Positions 1 to 64,000 of a stretch of DNA of 64,000 nucleotides are shown piece after piece; position 1 is the first letter of the stretch; every line of letters starts with the position of its first letter. A program made the position numbers and the translations under genes. The DNA comes from Haloterrigena sp. KLK7 (GTDB taxonomy: Archaea; Halobacteriota; Halobacteria; Halobacteriales; Natrialbaceae), in NCBI RefSeq assembly GCF_037914945.1, contig NZ_CP149787.1, positions 2,604,001 through 2,668,000 of the forward strand, in the 5' to 3' direction. The notes below the pieces were generated by a model. That model did no database searches. It was given only the letters and a program-made list of their open reading frames with translations, and was not told the origin of the DNA.

Positions 1-3000
1 CAGATTCAGGCCGCCGCGTTCGGCGCCGGCGAGGGGTCGGTGCTCCAGCAGCAGGTCGTCGATATCACGCAGGTCCAGCGGCTGGCGTCCGGCGGTGCCA
101 GCGGCGCGCTGAGCCAGTATCAGTCGGCGACCGTCGAGCAGATCCAGATCGCCGCCAGCGGCGCCACGCAGGAGACGGCCCGCGTCGTCCAGTACCAGCG
201 GATCAGCGTCACGCAACTGCAGGTCCTGACCCAGGAGACCGCGTCCGACGCCACCGCGTACGCGGTCCAGCAGGAGATCGACGATATCACCGAAATCAGG
301 CAGTACGTCGAGGACGCGGCCGAGGATCGCGCCGACGAGATCGACGAACTCGAGGGAACGGCGTCGATTACGTTCGCCGACCGGGAAGGCGACGGCGAGA
401 CGGTCGCCGTCGACGAGGTCGACCTCTCGGAGGGCGGCTTTGTCGCGATCTACGCGGCCGACGCCGTCGCCGATCCGGGCGCCGTTCTCGGGACCTCGAG
501 CGCCCTCGAGGCCGGGACCCACTCCGACGTCGAGATCGACCTCGAGGAGCCGATCGAGGAGGACCAGCCCCTCACCGCAGTGGTCCACCACGATACGAAC
601 GACGACGGAACGTTCGAGTACGGCGATACCGACGGGGCGGAGGACGTCCCGTACGTCACCGACGCCGGCGTGCCGGTGCTCGATACGGCGTTCGTCTCGG
701 TCGGCGACGAAGTACAGGGACCGCAGGAACCGGCCGAGCCGAACGCGACGCTCTCAGTGAGCGATCAGACCGGCGACGGCGAGACCCTGACCGTCGACGA
801 AGCGAGCGCGACCGTCGACTACACCGTAACGGCGACGGCCAATGAGTCGACGGCCGAGAGCCAGTCCTTCGAGGCCAACGAGACGGTGACGGACCTCGAA
901 CTCGACCTCGAGCCGCCGCTCGAGGCAAATGCGACGGTCGACGTGGCCGTCATCGACGAGAACGGGACACCTCTCGAGAACGAGACGGTCGAGTACGCGG
1001 TCGACGGGGCGGGCGACGATGTCGCCGACAACGCTGACGAGGCCGAGGGAATGCTCGCGGTCACGGACTACGAAATCGACGTCGGCGAGGGTAACGCCGG
1101 AGACGAATACGTCACGATACAGAATAACGGCGACATCGCGATCGATCTCTCCGGCTGGACCATGCAGGATCGCTTCGAAGACGGCGTCGTCGATTCGCTC
1201 GGCTGGGAGCCATTGACGTTCCCGGATGGCTTCGTCCTCGAGCCCGGTGAGGAAGTAACGATCGTAACAGGTCCAGGCAACGACACCGCTGATACGCTCT
1301 ACTGGGGCCACGAGTCGCCAGTCTGGAATACCTCCAGCGACGAGGTCATCGTTCTCGACGAAGACGAAGATGTCGCCCTGCAGGAACAGATCGAAGCCGA
1401 CCAGCCGAACGAATCGGCGGCCACGCTCAACGTGTCGGATCAGACGGGCGACGGCGAGACGCTCGTCGTCGACGAGGCGAACGCGACCGTCGACTACCGG
1501 GTCACCGCGACCGACGAGAACGGCACGCAACGCGGGGAGAGCGATCTCTTCGAGGCCAACGAGACCGCCGAACTCGAGTCGCTCGACCTCGAGCCGCCGC
1601 TCTCCGAGAACGCGACGCTCGAGGTCGCCGTCACTGACGAGAACGACACGGCACTGGCGAACGAATCCGTCGAGTACACGGTCGACGGCGATCCGGCGAC
1701 GTTCGAGGCGACGTTCCCCAGTTGTTCGCAGGCCGAGGTGACCGGTTCCTTCGAGGAGGGCGACACGATCATCGTCGGGACCGCGTTCTACGAGAGCGGC
1801 GGCTTCGGCAACTCGATGGGCGAGTACGCCGTCACCGTCGGCGAGGACGTCCCGGCGCCGTTCGAGGGGACGCTCACCTACGAGACCGGTGACGACTTCA
1901 CCGTCGCCGAGACGGCCGACGGCGCGACCGTCACGGTCCCCGAGGGCGATACGGGCGCCGTGATCACCGGCTTCGCGTCGCCCGACGCGACGCCGGGATC
2001 GATCGACCACCCGAACCCCAATGCGAGCGAGTGCCTCGAGGAGATCCGACCCGAACGGCCGAACGTCAGCGTCGCGGAGACGACGCCGACCGCGGACGGC
2101 ATCGCGGTCACCTTCGCGTACGAGAACCCGAACAACGAATCGCTGGTGGTCGGCAGCGAGTTCGTCGAGGGGACGACCGCCGACGAGCCGCCGTCGGAAC
2201 TCGAGCCCGGCAACGACTCGTTCACCGTCGACTGGACTCCCGAAAACGACAGCGAACGACTCGTCTGGGAGGTCGACATGAGCAACTACGACTACGAGGA
2301 GCCGCTGACTGCCGAAACGCCGCCGGCAGGCGAGATCGATTCGACCGAACCCGCCGCGTTCAACGTCTCGATCACGGAGGCGAACGGTTCGGTCGAAGCG
2401 GGCGAGCCCCTCGAGGTCGACGCCGCGATCGAGAACACCGGCGGAGAGAACGGCACGCAGGACGTTCAACTGGCGATCGACGGCTCGGTCGTCAACGAGA
2501 CGCCCGTCTCGCTCGAGCCCGGCGCGTCGGAATCGGTCACGTTGACGGCCGACACGACCGACCTCGAGCCCGGCGACTACCCGGTCACGGTCTCGAGCGA
2601 GAACGAGACCGCTGAGACGACCGTGACGATCGAGGAAGCCGAGCCCGCGGAGACGCCGACCGGCACGGAGTCGACGACCGACGGACCAGCGGACGCGGAA
2701 CCGACTGAGGAGGGGCCGTCGGAAGCGGAGCCAGCCGAGGAGGAACCAGCTGAGGAGGCGCCGACGGAAGCACCTGCCGAACCGTCAACGGAGGAACCGA
2801 CCACGTCTGAAGACAACGTCTCGTCGGAATCGACGGATTCGGCCTCGACGACGAACGGTTCCGAGTCCGACCCGCTGGCACCCGAGACGTCGCCGGAAAC
2901 GGACACAGCGGCGGAGGAATCATCGACAGAATCCGAACCGGAAGCGCCGACGGAACCGGAGACGACCGAATCGCCCGCCGGAGCGGACGAGCCGTCCGTC

Positions 3001-3057
3001 TCCGATGAATCCGGTTCGGGAGCCGACGCGAACGACTCCGCGGTCGCTACGGAGTAA
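1..3057 (+). CDS. Large secreted surface protein with lamin-tail domain, 5' truncated by window edge
   Basis: The reading frame is open from base 1, so the true start lies outside the window; a GTG at 40 is only the first start-like codon visible. Bases 1-350 encode a Gln/Ala/Ser-rich helical stretch. A beta domain resembling haloarchaeal DUF7282 follows (about 355-715), then two copies of a beta module (742-1008 and 1417-1689) separated by a lamin-tail-like domain (about 1050-1380, with the typical 'L.GW.M' core). A further beta region, a CARDB-like adhesion module (about 2350-2630) and a Glu/Pro/Thr/Ser-rich tail end the protein. No C-terminal membrane helix or PGF-CTERM-like signal is visible, so how it stays at the surface is unclear. 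Probably exported; the signal peptide cannot be seen. Role in adhesion or envelope is inferred from domain types only. Confidence 0.8.
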   Translation, partial: QIQAAAFGAGEGSVLQQQVVDITQVQRLASGGASGALSQYQSATVEQIQIAASGATQETARVVQYQRISVTQLQVLTQETASDATAYAVQQEIDDITEIRQYVEDAAEDRADEIDELEGTASITFADREGDGETVAVDEVDLSEGGFVAIYAADAVADPGAVLGTSSALEAGTHSDVEIDLEEPIEEDQPLTAVVHHDTNDDGTFEYGDTDGAEDVPYVTDAGVPVLDTAFVSVGDEVQGPQEPAEPNATLSVSDQTGDGETLTVDEASATVDYTVTATANESTAESQSFEANETVTDLELDLEPPLEANATVDVAVIDENGTPLENETVEYAVDGAGDDVADNADEAEGMLAVTDYEIDVGEGNAGDEYVTIQNNGDIAIDLSGWTMQDRFEDGVVDSLGWEPLTFPDGFVLEPGEEVTIVTGPGNDTADTLYWGHESPVWNTSSDEVIVLDEDEDVALQEQIEADQPNESAATLNVSDQTGDGETLVVDEANATVDYRVTATDENGTQRGESDLFEANETAELESLDLEPPLSENATLEVAVTDENDTALANESVEYTVDGDPATFEATFPSCSQAEVTGSFEEGDTIIVGTAFYESGGFGNSMGEYAVTVGEDVPAPFEGTLTYETGDDFTVAETADGATVTVPEGDTGAVITGFASPDATPGSIDHPNPNASECLEEIRPERPNVSVAETTPTADGIAVTFAYENPNNESLVVGSEFVEGTTADEPPSELEPGNDSFTVDWTPENDSERLVWEVDMSNYDYEEPLTAETPPAGEIDSTEPAAFNVSITEANGSVEAGEPLEVDAAIENTGGENGTQDVQLAIDGSVVNETPVSLEPGASESVTLTADTTDLEPGDYPVTVSSENETAETTVTIEEAEPAETPTGTESTTDGPADAEPTEEGPSEAEPAEEEPAEEAPTEAPAEPSTEEPTTSEDNVSSESTDSASTTNGSESDPLAPETSPETDTAAEESSTESEPEAPTEPETTESPAGADEPSVSDESGSGADANDSAVATE
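742..1008 (+). repeat. Intragenic beta-module repeat, copy 1
   Basis: First of two protein-level repeats inside the large surface protein. Shared features are the string 'SDQTGDGETL', a following 'VDEA.ATVDY.VTAT' strand and 'LEPPL'. The second copy lies 675 bases downstream at 1417-1689. Confidence 0.8.
1417..1689 (+). repeat. Intragenic beta-module repeat, copy 2
   Basis: Second copy of the module at 742-1008, in the same frame, with a small indel of about two codons near the end. It suggests module duplication around the lamin-tail domain. Confidence 0.8.
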
Positions 3058-3160
3058 CGACGGCAGGACGGAAGCGGAGCGCTACCGATGCGTTCGTCGT
3101 CTTCGAAAAACACCTCGAGTCGATCGCGATCGATCGGCGACTCGAGCGCAGTGGTCGCGG

Positions 3161-3451
3161 TTAGTGCTGGTGGCCGGTCGCTTCGCCGTAGGTCACGCCG
3201 AAGCGCTCCTCGAACAGGTCCATGATGCGGGCTTCCTGGGCCTCGAGTTCCTCGTCCGCCTCCTCGCCGTGGTGGACGATGTGGTGTGCGCGGCTGGCGA
3301 AGGACAGCAGGGTGACGTCGCCGACCGTCTCGGCGTCGGTCTGGTCGCCTTCCGCGACGAGGTCGAGGAGTCCGCTGGGGACCGTGACTTCGTCTGTCGT
3401 GCCGTCGTCGGCGCTGATCTCGAAGGTCGTCGTGTCGACTTCCTCGGTCAT
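3161..3451 (-). CDS. Conserved haloarchaeal hypothetical protein, 96 aa
   Basis: Small acidic protein starting 'MTEEVDTTTFE'. This ATG (3451) was chosen over an upstream in-frame ATG because the codons before it look non-coding and a T-rich TATA-like stretch (TTTAGG on the minus strand) sits just upstream. It has a beta-rich first half, then a His-rich segment 'RAHHIVHHGEE' and an amphipathic helix. It looks like a family kept across haloarchaea, but I cannot assign a function. It is convergent with the surface protein gene. Confidence 0.75.
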   Translation of the reverse strand: MTEEVDTTTFEISADDGTTDEVTVPSGLLDLVAEGDQTDAETVGDVTLLSFASRAHHIVHHGEEADEELEAQEARIMDLFEERFGVTYGEATGHQH

Positions 3452-3575
3452 ACCCCTACCGTAGTGAACTGTCCCTAAAGATGCTGTGGCTTGTATCGCA
3501 GCGGGACGGGGCCTCATGCTCCGGGTCCCTCCCTACCCCGTGGCGTTTTTGCTGATCGCCGTCGAAGCGTCTCGT

Positions 3576-3719
3576 ATGCCATCCGTCGAACTCGAGGAGG
3601 AGACGATCGAGCGACTGGATGCCCTGCGCGTCGACGACGAGTCCTACGACGAGCTCGTGAACGAACTCATCAACATCTACGAGACGAGCGAGTACACGCT
3701 CTTTCACGCCGGCGACTGA
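3576..3719 (+). CDS. Small VapB/CopG-like protein, 47 aa
   Basis: The frame 'MPSVELEEETIERLDALR' followed by 'DESYDELVNELI' is typical of short ribbon-helix-helix or VapB-type antitoxin-like proteins kept in haloarchaea (DUF7557-like). Start chosen at 3576 because upstream residues are non-conserved and a run of T lies about 28 bases before it. No toxin gene is adjacent, so an active toxin-antitoxin pair is not supported. It is probably a DNA-binding or regulatory peptide. Confidence 0.7.
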   Translation: MPSVELEEETIERLDALRVDDESYDELVNELINIYETSEYTLFHAGD

Positions 3720-3757
3720 TCGGGCCGCGACCGGCGCTCGATCCGATCGTCCCGCCG

Positions 3758-4228
3758 CTACTCGTCCGCGGCGGCCTTCCGAACCGACTGCCACCGTCCC
3801 TCGGACTCGAGGTGGGACTGGAGTTCCTCGGCGTACTCCTGGGCGAGCCGCTCGGCCGCGCGTCGCTTTTCGGCGTGGTCGTCACCGCCGTCGTCGCCCA
3901 GCCCGAGGGCGCCCATGATCGAGTCGAAGACGCCGCCGCTCGAGGAGCCGTCCTGATTGCCCGCGCCCGGACCCGGACCGCCCATTGCGCCCATGCCGCC
4001 GCTGGGAACGTTCTCGAGTTCGGGGATGACCTGCTCGACCTGCTCGGTATCGGCGACGAGCCGCGCGCTGTCGGGATCGTCGGGGTCTTCGATCTCGAAC
4101 TCCGTGGCGGTCATGATCAGGCTCCACTGCTGGTTGGAAAACTGCGAGTCCGCGATCCGCGAGGAGAACTGCTGATCGACGGTCATGCGGGCACCGACGA
4201 TCCGGTCCGTCCACGGTGAGTCGCTCAT
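3758..4228 (-). CDS. DUF5799-like haloarchaeal protein, 156 aa
   Basis: Starts 'MSDSPWTDRIVGARMTVDQQF' minus its last residues as in other haloarchaeal members. The N-terminal two thirds ('FSNQQWSLIMTATEFEIE') look like a compact fold, followed by a Gly/Met/Pro-rich low-complexity linker and a charged C-terminal helix (about residues 105-156). Longer upstream starts were rejected because their codons are not typical. Function unknown; family assignment is from memory of the N-terminal motif. Confidence 0.7.
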   Translation of the reverse strand: MSDSPWTDRIVGARMTVDQQFSSRIADSQFSNQQWSLIMTATEFEIEDPDDPDSARLVADTEQVEQVIPELENVPSGGMGAMGGPGPGAGNQDGSSSGGVFDSIMGALGLGDDGGDDHAEKRRAAERLAQEYAEELQSHLESEGRWQSVRKAAADE

Positions 4229-4426
4229 GGCTCTCGCTTGGGACGGCGGCTGTATCAGCGTTTTCATCGGGTTCGCGCTCGGGTCACCGGGAGACCTCGG
4301 ACGACACCGTTCGTCGCCTGCGTCGTCCGTGGTCCCGCTCACGGCGAGCATCCGCTACGACGAGCGTCCAGTACGGAGATAGAACTATGGCGTGCGGGCG
4401 GCCACGTCAGGTGAAGAGCACGTAGC

Positions 4427-4600
4427 ATGGATCAGCTCACAGCACACCGTCTCAAGTTGGCGGTCGGGATCGCGATCCTCGCCGGCGGATTGCTCTGGAT
4501 TGCGGTCGACGGACGAACGACGAGGAACACCTTCGTGGTCATCTGCGGTATAGGAACGCTCGTCGAGGAGCAGTACCGGTGGAGCAAAGCTGGCTCGTAG
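4427..4600 (+). CDS. Small membrane protein, 57 aa
   Basis: A short ATG frame reads 'MDQLTAHRLKLAVG' then a hydrophobic helix (about residues 11-27), a basic turn 'DGRTTRN' and a second hydrophobic stretch (about 34-46), ending '...RWSKAGS'. Two short membrane helices joined by a positively charged loop are plausible. It lies between convergent conserved genes and has haloarchaeal codon use. No known family recognised. Confidence 0.5.
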   Translation: MDQLTAHRLKLAVGIAILAGGLLWIAVDGRTTRNTFVVICGIGTLVEEQYRWSKAGS

Positions 4601-4638
4601 CTGACTCTCGGGACGGACGGTCCTCGAGTCCGACCCGC

Positions 4639-5139
4639 TCAGTCGAGTCGCTCGGCCGTTTCGGCGTACCGCCGCGAGAGTTCGACGTATCGGTCGGCCG
4701 TCGCCTCGAGGTGGGGGTCGTCGATCTCGGTCTTCGGCTCGGCGGGCGCGCCGGCGACGAGCGTCGAGGGCGGAATCTCGGTCCCCTCGGTGACGACGCT
4801 GCCGGCCGCGACGACGGCGCCCTCGCCGACGCGGGCGCCGTCGAGGACGGTCGCGTTCATCCCGACCAGGGCGCGCTCGGCGACGGTCGCGTCGTGGACG
4901 ATCGCGCTGTGACCGACCGTCGAGTAGGGCTCGAGTGCGGCGTCCTCGTGGAGCACGGCGTTGTCCTGGACGTTGGCGCCCTCGCCGACGACGATCCGTC
5001 CGTGATCGCCCCGCAGCGTCGTGTTCGGCCAGACGCTCGCCTCCGCCTCGACGACGACGTCGCCGATGACGACCGCGGCCTCGTCGACGTACGCCGAGTC
5101 GGCGACCCGCGGTTCCGTTCCGTCGAACGATCGTAACAT
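4639..5139 (-). CDS. Gamma-carbonic anhydrase-like hexapeptide-repeat protein
   Basis: Left-handed beta-helix protein with hexapeptide turns, for example 'AVVIGDVVVEAEASVWPNTTLRGD' in part, and the family signature 'NVQDNAVLHED'. It belongs to the YrdA/PaaY/gamma-CA group. Of the zinc-binding His positions, 'LHED' and 'GHSAIVH' are visible. The family normally begins with 'M..SFDG..P.V', which matches ATG 5139; an in-frame ATG at 5178 would add 13 residues. The C-terminal tail is helical, as usual. Activity could be carbonic anhydrase or acyltransferase-like; not decided by sequence. Confidence 0.82.
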   Translation of the reverse strand: MLRSFDGTEPRVADSAYVDEAAVVIGDVVVEAEASVWPNTTLRGDHGRIVVGEGANVQDNAVLHEDAALEPYSTVGHSAIVHDATVAERALVGMNATVLDGARVGEGAVVAAGSVVTEGTEIPPSTLVAGAPAEPKTEIDDPHLEATADRYVELSRRYAETAERLD

Positions 5140-5369
5140 GCTCGCGTCTGCTTCGAGCAGCGCCTTGAACCTACTCATCGGCGGGGAGACCGTATCGCGG
5201 CCCGCTCGTCAGGGGCGGACGAAGTACGATCACGACGTTCGGAACGTTCAGTCCCAACGTATTTTGGCGTCACTGCTATTTACAACTCGGATGAAGAGGT
5301 AACTGCAGCGGCATTCACTCCCGATCGAAGGCACCCCGCTGCTGTGTCATCCCACACATCCCGAACCAC

Positions 5370-5389
5370 CAGTGGGGGTTTTCACCCCC
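5370..5389. other. Short G/C-arm hairpin in intergenic region
   Basis: The segment contains GGGGGT, a TTTC spacer and ACCCCC, a 6-bp stem, in the otherwise gene-free 5179-5446 stretch. It might be a terminator-like or protein-binding site. No orc1/cdc6 gene is nearby, so an origin is not supported. Confidence 0.35.
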
Positions 5390-5446
5390 GACACCTGCCT
5401 TCGTTCCATCTCTCCGACCACACTCACCCGAGAGCGCCGCGCTCGA

Positions 5447-5788
5447 CTACTCGTCTGAGAGGCGCTCGGAGAGTCGATCGAATCGATCCTGCGCCTCGTT
5501 CCGTCGGTCCCGCTCGAGCGACGGGCGATAGCTCACCGACTCGAGGTCATCGCCTGCCTCGAAGCGGTCGTCGTCCGCCTCGAGACTGTTATCGTCGTCC
5601 GCCTCGAGACTGCCGTCGTCGTCCGCGAGTTCGACGTCGAAGACGGCGCCCTCGTGCCGGCCGTCCTCGGGGAGTCGCCCGACGTCGAGGACGCGCTCGT
5701 CGACCACCGTTCCGTCGTCCTCGAGCAGGAGCACGGCCGTCTCGCCGTCGACGATGCGGTCGAGGACCGCGGTGTAGTGCTCGGTCAT
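5447..5788 (-). CDS. DUF3006 domain protein, 113 aa
   Basis: The first 45 residues carry the DUF3006 pattern ('AVLDRIVDGETAVLLLEDDG', then 'LDVGRLPEDG.HEGAVF'), a small beta barrel. The C-terminal half is a charged, repetitive linker with 'SLEADDD' repeats and a helix. The ATG overlaps the stop of the upstream metallo-beta-lactamase gene by four bases (ATGA), so the two are co-transcribed and probably translationally coupled. DUF3006 proteins are known next to ComEC-like hydrolases in bacteria and archaea; the role is unknown. Confidence 0.8.
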   Translation of the reverse strand: MTEHYTAVLDRIVDGETAVLLLEDDGTVVDERVLDVGRLPEDGRHEGAVFDVELADDDGSLEADDDNSLEADDDRFEAGDDLESVSYRPSLERDRRNEAQDRFDRLSERLSDE

Positions 5789-6918
5789 CGCGCGGGGATA
5801 CGCGGCGCGGCACTATCAACCACCGGTGCGGGCGGGTGTCCGAGCGACGCGTGCGGCTGGATCGATACCGGCTGCTCGGGCGACGACGATCGCTCGGACG
5901 GCGACGGCTGCCCGGGCGCCGCTTCCGACAGCGATTCGGCGTCCGACGTCGACTGAGCCCCCTTCTTTCGCTCGAGCAGCGCCGCCGGATCGGTCGGCCC
6001 CTCGGTCTCGGTCGTCACCGCGACGTCTTCGCCGTCGGTCTCGAGGACGACGTCGCCGTGGACGCCGGTCCAGTAGGTCTCGACGTCGCGGTCGGTGAGG
6101 GCCGCGAGCACCTCGTCGTGGGGATGGCCGTACTGGGAGTCGAGCGCGCTCGAGATCACCGCGATCTCGGGGTCGACGGCGTCGAGGAACGGCTCGCTCG
6201 AGGAGGTCGAGGAACCGTGATGACCGGCCTGATAGGCGTCGGCCGCGAGGGCGTCGCCGCGCTCGTCGACCAGTCGCCGCTCGGTCCCGTCCTCGATGTC
6301 ACCTGTCGTCAGATACGAGAACTCCCCGTACTCGACGCTGAGAACGGTGCTGTAGGCGTCGATGTTGCCCTCGTCGTCGTCGGGCGGGTTCAGCACGGTC
6401 GCGTCGACCGACTCGTCCTCGAGGGGCAACCGATCGCCCGCGGCGACCTCGAAGAGCCTGACGTCGTGGTCCTCGATCGCGTCGAGGTAGCGCTCGTACG
6501 TGGCGCTCGTGGACGCGACGCCGGGATCGTAGACCGCGCCGACGCCCTCGCCGCGCTCCTCGAAGTGCTCGATGACGGCCGCGTGACCGCCGACGTGGTC
6601 GGCGTGGCCGTGGGTCGTGACGAGGTGGTCGATCCGGTCGATGCCCTCGTCCTCGAGGTGCTCGATGACGCCCCGTCCGTCGGCCTGCCAGGTGCCCGTA
6701 TCGATCAGCACCGTCTCGCCGGCGGGCGTGACCAGCAGCGTCGAGTCGCCCTGTCCCACGTCGATGTGGTGGATCTCGAGGTCGCCGTCGACGTCGTCGG
6801 TGTCATCGCCGTCGCCGGGGTCCTCGGATCCGTCGCTCGGAACGAACCCGACGAGACACCCCGACAGAACGAGTAGTCCGACGACTGACACGGCTACGAG
6901 ACCGCGGTGGCGTCGCAT
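5785..6918 (-). CDS. ComEC-like metallo-beta-lactamase lipoprotein, 377 aa
   Basis: The N-terminus has a signal peptide with lipobox 'VLSGC' (Cys about residue 21), so the mature protein is probably lipid-anchored outside the cell. The hydrolase domain starts with 'HHIDVGQGDS' and carries the metal motif 'THGHADHVGG', 'TTGDIE' and 'AGHHGS', as in the C-terminal domain of ComEC/Rec2. The last about 80 residues are Ser/Pro/Glu-rich and likely disordered. Start chosen at 6918 because it opens directly on the signal peptide; the frame extends much further upstream without coding character. Possible roles are extracellular nuclease or phosphodiesterase; DNA uptake is not shown. Confidence 0.85.
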   Translation of the reverse strand: MRRHRGLVAVSVVGLLVLSGCLVGFVPSDGSEDPGDGDDTDDVDGDLEIHHIDVGQGDSTLLVTPAGETVLIDTGTWQADGRGVIEHLEDEGIDRIDHLVTTHGHADHVGGHAAVIEHFEERGEGVGAVYDPGVASTSATYERYLDAIEDHDVRLFEVAAGDRLPLEDESVDATVLNPPDDDEGNIDAYSTVLSVEYGEFSYLTTGDIEDGTERRLVDERGDALAADAYQAGHHGSSTSSSEPFLDAVDPEIAVISSALDSQYGHPHDEVLAALTDRDVETYWTGVHGDVVLETDGEDVAVTTETEGPTDPAALLERKKGAQSTSDAESLSEAAPGQPSPSERSSSPEQPVSIQPHASLGHPPAPVVDSAAPRIPAR

Positions 6919-7127
6919 ACCCGCTCCGACGACCCCGCGGCGTATGGTGGTTCGGATCGTTCGGCCGCCGCTACTATCGCTCTCGGAAACGTATCGCGTA
7001 CACGAGGTGACACGCTGCGTCCCTCGAGCGGACGTCGTTTCGGATGTGAGTCGGAATCGACGTTCGAACGGTCGAACCGACAGAAGAATCGCGGATTCGA
7101 TATCGAGACTGCTCGTTTCGCGGCCCG

Positions 7128-7523
7128 TTAGACGGCGTCGCCCTCGAAACTCGTCTCCGCGTGGAGACTGTCCTTCAGCGCGTCGTGGACCTTGCAGAGC
7201 TCGAAGGCGCGCTCGATGACCTCCTCGCCGGTGTCCTCGTCGACGTCGCCCTCGACGCGGATGTCGAACTGGACCGACTCGAGTTTGTCGTCGTCGTTCA
7301 GATCGCCGGTGATGTCGATCTCGATCTTGCCGAGGTCGCCGGCGTCGCGCTGTTGCGCGCCGACGCGCAGCGCCGGTACGTAACAGGAGCCGTACGCGGC
7401 CAGCAGCGCCTCGAGCGTGTCCGGCGCGTCCTCGCCGTTGGCGTCGATCGTCGTTTCGAAGTCGCGGATCTCGTTCGTCGCACTGTATCCCTCCTCGGAG
7501 ACGGTGGTGACCTGCTTCGCCAT
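7128..7523 (-). CDS. OsmC family peroxiredoxin-like protein, 131 aa
   Basis: OsmC/Ohr fold with the two redox cysteines in the expected places: Cys47 in 'YGSCYVPALR' and Cys110 in 'ELCKVHDAL'. Such proteins reduce organic hydroperoxides using thiols. The start 'MAKQVTTVSEEGYSA' (7523) fits the family length; upstream in-frame codons are non-coding in character. It follows the metallo-beta-lactamase gene's promoter region and is transcribed alone. Confidence 0.88.
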   Translation of the reverse strand: MAKQVTTVSEEGYSATNEIRDFETTIDANGEDAPDTLEALLAAYGSCYVPALRVGAQQRDAGDLGKIEIDITGDLNDDDKLESVQFDIRVEGDVDEDTGEEVIERAFELCKVHDALKDSLHAETSFEGDAV

Positions 7524-7675
7524 AGCACTCGAGTCGTCCACGGGCGGTGCTGTAAACGTTTGGTGGTGCGATCGCCGGGACGGCGATCGCGAACCCGCGT
7601 TTCGAGCGCGGGCCGCCGATCGGACGGTCGCGTGGCGGTCGGGTCTCGGCACCCTGCGTTTGCAGCGCGATCCGA

Positions 7676-7680
7676 TTTAT
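7676..7680 (+). promoter_or_regulatory. TATA-like box
   Basis: TTTAT lies about 35 bases before an ATG at 7711 and about 95 bases before the DUF457-type gene. The position suggests that the transcript begins near the 22-codon reading frame. Confidence 0.45.
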
Positions 7681-7710
7681 CAGTTCCCGCGAAAGATTCG
7701 CGGACGAACG

Positions 7711-7779
7711 ATGGTCAGTTCCGATACGCGACCGGCGAACGAGCACGACGGTATCGTCCCTCCGAGTACCGATGGTTGA
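7711..7779 (+). other. Possible 22-codon upstream reading frame
   Basis: An ATG frame ('MVSSDTRPANEHDG...') of 22 codons ends with a TGA that overlaps the first codons of the membrane hydrolase gene (ATGGTTGA, 7772-7779). With the TATA-like box at the right distance, a leader peptide coupled to the downstream gene is possible. It may be chance. Confidence 0.3.
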
Positions 7780-8368
7780 CGTCACCGGTCACTTCGGCAT
7801 GGCGCTGCTGTTCGCCGCACCGGCGTGGATGCTCTGGGGCCGGCGAGGGGCGCTCGGATTCACGGCGTTTACGCTGGTGACGGCGATGCTCCCGGACGTC
7901 GATCTGGTCCTGCAGGGCTACCTCCCGATCACCCACCACGGCGTGACGCATACCCTGCTGTTCGTCGGGGTGACGAGCGCCCTCGTCGGGACGGTCGCCG
8001 CCCGGTATCTCACCGACTGGTTCAACGACTATCGCCGCATTCGGAGCACCCACATCACGGCCGAAACGGTGTTCGTCTTCGCGACGGCGGGACTGATCAC
8101 CGGCGGCGTCAGCCATCTGTTCGCGGACGTCCTCTCCGCGCCCGATATCGCGGCGCCGCTCTCGCCGTTCTGGCCGGTCTATTCGGAACCGGTGATCGTC
8201 GACGTGATTTACTACGACTCGCCGGTCTGGAACTTCGGACTGCTCGCCGTCGCCGTCGGCCTCCATCTGGTGCTGGCCCGATACGAACGCTATCCGCTCG
8301 AGACGCGCTACCGAATCGGCGGCCGCTCCGAGGGCGATACCCAATACGGCGCGAGCGGTAACGATTGA
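7772..8368 (+). CDS. DUF457/YdjM-type membrane-bound metal-dependent hydrolase, 198 aa
   Basis: The family hallmarks are 'MLPDVDLVLQG', 'HHGVTHTLLF' and 'GVSHLFADVL', giving conserved Asp and His residues at the ends of membrane helices. About five hydrophobic helices are visible. The YdjM/LexA-regulated family is annotated as inner-membrane metal-dependent hydrolase; the substrate is unknown. The start ATG 7772 directly precedes 'VDVTGHFGMAL', as in other haloarchaeal members. Confidence 0.85.
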   Translation: MVDVTGHFGMALLFAAPAWMLWGRRGALGFTAFTLVTAMLPDVDLVLQGYLPITHHGVTHTLLFVGVTSALVGTVAARYLTDWFNDYRRIRSTHITAETVFVFATAGLITGGVSHLFADVLSAPDIAAPLSPFWPVYSEPVIVDVIYYDSPVWNFGLLAVAVGLHLVLARYERYPLETRYRIGGRSEGDTQYGASGND

Positions 8369-8453
8369 AGGGCGCGGCACCGGTCACCGTCCCGAAAAGA
8401 TCGATTCGCGGTGATCGACGGTCTCGTCGCCGGCCGACGCGCCGGCACTCACC

Positions 8454-9176
8454 TCAGATCTCGTACGTCTCGTCGCCCTCGAGCGCGACGACCTCGGCGT
8501 CGCTGCCGGTGCCCGCGACCTCGCTCTCGAACTCCTCGGGATCCTGCTCGATCGGCGGGAAGGTATCGTAGTGTTGGGGAAGGGCGACGTCGACGTCGAG
8601 CCAGTCGACGGCGATGGCGGCCTGCTGGGGCCCCATCGTGAAGTGGTCGCCGATCGGGACCGCGGCGACGTCGGGCTCGAGATACGGGCCGATGACCTCG
8701 CGCATCTCGGTCATCAGCGAGGTGTCACCGGCGTCGTAGAAGGCCGTCGACTCCTCGTCTTCGACCTGCGTCGGTTTCGTGTCCGAGACGACAAAGCCGG
8801 CGGGCATCCCGCCGCTTTTGTCGTTCTCGGTCATGATCCCGTTTGTGTGGTCGGCACGGACCATCGTGACGTACGCGTCGCCGCACTCGACGGTGCCGCC
8901 GAGGTTCATCCCCATCCCGCCGACGGCGTCCTCGAAGCCGAACTCGTCCTCGCAGTAGGAGACGAGCTCCGGCGTCGCGACCAGCGTCGCGTCGGAGAAC
9001 TCGCCGGCGTGGGCGATGTGGTCGGCGTGGCCGTGCGTCAGCAACACGTAGTCGGGCGCGTCGATGTCGGCCGGCTCGAGGTCCGTCTTCGGATTGTCGA
9101 AGAACGGATCGATCAGCAGCTCCGTCTCCCCTACGGTGACGTGCCACGTCGAGTGGCCGTGCCAGGTGACTTGCAT
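8454..9176 (-). CDS. UPF0173 metal-dependent hydrolase, 240 aa
   Basis: Metallo-beta-lactamase fold beginning '[13 protein letters not shown]', with '[10 protein letters not shown]' as metal site, 'VRADHTNG' and '[10 protein letters not shown]', all typical of UPF0173 (YtkL-like). Cytoplasmic; substrate unknown. Start at 9176 is supported by a minus-strand TTTAAG box at 9204-9210, about 30 bases upstream, consistent with a leaderless mRNA. It is divergent from the small gene at 9335. Confidence 0.88.
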
Positions 9177-9203
9177 TGCGTGCGACCGATTGGGTCGAAT
9201 GCA

Positions 9204-9210
9204 ACTTAAA
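9204..9210 (-). promoter_or_regulatory. TATA-like box of the UPF0173 gene
   Basis: Minus-strand TTTAAG about 30 bases upstream of ATG 9176. Confidence 0.55.
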
Positions 9211-9334
9211 GGTGGTCGAGCCGGTCGGTTTCGGATCGTCGATCGGCGAATCGAACCGCCGAACACCGAACACCGCGCGACCGCGCCGCCGTTCAATGCC
9301 GTGCGGTTTTTTAGCCGGGGCTCGTACGGCGACT

Positions 9335-9598
9335 ATGCTCTCACTGACGCTCGAGGACTTCATGGTAGAGCTGAACGACGGATCGATCAAGAACGTCGGT
9401 CCGGCGAACAAGTCGGCGACGGTCAAGATGTTCGACGTCGAGTCCGCCGAGGCGCGGGAGTTCGGCGACAAGCGCGTCAAACTCGTCTTCGAGGACGAGG
9501 ACGGCAGCGAGGTGCAGGTCTCGCTGTTCCCCGAGGACGTTCGCAAGCTCGCGAGCGACATCGAAACGCTCGAGGAGGAGTCCCCGGCCTTCGACTGA
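9335..9598 (+). CDS. Conserved haloarchaeal hypothetical protein, 87 aa
   Basis: Small acidic beta-rich protein beginning 'MLSLTLEDFMVELNDGS'. The start is fixed by a T-rich box (TTTTTT near 9307-9312) about 25 bases upstream. 'VSLFPEDVRKLASDI' forms a C-terminal helix. I do not recognise a function. It is divergent from the UPF0173 gene and followed by the DHH-family gene with its own promoter. Confidence 0.75.
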   Translation: MLSLTLEDFMVELNDGSIKNVGPANKSATVKMFDVESAEAREFGDKRVKLVFEDEDGSEVQVSLFPEDVRKLASDIETLEEESPAFD

Positions 9599-9645
9599 GA
9601 CCGGTCGGTAGCGGTCGCCGAGTACCGAACGCATTTCGACAACCG

Positions 9646-9650
9646 TTTTA
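9646..9650 (+). promoter_or_regulatory. TATA-like box of the DHH-family gene
   Basis: TTTTA centred about 28 bases before ATG 9676, as expected for a leaderless haloarchaeal transcript. Confidence 0.55.
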
Positions 9651-9675
9651 GGACGAAACCGCTTGGTTCGAGTAG

Positions 9676-11883
9676 ATGGGTAACTGTATCATCTGTGGCA
9701 CAGCTGTCGACGGTGAAATCTGCGAGAGTCACGAGGAGGACGCGGTCTTCGAATTTCGCGGCACGTCCGCCTCGGAACTCACCCCCGGTCGCTACTACCG
9801 GGGCGTCGTCGACGGCTACGCCGACTTCGGTGTCTTCGTCGACATCGGAGACCACGTAACCGGTCTGTTGCATAGAAGCGAACTCGATCGACGACTGGAG
9901 AGCCTCGACTGGGAGTCCGGCGACGAGGTCTTCGTCCAGGTGCTCGACGTTCGAGACAACGGCAACGTCGACCTCGGCTGGTCGATCCGCCAGCGCGAAC
10001 GCGAGTTCCGCGGGCACCTGATCGACACGGGCAGCGACGAGGTCCGTCCCGAGGAGCTCGAGGACGACACCGATTCCGGATCAGCCGCCGATTCCGGGTC
10101 CGAACCCGAGTCCGGGTCCGAATCCGACACCGACGCGGGAGCCGAATCCGGCACCGATACCGAATCGGAACCGAGCGAGGATCCCGCCGCCGGCGACCTG
10201 CAGGCGGCCGCCGACGACACGGGGCCGTCCGACGACACCGGCGCGCCGAACGCGAGCGAAACCGTCGCTGCCGGCAGCGGCGGCGTCGCTACCGAGACGG
10301 CCGCGACCGGCTCGACGGCGGCGACCGACGACGCGGCCGACGCCGAACCCGAGGCCGAACCGGCGCTCAAGCGCACGACGGTCGAGGCCATCGAGAACCA
10401 GGTCGGCAGCGTCGTTCGCCTCGAGGGCGAGATCACCGGCGTCCGCCAGACCAGCGGTCCGACCGTCTTCGAGCTCCGCGACGAGACGGCCACCGTCGAG
10501 TGCGCCGCGTTCGAGGAGGCCGGCGTCCGCGCCTACCCCGACGTCGACGTCGACGACGTCGTCGCGCTCGAGGGCGAAGTCGAGCGCCACCACGGCGACC
10601 TCCAGATCGAAACGGAGACCCTCGACGTCCTCGAGGGCGAGGACCGCGAGGCCGTTCGCGACCGCCTCGAGGAGTCCATCGAACGCGAGGCCCGACCGGC
10701 CGAGATCGACCTGCTGGCCGACCACGACGCCGTCGCCGCCGTCGAGGACGGACTCTCCGACGCCGCGACCGCGATCCGACGCGCCGTCGTCGAGGCCCGC
10801 CCGGTCGTCGTCCGTCACGGCGCGACCGCCGACGGCTACGTCGCCGGCGCCGCCATCGAACGGGCCGTCCTCCCGCTGATCCGCGAGAAGCACACCCGCG
10901 AGGACGCGGAGTACCACTACTTCGAGCGACGCCCGCTCGACGGCCGCGTCTACGACATGGACGCCGCCACCAGCGACGTCACCTCGATGCTCGAGGCCCG
11001 CGACCGCCACGGCGAGCAACTGCCGCTGGTGGTCGTCGTCGACGCCGGCTCGACCGAGGAGTCGATCGACGGCTACGACCTGCTCTCGCTGTACGACGCC
11101 GAGACGGTCGTCATCGACGACAGCCGCGCCGACGAGGAGATCACCGACGCCGTCTCGGTGGCCGTCGCGCCGTCGCTGACCGGTGCCGACGTCACCGACC
11201 TCACGTCGACGGCGCTCGCCGCGAACGTCGCCGCCCACGTCAACGGCGACGTCCGCGACGACCTCGTCCACCTCCCCGCGGTCAGCTACTGGGACGACAC
11301 CCCCGAGGCGTACGTCGACCTCGCGACCGAGGCCGGTTACGACGAGACCGCGGTCTCGGACCGGCGGGAAGCCGTCGCCCTCGAGGCCTTCTACCAGTCG
11401 TACAAGGACAAGCGCGAACTCGTCATCGACCTGCTGTTCGGCGACGAGGAGACGGGTCGAAACGGCGATCTGGCCGCCCACGTCTCCGAGCAGTTCCGGG
11501 CGAAACTCGGAACCGAACTCGAGACGGCCCGGGAGAACTTAGAGACCGAGGACGTCGACGGTGTCACCGTCGCCGTGCTCGACACCGACGCGTTCACGCA
11601 TCGGTACAACTTCCCGACGACGACGCTGCTGCTCGACGCGCTCCACCGTCGACAGCGCGACGAGGGGCCGTTCGTGACCCTCGGCGTCGGCGACGACGAA
11701 CTGCACGTCCGCGCGACCGAGTCGCTGAACGTCCGCGCGCTCGGTGCCGCGATCGACGACGCGGTGCCCAACGCGGGGGTCAGCGTCGTCGGCGGTCAGG
11801 ACGGTCACGTGGAGTTCCTGCCCGGTGAACGCGACGCCGTTCGCGAGGCCGCACTCGAGGCGCTCGGCGAGACGCTCGCGTAA
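9676..11883 (+). CDS. DHH/RecJ-like protein with zinc finger, S1 and OB domains, 735 aa
   Basis: Domain order: an N-terminal zinc knuckle (C4, C7, C16, H19), an S1 RNA-binding domain (about 36-108), an acidic low-complexity linker (about 115-235), an OB fold (about 240-320) and a C-terminal DHH-type phosphoesterase region (about 345-735). RecJ-type enzymes normally have 'DADG' and 'DHH'; here the first reads 'HGATADGYVAG' (about 380) and the second 'VIDDSRADE' (about 480), so key metal ligands seem altered. It may be an inactive, Cdc45-like or RNA-binding member of the archaeal RecJ family. Haloarchaea carry several RecJ paralogues; recJ is not assigned for this reason. Confidence 0.8.
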   Translation: MGNCIICGTAVDGEICESHEEDAVFEFRGTSASELTPGRYYRGVVDGYADFGVFVDIGDHVTGLLHRSELDRRLESLDWESGDEVFVQVLDVRDNGNVDLGWSIRQREREFRGHLIDTGSDEVRPEELEDDTDSGSAADSGSEPESGSESDTDAGAESGTDTESEPSEDPAAGDLQAAADDTGPSDDTGAPNASETVAAGSGGVATETAATGSTAATDDAADAEPEAEPALKRTTVEAIENQVGSVVRLEGEITGVRQTSGPTVFELRDETATVECAAFEEAGVRAYPDVDVDDVVALEGEVERHHGDLQIETETLDVLEGEDREAVRDRLEESIEREARPAEIDLLADHDAVAAVEDGLSDAATAIRRAVVEARPVVVRHGATADGYVAGAAIERAVLPLIREKHTREDAEYHYFERRPLDGRVYDMDAATSDVTSMLEARDRHGEQLPLVVVVDAGSTEESIDGYDLLSLYDAETVVIDDSRADEEITDAVSVAVAPSLTGADVTDLTSTALAANVAAHVNGDVRDDLVHLPAVSYWDDTPEAYVDLATEAGYDETAVSDRREAVALEAFYQSYKDKRELVIDLLFGDEETGRNGDLAAHVSEQFRAKLGTELETARENLETEDVDGVTVAVLDTDAFTHRYNFPTTTLLLDALHRRQRDEGPFVTLGVGDDELHVRATESLNVRALGAAIDDAVPNAGVSVVGGQDGHVEFLPGERDAVREAALEALGETLA

Positions 11884-11951
11884 CACGCGCACTTCTCCGC
11901 TGTCTCCGACGGTCCGTAGCGGCGGCGCCGTTTCTGGCCCCAGTACTGTGA

Positions 11952-12105
11952 GAACAAGCGTTCTGCTATCGTGGCAACAGGGAATAGCCACACCCTCCCC
12001 AGCCGATTCGCTCACTCACTGCGTTCGTTCGCTCATCCCTCGCACGACGTCATCGACCGGCCTCGCGTTCGCTCGGCCGGTCGATAGCGCGCGCCATCGC
12101 ATACG
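11952..12105. repeat. Dispersed structured repeat, copy A
   Basis: About 150 bases shared with 58651-58898. Common blocks are 'GCGTTCTGCTATCG', 'CTCCCCAGCCGATT', 'TTCGCTCATCC', 'CCTCGCACG' and 'AGCGCGCGCCA'. Near its end is an 11-bp stem (12052-12062 with 12075-12085) around a 12-nt loop. In copy B two base pairs of this stem differ, both in a compensated way. It sits in the 295-base gap between the DHH gene and the SHOCT gene. No terminal inverted repeats or target duplication were recognised. Confidence 0.75.
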
Positions 12106-12178
12106 TTGTGTCACTCAGCCTCAGCCGGGAATCTCTCGGACCGATAACGTATTTCCGGTACCGATCGAATGGACGCGT

Positions 12179-12664
12179 ATGGACGGGAGCGAGGGGACCA
12201 CTCGCGGGCGTACCGGGGACGATCTGGGGACGCGACTCCGCGAGAACGCGGTCGGCATCGCGTCGATGCTCGTGACGGGGATCTGGCTCGCCGGGTTGCT
12301 CACCGGCCAATCGTGGTGGCTCCCCGTGCTGATCGTCGGCTACGCCGCCGTCATCCCGATCGTCGCGACCCTGTTCGGCGACGAGGAGGATCGCCGCGAG
12401 TGGGCCGACGAGTACACGACGGCCGAGACGAGCGCCGAATCGGCCGCGGACACTGCGGATACGGACGCTCGAGACGCCCTCGAGACCCTCCGCGAGCGCT
12501 ACGCCGCCGGCGAGTTGACCGACGACCAGTTCGAGCGCAAACTCGAGCGGTTGCTGGAAACGGGAACGCTCGAGGACGCCGACGAGTGGGTCCGAGACCG
12601 CGAACGCGGCCACGACCGCGATCGAGGAACGGACAGAGAGAGCGACCTCGAATACGAGCGCTGA
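12179..12664 (+). CDS. SHOCT-domain membrane protein, 161 aa
   Basis: The N-terminal half has two hydrophobic helices (about residues 25-65). A charged spacer follows, then a SHOCT motif 'LRERYAAGELTDDQFERKLE' (about 102-122), a short oligomerisation helix usually at the C-terminus of membrane proteins. The tail is very rich in Arg/Asp/Glu. ATG 12179 is placed about 27 bases after a GTATTT box near 12149. Function unknown. Confidence 0.8.
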   Translation: MDGSEGTTRGRTGDDLGTRLRENAVGIASMLVTGIWLAGLLTGQSWWLPVLIVGYAAVIPIVATLFGDEEDRREWADEYTTAETSAESAADTADTDARDALETLRERYAAGELTDDQFERKLERLLETGTLEDADEWVRDRERGHDRDRGTDRESDLEYER

Positions 12665-12799
12665 TGCGACTCTCGCAGTGATATAGCACTCTCTTTATTC
12701 GGAAGAACACGCGAAATCCGATATCGGGGCGGGGAGAAGAATCACGAACGATCACAGACCCGCACCTTTGATCATCGTCTACTTTCATTCGCGCAGCGC

Positions 12800-12806
12800 T
12801 TATAAA
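12800..12806 (+). promoter_or_regulatory. Strong TATA box
   Basis: TTATAAA ends 22 bases before ATG 12828, a near-ideal archaeal TATA element for leaderless transcription of the HalOD1 gene. Confidence 0.7.
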
Positions 12807-12827
12807 CAAGAGCAGCGAAGGACTGCT

Positions 12828-13046
12828 ATGGGGAATCTCATCCAGCGTTCACAAACACAATTCGTTACCGAGATTGTGACGAGAGTGTCCGAGATGGAAG
12901 GGACCGACCCTCTGGACTTGCCACCGCTCTACGACAGTATCGATCCCGAGGCGCTCGACCGGCTCGCCGATTCGAGTGATATCCGATTCGAATACGCGGG
13001 ATACAGTATCGCGATTGAGAACGGAACGATCGCTATCGATCAATAA
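12828..13046 (+). CDS. HalOD1 output-domain protein, 72 aa
   Basis: Matches the HalOD1 pattern: 'LPPLYDSIDPEALDRL', then a beta hairpin 'FEYAGYSIAIENGTIAI'. HalOD1 is a small haloarchaeal domain found alone or as the output module of two-component regulators; its molecular target is unknown. ATG 12828 was chosen because the TATA box at 12800-12806 fits it and not the ATG 60 bases upstream. A second single-domain HalOD1 gene is at 61383. Confidence 0.85.
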   Translation: MGNLIQRSQTQFVTEIVTRVSEMEGTDPLDLPPLYDSIDPEALDRLADSSDIRFEYAGYSIAIENGTIAIDQ

Positions 13047-13179
13047 GCACACACAGTTACCGTTCAATACAGGGGGCACAGAGATCGTTCGTAATCGGAG
13101 GATCAAATCCTGATACGGAGAGAAGGTGGAGAGAGGCACCACACCTTTTCCGGCCGACCAGTAAAGTCCCAATCAACGA

Positions 13180-14091
13180 ATGGACGACCGATTCAGTCGA
13201 TGGTTGCTCCTCTCAGGGGATCGGTTCAGCGTCGCCACTGGGATACTCTTCGCCATGGCTGTGGTGGTGCTTATCCCTCTCTTCTCTCGGTTCGCCATCC
13301 GCAATCTCACGCCGGTGATCTATATCGCAAGCGCACTGGTCGGGGGGAATATCACGCTCATCACCCTTGTGGTCGCGATCAACCAAGTGATTCTCTCCCA
13401 GGAACTGAAGTCACCGGGGTCGCTCCGAGACGAGATCGACCAATCAGACGACTATCGGCAGGCAGCACTTGACCAGCCGGCACCACCGACCGATCCAGCC
13501 GACTTCCTGCAACAGCTCCTTCAGCAGACCCAAGAACGCGCCAGTTCGCTCGCGGACTTTCTCCCTGACTCGAGCAGTGAACCGGATACCCACCTTATCG
13601 ATGAGCTACCGAAGGAATGTGACCAAATCGGCGAGGAACTCGGAACGGGATCGGATAAGCTCTCTTCGGTGATCGTTCCCCTCCTCGGTATCGAATACGC
13701 GACCCACATTCACGAATGTCATCAGCTTGAATCGGCTTACGAGGGGGATGAGCATGACCAGTTGCTCTCCACGCTCGATGCCTTGAGCGCGGATTTGAAG
13801 AATCTCGATATCGCTCGACAGTACTTTACGACCGCGTTCATGAAGGAGGAACTCGCACAGCTCTCTCGCTCGCTCCTGTATGTCGGTGTGCTGGCGATTT
13901 CGCTCCCAGTCGCGTTACTCATCCAGCTCGCTACCTTTCCCACGGCGGCTGCCCCTATGCCAATGCTACTCGTTTTCACACTCCTGACGGCTGTGGTTGG
14001 TCTCATCCCTCTTGCGCTCCTGATAGCGTTTATTCTCCGGGTAGCAACAGTGGCCCAGCATATCGCGTCAATCACCCCGTTCATGACGTAG
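13180..14091 (+). CDS. Haloarchaeal integral membrane protein, four helices, 303 aa
   Basis: Two hydrophobic helices near the N-terminus (about 18-37 and 44-70), a long soluble middle part (about 75-220) with predicted helices, and two more membrane helices near the end (about 228-253 and 262-290). No catalytic motif was seen. Base composition is less GC-rich than in the flanking core genes, and codon choice is less biased, consistent with acquisition together with the surrounding island. Function unknown. Confidence 0.75.
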   Translation: MDDRFSRWLLLSGDRFSVATGILFAMAVVVLIPLFSRFAIRNLTPVIYIASALVGGNITLITLVVAINQVILSQELKSPGSLRDEIDQSDDYRQAALDQPAPPTDPADFLQQLLQQTQERASSLADFLPDSSSEPDTHLIDELPKECDQIGEELGTGSDKLSSVIVPLLGIEYATHIHECHQLESAYEGDEHDQLLSTLDALSADLKNLDIARQYFTTAFMKEELAQLSRSLLYVGVLAISLPVALLIQLATFPTAAAPMPMLLVFTLLTAVVGLIPLALLIAFILRVATVAQHIASITPFMT

Positions 14092-14160
14092 CGACAACCG
14101 CGACTGGGATCGATTTCGTCGCCGTACGGGAGGACGAGGGAGTTGTATCACGCTTACCAA

Positions 14161-14400
14161 GAGAGAAGACATCAGATTGTTAATAGCACGGCTTTCGATC
14201 AGTAAGCAGGTGTAGTGATTTCCAATCTCGAGTTCCGAAACAACGTGGCGGGCACTACCATCATAATCGACGAGTCGATCGGCGACCAGCTGTCAGGCTC
14301 CTCGCGATAATTCTGGATCGACGTCTTCGTAGTGCACGCTAAACTCTGTCAGTGAGACGGCCTCGAGCAGGTTGTCGCGGCGATCGTTTAGAGGTATCAC
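14161..14400 (-). pseudogene. Decayed gene fragment with in-frame stop
   Basis: The minus strand reads a coherent protein-like frame from a GTG at 14400 ('VIPLNDRRDNLLEAVS', '...HYEDVDPELSRGA'), meets a TGA at 14293-14295, and continues in the same frame ('QLVADRLVDYDGSARHV', 'ELEIGNHYTCLLIESR'). Composition and periodicity look like real coding sequence on both sides of the stop. The upstream frame is closed by a TAG. No family recognised. It could be a short intact gene downstream plus chance, but a broken gene is more likely. Confidence 0.45.
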
Positions 14401-15084
14401 TGCCGCTGGTCGCGGCTTCCACTAAAAAGTCTCGGTGATCCTCTACAGGGGCACGTGAAAACGCCGGGGATGGCCGGCGTCGGAGCCCCCCTCCGACTGG
14501 TCAATGGGTGAATCGGGGAGGGGGTGGCGACCGAGGATGCAGTGTCAGATGGATGGGTGACGGTGGAACGATCCTCGATCAGTGGCGGGCGTTTCCGAAT
14601 GTCTCAGTTCGGACGGAACGAGTGGGAACGGCTCTCTTCCGTTCGCCCGCCGACTGGTGCTTCCAACCATTGGCAATTAAGTCTGTTGGCTCATTGACTT
14701 GATCCCGCGCGGCCCTTTCCGAGACGGTCAATACGCGCGATTTCTGAACTCGAGTGTAATCCGTCACCATCCTACTCGCAATGCTGCGTAGGGATACTGC
14801 CCGATTCGATCACTCAGATTCGCACGTTCCCGTGAGAACAATCGGCAAAAGACGCCACTATCAGATTACGGGTATAGCATCTGTGGCCTCGAGTCGGTCG
14901 CAAGGAGAGGTACAGAGGCCGCTGCAGATATCGAACCGAACCGCTGCAGATATCGAACCGAACCGCTGCAGAGTTGCGTTCGGTGCCCGATTTAACCGGC
15001 ATCCTTGAATGTGCAAGTGAAACCGGAAATACTACAACGCACTGAGACCACAAAATATTCAACAGATTGCGCAATTGGCATCAT
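14401..15084. other. Gene-poor stretch of the accessory island
   Basis: No convincing gene is seen in these 680 bases. They hold a short 22-bp tandem repeat (14921-14972) and scattered short frames without coding character or promoters. Together with the decayed gene before it, the stretch looks like debris of past insertions. No transposase motif was recognised. Confidence 0.5.
14921..14972. repeat. 22-bp tandem repeat, about 2.4 copies
   Basis: Unit GCTGCAGATATCGAACCGAA plus CC occurs at 14921-14942 and 14943-14964 without mismatch, followed by a partial copy GCTGCAGA at 14965-14972. Confidence 0.9.
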
Positions 15085-15429
15085 ATGTATACTATAATGA
15101 TAGGACTATTCAACAGAGGTGCGACCGGTGAACGCGAGACGACCGAAGTCATTGATGCTGGGGAACTCTCGTTCGATGAGGCTGGCCTCGAGACACCCGC
15201 TGAGTTCATCGGGTACGAAGGAAGTCTCGTCGTGAAACTGCCGTCATATCACAAACTGGTAACCGATATTGGAGCGATCGATGAAGAGACGAAACTTGCG
15301 AATACCTTCCCGGATACTCCCGACTTCGTGACGCGGCAGTATTGTCCAACCGGATACGTTCAGATCTATCCGAAAGGCGAACAACCGCGTCAATACCGTG
15401 TTCTCGATGAGCGAAACGGGGATGAGTGA
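15085..15429 (+). CDS. Orphan small protein, 114 aa
   Basis: ATG 15085 (or 15097) opens 'MYTIMIGLFNRG'. The frame has an acidic, ordinary globular composition ('ELSFDEAGLETPAEFIGYEG', 'YCPTGYVQIYPKGEQP'). A TATA-like AAATATT at 15054-15060 lies about 28 bases upstream of 15085. Codon use is less GC-biased than in the core genes, as for its neighbours. No family recognised; no membrane segment or metal motif. Confidence 0.6.
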   Translation: MYTIMIGLFNRGATGERETTEVIDAGELSFDEAGLETPAEFIGYEGSLVVKLPSYHKLVTDIGAIDEETKLANTFPDTPDFVTRQYCPTGYVQIYPKGEQPRQYRVLDERNGDE

Positions 15430-15794
15430 CGAGAGTACATGACTCCGATTCAATCGGATCGAGTTAATGGGGCGTTCTCTCTTTAAGTGGTTCTGATCAC
15501 AAGGTGAAGCTATGACGGAAGGACGCCGTTCTCCTCCTCAGTATCCTTACCTCCGAGAGAGTTAGCTTAGCAGTAGTTGGAAAGACGATTTCTTTCTTCA
15601 AAGTTGGTCAGGAAACCCGCGCTCAGTACAGGTGAGGGATGTACCGCTCCGAATTGTAACCTCTCCGTTTTCTATCAGGAATAGTGTCCTGGATACAAAT
15701 GCTAAATTCAGCGCGTATATCGAGTCGATTCGAAAATCAAGGATAAAATAATGGGTGGTGAAAACTTATTAGTTATGATACAATTGGATGTAAT
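15430..15794. other. AT-rich intergenic stretch
   Basis: No gene of normal length. It includes a TTTAAG box (15482-15487), an AAGGTG ribosome-binding-like site and a 17-codon frame from ATG 15512, which may be the start of a broken gene, and at its end the promoter of the next gene. Confidence 0.4.
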
Positions 15795-16055
15795 ATGGAC
15801 GCAGAAGGCGGTGGAATATCTGGACTCGGAAGCGAGAGTACGGAATACGAGTCGGAGTCTTCAGAGGAAGTCCTCCAGTCGATGGGATACAGACATAGTG
15901 AAGCCGAAATAGACAGGACGAATGGGAACTCTACAGGTTCTTGGACTGAAGTCCTCCAGCAAGTCATGATCCTGGCACTGGTAGGATTCCTCGGGGTTTC
16001 CTTCGCGTACTTCCTCCTAACAGGGATATTAGCTATCTTTGGTGTGAACGTCTAG
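15795..16055 (+). CDS. Small single-helix membrane protein, 86 aa
   Basis: The first 50 residues are polar and Ser/Glu/Gly-rich; residues about 56-82 form one strongly hydrophobic helix ('VMILALVGFLGVSFAYFLL'). A CTTATTAG box at about 15764-15771 lies 25-30 bases upstream of ATG 15795. Probably a C-terminally anchored membrane protein with the N-terminus in the cytoplasm. Not recognised as part of any family. Confidence 0.6.
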   Translation: MDAEGGGISGLGSESTEYESESSEEVLQSMGYRHSEAEIDRTNGNSTGSWTEVLQQVMILALVGFLGVSFAYFLLTGILAIFGVNV

Positions 16056-16237
16056 TCGCCGTTCAGTACGTCGGTAATCTCGTCCCCGTCTCGATGAAGG
16101 TGACGCGCTCGTAGCTACCGCCTCCTGTTCATCCCATTGCATAGTCAGAGACGTTGTCTGCGCATCCCTAGTTACCGGGTCGAACGCTTCATTCTCACAC
16201 CGAGTTCCGGATACCAAAACCGTGTGACAAACGACCG

Positions 16238-16606
16238 TTAATCGTCGGACTGCTCGGTGCGCTCGGATCGATCGGATCGGTCGACGGCACCGGGATCGGG
16301 CCAGGTGACGCTACCCTCGAAGAGGACGCCGATCTTCTCGGCGGCGCGGGCGATCATGTGGGCGCCGGTCGGGACCGTCAGGAAGAGGAAGACGATCCCG
16401 ATGAGCGCGGTCAGCCCCTCGTTGCCGGGGCCGAACTGGACGAAGCCGGCGAGGAAGATCGCCGCCGTACCCAGCGTCGTCGGCTTGCTCGTCGCGTGCA
16501 TTCGGTTGTAGACGTTCGGCAGGCGGAGCATGCCGATAGTGCCGACCGCCAGGAAGAAGACGCCGACGACGATCAGTCCGATGACCAGCCACGCTCGGAT
16601 CATCAT
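16238..16606 (-). CDS. mnhG: Na+/H+ antiporter subunit G
   Basis: Three membrane helices and the subunit G pattern 'GTIGMLRLPNVYNRMHATSK', followed by a polar, acidic C-terminal tail. It is the last gene of the Mnh (Mrp) operon; its start overlaps the mnhF stop (TGATG). Two adjacent ATGs (16606, 16603) are equally possible. Subunit G is a small membrane part of the multisubunit complex that exchanges cytoplasmic sodium for external protons. Confidence 0.92.
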   Translation of the reverse strand: MMIRAWLVIGLIVVGVFFLAVGTIGMLRLPNVYNRMHATSKPTTLGTAAIFLAGFVQFGPGNEGLTALIGIVFLFLTVPTGAHMIARAAEKIGVLFEGSVTWPDPGAVDRSDRSERTEQSDD

Positions 16607-16899
16607 CAGTCGATCACCTCCCCCTCGGTGACGAACTTGGCGCCGGCGACCGTCGCGATGAAGCCGATGATCGCGAGCACCAGACTGACCGTGATGAAGA
16701 GGCCGCGGTCGGTCTGGACGGCGAAGAGGACGGCGATAGCGACGACGTTCGTCGCGATAGCGTCCAGCGCGACGACCCGGTCGGGGTTCGTCGGCCCGCG
16801 GATGACGCGGTAGCTACAGAGCACGCAGAGGGCGCTGACCACGATCAGCGCCCCGCGAACGACGGCGTCGAGCAGCGCCGGATCGGCGGCTTCACTCAT
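16606..16899 (-). CDS. mnhF: Na+/H+ antiporter subunit F
   Basis: About 97 residues with three membrane helices and the subunit F core 'RVIRGPTNPDRVVALDAIA'. The start 'MSEAADPALLDAVV' at 16899 overlaps the end of mnhE by eight bases; an ATG three codons earlier is also possible. Works with the other Mnh subunits in sodium and pH homeostasis. Confidence 0.92.
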   Translation of the reverse strand: MSEAADPALLDAVVRGALIVVSALCVLCSYRVIRGPTNPDRVVALDAIATNVVAIAVLFAVQTDRGLFITVSLVLAIIGFIATVAGAKFVTEGEVID

Positions 16900-17497
16900 C
16901 GTCCTCACCTCCGCGTTCGTGGCCGGGCCTCCTGTCTCTTTCCCCGCCGGAGACGACGATCCGCGGTGCCGGGTCGTCGGGCGAGGCGTCCTCGTCGAAC
17001 ATCTCGAGGGCGTAATCCTCCCACCGCCGGATCGGCGCGACGATCGCCTCGGGATCGCGGCCGTCGACGGCGTGGACGTACAGCGAGTTAGTCTCCTCGT
17101 CGTGGTCCAGCGTGACCGTCCCGGGCGTGATCGTGATGCTGTTGGCGATGGTCGTGACCGCCAGATCGGTTTCGACCCGCAGCGGCACGAGGATCACCTC
17201 CGGTTGGATCGGCATCCCGGGCGAGAGCACTCGGTAAGCGACGTCCAGGTTCGCGCGGACGATTTCCCAGAGGAAGGTCGCCAGATAGAGCCCGGCGGCG
17301 GGAAGCGCACGCACGCCTCGGGCGACGTCGACCCGCTCGATGTACAGCCGTCGGAAGACGAACGCCGTCGGGAGGCCGACGACCAGCCCGAAGAGGAACT
17401 GGCCGAAGAGCGCCGACGGCGACAGCGACGGTCCGCCGACGAAAATCCAGAGGACGGCGAAGACGACGCCGGCCAGCGGCCAGGTCTTGATCCGCAT
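16892..17497 (-). CDS. mnhE: Na+/H+ antiporter subunit E
   Basis: Subunit E family: N-terminal membrane helices, then 'LWEIVRANLDVAYRVLSPG' and 'NSITITPGTVTLD', the two most conserved segments. The C-terminal tail (about residues 165-201) is a charged extension. Its ATG shares one base with the mnhD stop (TGATG), typical for this tightly packed operon. Confidence 0.93.
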   Translation of the reverse strand: MRIKTWPLAGVVFAVLWIFVGGPSLSPSALFGQFLFGLVVGLPTAFVFRRLYIERVDVARGVRALPAAGLYLATFLWEIVRANLDVAYRVLSPGMPIQPEVILVPLRVETDLAVTTIANSITITPGTVTLDHDEETNSLYVHAVDGRDPEAIVAPIRRWEDYALEMFDEDASPDDPAPRIVVSGGERDRRPGHERGGEDDE

Positions 17498-19218
17498 CAG
17501 TGCTCACCCCCCTCGAGTTCGCCCGGTTCGACGGGATCGACGGCCTCGATGTACGCCTCGCTGTCCAGCGCGGCCGACGCGGCGGCGTCGGCGAACTCGT
17601 AGACGGGTTCGAAGCCGACGCCGACCGCGACGATGGCCGTCGCGAGGGCGAGGACGACGCCGACCTGCACGGCGTCGACGGACGCCGCCTCGACGGCGTC
17701 GGTCTGGGCCCCCCAGAAGCTCCGGTTCCACGTCCGCGTCGCGTAGGCGATGGTCAACAGGGAGCCGACCAGCAGGAGGACGAGCAGCGGCGCCGACTCG
17801 GCTCGAGCCGCCGCGTCGAAGACGAGGAACTTGCCGAAGAAGCCCGACAGCGGCGGGATGCCGACGAGCGCGAGCGAGCCGACGAAGAAGCCGATCGCCA
17901 GCGGCGGGGACCGCCCCGCCAGCCCGCCGAGATCTGAGAGCCGGCTCGTTCCGGTCGCCGATCGGATGGCGCCGACCGCCAGGAACAGCAGTCCCTTCGC
18001 CAGCGTGTGGTTGAGCGCGTACACCAGCGTGGCGACGATCGCGAGGTGGCGCAACTCGGCGCTCGCGGTCGTCGCCGCGATGGCGACCGGGAGGGCGATG
18101 AAGCCGACTTGCCCGATGCTCGAGTAGGCGAAGACGCCCTCGATGGAGTCCCGGCCGACGGCGCCGATCCCGCCGACGAGGATGCTGGCTGCGGCCATGA
18201 CGAACAGGACCGCGCCGATGAACGCGAGCGGAGAGTCGCCCGCGATGACGGTTCCGACGCCCGGCGCGGCGAGTTCGACCGGGACGTCCGCGTCGGCGAG
18301 GACGGTAAACGAGAGTCGGATGATCGCGTAAATGCCGACCTTCTTGGTCGCGCCGGCCAGCAGCGCGCTGATCTGTGGCGGTGCGGCCCGGTAGGCCGTC
18401 GGGATCCAGAACTGGAAGGGGACCAGCCCGGCCTTGATCGCGAACACCGACAGCAACAGGGCGAAGAGACCGACGACCGGCGCGGGCTCGAGCCCGTAGG
18501 CTCCGGGGTCGGCGAGTCGCTGCGAGAGATCGGCCATGTTCAGGGTCCCCGTCGTCGCGTAGATACCGCCGACGCCCAGCAGGAAGACGGCGCTCGCGAG
18601 CAGGTTCAACGCGACGTACCAGAAGGCCGCGCGGGTGTGCTGGGGGCCGCCGTAGTAGGCGACGAAGATGTAGCTGGCCATCAGCATCACCTCGAACCAG
18701 ACGAACAGGTTGAACAGATCGCCGGTGAGGAAGGCACCGGTGACGCCCAGCGCCAGGAAGTGAAACAGCGGGAAGTAGTAGCTGCGCCGGTCGATCTCGG
18801 GCAGCACGCGCGTCGAGAAGACCAGCGACGCGATCCCGAGGATCGCGACCATCGTCAGCATGAACGCGGAGAGGCCGTCGACGACGAGCGTGATTCCGAA
18901 CGGCGCCGGCCAGTCGCCGACCTGGTAAGTCGCGACTCCCGGCGCGTCGGGCGCGAGGACGACGTACCAGTCGATCGCCGCGACGACGACCGCGTAGGCC
19001 GCGCCGCCCGCGAGGCTCACGCCGATTCGGAGCCGCGGCCACCGGCCGAGCAGCAGGCTCCCGACGGCCGCGACGAGCACGACGAGCATCGGCGCGATCA
19101 CCAGTTCCGATTCGGAGCCGACCGGCAGCGCCGCGAGCGGCGTCGTCGGCTCGATTCCCGCACCCGTTGCCAGCGTCGACTCGAGTCGCATCATTGTCGG
19201 TAGGAGCGGCGTCGTCAT
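17497..19218 (-). CDS. mnhD: Na+/H+ antiporter subunit D
   Basis: 573-residue NuoM/NuoN-like protein with about 14 membrane helices. 'LFNLFVWFEVMLMASYIFV' carries the key Glu of the proton-pumping family, and 'IKAGLVPFQFWIPTAYRAAPPQ' carries the conserved Lys and Pro. It is a main ion-translocating subunit with MnhA. ATG 19218 overlaps mnhC by four bases. Confidence 0.94.
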   Translation of the reverse strand: MTTPLLPTMMRLESTLATGAGIEPTTPLAALPVGSESELVIAPMLVVLVAAVGSLLLGRWPRLRIGVSLAGGAAYAVVVAAIDWYVVLAPDAPGVATYQVGDWPAPFGITLVVDGLSAFMLTMVAILGIASLVFSTRVLPEIDRRSYYFPLFHFLALGVTGAFLTGDLFNLFVWFEVMLMASYIFVAYYGGPQHTRAAFWYVALNLLASAVFLLGVGGIYATTGTLNMADLSQRLADPGAYGLEPAPVVGLFALLLSVFAIKAGLVPFQFWIPTAYRAAPPQISALLAGATKKVGIYAIIRLSFTVLADADVPVELAAPGVGTVIAGDSPLAFIGAVLFVMAAASILVGGIGAVGRDSIEGVFAYSSIGQVGFIALPVAIAATTASAELRHLAIVATLVYALNHTLAKGLLFLAVGAIRSATGTSRLSDLGGLAGRSPPLAIGFFVGSLALVGIPPLSGFFGKFLVFDAAARAESAPLLVLLLVGSLLTIAYATRTWNRSFWGAQTDAVEAASVDAVQVGVVLALATAIVAVGVGFEPVYEFADAAASAALDSEAYIEAVDPVEPGELEGGEH

Positions 19219-19568
19219 TCGCGATCACCCAGCTCGGAGACGTCGAGCGTGTCGTGTTCCTCGTAGACTCGATACGACAGCACGAGCGCGAAGGCGGTCA
19301 TCCCGAACCCGATGACGATCGCGGTCAGCACGAGCGCCTGGACCAGCGGATCGGCCGTCTCGGGGACGTGGTCGCCGTGGCCCGCGAGGATCGGGACCGA
19401 GTCGGCGGTCCCCGCCGCGATGCCGCCCATCGACAGCAGGTAGACGTTCGCGGCCTGACTGATGATTGCCAGCCCCCAGACGACCCGGATCAGATCCCGT
19501 CGGAGCAACAGGAACGTCCCGAGCGCGAAGAGCGCGCCGACCACGGCCGCGAGGACGACGGCAGTCAT
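19215..19568 (-). CDS. mnhC: Na+/H+ antiporter subunit C
   Basis: 117-residue NuoK-like subunit: three hydrophobic helices with 'WGLAIISQAANVYLLSMGG' and 'DPLVQALVLTAIVIGFGMTA' (family hallmarks, each shown in part). The start ATG 19568 overlaps mnhB by four bases. A longer frame extends upstream but has no coding character. Confidence 0.93.
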   Translation of the reverse strand: MTAVVLAAVVGALFALGTFLLLRRDLIRVVWGLAIISQAANVYLLSMGGIAAGTADSVPILAGHGDHVPETADPLVQALVLTAIVIGFGMTAFALVLSYRVYEEHDTLDVSELGDRE

Positions 19569-20029
19569 TCGGCTCCCACCACCGAGAGGATCGTCAGGAG
19601 GCCACCGACCACGACGCAGTAGACCCCGAAGTCGAAGGCCAGCGCGCTGGCGATCTCGACGTGGCCGTAGATCGGGACGTGCTCGAAGATGACGAACGTC
19701 TGGGTCAGGAACGGCAGGCCGAACAGCAGCGGCACCAGGCCGCTCAGGACCGCGATCGCCAGCCCGTACTCGAAGAGCCGGCGGTAGGCCACGACGACGC
19801 GGTCCCTCGAGGGCTCCTTGCCGGGGTCGACGTCGCGACCGAGCACCCCGCGCTCTAAGAAGTCGAGTCCGAACGCGAGGTAGATGACCGCGAAGGCCGT
19901 CGTCGTGAGGACGCCGCCGATGAAGCCGCCGCCGGGGAGGTTGTGGCCCTCGACGAACAGCGAGATCGAGACGACGAGGATGATCGGGACGACCACGCGA
20001 GCGGTCGTGCGCATGACGACGGTCGTCAC
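19565..20029 (-). CDS. mnhB: Na+/H+ antiporter subunit B
   Basis: 154-residue MnhB/MrpB domain with four membrane helices and the conserved 'GHNLPGGGFIGGVL' loop. Start ATG 20029 overlaps the mnhA stop by four bases. Confidence 0.93.
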   Translation of the reverse strand: MTTVVMRTTARVVVPIILVVSISLFVEGHNLPGGGFIGGVLTTTAFAVIYLAFGLDFLERGVLGRDVDPGKEPSRDRVVVAYRRLFEYGLAIAVLSGLVPLLFGLPFLTQTFVIFEHVPIYGHVEIASALAFDFGVYCVVVGGLLTILSVVGAE

Positions 20030-22386
20030 TCGTCGTCACCTCCCGACCGCATCACGATCAGCGTCAGGATCGAGATCGCGGCCATCGCGACCACGACGAG
20101 TTCGCCCATCGTGTCGAACCCGCGGAAGTCCACGAGGGTCACGTTGACGATGTTGGTTCCGCCGCCCTCCGGGACGGCCTGTTCGGCGTAGACGCGGGCG
20201 ATATCCGTCCTCCCCTCGGGCCGGGCGTCGGTCGTGACGAGCACCGTGATGAAGGCGGTCGCGCCGACGGCCAGCGAGACGACGGCGTCGCGGGCGTACT
20301 TGCCGAGGCTGATCTCGTAGTACTCGGGGATCTCCTCGATCACCAGCAGGAAGATCAGCAGCACGAGCGTCTCGACGACCAGCTGGGTCAACGCGAGATC
20401 GGGCGCGCTCGCGAGGATGTAGAAGATGGCGATCATGAACCCGAGGATCGACAGCGTGAGGATGCCGGCGATGTGTGACTCCGAGCGTACGACCGCGAGT
20501 CCCGCGACGACCGCGACGAGCAGGACGAGCGCGACCGCGGGTGTGGCGTCGAAATCGATGAGCTCCGACGAGGCGACGGTGCCGGCCGCGGCGAAGCCCG
20601 CGAGCGCCAGTCCGCAGGTCCCCAGTAGCGTCCACGTCGCGTACGTCCGGAGCAGTCCGTTGTGGATTCGGTCGCCGATCCGGGCGCCGCCGCCGGTGAG
20701 GTTACCGACGACGGCGTCGTACCACCAGTTCGCGGCGATCGGCGGAGCCGCGGCCAGCGCCGCGTTAATTCCGCCGTGGATCCGGCCGTAGAACGGGTAC
20801 GCGGCCAGTCCGAGCGCGATCGTGACCGCGCTCATTCCGACCGGAGTGGAGTAGCTAGTCGGAAGCTCGACGTGCATCTCGTGGTGCTCGAGAGCGGTCG
20901 CGTCGAGGCCCGACTGGACGATGACGTCGACGGCGAGCTGCGGTTCGACGCTGACGACGGCGGCCAGCACCGCCAGCACGCCCGGCGCGATGACCAGTGT
21001 GGTCGACGGGCGGTGGATGTGGCCGAGCTCTTCGGGTCGGTCGCCGAAGAACAGCGAGAGAAAGCGCAGCGAGTAGAGGACGGTGAAGACGCTCCCGAAG
21101 ACGGCGACGGCGGGGTAGAGCCAACCCAGCGCGCCGATGTCGTGGTGGTGACTCGCCTCGACGGCCGCCTCGAACAGCAGTTCCTTCGAGTAGAAACCGT
21201 TGAACGGCGGAATACCGGCCATACTCAGCGCGACGATCACCGTGATGATCGCCGTGATCGGGAGGTCCTGCCGGAGGCCGCCGAGCTTGTCGATGTTGCG
21301 GGTGCCGGCCTCGTGGGCGACGATCCCGGCCACGAGGAAGAGCGTCGCTTTGAACAGCGCATGATTGAGGAGGTGGAAGACGCCGGTCTCGGCGCCGTAG
21401 ATCGACGTGAAACCGAAACCGGCGACCATCAGCCCGAGGTGACTCGCCGTCGAGTAGGCCAGCAGTTCCTTGATATCCGTCGCGGCGACGGCCATGACCG
21501 CACAGACGGTCATCGTCGTCAGGCCGAGCGTCGCGAACAGGAACAGCCACTCCTCGCCGACGAGGATGGGCCGCATGCGGCCGATGAAGTAGACGCCGAC
21601 CTTCACCATCGTCGCGGAGTGGAGGAAGGCCGAGACGGGCGTCGGCGCTGCCATCGCGTTGGGCAGCCAGAAGTGCAGGGGCACCTGCGCCGACTTGGTC
21701 CCCGCACCGATCGCGAGCAGGCCGAGGACCGGGAGGAACAGTCCCCGCTCGCGAAGCCCCTCGGCTATCGCCTCGGGGTTCTCGAGCATCGCGGCGAGGT
21801 TGAATGCGGCGTCGGTACCGACGACGTCGCCGGCGACGACCGACAGCAGGAGCAGCCCCACGAGCAGGAAGAGCCCGCCGCCGACGGTGATGAACATCGC
21901 CATCCGGGCGGCGTACTTCGAGGAGTCGTCGGCCGTGTAGTGGCCGATCAGGACGAACGAACAGAGGCTGGTGAGCTCCCAGAAGAGAAAGATCGCGATC
22001 AGGTCGGCCGCCAGCGCGACGCCGACGATCGATCCCATGAAGGCGAGCAACGCGGTGTAGAAACGGGTGAGATGGGGTTCCCCGTGCATGTACGCCGGCG
22101 AGTAGAGGAAGATGAGCGTCCCGATCCCGCAGGCTAACATCGCGAACAGCAGTCCCCAGCCGTCGAGATAGAAGCGCAGGGCGATATCGAGCGACGGGAC
22201 CCACTCGAGGCCGACGGTCCCCTCGGTGCCGCGCTGGCTCGCCAGCAGGAGGAAACTCGCCAGCGCGACCGCTACGCCGGCGTAGCCGGTCCGCTCGCCG
22301 AGGAGGCGGTACAGGACGGGCGTACAGACAGCGGCGATAAATGGAAGGGCGACGGCAGCCAGCACTACCGACAACTCTGGCGGCAT
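20026..22386 (-). CDS. mnhA: Na+/H+ antiporter subunit A
   Basis: 786-residue first subunit. Residues 1-480 are NuoL-like, with 'LFWELTSLCSFVLIG' and 'GTKSAQVPLHFWLPNAM' giving the conserved Glu and Lys residues. After about residue 600 come the extra helices of the MrpA C-terminal part (DUF4040/MbhE-like, 'ASAPDLALTQLVVETLVLL'). It is the largest ion-conducting subunit and starts the operon mnhABCDEFG. A minus-strand ATTTAAGTA box (22415-22423) lies about 30 bases upstream of ATG 22386. Confidence 0.94.
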   Translation of the reverse strand: MPPELSVVLAAVALPFIAAVCTPVLYRLLGERTGYAGVAVALASFLLLASQRGTEGTVGLEWVPSLDIALRFYLDGWGLLFAMLACGIGTLIFLYSPAYMHGEPHLTRFYTALLAFMGSIVGVALAADLIAIFLFWELTSLCSFVLIGHYTADDSSKYAARMAMFITVGGGLFLLVGLLLLSVVAGDVVGTDAAFNLAAMLENPEAIAEGLRERGLFLPVLGLLAIGAGTKSAQVPLHFWLPNAMAAPTPVSAFLHSATMVKVGVYFIGRMRPILVGEEWLFLFATLGLTTMTVCAVMAVAATDIKELLAYSTASHLGLMVAGFGFTSIYGAETGVFHLLNHALFKATLFLVAGIVAHEAGTRNIDKLGGLRQDLPITAIITVIVALSMAGIPPFNGFYSKELLFEAAVEASHHHDIGALGWLYPAVAVFGSVFTVLYSLRFLSLFFGDRPEELGHIHRPSTTLVIAPGVLAVLAAVVSVEPQLAVDVIVQSGLDATALEHHEMHVELPTSYSTPVGMSAVTIALGLAAYPFYGRIHGGINAALAAAPPIAANWWYDAVVGNLTGGGARIGDRIHNGLLRTYATWTLLGTCGLALAGFAAAGTVASSELIDFDATPAVALVLLVAVVAGLAVVRSESHIAGILTLSILGFMIAIFYILASAPDLALTQLVVETLVLLIFLLVIEEIPEYYEISLGKYARDAVVSLAVGATAFITVLVTTDARPEGRTDIARVYAEQAVPEGGGTNIVNVTLVDFRGFDTMGELVVVAMAAISILTLIVMRSGGDDE

Positions 22387-22414
22387 CTAGTTTTGATAAT
22401 CTACCGAGACGGCG

Positions 22415-22423
22415 TACTTAAAT
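22415..22423 (-). promoter_or_regulatory. TATA-like box of the mnh operon
   Basis: Minus-strand ATTTAAGTA, 29-37 bases before ATG 22386 of mnhA. It is the only promoter-like element seen before the seven overlapping genes. Confidence 0.55.
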
Positions 22424-22624
22424 CGTCGCCTTTCGGTTCCTATTCCGGCAGTCGGCAGTGGAATTGACGGCCGACGGGGCTGGAATCGCGAATCGGTCGG
22501 TGATAGCGAACCGATCGGCGAGCGAGAGTCGGTCGGCGAGCGGAACTGACCGGTAACAGGGTCGGTCGACGTGATCGCACGAGGCGACCGAGGTCCGTGG
22601 CGAGTCGACGGCAGTGGGAGCCGA

Positions 22625-23032
22625 TTACCAGCGTTCGATGCGGTACGGCCCGTCGACCGTCTCGAACCGGTCGACGCCGAGCACTCGATCCGTTTCCCGA
22701 AGGGCCCGCCGCGTGGCCGCCGCGGCCGCGGTCGCGTCGTCGACGTGGAGCGTCAGTCGACAGTCGATCGCGACCGACAGTCCGTCGTCGCCCGCGTCGA
22801 CCGCGCCGAGTTCCCTGACGTCGGCGTAGCGGACGATCGCGAGCGACTCGAGGACGTCCTGGGCGGCGACGGCCAGTTCGCCGCCGCGCTCGAGCGGGAC
22901 GTCGACCCGGAGCCTCGCTTCCGCGATGAGTTCGGTGACGGTATCGCGCTCGATCATTGCTATCGGCGATTGGGTTGCCATCGATATGTTCGCAGCGGTC
23001 CCGGTGCTCCTCTCGGTCGCGTTCGCGGTCAC
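22625..23032 (-). CDS. Unknown protein coupled to tenA, 135 aa
   Basis: A GTG start at 23032 overlaps the tenA stop (GTGA), so the gene is probably the second cistron of tenA; ATG 22981 or 22957 are alternative starts. The protein is an alpha/beta single domain with 'VRYADVRELGAVDAG' and 'VAIDCRLTLHVDD', and ends 'DGPYRIERW'. No motif was recognised. The coupling suggests a role near thiamine salvage, but this is inference. Confidence 0.65.
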   Translation of the reverse strand: MTANATERSTGTAANISMATQSPIAMIERDTVTELIAEARLRVDVPLERGGELAVAAQDVLESLAIVRYADVRELGAVDAGDDGLSVAIDCRLTLHVDDATAAAAATRRALRETDRVLGVDRFETVDGPYRIERW

Positions 23033-23688
23033 AGCTCCCAGCCCTCACGGGTGTATGCCATCTCCCAGAATCGGTACTCGAGTTTGGCGCTCGTCAGGAA
23101 CGCCTCGCGCATCGCGTCGCGTTCGCCCGGATACCGCTCGCCGCAGTCGTCGACGAACTCCCGACACCAGGCGGTGGCCTCGCGGAAGTCCTCGCCCGTG
23201 TACAACTCGATGAACGGCGTGTACCGGTGCTCCTCGTCGGCGAGGGCGGCCATGTGCTCCGCGACGTCGAGATACCCCTGCATGCACGGGTACAGCGCCG
23301 CGGCGATCTCGGCGATCGACCCTTGGTACGCGGTCCGCACGAGGAAGTCCGTGTAGGCGTGGCAGGTCGGCGCCTTCTCGACGGCCTCGAGTTCCTCACG
23401 AGAGATGCCGTAGTCGGCGGCGAACTCCCGGTGGAGGTCCATCTCGTGGTCCAGGACCTCGTGGGCGACGCCCAACAGGCGGGTCATCGTCGCCTCGTCG
23501 CGGGCTTTCGCGCCTGCGATCGAGAACACTCGCGCGTAATCGAGGAGATACCGGTAGTCCTGTCTTACCCAGTGTTCGAACGCCGCTTCGTCGAGGGTTC
23601 CCGCCGCGAGTTCGCGAACGAACGGGTGTGCTTTCTGTGCCGCCCAGACGTCCGCTCCCGCCTCGAGTAACCGATCGCTGAAAGCCAT
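23029..23688 (-). CDS. tenA: Aminopyrimidine aminohydrolase / thiaminase II (TenA)
   Basis: 219 residues, all-helical TenA family. The catalytic set matches the Bacillus subtilis enzyme almost number for number: Asp44, Tyr47, Cys135, Tyr139, Tyr163 and Glu204. TenA hydrolyses 4-amino-5-aminomethyl-2-methylpyrimidine to the hydroxymethyl form used in thiamine salvage. A GTTATAAAC box lies about 30 bases before ATG 23688. It overlaps the following unknown gene by four bases. Confidence 0.93.
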   Translation of the reverse strand: MAFSDRLLEAGADVWAAQKAHPFVRELAAGTLDEAAFEHWVRQDYRYLLDYARVFSIAGAKARDEATMTRLLGVAHEVLDHEMDLHREFAADYGISREELEAVEKAPTCHAYTDFLVRTAYQGSIAEIAAALYPCMQGYLDVAEHMAALADEEHRYTPFIELYTGEDFREATAWCREFVDDCGERYPGERDAMREAFLTSAKLEYRFWEMAYTREGWEL

Positions 23689-23716
23689 CTCGAGTCGTCG
23701 TTGACGGGCGGCAGAT

Positions 23717-23725
23717 GTTTATAAC
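23717..23725 (-). promoter_or_regulatory. TATA box of tenA
   Basis: Minus-strand GTTATAAAC, about 30 bases upstream of ATG 23688. Confidence 0.65.
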
Positions 23726-23949
23726 TCTGTGGTACAAGCATCTGATATTCGTGGAGATCAGTTGGACTGTCCTCGTGCTCGATCGGTAGAACCGTCACGA
23801 GACGGTCGTCTCGAGGGGATGTCGAGAGGAAAAACACGCCGGCGATGGGTCGCTCGGTGGGGGACGAGCGGTTCGGGGAGCATCGCCGACGTGCCGGGTG
23901 AGAGGCAACTCGGTGTGCCGCTGTCGGTCTGGGGAGTGTTGACAACGGT

Positions 23950-23965
23950 GCCGACGATCGTCGGC
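23950..23965. other. 16-bp perfect palindrome
   Basis: GCCGACGATCGTCGGC is a perfect inverted repeat without a spacer. It may be a regulator-binding site or the core of a transcript-end hairpin. Confidence 0.4.
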
Positions 23966-24123
23966 ATCTAATACTCCGTTGCGGGACATCATAAATTTTC
24001 TGTGTCAGTCGGATTATTTTATTGCGGTGCGGAACACGGCCCTCGGGGAGACGCGAGCGGTTCACCGACGGTATCGCATCCGAATCGCGAGTAACTGGGG
24101 GTAAAGGGAGTCGGGGATCGGTT

Positions 24124-25785
24124 TCAGAGCCGTTTGCTGACGTACGGACCGTCCTGATGGTAGCCGAGTTTCTCCCGGTAGTACTCCCGGGCGCCGATCC
24201 CGGAGATGACGCTGACCTTGTCGTAGCCGGCGTCGGCGGCGAGTTCCTCGGCCCGCTCCATGAGGCGGCGGCCGTAGCCCTTGTGCTGGTGTTGGTCCAG
24301 TTCGCCGTCGCTGCCCACCGAGACCTCGCTACCGTAGACGTGCAGTTCGCGGACGAGCGCGGCGTTCTCGAGTTCCGGCCGCACCGGATCGTTGGGGAAG
24401 CGCAGACGGCAGAAGCCGACGAGGAGGTCCCGCTCGAAGTCCTCGAAGGAGATGAAGTGTTCCGTGCCGCCGCAGGCGTCGTAGGTCATCACGTCGAGTT
24501 CGACGTTCTCGGGCGTCTCGTCGTTCATCCCGGCCTCGCGACAGCGGATGCACTCGCAGGACCAGTCGTGGTCCTCCATCCGCTTGCGGGCGAGCTGTCG
24601 GAGGTTGGACTTCCAGACGCCGGCGTCGATGAAGTCCGCCGGAATGTCCCGCTGGACGCGCTGGAGGCGCGTGTATCGCGGGATCATGTCCTTGATCTCG
24701 GCGACGAGTTCGGCGGCCTCCTCGTTGTCGAGCGGGTCGTACTCCCCTTTGTGCCACCAGTCGTAGGTCGCCGTCCCGCGGACGATCAGCGTCGGGTAGA
24801 TCTTGAGGTAGTCGGGTTTCCACTCCTCCTGCTCGAAGATTCGTCGGAAGTCCTCGAGACACATCTCCTTGCTCATCCCGGGCTGGCCGGGCATCATGTG
24901 GAAGCCGACCTTGAACGCCGAGTCCCGCAGGCGCTGGTTGGCCTCCATCGACTCCTGGACGCCGTGGCCGCGGTGCATCTCCCGGTTGATCCGCTCGTAG
25001 GTGGTCTGGACGCCGACCTCGACCTTCGTCCCGCCGAGATCGAGCATGCGATCGATCTGCTCGGGGTCACACCAGTCGGGCTTGGTCTCGAACGTGGTGC
25101 CAATGTTGCGGACGTCCGCGGTCTCGTTTTCCGCGATGACGTCCTCGAGGTACTTCCACTCGTACTCCTCGGGGTCCTGTGCGAAGCTGACCCCCTCGGC
25201 GGGTTCGGGCTCCTTGTCGACGTCGTAGTCGTTCATCGCCTCGAGGGCGCGCTTGACGAACCACTCCTGGTAGTCGTGGCTCCGGGCGGTCATGGTGCCG
25301 CCCATCAGGATGAGTTCGACCTTGTCGACGGGGTGGCCGATCTCCCGCAACTGCTCCAAGCGCAGCCGAACCTGTCCGTAGGGGTCGTAATCGTTCTGGA
25401 CCCCGCGGGCGGCCGCGGGCTCCTCGCCCGTGTAGCTCTGCGAGGAGGAGAACTCCGAGTCGGGGCCGCCGGGACAGTAGAGGCACTTCCCGTGGGGACA
25501 CCGCTCGGGCGAGGTCATGATCGCGACCGGCGAGACGCCCGACGCGGTGCGGACGGGCTTGCGCTGGAGGACCGTCTCGAGATCCTCGCGGTACTCCTGG
25601 GGCGCGTAATCGAGCAGCTCGGAGTTCTTCGGCACCTTCGGCGCCGAATGTTCCGAACAGGCCTCGAGTTTGGCCTTCTCGACCTCGTCGCGCTCGATCT
25701 CGCCGTTGACGATCCGCTCGACGAGCGTCTCACAGACCCGCTCGAACGCTTCAGTTTCGGTCGGTTCGGGCGTCTCGGTACTCAC
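24124..25785 (-). CDS. elp3: Elp3-type tRNA wobble-uridine modification enzyme
   Basis: 553-residue protein combining a radical SAM domain and a C-terminal GNAT acetyltransferase domain (about 410-553, 'HQHKGYGRRLMERAEELA'). The iron-sulfur site is 'CPHGKCLYC' (Cys96, 101, 104). Elp3 uses acetyl-CoA and SAM to start carboxymethyl modification of U34 in tRNA. No ATG fits; GTG 25785 opens 'VSTETPEPTE' and has a CTTATTC box about 25 bases upstream. The open frame continues upstream to 26151 but lacks coding character and would run into the cold-shock gene. Confidence 0.93.
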   Translation of the reverse strand: MSTETPEPTETEAFERVCETLVERIVNGEIERDEVEKAKLEACSEHSAPKVPKNSELLDYAPQEYREDLETVLQRKPVRTASGVSPVAIMTSPERCPHGKCLYCPGGPDSEFSSSQSYTGEEPAAARGVQNDYDPYGQVRLRLEQLREIGHPVDKVELILMGGTMTARSHDYQEWFVKRALEAMNDYDVDKEPEPAEGVSFAQDPEEYEWKYLEDVIAENETADVRNIGTTFETKPDWCDPEQIDRMLDLGGTKVEVGVQTTYERINREMHRGHGVQESMEANQRLRDSAFKVGFHMMPGQPGMSKEMCLEDFRRIFEQEEWKPDYLKIYPTLIVRGTATYDWWHKGEYDPLDNEEAAELVAEIKDMIPRYTRLQRVQRDIPADFIDAGVWKSNLRQLARKRMEDHDWSCECIRCREAGMNDETPENVELDVMTYDACGGTEHFISFEDFERDLLVGFCRLRFPNDPVRPELENAALVRELHVYGSEVSVGSDGELDQHQHKGYGRRLMERAEELAADAGYDKVSVISGIGAREYYREKLGYHQDGPYVSKRL

Positions 25786-25805
25786 TACACGCCTTTCGTC
25801 GCCGT

Positions 25806-25815
25806 TCGTGAATAA
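25806..25815 (-). promoter_or_regulatory. TATA-like box of elp3
   Basis: Minus-strand CTTATTC lies 21-30 bases before the GTG at 25785 and supports that start. Confidence 0.5.
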
Positions 25816-25969
25816 GCGTGTCGGACTCGCGAGTCTCCGCTCGAGCGCATCTCTCGCATCTCGGTCACCGATGTGCCTCGAGACGAGGTGAGCGATCGCT
25901 GGGGGGTGTGAAATACGCGAAAATCGGGACCGCCGATCAGAGCCGCCGCGTGGCGGCAGTGACGTCGGA

Positions 25970-26167
25970 CTAGTTGTTGCGGACGACGTTCGTCGCGCGA
26001 GGGCCCTTGGGGGCCTGTTCGATATCGAATTCGATCTCCTCGCCTTCTTCCAGGTCCGGGCCGCCGACGTCTTCCATGTGGAAAAACACGTCATCGTCCG
26101 CGTCCTCAGTCGAGATGAAACCGTAGCCGCCTGTGTCGTTGAAGAAATCAACGTTACCGTTTGCCAT
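25970..26167 (-). CDS. cspA: Cold-shock domain protein, 65 aa
   Basis: Single CSD beta barrel with both RNA-binding motifs, 'GGYGFIST' (RNP1-like) and 'DVFFHMED' (RNP2-like), starting 'MANGNVDFFND'. Binds single-stranded nucleic acids and acts as an RNA chaperone. Haloarchaea usually have several such genes; the cspA name is by family only. Divergent neighbours are absent; it lies between elp3 and the channel-UspA gene on the same strand. Confidence 0.92.
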   Translation of the reverse strand: MANGNVDFFNDTGGYGFISTEDADDDVFFHMEDVGGPDLEEGEEIEFDIEQAPKGPRATNVVRNN

Positions 26168-26346
26168 TACAAACAACTGTAGGATCGAGACCCGGATAAG
26201 GGTTCCGAGGGTCGTGATATCACGGTCGCGGCTCGCTGTGCTTCCGCAACCGCCACGCTCGAGCCCATCGTCAACCGGTGTGCTCGAGTCCGTCGACGGA
26301 AGTCGACAGTCGATTTCGGTCGCTCGAAGAACGGCGGGTCGGTCGA

Positions 26347-28218
26347 TTATCGACCGAACAGTCGTCTGAAGACGCTCCGTCCGCTCGGACGCTCCGCGAG
26401 CATCACCGAGCAGTCGACGTCGTTGACGACGTCCAGGTGGAGCGAACTGGTCACGAGCCGCGAGAGCAGGCCGCGCTCGGTCGCGCCGAGCAGGATCGTC
26501 GTGTGGTCTTCGGCCGCGCGACAGATCGCGCCCTCGACGTCGCCGGAGTCGTCGACGAGAATCTCGGCCTCGTGGAGGTCGTGGTCGATGGCCCACTCCT
26601 CTAAGAACTCCTCACCGGCCCGGCGCTCGTCGGGGCCGTCGACGACGTGCAGCAGCGAGACGTCGGCGCCGGCGGTGTCGCTGAGCGTCTTCGCGACCTC
26701 GGCGCTCAGGTCCGAGTCCGGACCGCCGGCCGTCGGCAGCAGGATCCGCGAGGTGTCCAGCCCGCGGTTCTTGACGACGAGGAAGTCACACGGGAGTTGG
26801 CTGGTCAACTCGCTGATGGGGCGCTCGGCGCGCGCGGCGTCCCACAGGTTGTTGTCGCCCCAGCCCATCACCACGAGGTCGGCGTGTTCGCGGACGGCGG
26901 TGTCGAAGATCTCCTCGAACGAGCGGTGCGTGACGATCGTCGAGATCTCGCTGTCGATGTCGTAGTCGTCGATGGAACCGGTGATGTCCTCGAGCAGCGC
27001 CTCGGATTCGTCGACGATCCGGGCGCGCTGTCTGTCGCTGCCGACCGCCGACGGTCGGTCGGGGGTCTGGACGACGTGGACGACGTGGAGGATCGCCGAC
27101 TCGTGTCTGTTCGCCAGCGTCGCGGCGAGTTCGACGAGCCGCGACTCGGTCCGCGGGTTCGCGATCGGAACGACCACCCGGAACGTGTCGTCGTCGGCGG
27201 GTGCGGTCGTCTCGCCGGTATCGATCAGGGGGACGTACGATCGCCCGGCGAAGCTTCCGAACAGCCACTCCTGGATCGAGAGGCGCCGTTCGATCCCCTC
27301 GAAGCGGGCGGACTCGAGGCGCTCCTCGCTGGTCTGGAACCAGTTGACGACGGTGACCAGCAGGATGCCGCCGATGGTGTTGCCCAGCGCCACCGGGAGG
27401 ACGAAATGGAACACACCGGTATAGAGGGAGAGTTCGCCGAGGAAGACGGCGAAGGCCATCTCCGTGAAGGAGGTGACGACGTGGAAGAGGTTCCCGATGG
27501 GGATCGCGAGGAAGGCCATGTAGACGATCAGAATTCTGGCGACCGTCTCGCGGGCGGCGTACTCCACCCAGACGACGCCGGCGACGATCAGGCCGGCGAA
27601 GGCCGCTTTGAAGAACAGGTCTAACCACGCGGTCTCCGGACCGTGGGTGCCGAGATACAGCGCAGCGTCGAACGCGTCGGCGGAGAGCACGCCGCCCCAC
27701 GCGAGCACGGCGGCGCCGATCGCGCCGCCGGTGAAGTTGCCGGCGAGGACGATCGTCCAGTGACGCAGCAGTGCGGGGACGCTGGCGATCCGCTCTAACG
27801 TCAGCGCGACCGGCGGCAGCGTGTTCTCCGTGTAGAGCTGGTAGCCGCCGATGATGATGTAGATGAACCCGAGCGGGTACAGCAGCGCGCTCAGGATCGG
27901 ATGGCCGCCGGTCGCCCCGTACAGCGAGGCGTACAGCAGGACCGTGATCGTGATCGCGAAGCCGGCGGCGATCCCGCTGAAGAACAGTTCGCGGCTGCCG
28001 GAGGTGACCTCCTCGTCGGCCGCCGCGACGATCCGCTGAAAGACTTCGTCGGAGGAGAACCGGTCGCGAACGACCGATCCGGCCGCCGGTGCTCCGCTTC
28101 GGGAGCGGTCGACGGCCTCGCGGACCCGCTCTGCCTCCTCGTCGCGATTAGGCGGTGGTGCCTCCTCCTGATCGGAGTGGTTCGTCTCCACCCGATCCGG
28201 ACGGTCGTGATCGCTCAT
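26347..28218 (-). CDS. Formate/nitrite-type channel fused to two UspA domains, 623 aa
   Basis: A charged N-terminus (1-70) is followed by a six-helix FNT/YfdC-type channel domain (about 75-305) with 'GNFTGGAIGA' and 'GNTIGGILLV' loops. Two universal stress domains follow (about 350-490 and 495-615); the second keeps the ATP-binding pattern 'GATERGLLSRLVTSS'. The architecture suggests a small-anion channel whose gate senses nucleotide or stress. FNT members transport formate, nitrite or hydrosulfide; the substrate here is unknown. A minus-strand CTTAGTTG box lies near 28240-28248. Divergent from crtD. Confidence 0.87.
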   Translation of the reverse strand: MSDHDRPDRVETNHSDQEEAPPPNRDEEAERVREAVDRSRSGAPAAGSVVRDRFSSDEVFQRIVAAADEEVTSGSRELFFSGIAAGFAITITVLLYASLYGATGGHPILSALLYPLGFIYIIIGGYQLYTENTLPPVALTLERIASVPALLRHWTIVLAGNFTGGAIGAAVLAWGGVLSADAFDAALYLGTHGPETAWLDLFFKAAFAGLIVAGVVWVEYAARETVARILIVYMAFLAIPIGNLFHVVTSFTEMAFAVFLGELSLYTGVFHFVLPVALGNTIGGILLVTVVNWFQTSEERLESARFEGIERRLSIQEWLFGSFAGRSYVPLIDTGETTAPADDDTFRVVVPIANPRTESRLVELAATLANRHESAILHVVHVVQTPDRPSAVGSDRQRARIVDESEALLEDITGSIDDYDIDSEISTIVTHRSFEEIFDTAVREHADLVVMGWGDNNLWDAARAERPISELTSQLPCDFLVVKNRGLDTSRILLPTAGGPDSDLSAEVAKTLSDTAGADVSLLHVVDGPDERRAGEEFLEEWAIDHDLHEAEILVDDSGDVEGAICRAAEDHTTILLGATERGLLSRLVTSSLHLDVVNDVDCSVMLAERPSGRSVFRRLFGR

Positions 28219-28330
28219 TGTCGGGACCGAATCACGGGATCAACTAAGCGTTTGGCTTTGAGACGCGGCGAGTCAGCAGGTGTCAAACGGGAGACCGAAA
28301 CCGCGGGACCCTACATGGGTATGACCTACG

Positions 28331-28336
28331 TTTATC
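28331..28336 (+). promoter_or_regulatory. TATA-like box of the crtD operon
   Basis: TTTATC lies 26-31 bases before ATG 28362, consistent with a leaderless mRNA for crtD-lyeJ-cruF. Confidence 0.6.
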
Positions 28337-28361
28337 ACCGTGCCGACACTCACGTTGGGGT

Positions 28362-29858
28362 ATGCAATCGCTGGCCGGTGAGTCGGTCGTCGTGGTCGGG
28401 GCCGGGATCGGCGGCCTCGCGACGGCCTGTTACCTCGCCGACGCGGGCGCCGACGTGCGAGTCGTCGAGAAGAACGAGCAGGTCGGCGGTCGAGCGAGTC
28501 GCCTCGAGGTCGACGGCTTCCGGTTCGACATGGGGCCGTCGTGGTACCTGATGCCCGACGTCTTCGAGCGGTTCTTCGCCGACTTCGATCGGACGCCGTC
28601 GGACTACTACGAGCTGACGCATCTCGACCCACATTATCGTATTTACTTTAAAGACGGAGATCGGGTCGACGTCACGCCGGACCTCGAGCGAACGAAGGCC
28701 GTCTTCGACGAGTACGAGGCGGGTACGGGGGAAGCCCTAGAGCGCTACCTCGAGAAGTCGAAGGAGAACTACGAGGTCGGGATGGAACACTTCGTCTACG
28801 AGGATCGCACTCGCCTGCGCGACTACATCGATCCCGACGTGGCCCGACAGGCGCGCGGGCTGTCCCTGCTGGGGTCGATGCAGGGCCACGTCGAGGAGTA
28901 CTTCGACCACCCGAAGCTCCAGCAGATCATGCAGTACACGCTGGTGTTCCTCGGCGGCTCGCCGACGAACACGCCGGCGCTCTATAATCTGATGAGCCAC
29001 GTCGATTTCAACCTCGGCGTCTGGTATCCCGACGGCGGGATCGCCGCCGTCGTCGACGGCATCGCGCGACTCGGTCGGGAACTGGGCGTCGAGTACGACA
29101 CCGATCGGCCGGTGACGGCGATCAAGGGCCGCGAGGGCGCGTTCCTCGTCGAGACGCCGGACGGTCCGATTCGATCGGATCTGGTCGTCAGCAACGCCGA
29201 CTACGCCCACACCGAACAGGAGCTCTTACAGCCCGAACAGCGCGGCTACGACGCCGACTACTGGGAGAAGCGCACCTACGCTCCCTCCGCGTTCCTGCTG
29301 TACCTCGGCGTCGAGGGCGACGTCGACGAACTCGCCCACCACACGCTGGTCCTTCCGACGGACTGGCAGGACCACTTCGATCAGATCTTCGAGGATCCCC
29401 AGTGGCCAGACGACCCGGCGTACTACCTCTGTGTCCCCTCGAAGACGGACGAGGACGTCGCTCCCGACGGCCACAGCGCGCTGTTCGTCCTCGTCCCCAT
29501 CGCGCCCGGCCTCGAGGACACCCCCGAAATCCGCGACGAGTACCGCGAGAGGATCCTCGCGGACATCGCCGACAACACCGGGACCGATCTGCGCGATCGG
29601 ATCGTCCTCGAGGAGCGGTTCTGCATCGAGGACTTCGCCGACCGGTACAACAGCTACGATGGGACCGCGCTCGGCCTGGCTCACACGCTCCGGCAAACGG
29701 CGCTGTTCCGCCCGCCCCACCGCGCCAAGGGGGTCGACGGGCTCTACCTCGTCGGCGGCGACACGACGCCCGGGATCGGCGTCCCCATGTGTCTCATCAG
29801 CGGCGAACTGACCGCCGAAAAGGTCCTCGAGGACTACGGGCGGCCGGAGCGCCGGTGA
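28362..29858 (+). CDS. crtD: Carotenoid 3,4-desaturase (CrtI/CrtD family)
   Basis: 498-residue FAD-dependent desaturase. The nucleotide-binding site 'VVGAGIGGLATACYL' opens the protein and 'GVDGLYLVGGDTTPG' closes it, as in phytoene desaturases. In Haloarcula the same three-gene order (crtD, lyeJ, cruF) makes the C50 carotenoid bacterioruberin, with CrtD introducing the 3,4 double bonds. The operon order is the basis for choosing CrtD over CrtI; a phytoene desaturase role is the alternative. The next gene starts 14 bases downstream. Confidence 0.87.
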   Translation: MQSLAGESVVVVGAGIGGLATACYLADAGADVRVVEKNEQVGGRASRLEVDGFRFDMGPSWYLMPDVFERFFADFDRTPSDYYELTHLDPHYRIYFKDGDRVDVTPDLERTKAVFDEYEAGTGEALERYLEKSKENYEVGMEHFVYEDRTRLRDYIDPDVARQARGLSLLGSMQGHVEEYFDHPKLQQIMQYTLVFLGGSPTNTPALYNLMSHVDFNLGVWYPDGGIAAVVDGIARLGRELGVEYDTDRPVTAIKGREGAFLVETPDGPIRSDLVVSNADYAHTEQELLQPEQRGYDADYWEKRTYAPSAFLLYLGVEGDVDELAHHTLVLPTDWQDHFDQIFEDPQWPDDPAYYLCVPSKTDEDVAPDGHSALFVLVPIAPGLEDTPEIRDEYRERILADIADNTGTDLRDRIVLEERFCIEDFADRYNSYDGTALGLAHTLRQTALFRPPHRAKGVDGLYLVGGDTTPGIGVPMCLISGELTAEKVLEDYGRPERR

Positions 29859-29871
29859 TCGTTTCGCAGCA

Positions 29872-30744
29872 ATGACCGCGAACTCGGCGGCCGCGAGCGA
29901 CGGACGCCGCCGCGATCAGTTCCGGTATCTGTTGACCCTCTCGCGGCCCCGGTTCTGGCTCTACCTCGCCGGGCCGGTGCTGGTTGGCGTCGCCTACGCC
30001 GCCGACAGCGTCGGCGAGCTACTCACACCCAGCGCAGTCGTCCTGTTCGCCTACTTCCTCCTCCCGGCGAACGTCTTCCTCTACGGGATCAACGACATCT
30101 ACGACCGCGAGATCGACGCGGCGAATCCCAAGAAATCGGAGCAGGAGGCTCGGTACCGCGGCCAGCGGATCGTTCCCGTCGTCGTGACCGTCTGCGCTCT
30201 CTTGCCGCTGGCGATCCTCCCGCTCGTCCCGTCCGCGGCGTGGCCGTGGCTCGCGGTCTTCCTCGTCCTCGGGGCGGCCTACAGCGCGCCGCCGGTCCGG
30301 TTCAAGACGACGCCGCTGCTGGACTCGGTCTCGAACGGGCTCTACATCGCTCCGGGTGCGGCCGCCTACGCCGCCGTCGCGGGGAGTCAGCCGCCCGTTC
30401 TCGCCGTCCTCGGCGGTTGGCTGTGGGCGATGGGGATGCACACCTTCTCCGCGATTCCCGACATCGACCCCGACCGGGAGACCGGCATTCGGACGACCGC
30501 GACGGTGCTCGGCGAGCGCCGGACCTACGCCTACTGCGGCGCCTGTTGGCTCGCGGCCGCGGCCGCGTTCGCCGCGCTCGACCTCCGGTTGGGGGCGCTC
30601 ATGCTCGTCTACCCCGGCCTCGTCGCGGCGATCGTCACCTCGAGCGTCGCGGTCGATCGCGCGTACTGGTGGTTCCCGGCGATCAACACGGTCGTCGGCG
30701 CGGCGCTGACGATGGGCGGGCTCTGGAGGCTGCTCTATGGGTGA
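29872..30744 (+). CDS. lyeJ: Lycopene elongase / 1,2-hydratase (UbiA family)
   Basis: 290-residue UbiA prenyltransferase with about eight membrane helices and both Asp-rich motifs, 'NDIYDREIDAANPKK' and 'DIDPDRETG'. LyeJ adds C5 units to both ends of lycopene and hydrates them, building the C50 skeleton. It is the middle gene of crtD-lyeJ-cruF and overlaps cruF by eight bases. Confidence 0.9.
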   Translation: MTANSAAASDGRRRDQFRYLLTLSRPRFWLYLAGPVLVGVAYAADSVGELLTPSAVVLFAYFLLPANVFLYGINDIYDREIDAANPKKSEQEARYRGQRIVPVVVTVCALLPLAILPLVPSAAWPWLAVFLVLGAAYSAPPVRFKTTPLLDSVSNGLYIAPGAAAYAAVAGSQPPVLAVLGGWLWAMGMHTFSAIPDIDPDRETGIRTTATVLGERRTYAYCGACWLAAAAAFAALDLRLGALMLVYPGLVAAIVTSSVAVDRAYWWFPAINTVVGAALTMGGLWRLLYG

Positions 30745-31693
30745 TTCGGACGCTCCGTCGGGCACGGAGACCGAGGCCGAGGCCGATGCCGATGCCGCTG
30801 CCGCCGAAACCGGCACCGATGCCACCGCCGTCGAGACCGCTGACCGCCGAGCAGCGATTCAGCGGCGACTCGAGTCGCTGATCCGCGAGAATCGATTCAC
30901 GATCGCGGTCGTCTTCCCGGTCGTCGGCGCGGTGACGCTGGTCGCGAGCGCCGAGGGGCTGTTCCCGGACCCGCTCGCGTTCAACCCGCTGTTGATCCTG
31001 TTCGGGACGCTGGTGATGCGCTCGCCGCTGGTCGTCGGCCTGCTCCCGCGGGTCGACCGGCGAGCGCTGGGCTGTCTGGGACTCCTGACGGTCTACACGT
31101 ACGCGATCGAACTGGTCGGCGTGCGAACCGACTGGCCGTACGGGGCCTTCGAGTACGGGATCCGACTCGGGCCGATGCTGTTCGACGAGATCCCGCTCGC
31201 GCTCCCGGTGTTTTTCGTCCCGCTGGTTCTGAACGCCTATCTGCTGACGCTGCTGGTCCTCGACGGCCGGGGCGCGAACCCGCTCGTCAGGCTCCCGACC
31301 GCGGTCGCCGCCGTGATCGCCGTCGACCTCGTCCTCGACCCGGCCGCCGTCGCCATCGGTTTCTGGGCGTACGTCCCGCCGGGCGGCTACTACGGCGTCC
31401 CCGCCTCGAACTACGTCGGATGGCTCCTCTCGGGGACCGTCGCCGTCGTCCTCGTCGATCTCGCGTTCGACCGCGCGGCGCTGCTCGAGCGCGTCCGCAC
31501 CTGTGAGTTCCTCCTCGACGATCTGGTGAGTTTCGTCTTGCTCTGGGGGGCGATCAACGTCCTCTACGGGAACTGGCTGGCCGCCGGCGTCGCCGGCCTG
31601 TTCTGTCTCGGCCTGTTCCGGACCGACCGCTACGACCGCGAGCTGCTCCTGACGGCGCTCCCCGCGGGTGTCGGGGAGGATCGCAACTCGTGA
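30737..31693 (+). CDS. cruF: Bisanhydrobacterioruberin hydratase (CruF family)
   Basis: 318-residue integral membrane protein with about seven helices. It resembles CruF carotenoid 1,2-hydratases ('ELVGVRTDWPYGAFEYG' is the family core), which add water to the C50 end groups to give bacterioruberin. The first about 35 residues are an acidic, Ala/Thr/Glu-rich extension. The ATG overlaps the lyeJ stop by eight bases, so expression is coupled. Confidence 0.88.
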   Translation: MGDSDAPSGTETEAEADADAAAAETGTDATAVETADRRAAIQRRLESLIRENRFTIAVVFPVVGAVTLVASAEGLFPDPLAFNPLLILFGTLVMRSPLVVGLLPRVDRRALGCLGLLTVYTYAIELVGVRTDWPYGAFEYGIRLGPMLFDEIPLALPVFFVPLVLNAYLLTLLVLDGRGANPLVRLPTAVAAVIAVDLVLDPAAVAIGFWAYVPPGGYYGVPASNYVGWLLSGTVAVVLVDLAFDRAALLERVRTCEFLLDDLVSFVLLWGAINVLYGNWLAAGVAGLFCLGLFRTDRYDRELLLTALPAGVGEDRNS

Positions 31694-31914
31694 GCCGCGG
31701 TGTTCGGACGACGTCCGTCGGCGCGAGAATCGCGCGACGGCCGGGACAGGCGACGACGGTCTTCCGTCCGCTGAGGTCGCCATATCACCACGCCCGACGG
31801 CAACTGAGAACGTCGTACGCCGATCGGCGTTGGCCGCTGCCGCCGGCCGCGGCGAGCCGTCGAGAGCGAACGCGCTTGCTCGAGGTTTTTCACTCGCGTG
31901 CCCGTACTGTCCGT

Positions 31915-32076
31915 ATGGCGACCAAGGCGCCGGTCGAGTGTCCGCTCTGTCGAACCGAACTCGAGGGCGATCGGAACCTCGAGGACCATCTCGTCAGCGA
32001 TCACACGAAACAGCGGTTAGCGCGGTTCGTCGTCGCTGAAACCGAGGCACTGAACGCGAAGGACGTCTCGGAGTGA
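31915..32076 (+). CDS. Small zinc-finger protein, 53 aa
   Basis: 'CPLCRTELEGDRNLEDHLVSDH' in part gives a C2H2-like arrangement (CxxC, 13 residues, HxxxxH). Start at ATG 31915 is supported by a T-run about 28 bases upstream; the longer frame before it has no coding character. Probably a DNA- or RNA-binding regulator of the small haloarchaeal zinc-finger group. Confidence 0.75.
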   Translation: MATKAPVECPLCRTELEGDRNLEDHLVSDHTKQRLARFVVAETEALNAKDVSE

Positions 32077-32109
32077 GCGCCGACCGCGGCCGTTCGACGC
32101 CGATGCAAG

Positions 32110-32262
32110 TCAGACGAACAGGCCGGTAATGAAACTCCCGAACAGGAGCAACAGGAGGACCGCGGCCAACGTGAGCGTCAGCCAGATACCGAGACCGACC
32201 GCGGTCCGGCGAGCGTTCTCTCGGTCGATGTCGACGGGGTCGTGCGAGTCGGTGGTGGACAT
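32110..32262 (-). CDS. Small membrane protein, 50 aa
   Basis: ATG 32262 opens 'MSTTDSHDPVDIDREN', then one long hydrophobic helix (about residues 21-50) ends 'GSFITGLFV'. The composition fits a genuine haloarchaeal small membrane protein with an acidic cytoplasmic N-terminus. It lies between the zinc-finger gene and crtB. Function unknown. Confidence 0.6.
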   Translation of the reverse strand: MSTTDSHDPVDIDRENARRTAVGLGIWLTLTLAAVLLLLLFGSFITGLFV

Positions 32263-32344
32263 ACGCGATTCCCTACGTCCCGATGGACAACAACGGGAAA
32301 TCCATTATATCGAGGGCATTGAAAAGCGGCCGCCGAGTTCGGCG

Positions 32345-33295
32345 TCACTGCGTCGGGACGCGACCGCCGTGTCCGGACTCGCGTCGATCGCGATCGCGGA
32401 CGGGGACGGCGGAGACGCGGCGGAAGACGGCCTCCGGATCGCGGTTCCGATGCCAGTGCCAGCGAGTCTTCACGAGACACCACAGCTTTCGCGCCGTCGA
32501 GAGCGACGGCTCTCGACCGAGCACGTCGTAGTCCTGCGCCCGAATGAGGGTGTGGTGTTCCGCGTAGAGGACGGCCGCGAGCAGGACGGGGAGTTGGCAG
32601 TCTGCGGGGAGATAGCGGATACCAGCGACGCCCTCGCGGTAGAGTTCCTCGGTCCGTTTGAGCTCCGCCGCCATCGCCGCTGCGAACGACTCGGAGTACT
32701 CGAGGCGTTCGATCTGGGCGTCCGAAACGCCGTGTTTGCGGAGCCTCTCCTGTGGCAGGTAGATCCGATCGCGCTCGACGACGTCCTCGCGGACGTCCCG
32801 CAGGAAGTTCGTCATCTGGAACGCCTCGCCGAGTTTGACGGCGTGAGGGAGCGCGGCCTCGCGCTCGTCGGGATCCATGATCGCCGTCATCATCACGCCG
32901 ACGGCGGCCGCCGAACCGCGCATGTACGTCTCGAGGTCGTCGTAGGTCTCGTAGCGGTCGGTATCGATGTCCGACTGCATCGCGTCGACGAACGACTCGA
33001 TCTCGTCGTCCGCGATGCCGTACTCCCGCCGGAGTTCGTCGAACGCCTCGAGAACGGGTCCGTCGGGATCGGCTTTCCCGAGGGCCTGGGCTCGGAGCGA
33101 CTCGAGCTCGGCGCGCTGCTGGTCGGGCGGAACGCCGTCGGCGTCGTCGACGATCTCGTCGGCGATCCGGAAGAACCCGTAGAGGACGTGGGTCGCGTGG
33201 CGAACCCGTTCCGGGAGGAACTTCGTCGCCAGATAGAACGTCTTTCCCGTTCGCTGCTGGATCGCCTTTCCCGCGTCGATGTGTGCTTGCTGCAT
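32345..33295 (-). CDS. crtB: Phytoene synthase
   Basis: 316-residue squalene/phytoene synthase family enzyme. The two Asp-rich metal-binding motifs are 'ADEIVDD' and 'NFLRDVREDV'; 'YLATKFLPERVRHATHVLYGF' matches the family N-terminus in part. It condenses two geranylgeranyl diphosphates to phytoene, the first step toward the C50 carotenoids made by crtD-lyeJ-cruF. ATG 33295 ('MQQAHIDAGKA') was chosen over 33349 because the latter lies in the TATA box. The upstream neighbour is a Bat-like regulator on the same strand. Confidence 0.92.
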   Translation of the reverse strand: MQQAHIDAGKAIQQRTGKTFYLATKFLPERVRHATHVLYGFFRIADEIVDDADGVPPDQQRAELESLRAQALGKADPDGPVLEAFDELRREYGIADDEIESFVDAMQSDIDTDRYETYDDLETYMRGSAAAVGVMMTAIMDPDEREAALPHAVKLGEAFQMTNFLRDVREDVVERDRIYLPQERLRKHGVSDAQIERLEYSESFAAAMAAELKRTEELYREGVAGIRYLPADCQLPVLLAAVLYAEHHTLIRAQDYDVLGREPSLSTARKLWCLVKTRWHWHRNRDPEAVFRRVSAVPVRDRDRRESGHGGRVPTQ

Positions 33296-33346
33296 GCTCT
33301 CTCTTCTGACCCTCCCCGTCGTGGGATGTAACGGATACGACAGGAG

Positions 33347-33355
33347 CATATAAAA
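33347..33355 (-). promoter_or_regulatory. TATA box of crtB
   Basis: Minus-strand TTTTATATG about 55 bases before ATG 33295, predicting a leader of about 25-30 bases. The box lies in the 130-base gap after the Bat-like gene, so crtB has its own promoter. Confidence 0.55.
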
Positions 33356-33424
33356 TAGCTACCCCTACCTAGTGGGGTCGTCGTCTGCTCGCAGGCGAAG
33401 TCCGCTCGCATGGTCCGCGGAACT

Positions 33425-35080
33425 TCATTCCGCGCTATCGAACAGTTCGTCCAGCAGTTTCCGCTGTGCGGTCCGGAGGTGCTGGTGGAACGTCGACCGG
33501 GAGATCCCCATCGACTGGGCGAGTTCCTCGCCGGAGACGTTTCGCGGCCATTCGAAGTAGTCGGCGTAGTAAGCCTTCCGCAGCGCCGTCTGCTGGCGAT
33601 CGGTCAGCGACGACTCCAGTCGCGCCATCACGTCTTCCGGCGTTCGTCTGGGGCGATCGGTCTCGCGGTAGCTGATCAACTCGACCGCGTCGTATCGCCG
33701 CTCGAGCAGGTCGTAGACCGAGCGTGCAACCTGCCCGTTCGGGAGGTCGGCGGTGAGATCGACGATCGCGTCGTCGGCAGCGGTCTGGCGATCGGTCTGC
33801 GTGACGCCGGCCCTGGTCTCGAACCGTCGAACCGTCGCCCCGTGATCGGAGAGCGTCCGCAGAATGCCGTCGTCGACGGCGGTCTCGAGGAGCGTCCCGC
33901 CGTCGTACGTCGAGAGGACTCTGACGTCGGAAACGCCGTCGATCGCCGCCGCGTCCGGGGCACCGTCGACGGCTCGGTCGGCGTGGAAAAACGCGATCGG
34001 CGTCCCGTCCTCGTCGTCGGTCAGTCCCCGATAGGTGACCGTCGCCTCGAGTTCGGTCGCCAGCGCCGCGACGAACAGTTCGGGGTCCGCGATCGCGAGC
34101 TCGAGTTCGACGACGGCGTCGGTCGTCAACATCCGCCGCACCTCGATCGCGTTCATCGCGGTCGAGATCGTTCCGGCCAGCGAGTCGAGAACGAGCAGTT
34201 CGCGCTCCACGAAGACGTCCGGGGCGTCGGCGAACACCACGAGGACGCCGTACGTGACGTCGCCGTAGGTAAGCGGCAGTGCGGCGACCGACTGGAACTG
34301 CTCCCCGGCGCCCGTCGGCCACCAGCGTCTCGCGTCGTCGAACGATTCGAGGTCTTGAACCACTTGTGCGTCACCGTCCGCAAGCGCCCGGACGGCGGGG
34401 TGGCTCTCGTCCGACCCGAGGACGAGATCACCGTCCTCGAGGGGGACGTCGTCGGCGCCGGCCCACTCGCGCGGCGAGAGGCGACGGTTCGTGACGTCGA
34501 CGCGACCGATCCAGGCGAGCACGTACGGTTCGGTATCGGTGAGACGCGAACAGACCGCGCGTTCGATCTCCTCGCGGGTCGTCGCGCCGACGGCGGCGTC
34601 GGTGATGTCCCGGAGCAGGCCGTCGACGCGCTCGAGGACGTGCTCGAGCGTCCGGTGTTCCTCCCGGAGTTCCGCGGCGGTCTCCTCGGCGGCGATTTCG
34701 GCCAGTTTGCGCTCGGTGATCTCGAGGTGGACCACCGAGACGCGGAGCTCTCCGCCGATGTGAAATCGCTTCGCCCACATCAGGAACCACTGCTTTCGCT
34801 CGGGGGAGTGACAGGGGTACTCCATCGTGAAGGTCTCCCGCTCGCCGTCGATGAGCGCCTCGAGGCCTTCGACCGCCCGTCTGGCGTACTCGTCGGTATC
34901 CGCGTCTGTCCTCGCCGTCTCGATGTAGTTGACGCCGACGTGGTCCGTCCGATGATCGTCGGGACCGAACGCCTGCCAGGATTCGTTGGTCAGCAGGATC
35001 TCCCCGTCCTCGTCGAGGACCGCGACGGTGATGGGGAGCGTCTCGAGGGCGGCGTCGGCGAGTGTCTTCCCGGCGTCCAT
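33425..35080 (-). CDS. Bat-like PAS-GAF-HTH-10 regulator, 551 aa
   Basis: Domain order: PAS (about 5-125), coiled linker (125-160), GAF (about 165-315), a bacterio-opsin-activator-type insert, and a C-terminal HTH-10 domain (about 490-548, 'LTDRQQTALRKAYYADYFEWPR' in part, then 'GISRSTFHQHLRTA'). This is the architecture of Bat, which in Halobacterium senses oxygen/light and activates bop and crtB. Its position next to crtB supports control of carotenoid synthesis. No opsin or brp gene is in the window, so the bat name is not assigned. Confidence 0.87.
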   Translation of the reverse strand: MDAGKTLADAALETLPITVAVLDEDGEILLTNESWQAFGPDDHRTDHVGVNYIETARTDADTDEYARRAVEGLEALIDGERETFTMEYPCHSPERKQWFLMWAKRFHIGGELRVSVVHLEITERKLAEIAAEETAAELREEHRTLEHVLERVDGLLRDITDAAVGATTREEIERAVCSRLTDTEPYVLAWIGRVDVTNRRLSPREWAGADDVPLEDGDLVLGSDESHPAVRALADGDAQVVQDLESFDDARRWWPTGAGEQFQSVAALPLTYGDVTYGVLVVFADAPDVFVERELLVLDSLAGTISTAMNAIEVRRMLTTDAVVELELAIADPELFVAALATELEATVTYRGLTDDEDGTPIAFFHADRAVDGAPDAAAIDGVSDVRVLSTYDGGTLLETAVDDGILRTLSDHGATVRRFETRAGVTQTDRQTAADDAIVDLTADLPNGQVARSVYDLLERRYDAVELISYRETDRPRRTPEDVMARLESSLTDRQQTALRKAYYADYFEWPRNVSGEELAQSMGISRSTFHQHLRTAQRKLLDELFDSAE

Positions 35081-35175
35081 CGGATACCGATTCGGGCTTG
35101 AGCCCCAAATGAACTCGGGCCCGAGGAGACACCGCGATCGCGCGAAAAGTAATTGATTTCGGATCCGTCTCCGGG

Positions 35176-35184
35176 TTTAAATAC
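35176..35184 (+). promoter_or_regulatory. TATA box of the pilin-like operon
   Basis: TTTAAATAC lies 22-30 bases before ATG 35206. Confidence 0.6.
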
Positions 35185-35205
35185 GATCACGAGCCAGCAG
35201 CGGCT

Positions 35206-36204
35206 ATGGACTGGGAAGCACCCGTCGACGCCTGGTACGTGTGGCTGGGCGCCAGTATCGTCAGCCTCGCCATCGCCGGCGTCGTCCTCGCCTTGCCGAC
35301 GGGACCGCCGCCCGACGCCGAGGGCGCGACGAACGCGATCGAAGAGACGACCGCGAGCAGCTACGAAGCGGCGTCGACTCTTGACCACAACGCTGATACG
35401 ATTAGAATCGACGGGAAGACGGTCGCGCTGCGCAACGAACACGGGACCAGTCGCTCGAGTCTCAGGTACGGACAGGTCGTCGTCGTCAACGGCGACGAGC
35501 GACTCGAGCGACTCGTCCACGGCGAATCGTTCGAGACGGTGTTCGAATCGGAACTCGAGGACGAAGGCACGAACGCGGCGGCCGCGTTCATGGATCGCGT
35601 CGCCGACGCCGACGAGAACAACTCCGGCGAGTGGCTGACCGCATCGGACGAGCTAACCGTTCGTCAGGTCGCCGTCGAACCCGACGAACGGGCGAAATTG
35701 CACGCCAGTGGAGTCGATCACGATCGATCGGTGAAAGCTGGACTGTATTACCGTCCGGAACAGTTGTCGATCGATCCTCGTGACGTCGACGAAGGGACGA
35801 CGGTTACGTACACTGTCACAGGAGAAGTTCCCGTCGAAGCAACCGACCGAGTGCCTGCTGTGTATTCGACCGGCGGGTACGAGGCGGAGCGAACGGTTAC
35901 TCACGGCGACTCCGGAACCGTACGAATAGACCTCGGTTCTCATATAACGGACGGGAGCGAACTGAATCGATCGCGGTTTTCCGATATCGACGGATCGAGC
36001 GAGGATTTCTGGGCCGGTGTCTATCCGCTCACCGTAACTGCCGAGCTCGACTCGCAAACGTGTGAAACGACCCTTCTCAACCGGTTCGATTCCGGGTATA
36101 TTTGTTCGCCTGTTACCGCCACCGACGAGCGCGCGGCCGAACTGGACTGGGTCGAACGAAACGACGAGACGGAACAGTATCATGTCACGCTCGTGGTCGT
36201 CTAG
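35206..36204 (+). CDS. Membrane-anchored protein, first gene of pilin-like operon, 332 aa
   Basis: One N-terminal membrane helix (about residues 11-31) is followed by a long extracellular, beta-rich part. It resembles the DUF7283-type proteins found with haloarchaeal PilB/PilC (Tad-like) secretion genes; the family number is from memory. The middle is less GC-rich than the ends. It overlaps the next gene by 23 bases and starts a four-gene operon. No catalytic motif seen. Confidence 0.72.
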   Translation: MDWEAPVDAWYVWLGASIVSLAIAGVVLALPTGPPPDAEGATNAIEETTASSYEAASTLDHNADTIRIDGKTVALRNEHGTSRSSLRYGQVVVVNGDERLERLVHGESFETVFESELEDEGTNAAAAFMDRVADADENNSGEWLTASDELTVRQVAVEPDERAKLHASGVDHDRSVKAGLYYRPEQLSIDPRDVDEGTTVTYTVTGEVPVEATDRVPAVYSTGGYEAERTVTHGDSGTVRIDLGSHITDGSELNRSRFSDIDGSSEDFWAGVYPLTVTAELDSQTCETTLLNRFDSGYICSPVTATDERAAELDWVERNDETEQYHVTLVVV

Positions 36205-36655
36205 AGGACAGACGGAGCCGGTGGCGGCGCTCATCGCTGTCACGGCGATGGTGATCGCGCTCGCGCTATACAGCGGGTTCCTCACCGAGGTCCTCACGGA
36301 CCGTACCGACCGCTCGCCCGAGGAGGCCGCGATCGATCGCATCTGGGAGGACGTCTCCCACGGCGGCACCTTTGCAGCCCATCGGCCGACCGGCCTGGAC
36401 GACGTCGAACCGGACTCGCTTCCGCAGGGACAGAACGCCTATGTCGAGGTCACTGCGGTGACCGACGACGGCGATCGAACGGTCGTCGCGACGGAACAGT
36501 TCGGAACGGACGGAACGCCGGTCGGCGACCCGGAGGGGCCGCCCGCCGACGACTCCGGGATCGAGATCGGCGTCGCGGAACGGCCCGTTCCCGTCGAAGT
36601 CGCCCCCGGTGACGTCCGCGGCGGCACCCTTCGCGTGGAGGTGTGGGCGCCGTGA
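36182..36655 (+). CDS. Pilin-like membrane protein, 157 aa
   Basis: The N-terminus 'MSRSWSSRGQTEPVAALIAV' has a basic leader followed by a long hydrophobic helix (to about residue 34), like archaeal type IV prepilins cleaved after Gly. ATG 36182 is inside the end of the previous gene. The extracellular part is acidic. Family resembles DUF7284/7285 proteins of haloarchaeal pilus operons (inference). GTGA links it to the next gene. Confidence 0.72.
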   Translation: MSRSWSSRGQTEPVAALIAVTAMVIALALYSGFLTEVLTDRTDRSPEEAAIDRIWEDVSHGGTFAAHRPTGLDDVEPDSLPQGQNAYVEVTAVTDDGDRTVVATEQFGTDGTPVGDPEGPPADDSGIEIGVAERPVPVEVAPGDVRGGTLRVEVWAP

Positions 36656-37605
36656 GATCGGACCGCGCCGTCAGCACCGTGCTCGACGTCGCGTTCGCAC
36701 TGCTACTGGTCAGCGCGAGCGTCCTGCTGGTCGGACTCTATCTCGCCGCCACCGACGACCCGCTCGAGGAAACGCGGGCGGACCGAACCGCCGAAACGCT
36801 CAGCGGGTCGACGGTCGCCGTCAGCTACGATCTCGAGGCGATCACGGAGAGCGACCGCTACGAGGAACCGGAGACCGTCGACGGCTACGAACGGACGACC
36901 TACGGCTCCGCGACCGGTCTGCTCGCTGACGCAGCGGTCACGAACGCGACGATCGGCGACGGCCGATTGATCCGGTACGCCGATTCGTTCGCCGATAGCG
37001 TCGCCGCCAGCGTCAACGGCCGGTTCACCGGTTCGAACCGCAACGTCCACGTCGTCGCCAGCTGGCGCCCCTACGAGGACGCCTCGATCGCGGGAGAGGT
37101 GACCGCCGGACAGCGGCCCCCGCCGACCGCGGATACGACCGCCGCGACGACGACCGCCTCGAGCGGAACGCCCGCTCTCGAGAGTTCGGAACTGGCGGCG
37201 GCGTACGCCGACGAGGGAGATATCGACGCGCTCGCCGAACCGATCGCCCGCTCGATCGTCCGCGGCTACTTCCCGCCCGAGCGAACGCAACTGGCTCTCG
37301 AGCGGCGGGGCCTCGATCGGGCCGTCGCGACGACGCACTACCTCGAACTGGCCGATCGTCTCGATCCGGATCACGACCTCGGGCGAGACGACGGTCCGCT
37401 GCGGCGATCTGACGCCCGGGCCGACGACGCCAACGAGGTGCTGATCGCGGGCCTCACCGAACTGATCGCCGACGACCTCGAGTCGGGACCGATCGGGTCG
37501 GAACTCGACGCGATCGGTGACGACGAGGCCGAACTGGAAGCGTTCTTCGAGGACACCATCGCCCCTGGCGACGTCTATATTACGACATATACGTGGGAAG
37601 CATGA
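36652..37605 (+). CDS. Pilin-like membrane protein, 317 aa
   Basis: A GTG at 36652 overlaps the previous stop (GTGA) and opens 'VRSDRAVSTVLDVAFALLLV'. 'DRAVST' followed by a hydrophobic helix resembles the archaeal pilin signature 'RAVSPVIG'. The rest is acidic, with an Ala/Thr-rich linker (about 160-180) and helical C-terminal half. A GTG three codons upstream is possible. The stop overlaps the next ATG (ATGA). Confidence 0.72.
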   Translation: MRSDRAVSTVLDVAFALLLVSASVLLVGLYLAATDDPLEETRADRTAETLSGSTVAVSYDLEAITESDRYEEPETVDGYERTTYGSATGLLADAAVTNATIGDGRLIRYADSFADSVAASVNGRFTGSNRNVHVVASWRPYEDASIAGEVTAGQRPPPTADTTAATTTASSGTPALESSELAAAYADEGDIDALAEPIARSIVRGYFPPERTQLALERRGLDRAVATTHYLELADRLDPDHDLGRDDGPLRRSDARADDANEVLIAGLTELIADDLESGPIGSELDAIGDDEAELEAFFEDTIAPGDVYITTYTWEA

Positions 37606-40600
37606 CAGGAAAACAGTCACGAACGGCAACGGTATCGATCGACGATCGCGCTCGCGTTCCCTTCGCGATAATCGGGGTGTTGATGCTGGTGACCAGCGTC
37701 ATGATCGTCGGCGTCCTCCAGACGCGCGGCGGACCCGAGACGGAGATCGACGAAACGCTCGCGATGGACCGGACGGAAGCGGCCGTCCAGAGCGAACTCC
37801 GCGGTGCCGTCATCGATGCGACGCAGCAGGCCGCGGCCCAACCGGTAACGACGTCCGAACTCGACGCACTCCAAGGCAACCAGACCGAGACGTTCGAGAC
37901 GTATCTCGAGTTGTTGATCTACCTCGAGGTCCAGGAGTCGCTCCCGTCTGCCGGGCAGACGACCGGCGACGTCGAGACGACGATTTCCATCGGCGGAGAC
38001 GTTCCCGATGACCCCGACCGCGCGGTCAGCGTCGCCGACGACCGGATCGACGTCACGGAACGCACGGACGGCGACGGCCTGCTCGAGGTGACGCTCGATC
38101 GAGTGACGATCACGCTCGAGGAGGGCGACCGCGTCATCAGCGAGCGGACGGTGGACGACCTCACAGTTACCGTCGGGACGCCGATCCTCGAACTCCAGGA
38201 GAAGACCGAGGACTACGAGAACATGTTGAACGAGGGCTTTCTCGAGGGTGAGACCACCGAGTTCGAAAACCTGGCCCAGAAGACGGCCATGCGGCTCTAC
38301 CCGATGGCGTATTTCAAGTCGTTCATCAATCGGATGGACGAAGGAATTGGTGACGAAGATTTGGGCCAAGGATGGACATTCGACGAAATCCTCGAGAACA
38401 ACCATACGGAAGTGATGGCGAACGACGCCATCTTCGGCGTTCAGGAGGAAGTCTTCGGCGAGGACGCCGTTGACCCGTACGCGGACAGAGTGATGCGTCC
38501 GGCGTGGGGGTGTTTTGCGGCGGATATGATCGAGACGATGGCCGGTGACGACGGTAACGACGGTGACGAGCAGAACGACGACGGGTATCAGGCGACAGTG
38601 TCTGTCACGGATGGATCAGGTGATGGAATCCACGATGCGACCGTGTTCGTCGACGGAGCAAAGCGAGGAACGACAGCGCCCGGTAACGAGGTCTCGTTTG
38701 AACTCGCAGAGAACGGGACGCACTCGGTCGTCGTGATCGCGGATGACTACGAGCGATTCGAGCGGAGTATCCGCTTTTCCGAGCGGGATTCCCGGGAAAC
38801 GGTCGTACTTCGGCGAGCCGCCGATCGAACGATCGACGTCTACGGCCCGTCAGGAAAGCCGATCGACGGAGCCGACGTCAACGTCTGGTCGGACGACGAA
38901 CTCGTGTACGCGAAGACCGACGCCAGTGGAACGATCGATCTCGGTGCGCTCGATATCGACGATCGAGGGGAACTCACAGTCGAAATATTTGCGGACGGAT
39001 ACACGGACGCCTCGAAAACGGTTGAAATCGATCGATCCTACAACGCTGTCCTGACGACGGAAGACGCGTCAGCTGGCGAACTCGAGGACAGTGCGGGACT
39101 GCGCAGCTATTTCGGGGATAATTCGAGCCTCAAAGACACGGTTTGTAAGGACTTCCGTGAGTACCTCTTCGGCGATAGAGACGGTGACCTCCCCGACGCT
39201 CCTTCGACGACGGAAGTTATCGGCGGAATGTTCGGTGAGATGAGTCCGCTGACGCGGAATGAAGCGGTCGAACCGAACGATCTGGCCGATATCGCCTACT
39301 ACGAGATGATCGGCATCGGGGACCTCTCGACGGTGTTGGACGACCTTCCCAGTGCGATGAATCCTGATGATATCGAGGAGCCGATCAGTTATACTGAGGC
39401 GTTCGATCCGAAAATCGGAAACGGTGATTTCATCGACGAGATCTACGATGTGGACGTCGATCGATCGACTGAGGTGTCGTTCGAGTCGCTTCCCGCGAAC
39501 AGGAGCAACTCGTTTGCTGACTACGAGTACAATCGTTCGGAGTACGATTCCGGCGGGGTCACCGACATCGACGTCTCGTTGTCACAGGACTGGCGGTCTA
39601 GCAAGGGAGAGTTCGATGATCGAGATCTCCACAGTCTCACAATCGATGCCGATGTCGAAATTCAGGAGACATCGGTCTTCGAGAACGTGACGGAGAACGG
39701 AACCGATACGAAAACCATCACTCGATCTCCCGAAACGCTCTCGGTCTCGCTCGAGGTCGACATCGATGCGGATCTCGTCGACGATCTCAGGATCGATCGG
39801 AGCGATATCGAGGACGCTTTCGAGGCCGGGACGGGATACCCGGAACGGGGCGATATTACCGGCCTCTCTGATCCAGCCAACTTCGAGCACGTCGTGATCG
39901 ATTCGCTCGAAACGGTACTCAAAGTGGATTCCCTCGATCCGGACGGTGATCTCGAGTCCCAACTCGAAGCCGATCTCAACGAGTCGATCTCCGTCTCGAG
40001 TATTCCGTCCACGAATGACAGTGGCGATGGGGCGGTATCCGTCGCATCGGATATTCGATTCGGAGTCAACGGGGCGGGCTCTGCAAGTTACGACTTCGAG
40101 GATCTCGAAGCCAGCTCCGATCTCGACAGAGCCGAACTCAAAGAGTGGCTCGAAGATGACCTCTATCTGGTCAACGCGTACGTCAAGAAAGAGACGAAGG
40201 CGATCGAGCAGCCGCGGGTCGAGTTTCTGCGCAGCCCATCGCCGTTCAGGAAGCTAAACGACGAGATCAAAGACGTCGAAGACGAACTCGTGGAAACGGA
40301 GTCGTACGACAACGTTCCGGACCTCGTTCGAATGGCGGTGCGAAAGGCGTACTTCGATACGCTCACCGGTCGTATCGATGAGATGGCCGACTTCCACGAG
40401 GAAACGGTCGGTGAGGTCGACGATGCCATGTCTACGAGCGATGGCGCGCTCGACGACTCCCTCGATGTCGTCCAGGAGGTTTTCGCTGGTGACGTCCAGA
40501 CGGGAAGCGGAAACCTCGAGGGGTCGGACCTCATGGGCGACATGGAGTTCGACGTTTCCGGTTCGCCGACGTACATGGACCTCGAGACGGTCAACGACGA

Positions 40601-41129
40601 CGAGGTACCGTCGGTTCGACCGCCGAATGCCACAGTTATGGACACCGATGTCGACGGTGAACACGCTGCACTTGGGGTCAAATACGGGCAGCGACTGCCG
40701 ACACCGGGACTTCCGCTGGTTCCATGGCCACCGATGCTGTACGTCCTGCAGGTAAACAGCTACAACGTCGATATTCAGGGCGAGTACTCCCGCTTCGAAG
40801 TGAGTGCAACGGCGGGCGATCCAGTTGACGGCGAGGGAACGACGTACGTCCGTGATCAGATGGACGTCAAAGTCGACCTCGGCGGTAACGCTCCACAGAA
40901 GATCGGTGAGGTCGAACCGATCGAGTTCGATACCTCACTCGAGATTCTGATCGCCATGCCAGGAATGATGCCGATGAAATCGGGTGCGCCGCCGAACACC
41001 GGTGATCCGCCATTTGACGGACCACCGAGTTTTAGTAACCTGATCAAAAATCTCGGTGACAAGGATCTGATACTTGGATATACGGGCGAAAGTAGAAAAT
41101 ACGATGGTACTGGTCCTCTCAAAAGCTAG
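37602..41129 (+). CDS. Giant membrane-anchored surface protein of pilin-like operon, 1175 aa
   Basis: One N-terminal helix (about 22-45) anchors a very large extracellular region. About residues 335-485 hold two tandem carboxypeptidase-regulatory/PEGA-like beta modules ('GIHDATVFVDGAKRGTT' and 'PIDGADVNVWSDDE'). Long acidic helical segments flank them. It resembles DUF7286-type proteins ending haloarchaeal pilus operons. ATG 37602 overlaps the previous stop by four bases; a GTG three codons earlier is less likely. The part from 38.3 kb on is AT-richer than its start. Confidence 0.75.
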   Translation: MTGKQSRTATVSIDDRARVPFAIIGVLMLVTSVMIVGVLQTRGGPETEIDETLAMDRTEAAVQSELRGAVIDATQQAAAQPVTTSELDALQGNQTETFETYLELLIYLEVQESLPSAGQTTGDVETTISIGGDVPDDPDRAVSVADDRIDVTERTDGDGLLEVTLDRVTITLEEGDRVISERTVDDLTVTVGTPILELQEKTEDYENMLNEGFLEGETTEFENLAQKTAMRLYPMAYFKSFINRMDEGIGDEDLGQGWTFDEILENNHTEVMANDAIFGVQEEVFGEDAVDPYADRVMRPAWGCFAADMIETMAGDDGNDGDEQNDDGYQATVSVTDGSGDGIHDATVFVDGAKRGTTAPGNEVSFELAENGTHSVVVIADDYERFERSIRFSERDSRETVVLRRAADRTIDVYGPSGKPIDGADVNVWSDDELVYAKTDASGTIDLGALDIDDRGELTVEIFADGYTDASKTVEIDRSYNAVLTTEDASAGELEDSAGLRSYFGDNSSLKDTVCKDFREYLFGDRDGDLPDAPSTTEVIGGMFGEMSPLTRNEAVEPNDLADIAYYEMIGIGDLSTVLDDLPSAMNPDDIEEPISYTEAFDPKIGNGDFIDEIYDVDVDRSTEVSFESLPANRSNSFADYEYNRSEYDSGGVTDIDVSLSQDWRSSKGEFDDRDLHSLTIDADVEIQETSVFENVTENGTDTKTITRSPETLSVSLEVDIDADLVDDLRIDRSDIEDAFEAGTGYPERGDITGLSDPANFEHVVIDSLETVLKVDSLDPDGDLESQLEADLNESISVSSIPSTNDSGDGAVSVASDIRFGVNGAGSASYDFEDLEASSDLDRAELKEWLEDDLYLVNAYVKKETKAIEQPRVEFLRSPSPFRKLNDEIKDVEDELVETESYDNVPDLVRMAVRKAYFDTLTGRIDEMADFHEETVGEVDDAMSTSDGALDDSLDVVQEVFAGDVQTGSGNLEGSDLMGDMEFDVSGSPTYMDLETVNDDEVPSVRPPNATVMDTDVDGEHAALGVKYGQRLPTPGLPLVPWPPMLYVLQVNSYNVDIQGEYSRFEVSATAGDPVDGEGTTYVRDQMDVKVDLGGNAPQKIGEVEPIEFDTSLEILIAMPGMMPMKSGAPPNTGDPPFDGPPSFSNLIKNLGDKDLILGYTGESRKYDGTGPLKS

Positions 41130-41201
41130 GTAGCATTCGTTTTCAGTTGGATCTACCATTTGTCGATAGATAGAGGGGAACTACCATCTAACTGAAAACC
41201 G

Positions 41202-42530
41202 TCAAACCGTTTCAAGGGCACCAATAACGCTATAGTTACCAGCAATACAATAGATAACAGAATCCTCAAGAACTGCATATCCCTGAATCATTCCTCGTGC
41301 CATATCTTGATGGGCACGAACATCAAAGGACCATCGTTGCTCTCCAGTTTCAGGGTCAACTGCGTTCAACTCCACATATCCATAGCCTCGCCAGACATAG
41401 AGTGTGTCTTCTGAAACAAATATTCGGCGTCCAGTCGGTCCAGAAGCAAGCATATCCGAATTCCACGTTGAGGGCTCTTTGCTTGTCGCTAATTCTCTTG
41501 TAAGTACTGCAGGTTGATCGAATACGCCTGCAGAGTAGATAATCCCATTTGCGATGGTCGGGGCACGACCAGCGACGACGGACTCATCATCGTCTTCGTT
41601 ATAGACGACTATGGACTCTCCCTCTCCTGTCTCTCCGTCGATTGCCAGAACTGTATCGAGTTCGTGCGTATAAACCGTTCCATCACGTACGAGTAGCTCA
41701 TTTCCGGAACTGACGTTCTCCGAGGGCGAATACGTCCACAGAATCTCACTTGTCTCGATGTCAGCAGCTATGATTTCGTAATCGTACCCATTGTTCGCCT
41801 CCTGGGATGCATACAGAATTCCATTATCTCCGATTGCGATATCTTGCGTAGAACTAGTATCTTTTTCCCAAATTGTCGCTTTCTCGTCAATATCGATGGC
41901 GTACAGTTTTCCACCGCTGTGAACGTATACAATACCGTCGTAAACTCGAATATCGCCGGAGGACAACGAATTGAGTTCGACCGTCCAGAGTACCTCTCCT
42001 CGGTCAGGATCGAGTGCATAGAAGGTCTCAGTGAGAAAATACACGGCATCATCGGTCACCGCTGGCGTCGTCGGCTCCCACTGGGGGTTCGGCGGTGTAT
42101 CCGATGGAAGTTCCGCCTCGTAACTCCATTCGAGGTCACCACTTTCGAGATCAATCGCGTGTAGCGTTGACGTTTCGTCGGCGACGTACACGAAGCCGTG
42201 TCCGACAACGGGGCCCGAAACTGCTCCGTCGTCTATTTCGACCGTCCACCCTTCCTCGAGCGGCCCATCGGGACCGCTCCACTCGTCGGTAGCCATCCCA
42301 TTGCTCGCGGAGAACCGCGCCATCGGCCACGATCCACCGCTCGAGGCGGTCTGAACACTTCCAGTCCCGTTTTCGTCAGCGGTTTCGCCGTTGCCGCTGG
42401 ATTCAGTGGTTCCGTTCTCGTCGTCTGAATCGTTGCTACCCGTACAGCCGGACAGGCCGGTAATCCCGACCGATGCGCCGCCACAGGCTGCGAGCCATCG
42501 TCGACGCGTCGATGTCGATCGTCGATCCAT
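41202..42530 (-). CDS. PQQ-type beta-propeller lipoprotein with Tat signal, 442 aa
   Basis: The N-terminus carries a twin-arginine signal ('RRRWLAACGG') and lipobox ('LSGC', Cys about 29). A polar Thr/Gly/Glu linker leads to an eight-bladed beta propeller of PQQ/BamB type, with blade hallmarks such as 'LHAIDLESGDLEWSYEA' and 'YALDPDRGEVLWTVE'. No PQQ-binding or catalytic residues are evident, so it is probably a surface scaffold or binding protein. Codon use is much less GC-biased than in the neighbours, which suggests transfer. It follows the pilin-like operon, convergent. Confidence 0.87.
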   Translation of the reverse strand: MDRRSTSTRRRWLAACGGASVGITGLSGCTGSNDSDDENGTTESSGNGETADENGTGSVQTASSGGSWPMARFSASNGMATDEWSGPDGPLEEGWTVEIDDGAVSGPVVGHGFVYVADETSTLHAIDLESGDLEWSYEAELPSDTPPNPQWEPTTPAVTDDAVYFLTETFYALDPDRGEVLWTVELNSLSSGDIRVYDGIVYVHSGGKLYAIDIDEKATIWEKDTSSTQDIAIGDNGILYASQEANNGYDYEIIAADIETSEILWTYSPSENVSSGNELLVRDGTVYTHELDTVLAIDGETGEGESIVVYNEDDDESVVAGRAPTIANGIIYSAGVFDQPAVLTRELATSKEPSTWNSDMLASGPTGRRIFVSEDTLYVWRGYGYVELNAVDPETGEQRWSFDVRAHQDMARGMIQGYAVLEDSVIYCIAGNYSVIGALETV

Positions 42531-42570
42531 CGTGTAATACTAATATATAATTCAACTAACTAAGTCTATC
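42531..42570 (-). promoter_or_regulatory. AT-rich promoter region of the propeller lipoprotein
   Basis: The 40 bases before ATG 42530 contain AATTATATATTAG and, further up, CTTAGTTAG on the minus strand. Either may be the TATA element; the second fits the leaderless spacing better. Confidence 0.45.
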
Positions 42571-42695
42571 GAAATAGCTGTTAGTATTGACCGATAGTAA
42601 CCCGATTCGATGAGAGTCTCACCAGTGGGCGTCATCGGCGGGTTATCGCCCGAGTTCGGATCGGCGGTCCGCGAGAACGAGCGACCGGTCGCGAA

Positions 42696-43928
42696 TCACT
42701 CCACCAGTTCCTCGGCGAGCATCGGGATGAAGGTCCCGATGTCGGTGACCATGCCGATGGCCTGCGCGCTGCCCCGATCCAACAGCTGGGTGACGGTGGC
42801 GGGGTTGATGTCGACGCAGACGGTCTTGGTCGTCGAGGGCAGACAGTTGCCGACGGCGACCGAGTGCAGCAGCGTCGCGAGCATGAGCACGATATCGGCC
42901 TCCTGGGCCTGTTCGCGGATCGCGTTCTGTGCCTTGATCGAGTCGGTGATCGTGTCCGGCAGCGGGCCGTCGTCGCGGATCGACCCCGCGAGGACGTAGG
43001 GGACGTCGTTGCGCACGCACTCGTACATGACGCCGTCGTCGACGACGCCTTCGGCGACGGCTTCCTCGATCCCGCCGAGACGGGCGATCTCGCTGATCGT
43101 GTAGATGTGGTGTTTGTGGCCCTTTCGCGGGTGCTCGAGGCTCTCGGTGTCGACGCCCAGCGAGGTGCCGTAGAGGTCGCGCTCCAGGTCGTGGACGGCG
43201 AAGCCGTTGCCGGCCGAAAGCGCGTCGATATAGCCCGCGCGGACGAGCTCCGCGAGCGCGTCGCGACCCCCGGAGTGGACGATCGCCGGGCCGCAGACGA
43301 CGAGGACGTTGCCGTCGTTCGCCCGGACCTCGCGCATCTCGTCGGCGATCTCCTCGATTAGCGACGCCGAGGGACGCTCGCTCGAGACGCCGCCCTGCAT
43401 GAAGCCGAAGGAGCCGCTGCCGTTGCGGGGGCGTTCCGGCGGTTCGACGCGGATTCCGGTCTCGCCGGTGACGACGAGATCGCCCTCCTCGACGGCGTTC
43501 AGAACCTTCGTGTAGACGCGCGGATCCTCGCCGTTCTCGCCCGATTCCACCACGAGGGTACAATCCATCTCGACGTCCTCGACCTCGACCCACTCTCCGT
43601 CGACCCGGACGAACGTCGGGTGGTTGGTCGTCGAGTAGAAGTCGACGGGGACGACGCCGTCCTCGGGAGCCTCCTCGAGCGTCGCGTCGCGCGGATCGGC
43701 GACGGTCGCTCCCTGCTGGTTGAGTTCGTGGAGGATCGCCCGCAGATCCGCTTCGGTCTCGGCCATCACCCGCATCCGGCAGTACGTCTCCGCGTGTTTG
43801 TGGCGGCCGACTTCGAACTCCTCGACCTCGAACTCGCCGCCCATGTCCATCACGACCCCGAAACAGTGGCCCATCGTTCCCGAGTCGATGATGTGTCCCT
43901 CGAGTTCGACGGTTCGCGAAACGGTCAT
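42696..43928 (-). CDS. Archaeal ornithine cyclodeaminase-type protein (TIGR00300/LOR-SDH family)
   Basis: About 410 residues. The N-terminal half is a LOR/SDH-type domain ('VELEGHIIDSG', 'FYSTTNHPTFVR'); the C-terminal half is a Rossmann-type domain with 'GPAIVHSGG' and 'DINPATVTQL'. In methanogens a member of this family converts ornithine to proline, releasing ammonia. 43928 ('MTVSRTVELEG') matches the family N-terminus; ATG 43976 adds 16 residues and is nearer to a possible promoter. Substrate assignment is by family only. Confidence 0.82.
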   Translation of the reverse strand: MTVSRTVELEGHIIDSGTMGHCFGVVMDMGGEFEVEEFEVGRHKHAETYCRMRVMAETEADLRAILHELNQQGATVADPRDATLEEAPEDGVVPVDFYSTTNHPTFVRVDGEWVEVEDVEMDCTLVVESGENGEDPRVYTKVLNAVEEGDLVVTGETGIRVEPPERPRNGSGSFGFMQGGVSSERPSASLIEEIADEMREVRANDGNVLVVCGPAIVHSGGRDALAELVRAGYIDALSAGNGFAVHDLERDLYGTSLGVDTESLEHPRKGHKHHIYTISEIARLGGIEEAVAEGVVDDGVMYECVRNDVPYVLAGSIRDDGPLPDTITDSIKAQNAIREQAQEADIVLMLATLLHSVAVGNCLPSTTKTVCVDINPATVTQLLDRGSAQAIGMVTDIGTFIPMLAEELVE

Positions 43929-44088
43929 CGGTGCAGCGTTGGCAGTCGGGGACCGTGAATGTGTGCGTTCTGCCATCGGCCGGTCGACCGCGGCAGTCGG
44001 CAGTCTCCACAGCCGCCTCCGGCATTATTTCAGGGAAAGTGATGACTCAGACAATACTTTTGTGTATATCTGTGGACGAATCAGATAC

Positions 44089-44661
44089 GTGTCGAACCCC
44101 ACTACAACACCGACGACAATCGAACTTTGGATCCGATCGTTCGCCCCCGCGAGCGCCGGCCCGACGCAGGAACGCGCCCTCGAGCGACTCGCCGAACTCG
44201 AGTCGCACGCGCCGATCGAGTCGGTCGAGGTGAGCGTCTGGGGCAAGGAAGTCGAGGTCGATCGACCCGAGCGAGCGATGCGAATTCCCCAGCTCTGTCG
44301 GATCGAACGCCGCCTCGAGGCCTTCGAGAACTGGGCGGCCCGCACGGGACGCCGGCTCGAGCCGTTCTTTCGGAATACGCACGTCGAGTCGTCGATCACG
44401 GGCGAATCCCACGACGTCTGGCGGCTCCCGACCGTCGCGGTCGCGGAGTTCGACGGCGACGAACTCCTCCACGTCGCACCCTGCCGCGACGACGATCGGA
44501 CGATCGACGTCGCCGACCGCCTCGAGGCGCTCCTCGACGACGCGGGGGCATCGCTGACCGTCGACGAGGGGTCGAGTGACGGGTTGACCGACCGATCGTC
44601 GGAGCGAGCGACCGACTACGGGCAGAGCCGCGTCGATCCGGAACTGTCCCGTTCCGACTGA
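44089..44661 (+). CDS. Haloarchaeal hypothetical protein, 190 aa
   Basis: No ATG fits the coding part; GTG 44089 ('VSNPTTTPTTIELWIRS') lies about 27 bases after a TATA-like TGTATATC (44062-44069). The protein is alpha/beta, with 'ALERLAELE', 'SVEVSVWGKEVEVD' and 'CRIERRLEAFENWA', and a Ser/Asp-rich tail. It looks like a conserved haloarchaeal family of unknown role. Confidence 0.68.
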   Translation: MSNPTTTPTTIELWIRSFAPASAGPTQERALERLAELESHAPIESVEVSVWGKEVEVDRPERAMRIPQLCRIERRLEAFENWAARTGRRLEPFFRNTHVESSITGESHDVWRLPTVAVAEFDGDELLHVAPCRDDDRTIDVADRLEALLDDAGASLTVDEGSSDGLTDRSSERATDYGQSRVDPELSRSD

Positions 44662-44867
44662 TTCCGCCGGCTGTCGAACCGGGTCGACTGGTCGCCGAAC
44701 TGATCAGCTAAGCGCTGAACCGTGTCGAACACCGTCGCGATCGGCGCACGCTCGATACACGTTCGAATCAGGTGGGGGTCGAACGATACTGCTAGTCGTG
44801 TTCCGATCGGTGACTGTCAGCGCGACCGTGAACAACTTCTATGCTACCGTGTCGCATAGATCGATCC

Positions 44868-45029
44868 ATGGCGAGTAACTCGACCACTCTCGGCCTGTCT
44901 CGGTGTCGCAACTGCGGGTTCGAAGCGCCCGGCGGCGACGACGCGTGGCGTCGCATCGAGGTCCCGAAACTGGGACGCATGACCCAGTGTCCCGACTGTG
45001 AGAGTACCGACGTCATCACGAGTCGGTGA
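44868..45029 (+). CDS. Small CPxCG-type zinc-finger protein, 53 aa
   Basis: Two knuckles, 'CRNCG' and 'CPDCE', form one zinc ribbon. The family of small CPxCG-related proteins is abundant in haloarchaea, with roles in regulation and stress. ATG 44868 ('MASNSTTLGLSRC') chosen over an upstream in-frame ATG because the latter is in promoter-like sequence. Confidence 0.8.
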   Translation: MASNSTTLGLSRCRNCGFEAPGGDDAWRRIEVPKLGRMTQCPDCESTDVITSR

Positions 45030-45134
45030 ACGGCGACCGACGAACCGCCAACGATGAACCGCGACCGATGAACCCGACTCGAGAGGCGCCGTCGGAACGC
45101 ACAGACTCTTGGGTGTCTCTCCCCTAGTACGCCT

Positions 45135-45572
45135 ATGGAACACGATACGAGCGATCAGCCTCGAGACGACGGTGCCGACGGCGATCTCCCCGACAGCGAC
45201 GCCGAGTGGCGCGACCGCCTGAGCGAGGAGGAGTATCGCATCCTGCGCGAGGCCGGTACCGAACCGCCGTTCAGCGGCGAGTACGTCGACCACAAGGACG
45301 ACGGCACGTACGCTTGTGCGGGCTGCGGCGCCGAACTGTTCGACGCCGACACGAAGTTCGAGTCCGGTTGCGGCTGGCCCAGCTTCTACGACGTCGACGA
45401 CGACCGCGTCGAGACCCGGCAGGACAACAGCCACGGGATGCGCCGCACCGAGGTCCTGTGTGCCAACTGCGGCGGCCACCTCGGCCACGTCTTCGAGGAC
45501 GGCCCCGACCCTACGGGTCAACGCTACTGCATCAATTCGGTGGCGCTCGAGTTCGAGGACGAGGACGAATAG
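45135..45572 (+). CDS. msrB: Peptide-methionine (R)-S-oxide reductase
   Basis: 145 residues with an acidic N-terminal extension (1-22) typical of halophiles. Zinc ligands are Cys61, Cys64, Cys109 and Cys112; the catalytic Cys132 is in 'RYCINSVAL', and 'GCGWPSF' and 'GGHLGHVF' are the other hallmarks. It repairs oxidised methionine in proteins. No msrA is adjacent. Confidence 0.95.
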
Positions 45573-45632
45573 CGAGCCGTCACGCACCACCGGTCGAACG
45601 GTCGCTGCGGGGGAGCGATGGGTGACTCGAGG

Positions 45633-45998
45633 CTAGTCGTCGGAGCCGGACGACGGTCGTTCGCGGTTCGTCTCGGTGTCGGCCATCGGCCCGCTTCGGT
45701 AGACCGCATAGAGGACGAGCACGGCGATCGTGAAGTCGAACCCGTGTTCGACGAGGTGATGGACCGTCATGGGGACCACGCCGAACACGGTCCCGAGCCC
45801 GACGACGGACCGCACCACGAGCAGTCCGAGCACGGCCGTGATCAACAGATACCGGGTCGAACGCCGCCTCGAGTACGCGACGATCCCGCAACAGAAGAGG
45901 ACCGTCGTCCCGACGGCGGCCAGCACGATCACGACCAGCAGAACCGGCGCCAGTTGCGGATCCAGCCACGGGATGTCGAAGGGGCTCGTATGTTCCAT
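45633..45998 (-). CDS. Small integral membrane protein, 121 aa
   Basis: Three or four hydrophobic helices between about residues 18 and 105 and a polar tail. 'VHHLVEHGFDF' holds several His residues near a membrane boundary. It is divergent from the two-wHTH regulator at 46214; such pairs of a DUF7471-like membrane protein and a winged-helix protein occur in haloarchaea, so the two may form a sensor-regulator couple (inference). Confidence 0.7.
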   Translation of the reverse strand: MEHTSPFDIPWLDPQLAPVLLVVIVLAAVGTTVLFCCGIVAYSRRRSTRYLLITAVLGLLVVRSVVGLGTVFGVVPMTVHHLVEHGFDFTIAVLVLYAVYRSGPMADTETNRERPSSGSDD

Positions 45999-46213
45999 CC
46001 GCGATACGCTAGCTGCGCGGGAGAGCTACCTATGCGCTTCGGTCGTTCACCGACTCGTCCGAGATCGGTCCACTGCGACTGACGGACACCGACGGGTCGT
46101 ATGACCCGTTCTCACCTGCCGGGAACGAGCGGAAGGCGTTATCCGGTCTTGGTCGCTAGTCGAGGGTAGCAGCCCCGCTACCGGGGCATCGATCCACGAC
46201 GACCACGTCCACA

Positions 46214-46741
46214 ATGAGCGAGACACGACGACAGATCAGGGCACACGTCCGGGCCAACGCCGGAATTCACTTCAACGAACTCGTCCGGGAGTCGGCGTAC
46301 GCGCCGGGACAGATCCAGTATCACGTCCGTCGGCTGATCGACGCCGACGAACTCGTCCGCGAGGAACTCTACGGGCAGACCCACTACTACCCCCCGCAGT
46401 ACGACGAGTGGGAACGCGCCGCGCTGGCGCTGTTCCGGCGCGAGACGACCCGCGAGATCGTCCTCTTTCTGATCGAGCGCGGCTCGTGCCGACCGGCCGC
46501 GGTCGCGGACGCCCTCGACATCGCCCGGAGCACCCTCGAGTACCACCTCGACAACCTGGTCGAGTGCGACATCGTCGAGAAGGAGTACGGGGACCGGAAC
46601 CGCGTCACGCTCTCGCTGGCCCGGCCCGACCGAACCGCGCCGCTGCTCTCGGAGATCTCGCCGACGGTTCCGGACCGGCTGGTCGACCGGTTCACCCGGC
46701 TCGTCGACGGCCTGCTCGAGGACGCCTCCGGATCGCGATAA
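46214..46741 (+). CDS. Transcription regulator with two winged-helix domains, 175 aa
   Basis: The first wHTH (about 1-65, 'NELVRESAYAPGQIQYHVRR') and the second (about 75-135, 'VADALDIARSTLEYHLDNL') are both ArsR/TrmB-like. There is no visible ligand domain. It probably binds DNA as a dimer. The membrane protein gene at 45633-45998 is divergently placed about 215 bases away. Confidence 0.82.
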   Translation: MSETRRQIRAHVRANAGIHFNELVRESAYAPGQIQYHVRRLIDADELVREELYGQTHYYPPQYDEWERAALALFRRETTREIVLFLIERGSCRPAAVADALDIARSTLEYHLDNLVECDIVEKEYGDRNRVTLSLARPDRTAPLLSEISPTVPDRLVDRFTRLVDGLLEDASGSR

Positions 46742-46890
46742 CCGGCGCGAAGTCGCGGGCGGGCGTCGACTCGCGGCCGCCGGCGATCACTTCCTCGAGC
46801 GAAGTTTGGTGCGGGACGGTCCGTCTCCTCTCGTCGATCGCCCCCGAAAATCGCGAACACTTAGTACGGTGGCTTCAAACACTCTCGATC

Positions 46891-47820
46891 ATGGGATTCG
46901 ACGAGATGGACGTCGATACGATCTGGATGGACGGCGAGTTCGTCGACTGGGACGACGCGCAGGTCCACGTGCTGACGCACGGACTTCACTACGGCAGCGG
47001 CGTCTTCGAGGGCGCACGGTGTTACGACACCGCTGAGGGCCCCGCGATCTTCCGCTGGGAGGAACACCTCGAGCGGCTCTTCCAGTCCGCCAAGCCCTAC
47101 GAGATGGACATCGACTACACGAAGGAGGAGCTCACCGAGGCGACGAAGGAACTCATCCAGCGCCAGGACCTCGAGTCCTGTTACATCCGGCCGATCGCCT
47201 TCTACGGCTACAACTCGCTGGGCGTGAGTCCGAAGGACTGTCCGACCAAGACCGCCATCGCGGTCTGGCCGTGGGGCGCGTATCTGGGCGAGGAGGCCTT
47301 AGAGGAGGGGATCGAGGTCATGATCTCCTCGTGGCGGAAACACGCCTCGAGCCAGATCCCGACGAACGCGAAGACGACGGGACTGTACGTCAACAGCATG
47401 CTCGCCGGTGAGGAAGCCCGCCGGAACGGCTTCGCCGAGGCGATCGTCCTCAACAAGGAGGGCAACGTCGCCGAAGGCCCCGGCGAGAACATCTTCCTCG
47501 TGCGCGACGACGAGATCTACACGCCCGGACTCTCGGAGTCGATCCTCGACGGTATCACCCGCGACACCGTGATCGAGATCGCCGAGGACCTCGGCTACAC
47601 GGTCCACGACAACGTCTCGATCTCCCGGGGCGAACTCAACACGGCCGACGAGCTGTTCTTCACCGGCTCCGCGGCCGAGGTCACGCCCATCCGGAAGGTC
47701 GACAACGTCGTCATCGGCGACGGCTCCCGCGGCCCCGTCACCGAGGACATTCAGTCGCGGTTCTTCGACGTCGTCGAACGAGAGACCGACGAGTACGACG
47801 AGTGGTTCGACTACGTTTGA
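46891..47820 (+). CDS. ilvE: Branched-chain amino acid aminotransferase
   Basis: 309-residue fold-type IV PLP enzyme. 'HGLHYGSGVFEGARCY' and 'EGPGENIF' are class hallmarks; the PLP Lys is in 'NAKTTGLYVNS'. It catalyses the last step of valine, leucine and isoleucine synthesis. ATG 46891 follows a CACTTAGTAC box by about 25 bases; the longer upstream frame is the shadow of the regulator gene. Confidence 0.94.
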   Translation: MGFDEMDVDTIWMDGEFVDWDDAQVHVLTHGLHYGSGVFEGARCYDTAEGPAIFRWEEHLERLFQSAKPYEMDIDYTKEELTEATKELIQRQDLESCYIRPIAFYGYNSLGVSPKDCPTKTAIAVWPWGAYLGEEALEEGIEVMISSWRKHASSQIPTNAKTTGLYVNSMLAGEEARRNGFAEAIVLNKEGNVAEGPGENIFLVRDDEIYTPGLSESILDGITRDTVIEIAEDLGYTVHDNVSISRGELNTADELFFTGSAAEVTPIRKVDNVVIGDGSRGPVTEDIQSRFFDVVERETDEYDEWFDYV

Positions 47821-47973
47821 ACTGATCGGCTCCCCGCCGTTGCGGTCGTCTGCGGTCTCTCCGCTTTCCTCGAGTCTCTACTGTCGACCGCACCTCGAGC
47901 CCCCGCTGTCGAAGCCATATCGAAGCTGTATCGAAGCCGAACCCTCTTGCCGTCGGCCCGCCAGCACCGAGCT

Positions 47974-49053
47974 ATGTGCGCTGAACGCGTCCGGTTCGAG
48001 TCGGTCGACGTCCGCGACGTCGGGTCACTCGTCTGTGAGGAGCTGGCGGTCTCGTCGGCGTTTCGATCGTGGCTGCTCGAGCGACTCGATCTCTCCCTGC
48101 TCGAGTCGGGGACGCTCGTTTGCGTGCGGGACGCGATCGACGATCACGAGACGACCGATCCGACGCGGGACCCGATCGGCGTCGAACTCGGCCTCGAGAG
48201 CGACGACGAGCGGCATCTGATCGTCGTTACGGCGGCACGTGGCGACGGTGACGCGCCACCGCTCTCGGCCGCCGTCCGCGAGCGAATTCGGGCCCGCCGT
48301 GACCGTGCCCTCGGAGCCGAGTGGGACGACTGTCGGACGGTCCTGCTCGCGCCCGCCGACGCCATCGAGACCGCAGACGACACGCAGTCGGCGGTCGACG
48401 CGACGCTCTCGCTCGAGTCGCTTCGTGACCGTCTGGCTGCACGCGATACCGACCGCGGCGACTACCGGGCGGCGCTGGTGGCGGCCGCGATCGAGGGAGG
48501 GGCCCGAGCGTCGGACGGTCGGGCCGCAGCCCACGATCGGACGCGAGCGGTCGTCGATCGGTACGAGTCGTTCGTGGCCGAGCGCGAACCGGCCCTCGAG
48601 ATCGAAGCCGATCCGACTCTCGATCCCGATCTCGAGAGCGGCGGAGCCGAAACGTCGCCGACCGCCGCGACGCTGGCGATCGAGTCTCCGTCGTTCGGCG
48701 ACGAGCACCGCCTCGTTCACGACCTCGAGGCCGGAACCGTCGAGCTCCGAATCCCCGGAGCGGCGGATCACCTCCGGTCGTTCGCCGCCCGGTACGCGTC
48801 CGTCCTCTCGCCGGCCACGAGCCTGCTCACGGACGGCGACGCGCTCGTGCTTCGGCGATCGGTGCCGGCGATCGATCTCGAGGGCGGGAGCGGCGACGGC
48901 AGCGTCGGGGGCGAGGGCAGCGGCGGAGACGAGGACGGCGATGCGTTCGCCGACGACGATTCGGCCGTCGACGGCGACGCGCTCGAGGGCGCCCTCGAGG
49001 CGATCCGCGACCTTCTGGCGGTCTCCGAACGGGTTCGGGACGGGCGAGCGTGA
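47974..49053 (+). CDS. Haloarchaeal hypothetical protein, 359 aa
   Basis: An N-terminal alpha/beta part (about 1-130) with '[13 protein letters not shown]' recalls restriction-endonuclease-like folds, but no catalytic set is certain. The middle (about 170-300) is helical, with a beta pair '[12 protein letters not shown]'. A Gly/Asp low-complexity region follows (about 305-335). The start at 47974 is the first ATG after non-coding sequence. No function assigned; the GGGP synthase gene follows with its own promoter. Confidence 0.65.
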
Positions 49054-49124
49054 GTCCGACGGGGCCAGATCCGGAGAGCGGGCGTTTCGTAGCGTTTTTG
49101 CCGGTTGTCGGGAAACGACGCGGT

Positions 49125-49829
49125 ATGACTACCTGCCCCTGGGACGACTGGAACCATATTCTCAAGATCGACCCGGACAAGGAGCTCCCCGAGGGCGTCA
49201 CCTACGGAGACCTCTGTGCGACCGGTACCGACGCCATCGAGGTCGGCGGCACCATGGGAATCACCGAGGAGAACATGGAAGCCGTCGTCGACGCCTGCGC
49301 CGAACACGACGTGCCGCTCTATCAGGAGCCCTCGAGCCCCGACGTCGTCATCGACAACCGGGCGCTCGAGGGGTATCTCATCCCCACCGTCTTCAACGCC
49401 GGCTCGCCGTTCTGGATCACGGGCGCCCACAAGGAGTGGGTGCGGACCGACGACGACATGGACTGGGACCGGACCTGGACGGAGGCCTACATCGTGATGA
49501 ACCCGGAGGCCGACGTCGCGGCGTACACCGAGGCCGACTGCGACCTCGGTCCGGACGACGTCGCCGCCTACGCCGAGGTCGCCGAACGGATGTTCGGTCA
49601 GGAGATCGTCTACCTCGAGTACTCCGGGACGTTCGGCGACGAGGACGTCGTCGAAGCGGCCGGCGAAGCGACCGACGAGACGACCCTGTTCTACGGCGGC
49701 GGTATCCACGACTACGACTCGGCCGCGACGATGGCCCGGCACGCCGACGTGATCGTCGTCGGTGACCTCGCTCACGAGGAAGGTGTCGAGGCCGTCCGCG
49801 AGACGGTCGAGGCAGCGCAGGACGTCTGA
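49125..49829 (+). CDS. Geranylgeranylglyceryl phosphate synthase
   Basis: 234-residue TIM barrel of the PcrB/GGGPS family. Conserved segments are 'VGGTMGIT', '[14 protein letters not shown]' and '[12 protein letters not shown]'. It joins sn-glycerol-1-phosphate and geranylgeranyl diphosphate, the first committed step of archaeal ether lipids. The start '[12 protein letters not shown]' at 49125 has a T-rich box about 28 bases upstream. Confidence 0.93.
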
Positions 49830-49853
49830 TTCGGTTCGGTCCCGACTCGAACA

Positions 49854-50696
49854 TCATTCTGCGACGAGTTCGCGAAGCCGCGGCAGCACCTCGGTCACGT
49901 CCTCGCGACGGACCACGTCGGCCGCGTCGTCGACCGGCGTCGACTCGAGGTTGACGATACCGAGAGTGGCTCCCGTCGACGCCGCCTGTCGAGGCAGCGA
50001 GGCGGCCGGCTCGACGACCAACGAGGAGCCGATCGCGAGGAACACGTCGCTCTCGCGGGCTAACGACCGCGCGCGCTGGATGACCGCGCCCGGAAGCTGT
50101 TCGCCGAAGAGGACGACGTCGGGTTTGAAGACGCCGCTGCACTCGCAGGTCGGCGGGAGTTCGCCGTCGGCGGCGCGCTCGAAGATCGGATCGCCGTCCC
50201 TTCGCCGCCCGCAGTCCGTACAGCGGACGCGCCGGGCGTTGCCGTGTAGCTCGAGGAGCGTCGTGTCGTCGGCCGCGGCCTCGGCGTTCGATTCCGCGGC
50301 TCCGTCCGTTCGATTGCCGCCGGTCCCGTCGGCGTCCTCGCTCGAGTCCCCGGAAACCGCGGCGGCGGCCTGCGCGTGTAACCCGTCGGTGTTCTGCGTG
50401 AGAATCGCCTCGAGGTGACCGTCCCGCCCCATCGCGGCCAGCGCCTCGTGGGCTGCGTTGGGCTCGTACTCCTCGTCGAACATCTCCCGCTGGAGGTCGA
50501 CGCGGTCGTCCCAGAACCCCTCCGGATCGCTCCGAAACCGGCCGTAGGTGAACTGCCCCTCGTCGAACTGCTCCCAGACGCCGTCGTCGCCGCGGAACGT
50601 CGGCACGCCCGAGGGCGCGGAGATGCCCGCGCCGGTGAAGGCGACGACGGTGTCTGCGCTCCGGATCTCGTCGGCGAGTGACTCGAGGTCGTCCAT
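49854..50696 (-). CDS. Sir2-type NAD-dependent protein deacylase with acidic insert
   Basis: 280 residues. NAD site 'GAGISAPSGVPTFRG' (22-36), 'TQNTDGLH' (100-107), catalytic His151 and zinc ligands Cys159, Cys162, Cys184, Cys186 are all present. Residues about 108-145, between the 'TQN' loop and the catalytic His, form a low-complexity Asp/Ala/Gly/Ser insert not found in most sirtuins. Removes acetyl or other acyl groups from lysine, for example on chromatin proteins. Confidence 0.92.
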   Translation of the reverse strand: MDDLESLADEIRSADTVVAFTGAGISAPSGVPTFRGDDGVWEQFDEGQFTYGRFRSDPEGFWDDRVDLQREMFDEEYEPNAAHEALAAMGRDGHLEAILTQNTDGLHAQAAAAVSGDSSEDADGTGGNRTDGAAESNAEAAADDTTLLELHGNARRVRCTDCGRRRDGDPIFERAADGELPPTCECSGVFKPDVVLFGEQLPGAVIQRARSLARESDVFLAIGSSLVVEPAASLPRQAASTGATLGIVNLESTPVDDAADVVRREDVTEVLPRLRELVAE

Positions 50697-50898
50697 ATCG
50701 AACGATCGGGACGGATCGTGAAAATTCGTCGCGATGCGAACGACTGCAACCGCACGACTCGAGGGCGATCGGACCCGATCGTTCGCTCGAGGGGGCTTCG
50801 ACGGCCCGTCCTCGAGCGAACGGACGAGCGTGAGAGTCCCGCGAACCGAACGGCCGCGAACGATTGCGCTTAAGTTGCGGCGACCGGAATCGAGGTGT

Positions 50899-52203
50899 AT
50901 GCAGGACCGAACCTACACTGCTGACGCCGAGCCGGGCGACGACGTCACCGTCGCCGGCTGGGTCCACGAGATCCGCGACCTCGGCGGAATCGCCTTCCTG
51001 ATTCTCCGCGATACGTCGGGCAAGATCCAGATCAAGTTCGAGAAGGACGAAATGGACGACGACCTCGTCGAGACGGGACTGGACGTCTCCCGCGAGAGCG
51101 TCGTCACGGTCTCGGGCGCCGTCGAAGAGGAGCCCCGCGCGCCGACGGGCGTCGAGGTCACGCCCGAGTCCGTCGAGGTCGTCGCCCCCGCCGACCCCGA
51201 ACTGCCGCTGGACCCGTCGGGGAAGGTCGACGCTGACCTCTCGACGCGACTCGACAACCGGACGCTCGACCTCCGGAAGGAAGAGGTCCAGGCCATCTTC
51301 GAGATCCGCTCGGAGATCCTGCGCGCCGTCCGCGAGCAGTTCCGCGAGTTCCGCTGTACGGAGATCAACACGCCGAAGATCGTCGCCACCGGGACCGAGG
51401 GCGGGACCGAACTGTTCCCGATCACCTACTTCGGCGAGGAGGCCTTCATGAACCAGTCGCCGCAGCTGTTCAAGCAGCTCATCGCTGGCTCGAACGTCGA
51501 GCGCGTCTTCGAGATCGGCCCGATCTTCCGCGCGGAAGAGCACAACACGCCGCGGCACCTGAACGAGGCGACCTCGATCGACTTCGAGGGCGCGTTCTGC
51601 GACCATCAGGACGCCATGGACGTCGTCGAGGGCGTCGTCAAAGCCGCCTACGAAGCCATCGAGGAGAACTGCAGCGAGCAGCTCGAGGCGCTCGGCCTCG
51701 AGGACGAGTTCGCGGTGCCCGACGAGGCGTTCCCCCGCATCAGCTACGAGGAGGCCATCGAGCGCATCAACGCGACGGGCGAACTCGACGAGCAACTCGT
51801 CTGGGGCGACGACCTCTCGACGCCGGCCGAGGAGGCCCTCGGACAGGACGTCGGCGGCCACTACTTCATCACCGACTGGCCGAGCGAGATCAAGCCGTTC
51901 TACATCAAGGACCACGACGACGACCCCGAGCTCTCGACCGGTTTCGACCTGATGCACCCGCGGATGGAACTGGTCTCGGGCGGCCAGCGCGAACACCGCC
52001 ACGAGAAGCTCATCGAGGGCTTCGAACAGCAGGGCCTCGACCCCGACCAGTTCGAGTACTACACGAAGATGTTCAAGTACGGCATGCCGCCCCACGCCGG
52101 CTTCGGCCTCGGCGGCGAGCGCCTGATCATGACGATTCTCGGACTGGACAACATCCGAGAAGCCGTTCTCTTCCCGCGAGACCGGCAGCGACTCAGTCCG
52201 TAG
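50899..52203 (+). CDS. aspS: Aspartate--tRNA(Asp/Asn) ligase
   Basis: 434 residues: N-terminal OB fold (about 15-100, anticodon binding) and class II catalytic core with motif 2 '[15 protein letters not shown]' and motif 3 '[14 protein letters not shown]'. It is the archaeal, probably non-discriminating type that also charges tRNA(Asn). ATG 50899 follows a CTTAAG box by about 27 bases. A hairpin array follows the gene. Confidence 0.95.
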
Positions 52204-52590
52204 GACTGGTCGCTGTTCGTCGAGCGGGAGCTCGTGGGACCGTTAGTCCCACGGTGTTCCCGCGAGATCGTCAACGTCTGAGCCCGTAGGCGAAGACGTT
52301 GAGAGCCGGCGAGACTCGAGCGACACGAGAGTCTCGCGTGACCGACAGCGTCTGTCGCCGTAGGCGACGACGCAACTGTCGGGCAGGAACTCGTTGGGCG
52401 AGCAACTGCGTCCAACGGTGTTTGCAGGCATCGCCGACACTTATCGCCGTATGCGGCTACGTAACCCGGTAGTCACACCGCTATCGGATCGGAAACGAGT
52501 GGGTGGGCTATCGAGACGGGAACGGCGGTACGCCGCGAAAAAACGAGACGGGTGCTCGGAACCGCAGTTCACGGCGGGCGCTGTCAACCG
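52204..52590. other. Hairpin-rich intergenic stretch behind aspS
   Basis: No gene is supported. Five short perfect hairpins lie between 52233 and 52417: 52233-52240/52246-52253 (8 bp), 52272-52279/52294-52301 (8 bp), 52309-52317/52329-52337 (9 bp), a nested one at 52348-52373, and 52392-52397/52412-52417 (6 bp). The second and fourth have CCGTAGGCGA in the loop or stem. They may be transcript-end structures or a repetitive extragenic element. Confidence 0.65.
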
Positions 52591-53472
52591 TTAGAACCAG
52601 CCCCAGCCGTCGTCTCCGCCGTCGTCGCCGTCGTTATTATCGTTACAGGAACCACTGTTGATAGCGCCGGCGAGGTCGCTACCGACCATCGAGTCGCCCA
52701 GATACGAGAGGTGGCTGCCGACGCTGACGGTGACGTCGACGTCCGTGTAGTTCGGGGCGGGATCGCAGCCGGCTCCCTCGGTTCCGAGGGCCGTGTCACC
52801 GAAGCCGCCGTAGGCGCCGCCGACCGTCGAGTCGTTGTTCGAGTGGTAGTTGCGGACCTCGCAGGCGTTGTCCAGACCGGCGTTCCACGGACTGCCACAG
52901 ACTTCCGAGCCGTCGGCGGCCGCGCCCAGCGGAGCGACGGTCTCGATCTGGTAGCCGCTGCTGAGTTTGGTCGCGGTCCAGAGGACACAGCGGCCGCCCA
53001 GCGAGTGGCCGACCAGTCGGACGTTGCCGCCGCCGCTATCGTAGAACTCCTCGATGAGACCAGCCGTGACCTCGCCGACGTTCTCGGTGTCGGCTTCCGC
53101 GCCGACGAAGTTGAAGCTCGTCGCGGGCCACTCGATGGCGACCGTCTCGTCGGGCGAATAGCCGCCCGACTCGAGGGAGCGCTCGACGCTCGAGGCCTGA
53201 CTCGAGACGGTGGTGTCGCCGAACCAGCCGTGGACGAACACGAGCAGTTCGTCCGTGACCGGGAGGCTGCCGTCGGCGCTCCAACCGACCAGGCCGTCGT
53301 TGATTTCGATGACGTCGGGACCGAGGACCTGTGCCGACGCCGAACCGGACGCGGCGGCCAGTCCGGTGCCACCGACGACCGACGTTCCGGCCGCCTTCAG
53401 TAGCGTTCGGCGACTCGTAGCGGTCCGATCATCGGTCGATTGCGATCGTTCTAGAGTGGTGTCATCCGACAT
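52591..53472 (-). CDS. Secreted alpha/beta hydrolase with Tat signal, 293 aa
   Basis: The twin-arginine signal 'SRRTLLKAAG' ends near 'ASA' at about residue 47. The hydrolase has the oxyanion strand 'VFVHGWFGD' and the nucleophile elbow 'GHSLGG' (about 155), with likely acid and His residues in 'YHSNNDS' and 'GSHLSYLGD'. A Gly/Asp/Asn-rich tail ends the protein. It is a lipase/esterase-like exoenzyme; the substrate is not deducible. Six Cys residues suggest disulfides outside the cell. Confidence 0.86.
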   Translation of the reverse strand: MSDDTTLERSQSTDDRTATSRRTLLKAAGTSVVGGTGLAAASGSASAQVLGPDVIEINDGLVGWSADGSLPVTDELLVFVHGWFGDTTVSSQASSVERSLESGGYSPDETVAIEWPATSFNFVGAEADTENVGEVTAGLIEEFYDSGGGNVRLVGHSLGGRCVLWTATKLSSGYQIETVAPLGAAADGSEVCGSPWNAGLDNACEVRNYHSNNDSTVGGAYGGFGDTALGTEGAGCDPAPNYTDVDVTVSVGSHLSYLGDSMVGSDLAGAINSGSCNDNNDGDDGGDDGWGWF

Positions 53473-53775
53473 CGTCCATTCAGTACATTTTAGATGATAT
53501 ACTTAATTCTAACTTCTAGCACTAAACATAAATTACTGTAGGCAGTGTATTAGAGTCACGTTACTCGACGCGTTCGAGTTCGAAACGCCACGCGATAGCG
53601 GGACGGTTCGCTCTCGAGAACGGGCGACCGCCGCGTCCAGTAGCAGTTCGACGGCGAACGTGCGAGCGGTGCGACGAGGGTCCGCCGTCGAGTGACCGAG
53701 GCTCCGGATCCGAGTGGGGCCGTGGAAATGACCGAATCTACAACGTTATATCGTCCGAGTCGTAATCGGGGGGCA
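53473..53775. other. Divergent promoter region
   Basis: These 303 bases hold the AT-rich promoter of the secreted hydrolase (53490-53520) and the TATA box of the pantoate kinase gene (53746-53751). No other gene is seen. Confidence 0.55.
53746..53751 (+). promoter_or_regulatory. TATA box of pantoate kinase gene
   Basis: TTATAT lies 25-30 bases before ATG 53776, fixing this start. Confidence 0.6.
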
Positions 53776-54609
53776 ATGCGCGAGGAGGCGACGGCGTTCG
53801 TACCGGGGCACATCACGGGCTTTTTCAGCGCTCACCCAGACGACGATCCGACCGAAGCGGGCTCTCGAGGCGCGGGAGTGACGCTTACGGACGGCGTCGA
53901 GGTGACGGTCGAACCGACTGACGAGGGGGCGTCGACGATCGTCCTCGACGGGACGGAACTCGAGATCGAAGCCGTCGAGACCGTCCTCGAGACGCTCGAG
54001 GTCACCGCCCGCGTCGAGGCAGAGTCGGAGCTGCCGCTGGGATCGGGCTTCGGCGTCTCCGGCGCGATGGCGCTGGGGACGGCGCTGGCGGCCAATCGCG
54101 TGTTCGATCGCAAACTCTCCTGGAACGAACTCGTGACGATCGCCCACGGGGCGGAGGTACAGGCCGGGACGGGACTGGGCGACGTGGTCGCGCAGGCCCA
54201 CGGCGGCGTCCCGATCCGACTCGAGCCGGGCGGGCCGCAGGTGAACGAGCTGGACGCGATCCCCTCGCGGGCGCGCGTCGAGTACGTGACGTTCGGGGAG
54301 CTCTCGACGGCCGACGTCCTCTCGGGCGAGACCGACCAGCTCTCGGCGGCCGGCACGCAGGCGCTCTCGAGGGTCGTCGAGGAGCCGACGCTGCTCTCCT
54401 TTATGTACGCCTCGCGGCTGTTCGCCCGCGAAGCGGAGCTGTTGACCGAGCGCGTCGCGCGGACGATCGGCGACGTCACGGCGGTCGACGGCCAGGCCTC
54501 GATGGCGATGCTCGGCGAGACCGTCTTCGCGTTCGGCACGGGGCTCTCCGACGCCGGGTACGAGCCGACCGTCTGTGCGACTCATCCGGCGGGCGCGATG
54601 CTGAAGTAA
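53776..54609 (+). CDS. Pantoate kinase (GHMP family)
   Basis: 277 residues, beginning 'MREEATAFVPGHITGFF', with the GHMP glycine loop 'PLGSGFGVSGAMALG' (about 95-110). The archaeal enzyme phosphorylates pantoate to 4-phosphopantoate, which phosphopantothenate synthetase joins to beta-alanine; that enzyme is encoded at 59818, about 5 kb away on the same strand. The pair replaces the bacterial panC/coaA steps of CoA synthesis. Confidence 0.92.
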   Translation: MREEATAFVPGHITGFFSAHPDDDPTEAGSRGAGVTLTDGVEVTVEPTDEGASTIVLDGTELEIEAVETVLETLEVTARVEAESELPLGSGFGVSGAMALGTALAANRVFDRKLSWNELVTIAHGAEVQAGTGLGDVVAQAHGGVPIRLEPGGPQVNELDAIPSRARVEYVTFGELSTADVLSGETDQLSAAGTQALSRVVEEPTLLSFMYASRLFAREAELLTERVARTIGDVTAVDGQASMAMLGETVFAFGTGLSDAGYEPTVCATHPAGAMLK

Positions 54610-54928
54610 CCGCTGTCGGTTAAGTATCGAACCGGTATCCCAGATAGCGGAAGGTTCTCCGGCGAGTCGCCGATCTCCGACGGCATCGACTCGAATCGGG
54701 ATCCGTTCGTCGATAGCCGAGTACAGTCTGCTGTTCTGTCCGGAAATACGAGGAGATGTGGGCGTTCCTGGACGCTTTGCGCGGTAAGCGTCTGCAGTAG
54801 CGTATCGTTAGCGCTTCCGATGAGACTGTCGGACAGACACAACGTGTTTCGTTAGTAACGTATCAGTGATCGGTTTCATGGCCGGAGCTTTATTATGATG
54901 GGTTTCAGTTATCTGTTCAAGATTAAGA
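54610..54928. other. Intergenic stretch before the W-x-W repeat gene
   Basis: No gene seen in these 319 bases. Near the end, CTTTATTATG (54888-54897) is a likely promoter box for the next gene. Confidence 0.5.
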
Positions 54929-57835
54929 ATGTCTTCAGCGAGTGAAATTCACCGAAGCTTGTTTCGGCTGTACGAACACTACGTCGGTGAACCCGACTCG
55001 AGCAAGGACGTCTACGGTTACTGGGTGTTCATCGCGGGCTACCTGCTCGGGGCGGCCGGCATTTTCACCTACGTCGTCGGCTACGCCGGCAGCGCGGGCT
55101 CCTATACCCTGATCAGGATCTCCGGCGTGACCGCGGCGACGGGGCTGGCGCTCTGTCTGTTCGGCATCGTTCTCATGCTCCCGGTACGCAGGATCGGGAT
55201 CTACGCGAGCGCGCTCGGACTCCTCGTCGCGCTGGGCGGCGTCGTCTTCTTCGGCTGGGCCTACCCCTACAACTGGCGGGAACTCGGCACCGACTACAGC
55301 GTTCAGGTCATCTCCGTCTACACGCTCGGGATCGGCCTCATCGCGGGCGTCACCGCGCTCGTCCCGATTCTGACGGGCCAGAAGGGGATGTTCGTCGAGG
55401 AGGAGGGCGCGACCGACGATCCGGAGATCATGACCGGCGACGCGATGGAGGGCGCCCAGTTCGCCGTCTTCCGTGACGAGGACGGCGACTGGCAGTGGCA
55501 CGTGCTCCACCTCGAGGCGCTGGCGGCGAGCAACGACAGCGCGGTCACGCGACCGGAGGCGACCGAGAGCATCGAGCGCGTCCAGTCCCAGATCAGTTCC
55601 GCGGGGCTGATGGAACTGACGACCTCCGCGTTCCGACTCTACGAGGACCGCGACGGCACCTGGCAGTGGACGCTGGCCCGCGACGACGGCAGCGTCGTCG
55701 GCGCCAGCACCGGCGAGTTCGCCGAGCGCGACGACGCCGAGAACTCGGTCAGCTTCCTCAAGGACCGCGGTCCCGAGGCGGACGTCATCGAGATCGAGGG
55801 CGCGGCCTTCACCTACGAGGAACGCCGCGACCGGTGGTACTGGCAACTGGTCGACGACGATCGGACGCCGCTGGCCTCGAGCGATACCGGCTACCGGAGC
55901 CAGGAGACCGCCGAGGAGGCCGCCCAGACGTTCGCCGAGCGGTTCGATCGGGCGCGGCTGCTCGACGTCGAGCACGTCGGCGTCGAACTCGTCGAGCGCG
56001 CCGGCGACTGGACGTGGCGGTTCGTCGACGACCGCGACGAGGTCGTCGCCACCGCCTCCGACGCCTACGACTCCCGACGGGACGCCGAGGCGGCCGCCGA
56101 AGCGCTGCTCCCCGCACTCGAGTCGGCCGCCGTCACGGTCGCCGGGGAGCCGACCTACGAGCTCTACCAGTCGGGCTCGCAGTGGCGCTGGCGGCTCGTC
56201 GACGAGTCCGAGCACGTCGTCGCTCGGAGCCCCGACGAGGCGACCGCCCGCGGAGCCGTCGAGGCGAGCGCCGATCGGTTCGGCGACCACGCTCGCGACG
56301 CCGACGTCGTGGAGATCGACGACGCGGAGTACGAGGTCTACCCCGCCGAGAGCGAGCCCGCTGCCGCCGAGGACGACGGGGACGACCTCCCGGCGACGGT
56401 CGACGAGGCGATGGCCGACGGGGGGACCGAGCTCGAGTTCGACGACGCAACCCGATCCGAGACCGGCCCCGACTGGAACTGGCGGCTCGTCACGGAGGAC
56501 CGCGACGTCGTCGCGGCGAGCACCGAGCCCCATCCCGACGCGGAGTCGGCGACCGACGCCATCGAGCGCGTTCGCCAGCAGGCCAGCGAGGCCGACCTCA
56601 TCGAGTTCGAACACGCCGCGTTCCAGGTCTACGAGGCCGACGACAGCGAGTGGCGCTGGCGGCTCATCGACGAGGACGGCAACGTGCTGGCCGACAGCGG
56701 CGAGGAGCACACCTCCCGCGGCGAGGCCGCCGAGGCGATGATGACGCTCAAGGAGCAGGCGCCCGACGCCGAACTGCTCGAGATCGAGACCGCGGCGTTC
56801 GAACTGTTCGTCAACGAGGACGACGAGTGGGGCTGGCGGCTCATCGACGAGGCCGGCAAACTCGTCGCCGAGGACCCCGCGACCCACCCCACCCGCGGCG
56901 CCGCCCGACAGGCGATGAACCGCCTGCTCGAGCACCTCGATTCGGACGTTCGGACGATGGATCGGGCGATGTTCCAGACCTACGCGGCCGAGGACTGGCA
57001 GTGGCGGTTCGTACTCTCGACGGGCGAGACCGTCGCGGAGGCCGGCGCGGCCCACCCGACCCGGGACGAACTCGTGGACGCTCTGGACGACGTCCGCGAG
57101 TCGGCCGCGACGGCCCAGCGCCACGCGATCGGCGAGGTCGCCGTCCAGCTCTACGATAGCGGCGGCTGGCACTGGCGACTGCTCGATCGCGACCGCGAGG
57201 AACTCGCCGACTCGAGGGTCACCTACGACGACCGCGACGGCGCGGTCGGCGGCGTCGAATCGCTGCAGGCCCACGTCGGCGACGCGCCGATCTTCGCCAT
57301 CGAGGACGCCGCGATCCGGCTGGACCGCGACGACGGCTGGTCGTGGGAACTCGTCGACCGCGAGCGCGAGGTGATCGCGAGCGCGGTCGGTGCGGGTGCG
57401 TCCAAGGCCGCCGTCCTCGACGATATCGAGGCCGTGCGCCAGCTGGCGCCGATGGCCGGCCGCGTCGACTTCGACGTCGCCTCGTTCGAACTCGTCGCCG
57501 ACGAGGACGACCACTGGCAGTGGCGGCTCATCGACGAGGACGGCCGCACCATCGCGACCGGCACCGAGAGCCACGACTCCACCGAGGCCGCCCGCGCGGC
57601 CCTCGAGGACGTCCGCGAGCTGATCGCCGACGCGAGCATCCTCGAGATCGACAGCGTCTCGTTCGAACTCCACACGGCCGACGACGGGGAGGGCTGGGTC
57701 TGGCAGCTCATCGACGAGTACGGGACGACGATGGCCGAGAGCACTCAGACCTACGAGAACCGCACCGAGGCCCGCGAGGCGATGAACGACGTGAAGGCCC
57801 ACGCGCCCGAGGGCTGGATCACCTTCACGGAGTGA
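54929..57835 (+). CDS. Membrane protein with 13 tandem W-x-W (DUF1508-like) repeats, 968 aa
   Basis: Residues about 28-150 form five membrane helices, with the first about 27 residues outside them. From about 170 to the end there are thirteen repeats of about 60 residues, each with a strand 'F.LY....', a core like 'EWRWRLIDEDG' and a helix 'A..AI..VK..A'. The core resembles DUF1508/YegP modules, but in greater number. The repeat part is probably cytoplasmic or surface-exposed and acidic. The function is unknown; a binding or signalling scaffold is plausible. Confidence 0.85.
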   Translation: MSSASEIHRSLFRLYEHYVGEPDSSKDVYGYWVFIAGYLLGAAGIFTYVVGYAGSAGSYTLIRISGVTAATGLALCLFGIVLMLPVRRIGIYASALGLLVALGGVVFFGWAYPYNWRELGTDYSVQVISVYTLGIGLIAGVTALVPILTGQKGMFVEEEGATDDPEIMTGDAMEGAQFAVFRDEDGDWQWHVLHLEALAASNDSAVTRPEATESIERVQSQISSAGLMELTTSAFRLYEDRDGTWQWTLARDDGSVVGASTGEFAERDDAENSVSFLKDRGPEADVIEIEGAAFTYEERRDRWYWQLVDDDRTPLASSDTGYRSQETAEEAAQTFAERFDRARLLDVEHVGVELVERAGDWTWRFVDDRDEVVATASDAYDSRRDAEAAAEALLPALESAAVTVAGEPTYELYQSGSQWRWRLVDESEHVVARSPDEATARGAVEASADRFGDHARDADVVEIDDAEYEVYPAESEPAAAEDDGDDLPATVDEAMADGGTELEFDDATRSETGPDWNWRLVTEDRDVVAASTEPHPDAESATDAIERVRQQASEADLIEFEHAAFQVYEADDSEWRWRLIDEDGNVLADSGEEHTSRGEAAEAMMTLKEQAPDAELLEIETAAFELFVNEDDEWGWRLIDEAGKLVAEDPATHPTRGAARQAMNRLLEHLDSDVRTMDRAMFQTYAAEDWQWRFVLSTGETVAEAGAAHPTRDELVDALDDVRESAATAQRHAIGEVAVQLYDSGGWHWRLLDRDREELADSRVTYDDRDGAVGGVESLQAHVGDAPIFAIEDAAIRLDRDDGWSWELVDREREVIASAVGAGASKAAVLDDIEAVRQLAPMAGRVDFDVASFELVADEDDHWQWRLIDEDGRTIATGTESHDSTEAARAALEDVRELIADASILEIDSVSFELHTADDGEGWVWQLIDEYGTTMAESTQTYENRTEAREAMNDVKAHAPEGWITFTE

Positions 57836-57946
57836 CCGCCGCGCGGTCGATTCGATCCGCCCGCTGACCGCCGCTCGTTTTCGCCGCTTCGGATCCGATC
57901 TAGTGGCGCTCGGACGTTTATGTGCCCCGAGCGCGATCCTCGAGGC

Positions 57947-58603
57947 ATGAAATCGATGGGGATCGAACTGGAATACGCCCTCGAGGCGCTCCCGCCGCTG
58001 CACGCGGGCATCTGCGAATCGCCCGACATCGATCGGGAGATCATCGTCGGGGGACGGGCGATCGACGGGATCGAGACGATCACGTCGTTCGTCTACGGGG
58101 ATTCCGAGGCCTACGCGTCGCTGCTCGAGGACCTCGAGGCCGTCCGCGAGTACGATATCACGACCACGGACGACGGCTTCTTCTGCTATCTCCGGCGGGA
58201 CCTCGGCGCGGACGGACTGTCGCTGTTGAACGCGCTCGCACAGGAGACCGTCGTGGTCGTACCGCCGATCGAGGTCGGGTCGGATCGAACGATTCGCCTG
58301 ACCCTCGTCGGTCACCCATCCGCGCTCACCACCGTCGTTGAAGAGGTTCCCGACGGAATCCGACTGGACGTCCAGTGGGTGAGCGACGAGGTGACGGTCT
58401 CCGGGCCGGCCGTGACCGAGCGACAGACGGCGGCCCTGCGGACGGCCCGCGACGTCGGCTACTACGAGATCCCCCGGGAAGCGGGGATCGAGACCGTCGC
58501 CGCCGAACTCGACTGCGCCGTCTCGACGGCGTCGGAACTCCTCCGGCGCGGCGAAGCGAACGCGGTCGAGCGCGCCCTCGAGGGCGATCGGTCGTCGCGA
58601 TAG
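57947..58603 (+). CDS. HTH-10 domain regulator, 218 aa
   Basis: The N-terminal sensory part (about 1-150) is alpha/beta; 'TERQTAALRTARDVGYYEIPRE' in part, then 'LDCAVSTASELLRR', is an HTH-10 (bacterio-opsin activator) domain (about 155-215). ATG 57947 follows a TTTATG box (57917-57922) by about 25 bases. It resembles short Bat-like regulators; target genes unknown. Confidence 0.85.
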   Translation: MKSMGIELEYALEALPPLHAGICESPDIDREIIVGGRAIDGIETITSFVYGDSEAYASLLEDLEAVREYDITTTDDGFFCYLRRDLGADGLSLLNALAQETVVVVPPIEVGSDRTIRLTLVGHPSALTTVVEEVPDGIRLDVQWVSDEVTVSGPAVTERQTAALRTARDVGYYEIPREAGIETVAAELDCAVSTASELLRRGEANAVERALEGDRSSR

Positions 58604-58948
58604 GGTCGGAGAGTGAGCGGCCCGAAACGGGCTACTCGAGGGGTTGTAGTGGAACGGAAGCGTTCTGCTATCGCGGCAACAGGGTGTCGCCACGTCCTCC
58701 CCAGCCGATTTCTGCTCACGGGCGCGAAGCGCCCGTTCGTACGGTTCGCGGAACCTTCGGTTCCGCGCTAACGCTCACTCGTATCCTCGTTCGCTCATCC
58801 ACTGGAAGACGTTCTGCGTCTTCCAACCCCTCGCACGGCCTCGTCGACTGGCCTCGCAGTCACTCGGCCAGTCGACAGCGCGCGCCACCGCACGACGGAT
58901 GGGTGACTGGTGATGAGGGAACCGTGCGCTCACGTACTGATACCCGGG
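58604..58948. other. Intergenic stretch holding repeat copy B
   Basis: The 345 bases between two convergent genes are almost filled by the structured repeat at 58651-58898. No gene is supported. Confidence 0.6.
58651..58898. repeat. Dispersed structured repeat, copy B
   Basis: Matches copy A (11952-12105) in the same block order, but is about 95 bases longer because of three perfect hairpins: 58718-58725/58729-58736 (8 bp, 3-nt loop), 58748-58755/58759-58766 (8 bp, 3-nt loop), and 58803-58811/58817-58825 (9 bp, 5-nt loop). The shared 11-bp stem (58843-58853 with 58866-58876) differs from copy A at two pairs, both compensated, with the loop length unchanged at 12. Confidence 0.75.
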
Positions 58949-59647
58949 TCACGCAGCGTCGCGCTTCTCGCAGACGGCCGTGTAGGCGGTGCCAGCGAGG
59001 TGCGTGTCGACGATTTCGCAGCGATCGAAGACGGCCTCGAGCGATCCGACCACGTCGCCGTCGGGGTTCCAGTTCGCGTACCAGCGGAGGAACCGCCGGA
59101 TGAGGGGATTCAGGACGCGGAGGGGACCGCTCGGGGCCGGTCGAACGTCGACGACGGCGAACCGCGTACCGGGGCGCAGCGACCGGGAGACCGTCTCCAC
59201 GGTGCGGCGGACGTCGGGCATGACCGAGAGCGAGAGCGTCGCCAGCGCCGCGTCGAACGGCTCGTCGAACGCGGTCCTCGCGGCGTCGGCTCGACGCAGT
59301 TCGACGTTCTCCCAGCCGTGAGCCGCGATCCGATTCCGGGCGTTCTCGAGCATTTCCGGGCTGTAGTCGACGGCGACGAGTTCGCCCTCCGCGCCGATAT
59401 CGCGTCGAACCCGCTCGAAGTTGACGCCCGGGCCGCAGCCGATCTCGAGGACGCGGTCGCCCGCCTGCAACTCGAGGAGATCGATCGCCGCCTCGCGGAT
59501 CGGTTCGAAGTCCCGCTCGCTCATCCCGTACCAGTCGCTCCAGCGGTCCCAGACCGCGCGACTGCGCTCGAGGTGGGCTTCGTACTGGTCGTCCGCCGGC
59601 GTCGTCGCGTCGCGTCCGGAGTCGCGCCCGTCGCGTTCCGTGGCCAT
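58949..59647 (-). CDS. SAM-dependent class I methyltransferase, 232 aa
   Basis: SAM site 'VLEIGCGPGVNFERV' (motif I), acidic end of strand 2 'VAVDYSPEML', and 'FDAALATLSLSVMPDV' in the UbiE/Coq5-like pattern. The start at 59647 ('MATERDGRD') has a CATAAATG box about 55 bases upstream; an ATG at 59701 lies inside that box. The substrate is unknown; quinone or lipid methylation is possible. Confidence 0.85.
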   Translation of the reverse strand: MATERDGRDSGRDATTPADDQYEAHLERSRAVWDRWSDWYGMSERDFEPIREAAIDLLELQAGDRVLEIGCGPGVNFERVRRDIGAEGELVAVDYSPEMLENARNRIAAHGWENVELRRADAARTAFDEPFDAALATLSLSVMPDVRRTVETVSRSLRPGTRFAVVDVRPAPSGPLRVLNPLIRRFLRWYANWNPDGDVVGSLEAVFDRCEIVDTHLAGTAYTAVCEKRDAA

Positions 59648-59787
59648 ATTCGCAATTCGGCCGAGACGGGAGAGTAGCTTCACGCGAAACCTATCGCCCA
59701 TTTATGACCCCTCAGTTGGCTCCGGCGGACCGACCGGCTCCGATCGCGCTCGTCGCGTCACGGCGAAAGCGCCGAGCGATCGGACCG

Positions 59788-59797
59788 TTTTTTATCG
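59788..59797 (+). promoter_or_regulatory. TATA-like box of the phosphopantothenate synthetase gene
   Basis: TTTTTTATC lies about 25 bases before GTG 59818. Confidence 0.55.
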
Positions 59798-59817
59798 ACT
59801 ACCCCCAGTGACCGACC

Positions 59818-60597
59818 GTGACAGACTACGACACCGTCTCCGCGGAGGTCGACCACGAGGAGGAGATCCCGGAGGACCATCCGCGATACCAGGATCTGCT
59901 CACCCGCCACCGGATCGAGAAGGGCGTCGAGAAGGGCATCACCCACCTGCAGGGGATGCACGCCGAGGGCCGAGGCAGCGCCTTCGACTACTTACTCGGC
60001 GAGGAGACGATTCCCAGCGCCGACGCGGCCGAACGCGCCGCTGCGGCTCACCTGCTGCTGGCCGACCGACCCGTGCTCTCGATCAACGGGAACGTCGCCG
60101 CGCTCGTCCCCGAGGAGATGGCCGCCCTCGCCGACGCGACCGGCGCCGATCTCGAGGTCAACCTCTTCAACCGCACCGAGGAACGGATCGAAGCGATCGC
60201 CGACCATCTCCGCGACCACGGCGCCGGGGACGTCAAGGGGCTCGAGGCCGACGCGCGCATCCCGAATCTGGATCACCAGCGCGCGAAAGTCGACGAGGAC
60301 GGGATCTACGCGGCCGACGTCGTGCTCGTCCCCCTCGAGGACGGCGACCGCGCCGAGGCGTTAGACGAGATGGGCAAGACCGAGATCGTGATCGACCTCA
60401 ACCCGCTCTCGCGGTCGCCGCAGGTCGCCGACGTTCCGATCGTCGACAACATCATCCGTGCAGTTCCGAACATGACCGAACACGCCCGCGACCTCGCGGA
60501 CGCCGACGAGTCGGAGCTCGAGGCGATCGTCGAGGCGTTCGACCGCGAGGCCGCTCTCGAGGAGGCGGAGGAGCGAATCCGGTCGGGCGAGTTGTGA
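59818..60597 (+). CDS. 4-phosphopantoate--beta-alanine ligase (phosphopantothenate synthetase)
   Basis: 259 residues of the archaeal phosphopantothenate synthetase family. Typical parts are 'HPRYQDLLTRHRIEKGV', 'SINGNVAALVPEEM', 'ADVVLVPLEDGDR' and 'IDLNPLSRS'. It makes 4-phosphopantothenate from the product of pantoate kinase (53776-54609). No ATG fits; GTG 59818 ('VTDYDTVSAEVDHEEE') follows the TATA-like box at the proper distance. Confidence 0.93.
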   Translation: MTDYDTVSAEVDHEEEIPEDHPRYQDLLTRHRIEKGVEKGITHLQGMHAEGRGSAFDYLLGEETIPSADAAERAAAAHLLLADRPVLSINGNVAALVPEEMAALADATGADLEVNLFNRTEERIEAIADHLRDHGAGDVKGLEADARIPNLDHQRAKVDEDGIYAADVVLVPLEDGDRAEALDEMGKTEIVIDLNPLSRSPQVADVPIVDNIIRAVPNMTEHARDLADADESELEAIVEAFDREAALEEAEERIRSGEL

Positions 60598-60606
60598 GGT
60601 ACGGGC

Positions 60607-61263
60607 TCAGAATTCGTCCGTTATCGCGGGTGAGACGGCGTCGCGTGCGTCGTCGCGGTCGATAACGTAGCTTCGCTCCGCACTGATACCGGGAAGTCGC
60701 GACTTCAGTTCGGCGATGCGTTCTTCGACGCGGTAGTACGACAGCGAGAGGTACTCGCTGGCCGCCCGCGACAGCGAGTCGTCGATCTCGTAGGCGATCC
60801 CGTCGGAGCCGTTGAGACACCGCCGCTCGTAGTCGACGAGCCACTTTCGGGCCATCGCGACGCCCGTCTCGGCGTCGTAGCCCCGGGCGACGTAGTGTTT
60901 GTAGGGATGGCGGATCCACGAGTACTCCCAGTGGGCGTAGACGTCGACCTTCTCGGCGTCCTCGATCGCGTGGAGCACGACGTGGAGCTGCTCGTCGGCC
61001 AGCGGCGACGGCCGCCAGACCCACGATCCCTCCGAGGTGTTGCCGTCGAATCGGACCTTCAGCGACGCGATCGGATTTCGCGAGAAGCCGAGCTCGGCGA
61101 GGAGCGACTCGAGGCGGGCCTCCGAACAGTGGGCCGTGAGCACGTACTCGTCGGCCGTGGTGTGGCTGACGGCGTAACCGCCGAACGTTCCCGCGAACAG
61201 GTAGTGGAGCTGCGGCAGGAGGCTCCGGCGAACGGCGTTGACAGCGTCCTCTTTGTACGTCAT
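60607..61263 (-). CDS. Haloarchaeal hypothetical protein, 218 aa
   Basis: Alpha/beta protein starting 'MTYKEDAVNAVRRSLL'. Notable parts: 'AGTFGGYAVSHTTADEYVL', 'VHAHWEYS'-like aromatic segment ('VYAHWEYSWIRHPYKHYVARGY' in part) and 'EYLSLSYYRVEERIAEL'. The aromatic, His-rich stretch could bind metal or ligand. No family recognised. Upstream it is divergent from the HalOD1 gene. Confidence 0.68.
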   Translation of the reverse strand: MTYKEDAVNAVRRSLLPQLHYLFAGTFGGYAVSHTTADEYVLTAHCSEARLESLLAELGFSRNPIASLKVRFDGNTSEGSWVWRPSPLADEQLHVVLHAIEDAEKVDVYAHWEYSWIRHPYKHYVARGYDAETGVAMARKWLVDYERRCLNGSDGIAYEIDDSLSRAASEYLSLSYYRVEERIAELKSRLPGISAERSYVIDRDDARDAVSPAITDEF

Positions 61264-61382
61264 GCGATCGGACGGGCTACGCGAGCCAGCGGGAAGTGTA
61301 TTCGGGACGGCAGCGGGTTCCACGCTCGGGCCTGCCACAGCCGGTAGAACTGTTACTATCGTTCCCATCGACGGTGGGACCG

Positions 61383-61670
61383 ATGCCCGGCCCGACCGAT
61401 CTACCCGACGACGACGTCGTCACGCGCCGAACCCTCGACACCACGCGAGACGCCCCAGCGATCGGACTCGTAGAGATCGTCGCCGACCTCGAGGAGACCG
61501 ACGCGATGGAGCTCACGCCGATCTACGATCGGGCCGACGATCTGATCGACGACCTCTTCGGGACGCCGCCCGGCGCCGACGCCGACGCGAGACTCGAGTT
61601 CACCTACCAGGGATATCGGATCGCCGTCGAGCAGGACGGAACCGTCGTGATTCGAGAGCCATCGGCGTAA
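61383..61670 (+). CDS. HalOD1 output-domain protein, 95 aa
   Basis: Matches HalOD1: 'ELTPIYDRADDLIDDLF' and the hairpin 'FTYQGYRIAVEQDGTVVI'. Compared with the gene at 12828 it has an N-terminal extension of about 25 residues. The start ATG 61383 ('MPGPTDLPDDDVVT') is the first after non-coding sequence. Signal-output role by family; partners unknown. Confidence 0.85.
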   Translation: MPGPTDLPDDDVVTRRTLDTTRDAPAIGLVEIVADLEETDAMELTPIYDRADDLIDDLFGTPPGADADARLEFTYQGYRIAVEQDGTVVIREPSA

Positions 61671-61858
61671 CCGTCGCCGCGATTCGATAGCGACGCGATC
61701 GCACTCGTCGAACGACGGCCCCGAACGAGACCGTAGCTGACTCCCGATTTCCCGCCGATGCGACGGCCGGCCGTCTCGCAGGACGGCCCGCGACCGGGTC
61801 GAGACAGTCGTCGAGCCGTTCCGTCTCCCTCACTCGAGTCGGAGTTCGTTTCAGGGGG

Positions 61859-61865
61859 TATAAAT
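61859..61865 (+). promoter_or_regulatory. TATA box of tyrS
   Basis: TATAAAT, 24-30 bases before ATG 61889; near-consensus. Confidence 0.7.
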
Positions 61866-61888
61866 TGCTCCTCCGATACCCTCCACAC

Positions 61889-62884
61889 ATGGATACCTAC
61901 GACCTGATCACGCGAAACGCCGAGGAGGTCGTCACCGACGAGGAGGTCCGCGACCTCGCGGACGATCCCGCGGGCAAGCGCGCCTACGTCGGCTACGAGC
62001 CCTCCGGCGTGCTCCATCTCGGCCATCTGCTGACGGCGAACAAACTCATCGATCTCCAGGAGGCCGGCATGGAGGTCGTCGTCCTGCTGGCGGACGTCCA
62101 CGCCTACCTCAACGGGAAGGGAACCTTCGAGGAGATCCGCGAGACCGCCGAGCGGATGAAAGCCCAGTTCGTCGCCTACGGGCTCGACGAGGACAACACC
62201 GAGTTCGTCTACGGCTCCGAGTTCCAACTCGACGAGGAGTACACCCTGGACCTCCACGAACTCGAGCTCTCGACCACGATGAACCGCGCTCAGCGCGCCA
62301 TGGCCGAGATTCAGGGCGACGAGACGGCGAAGGTGAGTCACCTCGTCTACCCGCTGATGCAGACCTTGGACATCGAGTACCTCGATCTCGATCTCGCGGT
62401 CGGCGGGCTCGACCAGCGCAAGGTCCACATGCTCGCTCGCGAGAAGCTGCCCGAAGTCGACTACGAGGTCCGACCCGCCCTCCACACGCCCATCGTCGCC
62501 GACCTCACCAGCGGCGAGGGGAAGATGTCCTCGAGCGAGGGGATCACCATCTCGATGGAGGACTCGACCGAGGAGCTCGAGGAGAAGGTCAACTCGGCGT
62601 ACTGCCCGCCGACCCGCGATCCGGAGCCGGACGACGACGGCACCGAGCGCGAGAACCCCGTCCTCGAGCTGTTCGAGTACCACGTCTTCCCGCGATTCGA
62701 CGAGATCGTCGTCGAACGCCCCGAGAAGTACGGCGGCGACCTGACCTACGAGGCCTACGAGTCGCTGGCCGCGGACCTCGAGTCCGGCGAACTCCACCCC
62801 GCCGACGCGAAGGGAACGCTGGCGAGCTACCTGGACGAACTGATCGCGCCGGGCCGCGAGAAGCTCCGCGAGCTTCGAGAGTAG
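61889..62884 (+). CDS. tyrS: Tyrosine--tRNA ligase
   Basis: 331 residues, archaeal class I synthetase. HIGH-type motif 'GVLHLGHLL', KMSKS-type motif 'KMSSSEG', and 'VGGLDQRKVHMLARE' are visible. Charges tRNA(Tyr). ATG 61889 ('MDTYDLITRNAEEV') is fixed by the TATA box at 61859. No editing or extra C-terminal domain, as usual in archaea. Confidence 0.95.
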   Translation: MDTYDLITRNAEEVVTDEEVRDLADDPAGKRAYVGYEPSGVLHLGHLLTANKLIDLQEAGMEVVVLLADVHAYLNGKGTFEEIRETAERMKAQFVAYGLDEDNTEFVYGSEFQLDEEYTLDLHELELSTTMNRAQRAMAEIQGDETAKVSHLVYPLMQTLDIEYLDLDLAVGGLDQRKVHMLAREKLPEVDYEVRPALHTPIVADLTSGEGKMSSSEGITISMEDSTEELEEKVNSAYCPPTRDPEPDDDGTERENPVLELFEYHVFPRFDEIVVERPEKYGGDLTYEAYESLAADLESGELHPADAKGTLASYLDELIAPGREKLRELRE

Positions 62885-62912
62885 GCGGGTCGATCACGTC
62901 TCGAGTCCAGAG

Positions 62913-63620
62913 CTACTCGACGAACACGTTCTCGTCGTCGGTATCGAGGAGCGAACTGAAGATCTTTCCTTCGGCGGTCCGGAGATGCTGCGAGAAGGTG
63001 GCCGGCGCGATCCCCAGTTCGGCGGCGAGTTCGCTGGCCTCGTGCTTCCGCGGCCAGTCGTAGAAGCCGTTCATGTAGGCCGTCAGAAACACCTCTCGCT
63101 GCCTGTCGGTGAGCGTCTCGACGACTGACTGCGTGAAGTCGTGTCGCGTAAAGAGCGGCGTCGATCGCCCCCGATCGCGACGGTCGTCGACGGTCACCGT
63201 CGGATGCTCCCGTTCGAACCGGTCGACGAGTTCGGCGGCGGCCGACTGCGAGGCGACCTCCGCGACGACCCGCCCGTCACCGCCGTCGGCCTCGACGGTC
63301 CGCGGGATCGCGCCGAAATCGACGACGGTAGCCGCGACGCAGCCGTCGCGAAGGTGAAGCCGTACCCGTCCGCCGTCGTCGTGTCGGGCGACGAGGTCCG
63401 CGTCGACCGCCTCGGTGTCGTCGATCGGGTCCAGTATCCGCTCCGGCGGGGCGTCCTCGACGGTGAAGTACTCGACGTACCCGCCGTCCGAGTGAGGGAA
63501 GATCACCTCGAGCCCGAGCCGGCAGCTCGCCGCCCGCGACACGTCGACGAACGGATACGACGGATCGTCGACGCGGAACTCGACTTCGACGACCGGTTTC
63601 TCGCTGTGACTTCGGCTCAT
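62913..63620 (-). CDS. HTH-10 domain regulator, 235 aa
   Basis: An N-terminal beta-rich sensor part (about 1-160; 'DPSYPFVDVSRAASCRL') and a C-terminal HTH-10 domain (about 175-230; 'LTDRQREVFLTAYMNGFYDWPR' in part, 'GIAPATFSQHLRTAEGKIF'). ATG 63620 is preferred; 63668 is an alternative. It is divergent from an acyl-CoA dehydrogenase gene, which it may regulate (inference). Confidence 0.87.
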   Translation of the reverse strand: MSRSHSEKPVVEVEFRVDDPSYPFVDVSRAASCRLGLEVIFPHSDGGYVEYFTVEDAPPERILDPIDDTEAVDADLVARHDDGGRVRLHLRDGCVAATVVDFGAIPRTVEADGGDGRVVAEVASQSAAAELVDRFEREHPTVTVDDRRDRGRSTPLFTRHDFTQSVVETLTDRQREVFLTAYMNGFYDWPRKHEASELAAELGIAPATFSQHLRTAEGKIFSSLLDTDDENVFVE

Positions 63621-63764
63621 CTCCCGTGGGCATTCGCGGGCCTGGTACGGTTCCCTTTCGCAGTCCATAGCAGGGGCTTCTTTCGTCCGTCGCCGGCGTA
63701 TTCGATACCGCTCGCCGCCTCCCTCACCGATGATTTGACGACCGTCGGCCTCGAGTACCGTGGT

Positions 63765-64000
63765 ATGTCCTTCCATCTCGAGCCGGAGCGGGAAGCGATT
63801 CGCGACGCGGTCAGGGAGTTCGGCGAGAACGAGATCCGACCGATCGCCGCGGAGTACGAGGCCGAACAGCGGTATCCGGCGGAACTGCTCGCCGATGCCG
63901 CCGCCCTCGACTTCGTGGCACCCCACGTCCCCGAGGCGTACGGCGGCGCCGGAATGGACCCGATCTCGACCGCGATCGTCACCGAGGAACTGTGGCGGGC
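63765..64000 (+). CDS. Acyl-CoA dehydrogenase, 3' part outside window
   Basis: ATG 63765 opens 'MSFHLEPEREAIRDAVREF' and continues 'ENEIRPIAAEYEAEQRYP' to 'EAYGGAGMDP', the N-terminal helical domain of acyl-CoA dehydrogenases. The frame is open to the window end. Works in beta-oxidation or amino-acid breakdown; the exact substrate is unknown. Confidence 0.88.
   Translation, partial: MSFHLEPEREAIRDAVREFGENEIRPIAAEYEAEQRYPAELLADAAALDFVAPHVPEAYGGAGMDPISTAIVTEELWR

Follow-up and report, generated by a model that had tools for sequence, protein, structure and literature searches.

Why should a block of four pilin-like genes stand in a haloarchaeal chromosome with neither an ATPase nor a platform gene beside it, and which motor, if any, serves it? 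The block lies at positions 35206-41129 of the window, by which we mean the whole stretch of 64,000 nt that was analysed (Haloterrigena sp. KLK7, NCBI RefSeq assembly GCF_037914945.1, contig NZ_CP149787.1, positions 2,604,001-2,668,000, forward strand). The genome comprises 4.64 Mb on 5 contigs; the block is on the 3.84-Mb contig (C1), and the motor discussed below is on a separate small replicon, a contig of 212 kb (C4). We propose, with a probability of about 0.82, that the four genes are the pilin and surface half of a split PilB2/C2-type type IV (Tad-like) pilus, whose motor is encoded on C4 and whose halves have a promoter type in common.

According to the first-pass annotation, four overlapping genes here encode proteins with one N-terminal helix each, between a Bat-like regulator and a propeller lipoprotein. 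This description stands (Table 1). The four open reading frames, with likely start codons read from the sequence, each have a strong Pfam match and are therefore real genes; a search of the four proteins against NCBIfam gave no match. Each protein has one N-terminal hydrophobic stretch. Neighbouring frames overlap by 23 nt (DUF7283/DUF7285), by 4 nt (DUF7285/DUF7284, GTGA) and again by 4 nt (DUF7284/DUF7286, ATGA). The flanking genes are identified by Pfam as a BAT/HTH_10 regulator, which has the same position in L199 and L200 (the two congener set regions examined) and in L065, and as a PQQ-type propeller, putatively a lipoprotein, whose relatives come after DUF7286 in many same-family loci. 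The genome has a single DUF7286 gene, seen as three stretches in one frame. Its carboxypeptidase-regulatory/PEGA-like repeats (PF13620, PF08308) were inserted in its own lineage, being shared with L065 and missing in the remaining 17 relatives of the alignment (A1). Reference sets for the alignments were length-filtered, which 19 DUF7284, 22 DUF7286, 30 DUF7283 and 25 DUF7285 sequences passed; 13 of the 30 DUF7283 and 11 of the 25 DUF7285 sequences were used.

Table 1. The four-gene block, its promoter-like motif and its neighbours, in positions of the window.
Feature	Position	Strand	Description
BAT/HTH_10 regulator with PAS and GAF	33425..35080	-	Divergent neighbour; PF15915, PF04967
Promoter-like motif TTTAAATACGATCACGAGCCA	35176..35196	+	30 nt upstream of the DUF7283 start codon; predicted leaderless transcript
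DUF7283 protein	35206..36204	+	332 aa; N-terminal membrane helix, without prepilin-type leader; PF23954 3.8e-51
DUF7285 protein	36182..36655	+	ATG start; 157 aa; prepilin-like leader RG/QTEPVAAL; PF23956 9.9e-31
DUF7284 protein	36652..37605	+	GTG start; 317 aa; prepilin-like leader RA/VSTVLD; PF23955 8.1e-84
DUF7286 protein	37602..41129	+	ATG start; 1175 aa; large predicted surface protein, N-terminal helix; PF23957 1.3e-112
PQQ-type beta-propeller, putative lipoprotein	41202..42530	-	Convergent neighbour; PF13360 4.2e-37

The annotation had also remarked on the lack of an ATPase or platform gene. Indeed no T2SSE ATPase was found in the window, nor an adjacent one that the first reading had missed, and the five T2SSE matches of the genome all lie elsewhere. 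A window without a motor gene, together with DUF7283 and DUF7286 proteins that are devoid of prepilin leaders and might be plain membrane proteins, might point to an autonomous surface module independent of any ATPase or platform protein. We consider this very improbable, because intact operons with a motor are the rule and motor-less genomes are rare. In the genomes of the class a C4-type ATPase lies 2.8-5.4 kb from DUF7284 at 97 of 110 places, the usual gene order being DUF7311, ATPase, TadC, DUF7283, DUF7285, DUF7284 and DUF7286. The neighbourhoods of 51 DUF7284 places (20 kb each) mostly have the set downstream of that ATPase and a TadC-like gene, and the profile matches of all four proteins fall in families found in pilus operons, not in unrelated ones. 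Judging from gene order, the four genes are not a new machine, since most Halobacteria carry them directly behind one ATPase/TadC pair. The suggestion of a machine on its own is not supported, as relatives have these genes in an operon with that motor.

In our genome the relative of this set-linked ATPase sits on C4, where the PilB/PilC genes called for by the annotation are found as a cognate ATPase and, by position, TadC. On C4, TadC, ATPase and DUF7311 are followed in this order by a divergent DUF7382 gene, and the group is flanked by a CDC48-like AAA gene and, at its opposite end, by an orc1/cdc6-type gene; none of DUF7283-7286 follows TadC there. Closely similar motor loci occur in three congeners (G163, G165 and G166) on contigs of 172-181 kb, and the gene arrangement of the window recurs in L199 and L200. 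Genes for the coiled-coil DUF7310 and for CetZ, both part of the intact operon, were not found beside either half (phmmer searches of the motor half L015 and the window half L016). To call the block an orphan is wrong in an evolutionary sense, as it belongs to a split operon. The distant motor that had been offered as an alternative is well supported by the cognate ATPase/TadC pair on C4 and by a rare promoter motif common to both halves.

The C4 ATPase, a member of the VirB11/T2SSE family (PF00437, 5.3e-19), is, by its profile, of the TadA/CpaF kind. The profile matched the structures of CpaF (1e-28) and of the archaeal GspE-type ATPase 2oap (5.6e-35), and the score against a TadA-family model was 138.8 bits, under the cut-off of 373. 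The protein has a Cys-rich N-terminal extension with one invariant cysteine and two that are kept in at least 90% of 13 relatives. Likeness to the bacterial Tad (type IVc) pilus, with its CpaF/TadA, is found in this ATPase profile, but DUF7283-7286 have no relation by Pfam to TadE, F or G. The identity of the C4 TadC/PilC platform protein rests on gene position, a TadC-like gene being in the expected place in 90 cases, and on the published name PilC2; it has no match in Pfam or the PDB, and against other TadC proteins the hhalign probability was 2.3.

The point at which the operon breaks varies between relatives. In L100, L109/L194 (a single locus), L195 and L198 the motor has kept DUF7283, and in L102 both DUF7283 and DUF7285; set genes can thus be found on either side of the split. 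In G033, G141 (second set) and G117 the nearest relatives of the motor are not those of the set, which suggests an exchange of partners between motors and sets in these genomes. For split pairs the distance matrices of motor and DUF7286 correlate with r = 0.634 (permuted mean 0.354; 8 of 2000 permutations as high), a value that is confounded by species kinship and to which we give little weight.

Unlinked halves are still inherited together. Among 145 class genomes the motor is found in 105 and DUF7284 in 106, with both in 104, the set only in 2, the motor only in 1 and neither in 38 (Fisher 2e-31), although such co-inheritance counts partly reflect shared ancestry. The motor-only genome (G010) was dropped as an exception, as it has DUF7283, DUF7285 and DUF7286 in its neighbourhood, and in one set-only genome the DUF7284 match is on a contig of 3,955 bases. 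G045, a one-contig assembly with the set and no detectable motor, is a real exception. In the 117 genomes of the family the set occurs in 66 and the motor in 63: both in 63, the set only in 3 (G045, and G209 and G218, in which this survey detected no motor), the motor only in 0 and neither in 51. The family has 72 sets, 44 of them linked and 28 unlinked to the motor, the latter count including motors and sets on different contigs of draft assemblies; seven unlinked sets are on the same contig as the motor, 0.15-2.1 Mb apart. Where all sets of a family genome are unlinked, the motor is present elsewhere in 20 of 23 cases, and one congener (G164) has neither set nor motor.

The three family genomes that retain the set without a visible motor could be taken to mean that our four genes are a decaying, functionless remnant of a pilus operon. 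This is hardly credible in view of four open frames with tight overlaps, an arrangement and a promoter that are retained in L199 and L200, and the motor kept by those 20 genomes whose sets are all unlinked. We conclude that the separated halves very probably still build one machine.

The motif common to both halves is a two-part element, TTTAARTACGAA...GGRCCA, 30 nt upstream of the start codon. Among its carriers in our genome are DUF7283 in the window and three C4 genes, namely those for the motor, DUF7311 and the candidate pilin DUF7382. It is kept upstream of DUF7283 in L199 and L200. Split loci have a TATA-like box (TTTAAATA in most) about 30 nt upstream of the DUF7283 start, followed by a conserved CCA, and in intact operons the same two-part element precedes DUF7283 and also other genes. 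With a matrix built on the upstream regions of DUF7283 we counted 341 distinct sites in 120 loci, compared with 3 in shuffled DNA of about half that amount. A cleaner matrix, for which the training set was 49 such regions from outside the Natrialbaceae-type group, scored the window site at 21.2. On both strands of 350 kb of own DNA, which was selected and not sampled at random (two of the eight stretches had been picked around matches to the whole-genome pattern and the prepilin peptidase), it found seven sites above 17, and its shuffled control had 14 sites above 15 in 7 Mb, the best at 20.9. The seven sites precede a PLD gene, DUF7382 (C4), a 51-aa ORF, PilB4, DUF7283 (window), the C4 ATPase and DUF7311 (C4). 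A pattern fitted to five own sites had six matches in the whole genome, the five fitting sites, whose recovery is by construction, and one at the PLD gene; the reversed-pattern control had 1. We leave as unproved the matches at the 51-aa ORF and at position 14428 of the window.

Across loci, with gene models taken as longest ORFs, their starts adjusted only where stated, a site 28-33 nt upstream of the start was found for 77 of 84 DUF7283, 65 of 79 DUF7310, 67 of 94 ATPase and 12 of 14 DUF7382 genes, and for 9 of 18 HerA-like and 3 of 17 MinD-like genes. The corresponding counts are 2 of 78 for DUF7285, 1 of 75 for DUF7311 and zero for TadC (0/90), DUF7284 (0/64), DUF7286 (0/77) and CetZ (0/55). 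The operon can be read as a row of promoter-led blocks, which may explain its breakage between blocks. The spacing of about 30 nt fits the high share of leaderless transcripts in Haloferax volcanii, given as 72% of protein-coding transcripts in the available text of PMC4983044. As a sequence element common to both halves, the motif supports the idea of a regulon acting in trans. The literature searched, mostly openly accessible papers, gave no description of TTTAARTACGAA...GGRCCA, and the CsmR motif TATCA-N4-TGATA, as given in the accessible part of PMC13286277, differs from it. Bacterial promoter scans are of no use for archaeal DNA.

A further motor of the genome, PilB4, looked like the right partner at first and was discarded on grounds of linkage and co-inheritance. 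Its locus (L011; C1, 0.56 Mb) has TadC, DUF7287, DUF7288, DUF7261 (below cut-off), DUF7266 and DUF7289, and belongs to the large-ATPase kind that PilB4 (HVO_1160) represents in Haloferax volcanii. The motif also occurs in front of this operon, its distance from the start codon of the ATPase being some 150 nt or more instead of 30 nt, and haloarchaeal PilB-C pairs can serve other pilins (PMC6491452, in the part available). It is conceivable that the four proteins are now served by another own motor, above all by PilB4, which is 2.09 Mb away with its own pilin set of DUF7287, DUF7288, DUF7261, DUF7266 and DUF7289. We regard this as quite unlikely, as L011 is neither linked to nor co-inherited with DUF7283-7286. 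DUF7284 and DUF7287 are at least 31 kb apart in 64 same-contig pairs (for DUF7287, among the 130 of 137 matching genomes listed). DUF7287 is present in 137 of 145 genomes, including most of those without DUF7284, so that the set is tracked by the C4-type motor and not by DUF7287.

Two of the four proteins, DUF7285 and DUF7284, look like prepilins. The leaders noticed in the first reading ('RGQTEPVAAL' and 'DRAVSTVLD', respectively) fit the class-III prepilin pattern, which is kept in 64 of 77 DUF7285 and 50 of 63 DUF7284 orthologues and is found in 2 of 83 DUF7283 and 1 of 76 DUF7286 orthologues. Given that unrelated proteins fit this pattern too (7 of 53 CetZ and 28 of 88 TadC), the leaders are suggestive only. 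A prepilin peptidase gene is present in the genome (31.6 bits). The AlphaFold model of DUF7284 (pLDDT 86) has a long N-terminal helix at 8-36 and an alpha/beta domain with many helices. A Foldseek search with it gave no match, and the best Z of 5.7 in a VIA comparison is not trusted; the rows were mostly ribosomal proteins with Z under 6, which may reflect a common arrangement, and pseudopilins such as GspK are not among the entries. For DUF7286 the model is poor (pLDDT 47; helix 17-40, confident only at about 48-312 and 1047-1120), and a fold search from it gave no match. DUF7382 is over the cut-off in 104 of 105 motor genomes versus 7 of 40 others (Fisher 1e-24). It is our candidate for the major pilin and fits the mostly stand-alone PilA-type pilins described in the available text of PMC4858521; 0 of 14 DUF7382 leaders fit the class-III pattern.

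These parts could work together as follows. C4 would supply the motor ATPase, a TadC/PilC platform protein and DUF7311, plus the divergently encoded DUF7382 as candidate major pilin. Both halves would be switched on together through the TATA-like box 30 nt upstream and the GGRCCA between box and start. The prepilin peptidase would cleave DUF7284 and DUF7285, and the C4 motor would draw them out of the membrane, perhaps to serve as minor, initiating or tip pilins in a filament of DUF7382; DUF7286 and DUF7283 would be membrane-anchored or filament-borne surface and assembly parts. The observations behind this scheme are the identities of the genes, their linkage in relatives, the split, the joint inheritance and the motif; co-expression, processing, assembly and the role of each protein are inferred.

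By composition, motor and set match the PilB2/C2 pilus system of PMC4858521 and PMC9856176, so far as the accessible text of these papers describes it. The latter gives the cetZ2-linked system as the PilB2/C2 regulon of Halobacteria (arCOG01818) and reports that in Natrialbales pilB2 is typically outside a regulon or missing and cetZ2 is not pilus-linked. We identified PilB2 through the gene order of two Haloferax loci (L116 and L120). Both have CetZ, a coiled coil, DUF7311, ATPase, TadC, DUF7283 and DUF7285 together, and L120 additionally has DUF7284 and DUF7286. The ATPase/TadC/pilin composition is the same here; the difference is that the genes are on two contigs and that CetZ was not found beside either half. 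Because the pilin-type genes are outside the ATPase gene cluster, split between C1 and C4, unlike in the intact cetZ2-linked regulon, we file the system as a split variant. Neither a separated pilin block nor a promoter is described in the available part of PMC9856176.

There is also a likeness to subclade 4F of Makarova, Koonin and Albers, for which the accessible text of PMC4858521 lists a Cys-rich ATPase along with a coiled-coil protein, an FtsZ-family gene and major pilins that stand alone. The system resembles it in the Cys-rich N-terminal extension of the ATPase, the coiled-coil partner, the FtsZ-family gene of halobacterial loci, the stand-alone PilA-type pilins and a large surface protein, a match made on described features. 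The subclade label is uncertain, since PilB1 and PilB2 are placed in subclade 4C in the available part of PMC6491452. DUF7283-7288 are not mentioned by name in the literature searched, mostly openly accessible papers. As far as that search goes, the location of the missing pilin block, its co-inheritance with an unlinked motor and the common promoter motif are new.

The sixth match of the whole-genome pattern lies 31 nt upstream of the start codon for a PLD-family protein that is predicted to be exported. DrmC and NucT nuclease are among its best family models, both under cut-off, and the other 127 of the 128 loci examined gave no PLD relatives. The match invites a bolder reading, in which the motif would mark a trans-replicon regulon that handles DNA, takes in PilB2, DUF7283-7286, DUF7382 and PilB4 as well as the PLD protein, and is read by a factor of its own, perhaps a TFB linked to the pilus. 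The split pilus would then serve Natrialbaceae in DNA capture or transformation. We think this unlikely.

We see in the four-gene block a variant of a system already known, which offers one regulatory lead that can be tested. What appeared to be an orphan operon becomes a machine of two loci, open to testing, for which the motor, a candidate major pilin and a promoter element can be named. The relatives form a ready-made series (operon intact, broken at three positions, motor lost, partner exchanged) in which to test how an archaeal pilus motor and a pilin set recognise one another, and the promoter motif may point to the regulator behind these pili.

In several Natrialbaceae-type genomes the split motor, that is, the ATPase and positional TadC genes lying apart from the pilin set of the putative PilB2/C2-type pilus, adjoins MinD-like (DUF7125) and HerA-like ATPase genes, some of which also carry the pilus promoter motif (a predicted TATA-like box with a GGRCCA element). 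DUF7857 is another repeated gene in this vicinity, and motif-like sites precede the starts of some copies. Near the split motor genes of Natronorubrum texcoconense and genome G158 there is a TFIIB homologue, which is possibly a pilus-specific TFB.

The motif is also found 31 nt before the ATG of a PLD-family gene in Haloterrigena sp. KLK7. The predicted exported protein matches PLDc_2 (1.4e-20), and its scores against the NucT and DrmC models are under the cut-off.

Features around the split motor, in DUF7286 and at the PLD-family gene (L, fetched loci; G000:C1, contig of the Haloterrigena sp. KLK7 genome)
Feature	Location	Basis
MinD-like (DUF7125) and HerA-like ATPase genes	L195, L197, L198, L099, L100	adjoin split motor
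DUF7857 genes	L067:16793-17158 (-); L193, L111, L195-L197	repeatedly near split motor
TFIIB homologue	L098:6054-6929 (-); L110:13951-14826 (+); L196:7139-8047 (-)	near split motor genes
PLD-family protein, predicted exported, with promoter motif	L207:1501-1522 and 1532 onward; L211:8165-10003 (G000:C1:3820134)	PLDc_2 match
Carboxypeptidase-regulatory/PEGA-like repeats in DUF7286	window:38600-39050, residues about 330-480	family matches and alignment A1 (DUF7286 relatives)

The DUF7286 repeat insert is found in the lineage of Haloterrigena sp. KLK7, locus L065 included, and not in the other 17 relatives of the alignment.

Natronorubrum texcoconense (G116) has a second pilin set without a motor (L066, on contig C8 of 208,817 bases). 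This set adjoins a CDC48-like gene similar to the motor-side one on contig C4 of Haloterrigena sp. KLK7. The whole operon may once have been on the replicon in question. Within each of two further genomes, G033 (loci L105/L106) and G141 (L104/L062), the nearest relatives of the motor differ from those of the pilin set, and such pairings are possibly natural hybrid pilus systems.
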